A DNA stretch of 13,524 bases, from assembly GCA_019090295.1 (NCBI GenBank), contig JAHRWG010000307.1, positions 1 to 13,524 of the forward strand, given 5' to 3'. The notes beneath the pieces are model-generated. The model was not told where the DNA came from, did not search any database, and saw only the letters and a program-made list of their open reading frames with translations. Within the stretch, counting starts at the first letter, position 1. The number at the start of each line of letters is the position of its first letter. The stretch is from Cycloclasticus sp. Its GTDB lineage: Bacteria > Pseudomonadota > Gammaproteobacteria > Methylococcales > Cycloclasticaceae. The translations under genes and the position numbers were made by a program. Below are positions 1 to 13,524 of the stretch, piece after piece.

Positions 1-87
1 ACTGCTAAATCAATAGACAAGACTAAGCATGTAGATCCATAGGCAGAGTGCTGACGGACGCGGGTTCGATCCCCGCCGCCTCCACCA
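1..87 (+). ncRNA. ssrA: tmRNA (ssrA), 3' end only
   Basis: This is the 3' portion of transfer-messenger RNA, which rescues stalled ribosomes with SmpB. The 5' part and the tag-coding segment lie outside the window. The sequence shows a T arm (stem GCGGG at 60-64 paired with CCCGC at 72-76, loop TTCGATC), an acceptor strand and an encoded CCA at 85-87. The upstream stretch around 22-34 (GACTAAGCATGTAG-like) resembles the conserved region before the tRNA-like domain in gammaproteobacterial ssrA. An intrinsic terminator follows directly. The ssrA 3' end is a well-known attachment site for integrative elements, which fits the accessory genes downstream. A plain tRNA is less likely because no D arm or anticodon arm can be built in the 60 bases upstream. 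Confidence 0.88.
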
Positions 88-93
88 AATACG

Positions 94-125
94 AAACCCC
101 AACTGTTATCAGTTGGGGTTTTTTA
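94..125 (+). terminator. Intrinsic terminator of ssrA
   Basis: A perfect 11-bp stem (95-105 paired with 110-120, AACCCCAACTG with its complement) closes a TTAT loop and is followed by a T run to 124. It sits 7 bases after the CCA end of the tmRNA, so it is the rho-independent terminator of ssrA. It also insulates the downstream operon from ssrA transcription. Confidence 0.93.
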
Positions 126-529
126 TTGCCTGCGCCCCGCGCTACAGGCCTTGTGTGGCAAGGGTTTACGGACTTCGCACCGTTTTTAATCACGGACTTT
201 TCAAGGCATGTATTCTCTGAATTGCCGAATACTCTCTGTCGCTCTCTCGCCTGCTCAGTGCCGAAGTCCATGACTGGAGAACAGAGAACCCTTTAAAATC
301 AGCAGCTTATTATCGGACTAATCAAAAGGTTTGTTGGGTGAATTGGTTGAGCTGAAGGGAACAAACAAATCTATCTTTATTTAAATAATGAGTTGATAAG
401 TACTTCAATACGAGCGTTCATAGCTGCAAGTCAAGTATCACAAGGCCTGTAACGAAATGACGAAACTCACCCCACTCCCTTACCTGCAAAATCGTTGATG
501 ACTAGGGCAAACCTCCTACCACTTCCTGA
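126..529. other. Non-coding stretch between ssrA and the defence operon
   Basis: I see no convincing gene here on either strand. Short open frames at the left end are shadows of ssrA. Small repeats are present: ACGGACTT occurs directly twice (168-175 and 192-199), and GGACTTCG (170-177) recurs inverted as CGAAGTCC (262-269). In an ssrA-integrated element such short repeats beside the attachment site could be arm-type integrase sites, but that is inference and their length makes chance possible. The stretch from 360 to 400 is AT-rich. A CCTGCAAA at 483-490 resembles half-sites in the operator further downstream. No integrase gene is visible on this side. Confidence 0.6.
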
Positions 530-558
530 TTGTACTGCAAACCGCAATACAGTATATT
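530..558 (+). promoter_or_regulatory. Predicted sigma-70 promoter of the operon
   Basis: A -10-like TATATT (553-558, five of six consensus matches) lies 17 bases after a weak -35-like TTGTAC (530-535). The -10 ends about 34 bases before the preferred start codon of the RHH gene at 592. The promoter is fully embedded in an inverted repeat, as expected for an autoregulated promoter. The -35 match is poor, so the promoter may need derepression or may be intrinsically weak. Confidence 0.55.
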
Positions 559-566
559 GCAGTACA
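531..566. promoter_or_regulatory. Palindromic operator, probably bound by the RHH regulator
   Basis: A perfect 10-bp inverted repeat, TGTACTGCAA (531-540) and TTGCAGTACA (557-566), encloses a second nested inverted repeat, GCAATA (544-549) and TATTGC (555-560). Extra half-site-like elements lie outside it: CTGCAAA at 484-490 and TTTGCAG at 567-573. The repeats cover the predicted -35 and -10. RHH proteins bind tandem short palindromes cooperatively as dimers of dimers, so this layout fits autorepression by the gene that starts at 592. The assignment of the ligand protein is inferred from proximity. Confidence 0.65.
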
Positions 567-591
567 TTTGCAGGCATTTCGGGAGAGTATG

Positions 592-786
592 ATGGCTACC
601 ACCAAAACTGCGACGCTGACTATAAGAGTCGATCCAAACTTGAAGGAGGCGTTGCGCTCAGCAGCTCAAGCGGAGCATCGCTCTATCGCAAACATGATAG
701 AAGTGATGATTCGAGAGCATTGCGAGAAAAACGGTATAGCCATAGAACAATCTCAAGAATCGGACCAACGTGGGGAGCGTTCATAA
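592..786 (+). CDS. Small ribbon-helix-helix (CopG/Arc-type) regulator
   Basis: A 64-residue protein with the RHH layout: an N-terminal beta strand (TKTATLTIRVDPNLK, about residues 3-17) followed by two helices (EALRSAAQAEH and SIANMIEVMIREHCEK), then a polar tail. RHH dimers use the strand to read the major groove. The start at 592 is chosen because GGAG at 582-585 is 6 bases upstream. An ATG at 589 and an in-frame TTG at 568 are also open but badly spaced or non-canonical. The stop codon overlaps the next start as TAATG (784-788), so translation of the ATPase gene is probably coupled to it. It lies just after a palindromic operator, and is therefore likely the operon's autorepressor. An antitoxin role is possible in this fold, but no toxin partner is adjacent. 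Confidence 0.85.
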   Translation: MATTKTATLTIRVDPNLKEALRSAAQAEHRSIANMIEVMIREHCEKNGIAIEQSQESDQRGERS

Positions 787-3700
787 TGATCAAGACGGTT
801 AAACAGGCGTGTCGTTTTAATCCTGTTATTCAGGACTATAGAATGAGCCAGGGAATTGAGAACCTGGCAGATCTAATCACCGACGCCGGTGATGGTAGTG
901 AGTTTTTCTCGCGAAACTTTGTAACTCACGGTATGGAACAACTCTTCCGTGAAGGCATGCTGAGATTGTCAGGCAAATCAGATCAAGCCGTTTTTGAACT
1001 CACCCAAGCCATGGGTGGTGGTAAAACGCACATGATGATCGCCTTGGGCTTACTTGCTAAACATGCTCACTTACGACCAGATGTTCTGCCCGAAGACCTA
1101 AATAACCGATTAGATTTTGGTAATGCACGAATAGCTGCATTTAACGGACGAAACAATCCGGATAATTATATTTGGGGCGAAATTGCCACGCAGCTGGGTG
1201 CTGCCGAAGAAATTAAAGATTATTGGATTAACGGTCCTAAATCTGTCGATCAACAAAAATGGAAAGACATAATCGGTGACACCCCAACACTGATCATGAT
1301 CGATGAGCTACCACCATACTTAGACAACGCCAGTACGCAAGTTTATGGCTCGGGCACACTCGCCAATATGGTTGTCTACAGCTTAAGCGCGTTAATGAGC
1401 GCAGCGTTAGAATTGCCTAATTGCGCTATCGTCATAGCTAATTTATCGGGCAGTTATAAAGCTCAAACAAAAGCACTGACAGACTCAATCTCCAATCTTC
1501 AACAAGAAACCCGACGCCAATCAATGACCATTACCCCGGTACAGCTCTCGGGTAATGAAATATACGAGATTCTTAAAAAGCGCCTTGTCGATGAAATGCC
1601 AGATGAACAGGTCATCAATGACATCGCGGAAGAGTATGCACAGCAAATCAAGAAAGCTGAAGATGGCGGTTACATAATCGCTTCAAGCATTGAACAAATT
1701 GCTGAGCAAGTAAGAGAGACCTACCCATTCCATCCTTCATTTAAACACTTAGTCGCATTATTCAAGGAAAATGAAGGTTTTCGTCAGACACGGGGCCTGA
1801 TGCAGTTCACGGCTCGATTACTCAAAAGCGTCGACCAACGTGAAGCAGATGATGTGTTTTTGATTGGCACACAGCATCTAGATTTAAATGATGAGCAGGT
1901 TAAAGATGAAATTGAAAGAATTTCTCCAAAGCTTGTTCCAGCTGTCACACGAGACATCGCTGACAAAGGTGATGCTATCGCAGAAACAGTCGACGCAGAA
2001 CAAAGCAACGATGCCGCGACTCAGTTAATGACACTATTACTGGCCTCATCACTGTCACGCGCAGTTGGCGGCCGTATCGGCCTATCGGAGAGTGAAATCA
2101 TTGAATTTCTAGCTGCTCCAAATAGAAAGGCCGATGAGTTTCTTGATGCAATACAAAAATTACGTGAGCAAGCCTGGTATCTACATCGTGAAGATCAGCG
2201 CTTCTTTATTAAGGAAACTGAAAACCTTTCTCGCCAAATAGAGCGCAACGCGAAGGAAATCCCACAACCTAAAATTGACCAAGCGCTGATTAATCGACTG
2301 AAAGGCATCCTTCAACCTAGTAGCCGCAACGCCTACCAAGACGTTCAAATCCTGCCTCGAATGAATGAGCTCAAATTAGGCGGCCCTCGCGTACTCATTG
2401 TTATTAAACCCGATGGGAAGGTGCCACCCAGCGAACTCATGAATTTCTTCGAGTTTCAGCAAGAGAAAAATAATTTGCTGGTACTTACCGGGCAAGACAG
2501 CATCATGGCTGATGCTGTAGAAGATCGTCTGCGAGAGCTTTACGCCATTGAGCAAATCAATAAACGTTTGAAAGCCGGTGACACGCTTTATGAAGAAGCT
2601 CGAGACCGATTAGAAGAAGCTGAAGGCCGCTTCACCAAAGCCTTATCTGCCGCCTATAACACCATCTTATTCCCCGGTGTAGATGAGATGGATGGTTCAG
2701 AGCGCTTACTTAAAGTAACCATCGACAATGGCCTGAAAGTCGGCGAAGGCGATCAGTCAGCCGAAGCCCAAATTGAAAAACTAATGGCGGACCCTCGCGC
2801 CAACTACAAACTGGCTGCTGATTTAAAAGACGATTTTGGTCAATTCTTTGCCATGGCCGAATCAGAGCTTTGGCCATCGGGTGCTGGCAACCGTCGCACA
2901 CCATGGAAAGATGTCGTTAATCGTTCCAAGTGCAACCCCGGCTGGCCTTGGATGCCAGGCAGTAGTGGCATGGATACCCTAAAAGCTGAGGCACTTAAGC
3001 AAGGCCGTTGGCGCTTGGGTGAAGATGGTTACATCGAAAAAGGACCATTCCCTAAAGAGAAAACCAGCGTTAACGTGTCATTGCTCAGCACACACCCTGA
3101 CACGGGCGAATCCATTGTTAGTCTCACACCAAGAAACGCGGGTGAAAGCCCCGTAATTCACTACTCAACAAAACCTGAAGTGACAGAGGCCGACCCACAA
3201 GTTGAAGATTTAGAGAGTTTCAGCTCAACAGAAGGCACGCTTTATTTTTCTGTAAGAGACCCAAGCGGAAAGTACGAAGTAGGACCTGCTACTCGATGGG
3301 TAGCAGATTTAAAAATCCGGCACCAAATAGAGCCCTTGGCAGACAAGCGAAAAATCACGCTTCAATGTACGCCCAACGCAGACATGCTTTACACATTGGA
3401 TGGATCTAATCCAAAAGATGGCAAAGCCTATGAAGGGTCATTTGAAATCGGTTCAGATGCTGCGCGTTTGCTGGTTTACGCCAAATCTGGTGAAGCAACC
3501 AAAACCGCCGATTTCCAGATTCCACACAGTGGCGATAAAACCGTTCAAATCGACGATACCAAACCGGCTCGTTTAAACAGCACTAAGCGCGTGCCTCTTG
3601 ATAGTACAGATAAAGTATTTGGCGTAATCAATCGATTCCGAGATCAAGCCTCCACCCAATTCAAGGGGGTTCGGATCGAGATTGGTGAAGGCGAAAATAC

Positions 3701-3917
3701 CGTTGGCATTCGTTTTGGCGAACGTCAAATTACAGCGGCAATGATCGAAAAGACTGTCAATAGCTTGAGAGACTTGCTCAATGAAGCAGATGCCCCAGTC
3801 ACCATTGCGGTGAAAGATGGCATTGAGTTTGAAAATGGCTTCGAAGCGAAAGAATTTGCCAAATTAGTGGGCATTGAGCTTCGCCCTGGTGACATTGCTC
3901 AAGAAGACCTCTCTTAA
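786..3917 (+). CDS. DUF499 P-loop ATPase (COG1483), defence-associated
   Basis: A 1043-residue predicted AAA+-like ATPase. Walker A is AMGGGKTH (K80, T81), in the context ELTQAMGGGKTHMMIALGLL that is typical of DUF499. Walker B is LIMIDE (D173, E174). The C-terminal third is different: around residues 780-910 it shows beta-rich repeats, one with YTLDGSNP (869-876) resembling the Ig-like domain found at the C terminus of chitobiases. The open frame extends upstream to 495, but that stretch is the out-of-frame RHH gene and its operator. The start at 786 has GGGGAG (772-777) 8 bases upstream and overlaps the RHH stop. DUF499 proteins occur in defence islands with DUF1156 methylases, DUF3780 and SNF2 helicases. 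By analogy with BrxC/PglY it may power or license the methylase and nuclease complex, which is inference. It is cytosolic, with no signal peptide or membrane segment. Confidence 0.92.
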   Translation: MIKTVKQACRFNPVIQDYRMSQGIENLADLITDAGDGSEFFSRNFVTHGMEQLFREGMLRLSGKSDQAVFELTQAMGGGKTHMMIALGLLAKHAHLRPDVLPEDLNNRLDFGNARIAAFNGRNNPDNYIWGEIATQLGAAEEIKDYWINGPKSVDQQKWKDIIGDTPTLIMIDELPPYLDNASTQVYGSGTLANMVVYSLSALMSAALELPNCAIVIANLSGSYKAQTKALTDSISNLQQETRRQSMTITPVQLSGNEIYEILKKRLVDEMPDEQVINDIAEEYAQQIKKAEDGGYIIASSIEQIAEQVRETYPFHPSFKHLVALFKENEGFRQTRGLMQFTARLLKSVDQREADDVFLIGTQHLDLNDEQVKDEIERISPKLVPAVTRDIADKGDAIAETVDAEQSNDAATQLMTLLLASSLSRAVGGRIGLSESEIIEFLAAPNRKADEFLDAIQKLREQAWYLHREDQRFFIKETENLSRQIERNAKEIPQPKIDQALINRLKGILQPSSRNAYQDVQILPRMNELKLGGPRVLIVIKPDGKVPPSELMNFFEFQQEKNNLLVLTGQDSIMADAVEDRLRELYAIEQINKRLKAGDTLYEEARDRLEEAEGRFTKALSAAYNTILFPGVDEMDGSERLLKVTIDNGLKVGEGDQSAEAQIEKLMADPRANYKLAADLKDDFGQFFAMAESELWPSGAGNRRTPWKDVVNRSKCNPGWPWMPGSSGMDTLKAEALKQGRWRLGEDGYIEKGPFPKEKTSVNVSLLSTHPDTGESIVSLTPRNAGESPVIHYSTKPEVTEADPQVEDLESFSSTEGTLYFSVRDPSGKYEVGPATRWVADLKIRHQIEPLADKRKITLQCTPNADMLYTLDGSNPKDGKAYEGSFEIGSDAARLLVYAKSGEATKTADFQIPHSGDKTVQIDDTKPARLNSTKRVPLDSTDKVFGVINRFRDQASTQFKGVRIEIGEGENTVGIRFGERQITAAMIEKTVNSLRDLLNEADAPVTIAVKDGIEFENGFEAKEFAKLVGIELRPGDIAQEDLS

Positions 3918-3966
3918 TAAAGACAGAGGCAATCACCGTCGAAGCAGAACTAGCGAGGATAAACTG

Positions 3967-4596
3967 ATGACAAAGGCAACCACAAAAAAAGCAGCGACCA
4001 AATATGCGACGCTTGGCTTTGGCGTGCCCGCGTCCAGCGATCCTCACCACTTTAAAGTCACCATCCCTAAAGCCAATAGCGGCAAGGTACAAATAAGCGA
4101 GTACCTTGGGCTACAAGCGCAAAGCGATGAATTATCAGTCATTGATCGCGTCATCATTGAACGCCCTCGCTGGACCGCGATTCGCGCCGAAGTACAACGC
4201 ACATTCAATGCTCGGTTAAAAAGCCATGGCGTAAAAACAGCCACATGGAAGGTGGGAGAAAACGTCGTTGACCGACTGCTTGGTAAAGAACTTTGTGTGC
4301 TGGCTTGGGCGATTGAAGGTATGGAAATGGATCACATCCCAGTTGCGGTTCGCAACTGGCTGGCGCTTCGCCCTGAAGAGCGTTGGTGGTTATTTGGCAT
4401 GACAGCCATCAGCACTGGCGGAATTAAAGACGGAGATAAGGGTTGGCGATTGGCATTACGGCACGCACTTGGCGATGTTGCTCAAAGTGATCAGCTAAAG
4501 CCCCGAGGCAGAAAGATCGTACCTAATACATTACAGAACGACACTGACCAATATATAGATAGGCCCATGCTCGATCTGTTTGGAGATGAAAATTAA
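3967..4596 (+). CDS. DUF3780 family protein, defence-associated
   Basis: A 209-residue protein recognised as DUF3780 from its FGVPASSDPHHFKVTIPK segment (about residues 17-34) and the core LRPEERWWLFGMTAISTG (about residues 136-153). The family has no known catalytic residues and I see no enzymatic motif. It is almost always found between a DUF499 ATPase and a DUF1156 methylase, as here, which suggests a structural or adaptor subunit. The N terminus is lysine/alanine/threonine-rich (MTKATTKKAATK) and may bind nucleic acid. The ATG at 3967 is preferred over the in-frame ATG at 3874, because the latter lies inside the DUF499 gene while 3967 has GAGG (3955-3958) 8 bases upstream. Its TAA is directly followed by the methylase ATG, a sign of tight co-translation. 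Confidence 0.87.
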   Translation: MTKATTKKAATKYATLGFGVPASSDPHHFKVTIPKANSGKVQISEYLGLQAQSDELSVIDRVIIERPRWTAIRAEVQRTFNARLKSHGVKTATWKVGENVVDRLLGKELCVLAWAIEGMEMDHIPVAVRNWLALRPEERWWLFGMTAISTGGIKDGDKGWRLALRHALGDVAQSDQLKPRGRKIVPNTLQNDTDQYIDRPMLDLFGDEN

Positions 4597-7500
4597 ATGG
4601 CAGAATTAACACCCTTTGCACTGAAAGATGTGCCAGCACTGATTGAAGCAGTATTCCCTGCACAAAAGGTATCTTTTGAAGCTCAACAAGAAAGAACATC
4701 AGTTCAAAGCCAAACTTTGACAGGGCTGGGCTCCTATTGGAAAGGTCGCAAACCGTTAATACTAGTCAGAAGTGTTGTACTTGGATCCTTGCTGCCACAA
4801 ACCGCTGATAATGAAAAAGACCTAGAGATATTTGAAGCCCTAATGGGCTTCGATGATTTAAGTTTAGCGAAACGTGCGATTACGCTGAATTCAATTAAGC
4901 CTACAGATATCATTTCTTCGATAGAATTAAATACCCCTTGGGATTTTTTTACACACAATATTAAGGCTGACGACCCTCAACTTAAGCAAATAGAAGCGTT
5001 AACCGCTCCATTTGATAGTGCGTCAATGGGCCTAAAGCTTAGATGGAGAAGAGATGTAGATCAGACGGATAAGATTCCCTTATTCAGAAAATACCTTGAC
5101 CAATTCCATACGTACGAAGAAAGGTCTTCTCTTTGCAAACGTCCTGAAGAGTGTGATCAAAAGTGGCTCTACCAACATGTATGGCCCAAAGTTAATAAAC
5201 ACCTTTCAAAATATCACATAAATGCTAGCAGTCACCACCAACTCGTTGAGCAATTGGGCATCCTGAAATTCGGTAGAAAACCTCGTGCCGGAGATGTTTT
5301 CTCTGGGGGAGGTTCAATTCCTTTTGAAGCAGCTCGAGTTGGTTGTGATGCATTTGCAAGCGACCTTAACCCTGTTGCTTGCATGTTGACTTGGGGTACA
5401 ACAAGTATCATTGGCGTAGAGCCTGAAGAAAGACTCAAAATCGAGCAAGCACAACAAAAACTAGTAGAAGAAGTTGAAAATGAAATTGATAAGTTAAATA
5501 TTGAAAAAGATTCCGAAGGAAATAGAGCAAAAGCATTTTTATGCTGTTTAGAAGCTCGCTGCCCAGAAACTGGATGGCTTGTTCCATTAATACCAACTCT
5601 TTTAGTATCTAAAGGTAGAAAGGTAATTGCTTATCTTAAGCCTGACTACCCAAACAAACGTTTTCATATTAACTTGAAATCAGGCGTATCCAAAGAGGAG
5701 TTAAAACGGGCGGAAAAAGGCACACTTCAAGATGGTAGCTTACTTTACACTTTAGATGCTAAAACTTATAAAACCCCAATTAAGACATTGCGGGGCGACT
5801 ATAAAGAAGCTGATGGCACTACAAAAAACAGGTTACGAAAATGGAGCAAGCTTGATTTTATGCCCTCTCCTGATGATATTTTTCAAGAGAGAATTTATGC
5901 AATACAATGGATTACTAAAGAAACTGTAGATTTGGGAAGACAAGAAACCTATTTTTCGGCTGTTACTGAGCAGGATATTGAAAGAGAGAGAAAAATTGAG
6001 GCCATTATTCAAGAAAACCTAGAGGAATGGCAAAATGATGGTCTTATTTCTGACTCAGAAATCGAGCCGGGATACAACACAGACCAACCTAAAAGAGAAC
6101 GCGGATGGCAATATTGGCACCATTTATTTACTCCTCGCCAACTGCTAATTGCAAGCGTCGTTAAACAAAAAATAAGAGAGCAAAATCTAGAATTCCAACC
6201 CATTTTGAATCTATCGCTAGCAAAGATGCTTGACTGGTCTAGTAAGCTCTGTCGATACGGAACTGGGGCAGCCAGAGAGTCAATCGCTCAAACATTCTAC
6301 AACCAGGCATACAACACTAATTATTCTTATGGTGTACGTTCTTTTGTGACAGGAAAAAACTATCTTTTCTTAACAAAATCAAATGAGCAAGTTTTTGGAA
6401 AGTTAGAAGTCAAAAATGCTGCTGCAGTTAGCATAACCGATGAATGTGATTTATGGATTACAGATCCCCCATATGCTGACGCAGTAAATTATGATGAGAT
6501 GTCAGAGTTTTTTATTGGCTGGCTACGTAAAAATCCCCCCAAACCCTTTGATGAATGGACCTGGGATTCACGACGCGCATTAGCAATCAAAGGCTCTGGT
6601 GATGATTTCCGCAAAGGCATGGTCAATGCTTATAAAGCGATGGCCGACCACATGCCTGATAATGGCATGCAATGCGTTATGTTCACCCACCAAGATACCG
6701 GCGTATGGTCCGATATGATTGGTATATTCTGGGCTGCAGGATTGCAGGTGGTAGGCGCCTGGTATATCGCTACTGAAACAAGTACCGAGTTAAAAAAAGG
6801 TGGCTATGTTCAAGGCACCGTTATTCTGATGTTACGCAAACGCCCAGCGGGTGAAAATGCGGGCTTTAAACAGCGCTTACTGCCCGCCGTTCGAGCGGAA
6901 GTCAAAAACCAAATTGAAACCATGATGCACCTTAATGGCGAGGTGAAAGATAAGATGGGCGAGCCAGTCTTTAATGATTCTGACTTACAAATGGCAGGTT
7001 ACGCGGCAGCTCTTAAGGTTCTCACATCGTATACCCACATTGGTGGAGAAGATGTCACAACGTTTGCGTTGCGCCCTCGAACCAAAGGTGAAATCACGGT
7101 TGTGGATGAGATCGTTCAACAAGCTGCCGAAGCCGCTAACAGCTTGTTAGTCCCTGAGGGGTTAAGTACGGATACCTGGCAGAAGCTGAGTGGTATTCAA
7201 CGCTTTTATTTACGCATGATGGACATTGAAACCACTGGTGCAGCTAAGCTCGATAATTACCAAAACTTCGCTAAAGCCTTCCGTGTTGAAGACTACTCAC
7301 GAGTCATGGGTAGCATGGCTGCCAACAAAGCTCAATTAAAGCGAATTCCTGAGTTTGCCTCGCGTGACTTAACTGAAAGCAACGAGATCGGCTCAACCTG
7401 GCTTGGGCACCTCATCATTGGCCTGCAACAATTGTTAGCAGAGACAGACCCGCAGGCAGTCATTAGCCAGCTACAAGCCGACTTACCGGACTTCATGGAA

Positions 7501-7623
7501 ATACGCGCGCTACTAATTGATGTGCTCACATTCATCGAAAACAAAGCACCAGAAAAAGAAACTCGAGACGTTGCTGAAGTACTCGGTGCGCGATTGAAAA
7601 ATATGAGAGCGCTAGGGAATTAA
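4597..7623 (+). CDS. DUF1156 adenine-type DNA methyltransferase (COG1743)
   Basis: A 1008-residue amino-methyltransferase. The N terminus has the DUF1156 signature (FPAQKVSFEAQQER, then RKPLILVRSVVLGSLLP, residues 20-67). The AdoMet-binding motif I is DVFSGGGS (233-240), followed by ASDLNPVACML (motif II region). Catalytic motif IV is DPPY (623-626). About 380 residues separate motifs I and IV and include a cysteine-containing segment (CCLEARCPETGW) and probably the target-recognition region, an alpha-group-like order. DPPY is typical of N6-adenine methylases (N4-cytosine less likely). The probable role is to mark self DNA so the partner helicase/nucleases spare it. The start abuts the DUF3780 stop, with GGAG at 4582-4585. 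Base composition is odd: the part up to about 6480 is clearly AT-rich and the last third is GC-richer, suggesting mosaic origin. Confidence 0.92.
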   Translation: MAELTPFALKDVPALIEAVFPAQKVSFEAQQERTSVQSQTLTGLGSYWKGRKPLILVRSVVLGSLLPQTADNEKDLEIFEALMGFDDLSLAKRAITLNSIKPTDIISSIELNTPWDFFTHNIKADDPQLKQIEALTAPFDSASMGLKLRWRRDVDQTDKIPLFRKYLDQFHTYEERSSLCKRPEECDQKWLYQHVWPKVNKHLSKYHINASSHHQLVEQLGILKFGRKPRAGDVFSGGGSIPFEAARVGCDAFASDLNPVACMLTWGTTSIIGVEPEERLKIEQAQQKLVEEVENEIDKLNIEKDSEGNRAKAFLCCLEARCPETGWLVPLIPTLLVSKGRKVIAYLKPDYPNKRFHINLKSGVSKEELKRAEKGTLQDGSLLYTLDAKTYKTPIKTLRGDYKEADGTTKNRLRKWSKLDFMPSPDDIFQERIYAIQWITKETVDLGRQETYFSAVTEQDIERERKIEAIIQENLEEWQNDGLISDSEIEPGYNTDQPKRERGWQYWHHLFTPRQLLIASVVKQKIREQNLEFQPILNLSLAKMLDWSSKLCRYGTGAARESIAQTFYNQAYNTNYSYGVRSFVTGKNYLFLTKSNEQVFGKLEVKNAAAVSITDECDLWITDPPYADAVNYDEMSEFFIGWLRKNPPKPFDEWTWDSRRALAIKGSGDDFRKGMVNAYKAMADHMPDNGMQCVMFTHQDTGVWSDMIGIFWAAGLQVVGAWYIATETSTELKKGGYVQGTVILMLRKRPAGENAGFKQRLLPAVRAEVKNQIETMMHLNGEVKDKMGEPVFNDSDLQMAGYAAALKVLTSYTHIGGEDVTTFALRPRTKGEITVVDEIVQQAAEAANSLLVPEGLSTDTWQKLSGIQRFYLRMMDIETTGAAKLDNYQNFAKAFRVEDYSRVMGSMAANKAQLKRIPEFASRDLTESNEIGSTWLGHLIIGLQQLLAETDPQAVISQLQADLPDFMEIRALLIDVLTFIENKAPEKETRDVAEVLGARLKNMRALGN

Positions 7624-7638
7624 GGGTGTAACTAAACA

Positions 7639-10386
7639 ATGACTATTAGACGGTTTTCTTCTCGCACCCATCGGCTCGACAGTAGCTTTTTGCTTGAGCA
7701 TTTAAAAGGTGCTCGCAGCTATAAGCGCATAGCAGGCTACTTCACCAGCTCGCTATTTGAGGTAGCCAATGAGCTGATTGAAGCCATCCCAGAAGTAAAA
7801 ATAGTCTGCAATGTCGACATCCACCCCGATGACCTCAAGGTAGCTCAGCTACGCGAATCAAAAATGATTGGCCGCTGGAATGAGCAAGATATAGAAACCG
7901 AAGCACTTCTCAACCGTGATCAGTACCGCAGGCTTGATAGTTTTTTAGCCAAACATGGTCAAGTCATTCGCGTCGCACCAGATAGTATTTGTGGCTTTCT
8001 TCATGGTAAAGCCGGAGTCATAGAATGCGCTGATGGGCGCAAGCTTGGTTTCATGGGTTCGATGAATGAAACCAGTAGCGGCTGGCAACGTCACTATGAG
8101 ATTTTATGGGAGGATGATTCCCCTGAAGGCGTTGCATGGATTGAAGAAGAGTTTGAATACCTGTGGAATGCCGCTCGCCAATTACCTGATGCTGTCATTC
8201 GAGAAGTGAAGCGCCGTGGTTATCGTCGTGAAATAGTGTTTGATGAGATTGAAGATGACGATGACCTAGCGCCAGCAGCCCTAATCGAATCACCACTTTA
8301 TCGCCAGGGTTTTTCTCTCCAACCCTGGCAGCAAGGTTTTGTTAGTGAGTGTGTCCGTCATTATCACAACCATGGCATTGTTCGCTTACTGATTGCCGAT
8401 GAAGTGGGTTTAGGAAAAACCCTCTCCATGGGCACCGCAGCACTTAGTCTTTGTCTGCTTGGTGACAAAGAAAATAAAAAGAGAAAACCTGTCATCATAT
8501 TTGCGCCAGCTACGCTTTGTGAGCAATGGCAAACAGAAATGATCGATAAGCTAGGTATTCCTTGTGCTCGTTGGCAAACACAAAAGAAAGCCTGGCTTGA
8601 CCCTGAAGGAAGAATAATCTCACCAGTGGGGCAATCTTTCATTGCAAAATGTCCTCTGCGTATAGGTATTGTTTCTACCGGTTTGATGATGCAGGAGTCA
8701 TTAGAAAAAGAATATCTTTTAGGTTTACGCTTTGGCCTGACAATTTTGGATGAGGCACATAAAGCAAGGAGTCGGCAAGGGTTCGGTAAAGACGCAGGCA
8801 GCCACAATAATTTGCTCGCGTTTATGCGAGAGGTTGCCGCCCGCTCTGACCACGTCCTACTAGGAACTGCGACCCCAATACAAACCCAATCAGAAGATCT
8901 TTGGGATTTAATGGGCATTCTGCATCAGGGCGTCGGCAACTTTGTATTAGGGCACGATCTCGCTAAATGGCACCGACCAAAAGAAGTCCTGCCTATTTTA
9001 GCCGGTGAACAACTTGTTAGAGAACCCAGTTTTGCTTGGGAGTTATTGCGCTCCCCATTACCCGTTGTTGATTCAACCAATGAGCAGCACTCCAGGAAGC
9101 TCTTCCGTTCGATCCGAGAAGATCTCGAGCTTATAAATGACAGAAAATGGGATATTAAAAACCCCTTCACCGATTTGTCCGAAGACTCGAGAGATTATTT
9201 GGAAGACGAATTAGACCGGGATATTGCAGGGGCTAGCTTCTTCCAACGAGAAAATCCATTCATTCGCCATATAGTCTTACGTAAGCGCGTAACACTTGAA
9301 GATGCAAACCTGTTACCTCGCATAGGTGTTGATGTTCATCCAGACCGCGACTTAGCCAAAGAAGAACACAAGTTTAATAGTTTATTTGAAGGTAAAGCAC
9401 TTAGAACCAGCGAAGATTTTCGTCAGGCATACGCTGAAGCACGTAACTTCGGCAAAGCTTTATCTCAAAGTGGTAAAGGCAGCGGCTTTATGAAAAACCT
9501 TATGGAGCAAAGGATCTGTTCCAGTATCGCCGCTGGCCTGAATACCGCCCGAAAACTATTAGAAGGCAGAACCATTCAAGAAGAAAACGACGATCAAAAT
9601 ATTGAATTAAAAGCCGAAAGCCCAGACGAAATAGCCGTACTTGAACGGATGATTGCAAGGCTCGAAAGAATTAACGAAGACCCTAAACTGCAAGCTGTTA
9701 TTCATTATCTTGAAAAAGAACAATGGCTCAAACACGGCGTGATCATTTTTAGTCAATACTACGATACCGCAAAATGGGTGGCTGACTCCTTAGCCGCTCG
9801 CTACCCAGATCAGCCTGTAGGTCTATACGCAGGTGCAGGCCGCAGCCGACTTTATCAAAAAGGGGATAGCGTAAATATCGAGCGTGAAACCTTAAAACGC
9901 ATGGTTGCCGAACACCAATTAGAAATTATGGTAGCCACCGATGCCGCTTGTGAGGGTTTAAACCTTCAAACACTTGGTACGTTGATGAATATCGATCTGC
10001 CGTGGAATCCAACCAAACTTGAACAAAGAATTGGACGTATTAAACGGTTTGGTCAAGTGCGAGACAAAGTCGACATGCTCAATTTAGTTAACGAGCAAAC
10101 CGTTGACGAGAAAGTTTACGACAAATTGTCTGAGCGTATGCAAGACAGGTACAACTTATTCGGCTCTCTACCGGACACCATCAAAGATGAGTGGATAGAA
10201 GACATCGAAACCATGGGCGATAAAATGGATGAATACATCGATGCCCAGAAAACCGCCAACGGTTTTGACTTGCGCTATACCTCGACAATGGAACCTACAG
10301 AAAAAGATTGGCGTGACTGTTCTGATGTTTTATCAAGAAGAGATTTTAGTGAATTGATGATGTCAGGATGGAGCGAAACAAAATGA
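7639..10386 (+). CDS. PLD-like nuclease/SNF2 helicase fusion, defence-associated
   Basis: A 915-residue two-part protein. Residues 20-180 are phospholipase D-like: YKRIAGYFTSSLFE, then an HxK motif in FLHGKAGVIE (H122, K124), then GSMNETSSGW (140-149). Only one HxK is visible, and the usual acidic position after four residues is E129 rather than D. The rest is an SF2 SNF2-type motor: LQPWQQGF (about 227), motif I ADEVGLGKT (253-261), motif Ia VIIFAPATLCEQW, motif II DEAH (371-374), motif III GTATP (409-413), motif V VATDAACEGLNLQ (765-777) and motif VI QRIGRIKRFGQ (796-806) with R797 and R800. It probably translocates on and cuts or remodels unmodified DNA. It starts 15 bases after the methylase stop; AAGGG at 7622-7626 is rather distant. 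DISARM keeps its PLD and SNF2 activities on separate proteins; here they are fused. Confidence 0.92.
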   Translation: MTIRRFSSRTHRLDSSFLLEHLKGARSYKRIAGYFTSSLFEVANELIEAIPEVKIVCNVDIHPDDLKVAQLRESKMIGRWNEQDIETEALLNRDQYRRLDSFLAKHGQVIRVAPDSICGFLHGKAGVIECADGRKLGFMGSMNETSSGWQRHYEILWEDDSPEGVAWIEEEFEYLWNAARQLPDAVIREVKRRGYRREIVFDEIEDDDDLAPAALIESPLYRQGFSLQPWQQGFVSECVRHYHNHGIVRLLIADEVGLGKTLSMGTAALSLCLLGDKENKKRKPVIIFAPATLCEQWQTEMIDKLGIPCARWQTQKKAWLDPEGRIISPVGQSFIAKCPLRIGIVSTGLMMQESLEKEYLLGLRFGLTILDEAHKARSRQGFGKDAGSHNNLLAFMREVAARSDHVLLGTATPIQTQSEDLWDLMGILHQGVGNFVLGHDLAKWHRPKEVLPILAGEQLVREPSFAWELLRSPLPVVDSTNEQHSRKLFRSIREDLELINDRKWDIKNPFTDLSEDSRDYLEDELDRDIAGASFFQRENPFIRHIVLRKRVTLEDANLLPRIGVDVHPDRDLAKEEHKFNSLFEGKALRTSEDFRQAYAEARNFGKALSQSGKGSGFMKNLMEQRICSSIAAGLNTARKLLEGRTIQEENDDQNIELKAESPDEIAVLERMIARLERINEDPKLQAVIHYLEKEQWLKHGVIIFSQYYDTAKWVADSLAARYPDQPVGLYAGAGRSRLYQKGDSVNIERETLKRMVAEHQLEIMVATDAACEGLNLQTLGTLMNIDLPWNPTKLEQRIGRIKRFGQVRDKVDMLNLVNEQTVDEKVYDKLSERMQDRYNLFGSLPDTIKDEWIEDIETMGDKMDEYIDAQKTANGFDLRYTSTMEPTEKDWRDCSDVLSRRDFSELMMSGWSETK

Positions 10387-10466
10387 GTGTGAAGAAAGTT
10401 ATCACCTACGATCAGATTATGGTTCCAGTCAAAATCGCTTTGGTAAGTTTGGTTACCTATAGATAA
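10383..10466 (+). pseudogene. 5' remnant of an Mrr-type gene (27 codons)
   Basis: The ATG overlaps the stop of the PLD-helicase (ATGA, 10383-10386), the way a true operon gene would begin. The 27-residue product contains ITYDQIMVPVKIALVSL, which aligns without gaps to residues 2-18 of the Mrr-type protein starting at 13242 (ITYDQLMLPLMKALVNL). I count 11 identities in the 18 positions that start one residue earlier. Similarity stops abruptly after codon 23 (10451), and a TAA follows at 10464. The stop sits on the Shine-Dalgarno of the UvrD-like gene (AAGGAT, 10465-10470), so translation of the remnant may help initiation there. Most likely this is the stump of an earlier mrr gene displaced by insertion of the UvrD-like gene. 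It could also survive as a short coupling leader. Confidence 0.72.
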
Positions 10467-10477
10467 GGATATTTAGA

Positions 10478-13150
10478 ATGGCAGGTATTGATTTTTCTCC
10501 ACTAGCAGAAGACACGCTGTCTACGTTCTCAGAAATTGCTGATAACGCAACAGACAAGCTAAGAACTGAGAACAGCCTCGGAACGGATAGCTTTGCCAGT
10601 GGCAATACGCTTACCGGAAATCAAGCCTTTCAAAACCTTGCCAGCATTCAAAATAGCAATCACGAACAGCTAATCAATCTCAGCAAAGAACCAGCGATAG
10701 CACGCCTTGTTATTGAAGACGACAACGACAATCAACGAGTTATCTACATTGCACGAAACGCTAACTTACGCTTGCCATCAGGCAAGTCATTTGCCAGTTA
10801 TCGCTCCCCCATTGGCCGGTTAGCTGAAGTTGCATTAGGCGACGAAGCTAAGGTTCATCTCGATGGGATAGATCAGCTGTTTTATGTCATTGAAAAGACT
10901 AGCCTACGGCCCAAAAAGGAAACTGAAGGGTGGGATTCAAGTCAAACTCAGTATCGCCATTATGACAAAGGCGCTTATTCCATTGAATCTTTGCGTGCTC
11001 TTTTACAAGCAGACGGATTCGATAGTGCCGACGAACTGGATCAACTATTAGAACAGGCAGAAATGCAAAGTGGCGTTTCGGCCGGTATTAGCCACCAGGT
11101 TCGTACTGCGATGGGATTGCGAGACCAGCCTATATTGGATCAATTTCAAGGTGCGATATTTCGACTTCCCTTGAATAGCCAACTTATTATCCTTGGGCCT
11201 CCTGGCACAGGAAAAACTACCACACTTATTAAACGTCTGGGACAAAAGCTGGATATAGAATCCCTAGAAGCTGAAGAAAAGCGGCTTACCGAAACATCTA
11301 AAGATCAAGCTCCACACCAGTCTAGCTGGATAATGTTTACGCCTTCAGAGTTACTTAAACATTACTTGAAAGAGGCTTTTAGCCGAGAGCAGGTGCCAGC
11401 GTCAGACTCACATATCAGGACATGGATAAGCTTCCGAAATGATATTGCTCGAAATACTTTGGGGATCCTACGAACTGCCAATGGTGGAAAATTTACGTTA
11501 AAGAACGAGTTATCCAACCTATCCCCTGCTGTGGTTGAAGATGCTAGCAGTTGGTATGAGTCTTTTGAGAACTTTCATGAGCAACGATTAAAAAGCCAAC
11601 TGAAAGACGGAGCAGCCATCGCCATTACTGCTGCCCCCGAAGACGCTGTCACCGTATCAGAAAACCTAAAACAACCAGGTAACGAGATTGAATCGCGTAA
11701 ATTAATAGACATTTACCGTGACCTAGAAAACTTTGAAGACACTTTTAAATCCGCATTAAATGATTCAAAAACTATTGCCGAAGATTTGTTAAAGAAAGAG
11801 CGAAACCGTCTTTACAATAATGATAAAGAGGTGTTTCAAAGATTAGCCAAACATCTAGAAACTCTTCAGCAAGAAAATGAACCAGATGAAGAAGAGTTGT
11901 TCGATGAAGATGAGCAAGATGAAACATCTACTCTGAACAGCACTACAATACAAGTCGCGGTAAAAGCTTATCTATCATCTCTTCGAGCATTAGCAAGAAC
12001 AAAATACCTTAAACGTAGCATGCCCAAAAAATCGCGGTCATCATCAATCATTCAGTTTCTTGATGCCGCTGTGCCTAATGACGATATTTTGTTTGAGATA
12101 GGCAAGCATATTAGCTTTCAAAATGGATTGCGCCGTTTTATTAATAGTCACAAACGCTATGTAACTGACATTCCCACGAGCTATCGAGTTTTCAGAAAAG
12201 ACAAAAGAATTTTAGAAGATTTCTATAGCTCCGAAGTAATAAATACACCTCAACTGTCAAGTATTGAGCTGGATGCCATAATTCTGTTAATGCTAAGAAA
12301 ATCTAAGCAATTAATGGCGCAAAATTATGTAGACAAATCCCTTGATGAACCCAAGTATTCTTATCTGGCGGTTATATCAGGCCTATTCAAAAATCAAATC
12401 ATGGTAGACGAAGCGACCGACTTTTCAATGTTACAGCTTGCTTGCATGGAGAGTTTAACCTCTCTAAAGAGCAAATCGTTTTTCGCATGTGGGGATTTCA
12501 ATCAACGAATCACGTCTTCTGGTATTCGCAATCAACAGCAACTGAGCTGGATTTCGTCCCATCTTTCAGTAGAAACAATCCAGATCGTTTATCGGCAGAG
12601 CAAGACATTAAATGCTTTTGCAGGCGAGCTACTACGAACACAAGGTGGCGATTTAAGTGCGCTAGGCATAGTTCCTGAGGAGAGCAATCATATTGGTGTC
12701 AAGCCAGTGCTTTACGAAAATGCAGGAGACAGCGGGGCTGTAACTTGGATAGCGGAGCGAATTATGGAAGTGGAACGCGCAGTACAGCAATTACCGACCA
12801 TTGCTGTACTGGTTAATTCTGAAGAAGAAGTAAAACCAATGGCCGAACAACTGGCTAGTTATCTAGAAGAAATTAATCTCAGCGTAGTAGCCTGTGAAGA
12901 AGGAAAAGCACTTGGAGAAGGAACTGACATCCGAGTATTTGATATTCAGCACATTAAAGGTCTTGAATTTGAGGCCGTATTTTTCGCTGGTATCGATAAA
13001 TTAGCCCAAGATAAGCCTGACCTTTTTGACCGCTATCTTTATGTGGGAACCACACGAGCGGCAACCTATTTAGGCCTAGTCTGCAATAGCTCTTTACCAG
13101 CATCTGTAGAATCCCTCAGAGATAGTTTTGATTCATGCTGGCGAGCATAG
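10478..13150 (+). CDS. UvrD-superfamily (SF1) helicase with GreA/B-like N-terminal domain
   Basis: An 890-residue SF1 ATPase. Motif I is GPPGTGKTTT (240-249); motif II is VDEATD (D644, E645), a variant of the usual DExxD; motif III is GDFNQR (672-677); motif IV includes YRQS; motif V is HIKGLEFEAVF (825-835); motif VI is YVGTTRA (855-861). About 400 residues separate motifs I and II, longer than in UvrD itself, with a very acidic patch near 466-484. Residues 75-143 contain RSPIGRLAEVALGDE followed by a strand and FYVIEKTSL. This resembles the C-terminal FKBP-like domain of GreA/GreB, which contacts RNA polymerase. No nuclease motif is seen. The role in the locus is unknown; DNA/RNA unwinding or action on transcription complexes is inferred. 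GGAT at 10467-10470 is 7 bases before the start. It sits between an mrr remnant and an intact mrr, so it looks inserted. Confidence 0.85.
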   Translation: MAGIDFSPLAEDTLSTFSEIADNATDKLRTENSLGTDSFASGNTLTGNQAFQNLASIQNSNHEQLINLSKEPAIARLVIEDDNDNQRVIYIARNANLRLPSGKSFASYRSPIGRLAEVALGDEAKVHLDGIDQLFYVIEKTSLRPKKETEGWDSSQTQYRHYDKGAYSIESLRALLQADGFDSADELDQLLEQAEMQSGVSAGISHQVRTAMGLRDQPILDQFQGAIFRLPLNSQLIILGPPGTGKTTTLIKRLGQKLDIESLEAEEKRLTETSKDQAPHQSSWIMFTPSELLKHYLKEAFSREQVPASDSHIRTWISFRNDIARNTLGILRTANGGKFTLKNELSNLSPAVVEDASSWYESFENFHEQRLKSQLKDGAAIAITAAPEDAVTVSENLKQPGNEIESRKLIDIYRDLENFEDTFKSALNDSKTIAEDLLKKERNRLYNNDKEVFQRLAKHLETLQQENEPDEEELFDEDEQDETSTLNSTTIQVAVKAYLSSLRALARTKYLKRSMPKKSRSSSIIQFLDAAVPNDDILFEIGKHISFQNGLRRFINSHKRYVTDIPTSYRVFRKDKRILEDFYSSEVINTPQLSSIELDAIILLMLRKSKQLMAQNYVDKSLDEPKYSYLAVISGLFKNQIMVDEATDFSMLQLACMESLTSLKSKSFFACGDFNQRITSSGIRNQQQLSWISSHLSVETIQIVYRQSKTLNAFAGELLRTQGGDLSALGIVPEESNHIGVKPVLYENAGDSGAVTWIAERIMEVERAVQQLPTIAVLVNSEEEVKPMAEQLASYLEEINLSVVACEEGKALGEGTDIRVFDIQHIKGLEFEAVFFAGIDKLAQDKPDLFDRYLYVGTTRAATYLGLVCNSSLPASVESLRDSFDSCWRA

Positions 13151-13241
13151 CTTAACCAATGACTTTAATGGATGGTCTAGTTAAATACGATACGAAAAGA
13201 TTAATATAAGTAGCAACGCTCACGTTAGAACAGGATATAAA

Positions 13242-13524
13242 ATGATAACCTACGACCAGCTTATGCTGCCATTGATGAAGGCCCTCGTTAATTTGGGTGG
13301 TTCTGGCAGCATCGATGAAATGTACGAAGAAGTTGTCGAGCTAGAAAAGTTTGACGAAGATACGCTGGCCGTTTTACACAATCCTGAGAAAAGCAGCCAG
13401 ACAGAAATCGGCTATCGCTTGGCCTGGGCACGCACTTATCTTAAAAAAGCAGGATATTTAGAAAACTCAGCGCGTGGTGTTTGGGCGCTAACAGATAAGG
13501 CAAGACAGTCAGAAGAGATTGATA
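13242..13524 (+). CDS. Mrr-type restriction protein, N-terminal part (runs off window)
   Basis: The first 94 codons are visible and the gene continues beyond the window. The sequence matches the Mrr N-terminal winged-helix domain: LMLPLMKALVNLGGSGSIDEMYEEV (about residues 7-31), then IGYRLAWARTYLKKAGYLENSARGVWALTDKA (about 58-89), with the characteristic WArtyLkkaG and rGvWaLT pattern. In Mrr-family proteins this DNA-binding domain precedes a PD-(D/E)xK nuclease that often acts on methylated DNA. The nuclease part is not in view, so activity is inferred. AGGAT (13232-13236) gives a good ribosome-binding site 5 bases before the ATG. The gene follows the UvrD-like gene after 91 bases on the same strand. 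Its first 18 codons are echoed by the remnant at 10383, so its ancestral place was probably right after the PLD-helicase. Confidence 0.85.
   Translation, partial: MITYDQLMLPLMKALVNLGGSGSIDEMYEEVVELEKFDEDTLAVLHNPEKSSQTEIGYRLAWARTYLKKAGYLENSARGVWALTDKARQSEEID

Follow-up and report, generated by a model that had tools for sequence, protein, structure and literature searches.

Genes of the locus

The window, by which we mean the entire stretch of 13,524 nucleotides that we analyzed, is a whole contig (C332) from a draft genome of Cycloclasticus sp. (2.15 Mb in 375 contigs, 80.9% complete). It contains seven genes on the + strand, and the last of these is clipped by the end of the contig (Table 1). 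A sequence-only reading had placed seven same-strand genes here, which is confirmed by gene calls and by profile matches. It was also right to call this a defense locus, with an ATPase, a methylase, and a PLD-SNF2 protein along with an RHH protein, an accessory helicase, and Mrr, as matches to NCBIfam and Pfam families bear out.

Table 1. Features of the window.
Feature	Position	Strand	Basis
tmRNA (ssrA) gene, 3' end, host flank of the locus	1..87	+	Rfam RF00023, 67.8 bits; clipped by contig start
Zone where host-type sequence stops and the defense locus starts; contains promoter region	326..591	+	Comparison with G729
Inverted repeat TGTACTGCAA/TTGCAGTACA upstream of RHH gene	531..566	.	Arms 531-540 and 557-566
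Operator-like motif, 15 bp, GCAGTACATTTRCAG	559..573	+	Recurs upstream of RHH genes
RHH (CopG/Arc-like) probable autoregulator, 64 aa	592..786	+	RHH_1, PF01402, 29 bits, 8e-7
DUF499 AAA+ ATPase with Fn3-like domain	786..3917	+	NCBIfam NF042962, 1542.6 bits (cut-off 1200); PF04465; Fn3_assoc
DUF3780 protein (Type-2 BR marker), standalone	3967..4596	+	NF042961, 276.9 bits (cut-off 200); PF12635, 257.6 bits
DUF1156 adenine DNA methylase	4597..7623	+	NF042963, 1348 bits (cut-off 1000); PF06634; DPPY at residue 623
PLD (HKD) nuclease - SNF2 helicase fusion	7639..10386	+	NF042964, 1220.5 bits (cut-off 1100); PLDc_2, SNF2-rel_dom, Helicase_C
5'-terminal remnant of an mrr-type gene, 84 bp, 27 codons and stop; overlaps PLD-SNF2 stop	10383..10466	+	VITYDQIMVPVKIALVSL vs. 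MITYDQLMLPLMKALVNL of downstream mrr
HelD-like accessory helicase, 890 aa	10478..13150	+	UvrD_C_2, 49.2 bits; partial UvrD matches; profile comparison; AlphaFold; Foldseek
Mrr-type restriction gene, N-terminal domain (Mrr_N) only, open at contig end	13242..13524	+	PF14338, 75.6 bits

All four core genes match "anti-phage-associated" equivalogs from NCBIfam above their cut-offs. Because of these four matches, and because the gene content is as described in PMC12839542 (Rakesh & Krishnan 2026), we assign the core by homology to a class that is already known: it is a Type-2 BREX-Related (BR) system. As given in the main text of that paper, the signature of Type-2 BR is DUF3780 together with a helicase that has an N-terminal HKD/PLD domain, and in 53% of the taxa there DUF499 carries an Fn3-like domain ahead of its C-terminal RRM. 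The window has the four core genes, DUF3780, the Fn3-like domain of DUF499 (Fn3_assoc at residues 859-894), and the N-terminal HKD helicase (PLDc_2 at residues 18-176 of the PLD-SNF2 protein) in common with that description. The motif HGK..GSMNE of the PLD-SNF2 protein is invariant in 13/13 aligned rows, and Pfam lists no TUDOR domain in this protein. The DUF499 protein has GGGKT as its Walker A motif, and its start codon overlaps the RHH stop codon by one base. The sequence-only reading would have been refuted by a lack of conserved co-occurrence across genomes, which is not the case for the four core genes. The operon itself is one more member of a published class; what the window adds to the published description is an RHH protein, a HelD-like helicase, and Mrr. 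(The main text of PMC12839542 uses none of the words UvrD, Mrr, RHH, and ribbon.)

The locus had been described as a hybrid of BREX and DISARM. We reject this, as the core has its own models (the four NCBIfam equivalogs) and the gene content of Type-2 BR as described in the main text of PMC12839542. For BREX, Pfam finds neither PglZ nor BrxC/DUF6079 in the seven proteins of the window (the contig ends at 13524), and PglZ and DUF6079 are also absent from the PADLOC lists (for the PLD-SNF2 protein, the best 25 of 51 matches). For DISARM, PADLOC scores the PLD-SNF2 protein at 114 bits with DrmA and 158 bits with DrmD, against 1486 bits with its own model; the DrmA and DrmD matches are cross-matches of the helicase core. 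DUF1998, the domain of DrmB, is not found by Pfam in the seven proteins. The claim that pglZ, drmA, and drmB are missing from view therefore stands. ARMADA Type II, which has a YprA-like ArmC together with BrxHII-like and PglX-like genes, is not seen either: by Pfam, none of the window's proteins has a YprA/DUF1998-type domain (again, the contig ends at 13524). The Hma or Type-1 BR system has the same three-part logic as the window (HmaA helicase, HmaB methylase, and HmaC DUF499), and as described in the main text of PMC12839542 it comprises only an ATPase, a methylase, and a helicase. The window's PADLOC matches to HmaC (160 bits) and HmaB (76 bits) are much weaker than those to the Type-2 models.

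The RHH protein probably represses the operon via the operator-like motif. This 15-bp motif occurs six times outside the window in the 2.26 Mb of loci that we fetched, always just upstream of an RHH gene, including one from a Type III RM locus. Relatives of the RHH gene lie upstream of DUF499 in five loci (L018, L094, and L096-L098) and upstream of SNF2 in two others (L074 and L047).

The host edge of the locus

A congener (G729) matches the window at 24-88, 127-226, and 261-325, at and behind its own tmRNA. Past position 325 there is no match in the 8.1 kb of G729 that we compared, and G729 has other genes there. We considered whether the island had integrated exactly at the 3' end of the tmRNA. 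This is unsupported, because G729 retains homologous sequence behind its tmRNA (up to window position 325), because our search of the draft genome revealed no other copy of the tmRNA end, and because the tmRNA of the Neptunomonas genome is on a different, longer contig than its copy of the locus (L018). The tmRNA end and the remnant of an mrr start (see below) were both absent from the sequence-only reading. The phage records that we searched contained no near match. As for viral contigs, a second scan for the PLD-SNF2 gene returned the same seven loci as before; a scan with a single UvrD protein gave no matches, and a scan with an alignment of UvrD proteins gave at least one among the matches listed.

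The UvrD-like and mrr genes are independent additions

The window is the entire contig, so the nuclease domain of Mrr lies outside our view. The visible part is 89% identical to the mrr of another BR locus (L097), which does have Mrr_cat. Between the PLD-SNF2 gene and the UvrD-like gene is a remnant of an mrr start: VITYDQIMVPVKIALVSL aligns to the start of the downstream mrr (MITYDQLMLPLMKALVNL) with a score of 57, while the best of 2000 shuffles scored 33. Among 11,719 18-mers from the window, the remnant ranks next after mrr itself.

The UvrD-like gene is a later insertion that adjoins mrr, because it stands behind the remnant with the same junction in both the window and the Neptunomonas locus (L018), and because in L097 an intact mrr directly follows PLD-SNF2, with no UvrD-like gene between them. 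The sequence-only reading had suggested that these two genes may define a distinct subtype. Among the 18 BR loci whose downstream side is visible, just two have the UvrD-like gene (the window and L018) and just two have Mrr (the window and L097). We found no mrr beside the UvrD-like gene of L018, whose operon is intact from RHH through UvrD-like, and the mrr of L097 is without UvrD, so each occurs without the other and we reject the pair as defining a subtype. Instead, they are separate, sporadic, and mutually independent add-ons to the BR operon.

The additional helicase is HelD-like

The new part of the locus is the 890-amino-acid "UvrD" protein. It has an N-terminal module (about residues 1-145) and an SF1 core (218-890), which is interrupted by a helical insert (about 350-635). 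In the AlphaFold model, helices 7-33 and 48-69 form a hairpin, whose tip has low confidence; strands from 74 onwards form a beta domain; the SF1 core follows; and the long helical insert lies between K246 of Walker A and D644 of Walker B. The best seven hits of the model in the PDB, by Foldseek, are all HelD chains (best 2.9e-16), and UvrD appears from rank 8 (2.2e-8). HelD 6zca aligns to residues 6 to 887 of the model, with a poor rmsd; the VIA rows mostly span 211-890. At the level of sequence profiles, the sole PDB match at E = 0.001 is also HelD (over residues 826-881).

The sequence-only reading had called the helicase "Gre-like," and several results support this. We compared 41 N-termini to 18 Gre-type sequences (picked by a motif filter from 31 loci) with hhalign, which gave a probability of 91.7% over 64 columns (residues 75-140). 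As controls, 21 unrelated families gave no more than 1.7, 20 column shuffles no more than 1.9, and the reversed profile 0.2. Pfam weakly identifies the C-terminal domain of GreA_GreB in 1 of 10 N-termini, the window's among them (L032, E = 0.023). A profile search of the PDB with the N-terminus alone gave weak unrelated matches (best E = 0.019) and no Gre. From the profile match and the secondary structure of the model, the N-terminal module appears to be Gre-like in fold.

HelD, a motor for recycling RNA polymerase in B. subtilis and M. smegmatis, has the same domain order: a Gre-like module at the N-terminus, then an SF1 core whose domain 1 contains a helical insertion (from the available text of PMC7749165). 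The window's protein differs in its length of 890 amino acids, its larger insert, and its frequent location (among relatives) inside defense operons. Because it misses the cut-offs of the curated HelD and HelR models by far (scores/cut-offs of 32/1100, 23.5/1051, and 19.7/750 bits), we class it as HelD-like and not as HelD. We propose that it is an accessory helicase of this kind that is predicted to dock on RNA polymerase. It also resembles ArmD of ARMADA Type II, another SF1 subunit of the UvrD family, which carries an additional N-terminal domain and comes from a methylase-bearing defense operon. As described in the available text of PMC12458937, to which our comparison is confined, ArmD has a RelE-like rather than a Gre-like N-terminal domain, and its Walker A and B residues are at 266 and 454, instead of 246 and 644.

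Relatives of the helicase lie in diverse restriction operons

To survey its relatives, we kept the best 80 of 158 genome loci. Of the 81 loci counted, 38 are in named operons (12 BREX-1, 16 Type III RM, 9 ARMADA-I-like, and 1 BR), and the other 43 are unassigned. These labels come from cluster membership, with one representative scanned per cluster. Eleven of the 12 BREX-1 loci have the helicase gene on the operon's strand, with brxC on one side and the pglX-type methylase on the other; in the remaining one (L091), it is after brxL. Of the 16 Type III RM loci, 13 have the gene flanked by SNF2 (or DUF4391) and the methylase. The gaps around these embedded genes are mostly short, but they are approximate because gene starts were assigned mechanically (as the first start codon). 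Another relative (L012) has DUF6079 and two N6/N4 methylase genes as neighbors, the arrangement of Type-3 BREX, although our cluster rule files it under "other." The UvrD-like gene is not confined to BR; several types of systems have it.

Among the loci fetched, the family is mostly from Pseudomonadota. Context is clustered on the tree of helicases (19 changes of context versus 38.7 when shuffled, or 8 if only named systems are counted), yet it has switched repeatedly, which shows that these helicases were recruited into unlike operons again and again. Our plasmid sample covers 9 of 18 records that have the helicase (six further A. baumannii records and those from Sinorhizobium, Rhizobium, and Thermomicrobium are not among them) and 8 of 10 records that have the UvrD-like gene. 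In a partial search of the literature, we found no report of HelD-like proteins being associated with such defense operons.

Proposed role and alternatives

On balance, we lean towards viewing this locus as a Type-2 BR operon with two independent add-ons, whose helicase is HelD-like and would dock on RNA polymerase. This reading rests on gene content, homology, the mrr remnant, the architecture of the helicase, and its repeated recruitment; from these we infer polymerase binding, the role in defense, and the mechanism. Following the main text of PMC12839542, the DUF1156 methylase would mark host DNA, the DUF499 ATPase and DUF3780 would check DNA for this mark, and it would be the PLD-SNF2 protein that moves along and cuts DNA lacking it. 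Mrr may be a backup nuclease against DNA with foreign methylation. The Gre-like module of the helicase could enter the secondary channel of RNA polymerase, and the docked helicase would then remove or stall the polymerase, which would let the methylation-directed, translocating restriction machinery scan and cut invader DNA that is being transcribed. Alternatively, transcription might mark DNA for inspection.

The adjacent UvrD-like and mrr genes could instead be an independent two-gene system of helicase and nuclease, Gabija-like in its logic, that landed in a BR operon. Outside BREX-1 and Type III RM, nuclease genes are indeed often downstream of the helicase (7 HNH_2, 3 GmrSD, and 2 NgoFVII-PLD among the 33 neighbors that we scanned, 31 from "other" and ARMADA-I-like loci and two from plasmids), and in L138 the UvrD and HNH genes overlap. 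GajB of Gabija, likewise a UvrD-family helicase beside a nuclease, has weak similarity to the window's helicase (28 bits only in PADLOC). To our knowledge, GajB lacks both the Gre-like module and the long insert, and the PADLOC lists for the window proteins contain no model for GajA (the contig ends within the next gene). Given that mrr follows PLD-SNF2 without UvrD in L097, that no mrr was found with the UvrD-like gene of L018, and that the next gene in 11 of 12 BREX-1 loci is the pglX-type methylase and not a nuclease, we think a two-gene system is unlikely.

Two other roles for the helicase seem less plausible still. It might be a backup effector that, if restriction is blocked, attacks RNA polymerase, shuts down transcription, and aborts the infection. 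That BREX and BR loci recruit backup effectors is a published view (main text of PMC12839542), and HelD both opens up RNA polymerase and dislodges nucleic acids (available text of PMC7749165). Since HelD recycles polymerase rather than killing it, we consider this improbable, though our results fit it as well as they fit the preferred reading. We give even less credence to a repair or plasmid-maintenance enzyme that travels in defense islands and has no part in restriction. Plasmid copies in L135 and L136 are beside mobilization or repABC genes with no restriction operon adjoining, and the 43 unassigned relatives (of 81) would fit. However, such an enzyme would not be expected to be embedded so consistently within BREX-1 and Type III RM operons, or to have its context clustered on the tree.

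Returning to the proposed polymerase-docking helicase: its resemblance to HelD, which dislodges RNA polymerase from DNA, suggests that certain DNA-restriction systems may be linked to transcription. A broader and distinctly tentative idea, which we see as possible rather than probable, is that HelD-like helicases that dock on RNA polymerase, mostly from Pseudomonadota, are a shared and exchangeable transcription-coupling module of methylation-based immunity. It would serve Type-1 BREX, Type III RM with SNF2, ARMADA-I-like systems, Type-2 BR, and probably Type-3 BREX, and by clearing or sensing RNA polymerase it would enable restriction machinery to work on invader DNA that is being transcribed. 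Should a single HelD-like protein indeed serve a number of unrelated restriction systems, dealing with RNA polymerase on the target DNA may be something that translocating, methylation-directed immunity commonly requires. The RNA polymerase of Gammaproteobacteria carries the SI3 insertion, so a HelD-type factor would then be present in bacteria with this form of the enzyme. For bacteria whose polymerase bears SI3, the available text of PMC7749165 considers that alternative recycling mechanisms likely exist.

The core of the locus belongs to a known class

The window is contig C332 of a draft genome, taken in full. All seven genes named in the sequence-only reading, from the RHH gene to mrr, are present in the window on the + strand. 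The four core proteins exceed the cut-offs of NCBIfam "anti-phage-associated" equivalogs: DUF499 (1542.6 bits, cut-off 1200), DUF3780 (276.9, 200), the DUF1156 methylase (1348, 1000), and PLD-SNF2 (1220.5, 1100). The best PADLOC models agree with these assignments. As had also been stated, pglZ is absent in view: Pfam searches of the seven window proteins found no PglZ, DUF6079, or DUF1998. Judged by motifs, the catalytic signatures are intact: DUF499 carries a Walker A and the methylase a DPPY motif, and the PLD part of PLD-SNF2 has HGK..GSMNE (unchanged in 13 of 13 relatives). The RHH and DUF499 genes overlap by one base, and DUF3780 and the methylase are adjacent; starts and stops that overlap or nearly touch are compatible with a single operon.

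Rakesh and Krishnan (PMC12839542) describe Type-2 BREX-Related (BR) systems as having a DUF499 ATPase (frequently with Fn3-like domains), a DUF1156 N6-methylase, a helicase with N-terminal HKD and SNF2 domains, and a standalone DUF3780. The window's core has every Type-2 BR sequence feature that we tested, so on sequence grounds it belongs to this known class. In a sample of 398 genomes from the phylum, DUF3780 turned up in 2, one of them the window's own. In the neighborhood survey that the earlier reading had called for, the core-gene order recurs in plasmid and viral-contig relatives (for the genes in view), sometimes with extra genes interposed. Four BR loci (L094, L095, L096, and L098) have two additional conserved genes ahead of the methylase (clusters c26 and c27; about 220-330 and 350-400 amino acids as called).

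The same reading likened this to a BREX/DISARM hybrid in which the UvrD-like helicase and Mrr might define a distinct subtype. That interpretation is partly supported. The defense core stands, but the survey argues against such a subtype: among 18 BR loci with a readable downstream side (the window, L018, L004-L007, L092-L098, and L139-L143), two carry the UvrD-like gene (the window and L018, from Neptunomonas) and two carry Mrr (the window and L097), so these extras are sporadic. GmrSD/DUF262 is downstream in L094 and L139, a DpnII-like nuclease in L098, and different genes in the rest. This is compatible with the published theme of auxiliary nucleases (PMC12839542).

Coordinates of features in the window and in related loci
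Feature	Sequence	Position	Remark
tmRNA 3' end	window	1-87	contig starts inside the gene
Operator-like motif, 15 bp	window	559-573	ends 18 bases ahead of RHH start
mrr-start-like ORF, 27 codons	window	10383-10466	between PLD-SNF2 stop and UvrD-like start
HelD-like (UvrD-like) helicase gene	window	10478-13150 (+)	
Operator-like motif	L047	5728-5742	Type III RM/SNF2 locus
Motif near-match	L074	about 440-560	Type III RM locus
HelD-like gene and neighbors	L012	1-9211 and 9935-12673	Alteromonas marina
HelD-like gene and neighbors	L137	7986-18455	Sphingomonas plasmid

A putative shared RHH module

The operator-like motif is GCAGTACATTTRCAG. Across 2.26 Mb of fetched loci, excluding the window's own copies, exact matches occur six more times, and each time an RHH gene starts shortly downstream. 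BR loci account for five of these (L018, L094, L096, L097, and L098), and the sixth is in L047. In L074, the RHH gene is 68% identical to the window's. Three other BR loci (L004, L005, and L007) have a different small ORF at this position and different upstream sequence. These matches suggest that the RHH gene and its putative operator are an autoregulator module common to unlike defense systems.

Origin of the helicase gene

The short ORF ahead of the helicase resembles the start of the window's mrr gene, about 3 kb downstream (score 57, versus 33 for the best of 2000 shuffles), and is the top match after mrr itself among 11,719 window 18-mers. L018 has a diverged remnant at the same position (score 33, versus 31 for the best of 2000 shuffles). 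The remnant's final bases ahead of the helicase are common to the window and L018 and are not in L012. In L097, an intact mrr directly follows PLD-SNF2. Most simply, the helicase gene would have entered at an mrr behind PLD-SNF2, in a common ancestor of the window and L018.

The helicase tree does not fit this reading simply. It pairs the window's helicase first with L012's (85% identical, SH-aLRT 99), which lies outside BR, and the L018 helicase (82% identical to the window's) joins next. This would require transfer from BR to L012 or replacement of one BR copy. In L012, the HelD-like gene is flanked on one side by DUF6079 (BrxC) and a pair of N6/N4 methylase genes, to which it is divergently oriented, an arrangement like Type-3 BREX; an AcrB-type gene lies on its opposite side.

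Genomic contexts of the HelD-like helicase

We surveyed 81 loci (the best 80 of 158 genome loci plus one viral contig). The helicase is in a Type III RM operon with SNF2 in 16 (with a DUF4391 cluster in 9 of these), Type-1 BREX in 12, an ARMADA-I-like operon (DrmD/DpdE-like helicase and DrmMI-like methylase) in 9, and BR in 1. The cluster rule placed 43, broken-off contigs included, in "other"; relatives outside the named operons weaken the case for strict dependency on those systems.

Positions within operons recur. Of the 12 BREX-1 loci, 11 have the helicase gene between brxC and the pglX-type methylase, on the same strand as the operon; L091 has it after brxL. Its called ORF starts at most 4 bases from the end of brxC in ten of the 11, and L049 has two more genes between brxC and the helicase. 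Among the 16 Type III RM loci, 13 have the helicase gene placed after SNF2 (or DUF4391) and before the methylase or in the reverse arrangement, always between the two; in the others it follows the restriction gene (L021, L074) or lies between methylase and restriction gene (L035). SNF2, DUF4391, the HelD-like helicase, the Type III methylase, and the Type III restriction helicase recur as an operon in L047, L132, L133, and other such loci, and this SNF2 helicase is PADLOC candidate C3a139 (scanned in L047).

Eight of ten plasmid matches were examined: two are Type III RM loci (order SNF2-DUF4391-UvrD-methylase), one is ARMADA-I-like with overlapping UvrD and HNH genes, one is beside Dnd-like genes, and four have other contexts. 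In the Sphingomonas plasmid (L137), genes annotated as cysteine desulfurase, DUF4007, and PAPS reductase, presumably a Dnd-like phosphorothioation cluster, stand next to those for the HelD-like helicase and a PLD restriction protein. For 29 upstream neighbors (those of "other" loci and of some ARMADA-I-like ones), the PADLOC hits include pAgo, DrmB, Avs1a, and MkoA (one member each; best 25 of 41 families). Four ARMADA-I-like loci (L017, L019, L020, and L053) have a gene for a 540-660 amino acid protein, then the HelD-like gene, then an HNH-cluster gene, possibly a three-gene cassette; the first protein in L017 has weak similarity to LmuB/DUF2326.

A quick 90-row tree (with some long branches and ten forks open) shows clustered contexts, with 19 changes versus 38.7 in shuffles (0 of 200 shuffles as low). 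The named systems alone require 8 changes, and the minimum possible is 3. Thus, the gene has been passed down along with operons and has also moved from one to another.

Proposed roles

Gene content, homology, the mrr remnant, architecture, and recruitment are what we observed; the functions proposed here are inferred. The methylase would mark self DNA, DUF499 and DUF3780 would survey DNA, and PLD-SNF2 would cut DNA without the mark. Mrr would extend restriction to DNA with foreign methylation. The HelD-like helicase would act on RNA polymerase that obstructs the translocating machinery or signals targets to it.

Other roles for the helicase seem less probable. It might form a helicase-nuclease pair with Mrr, which we consider unlikely; a backup effector that kills transcription is somewhat more doubtful still, and a bystander repair helicase is the most improbable of these. 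What merits specialist attention is the HelD-like accessory helicase, with its spread across several systems based on methylation, and the putative RHH operator that unlike loci share.

Position in the genome

In a Cycloclasticus congener (G729), the sequence behind the tmRNA matches the window up to base 325, with other genes beyond, and the helicase has no match at E = 1e-100. This places the start of the locus between 326 and 591; its right edge lies beyond the end of the window. G729 has a full tmRNA and other downstream genes, so the ssrA neighborhood varies within the genus.
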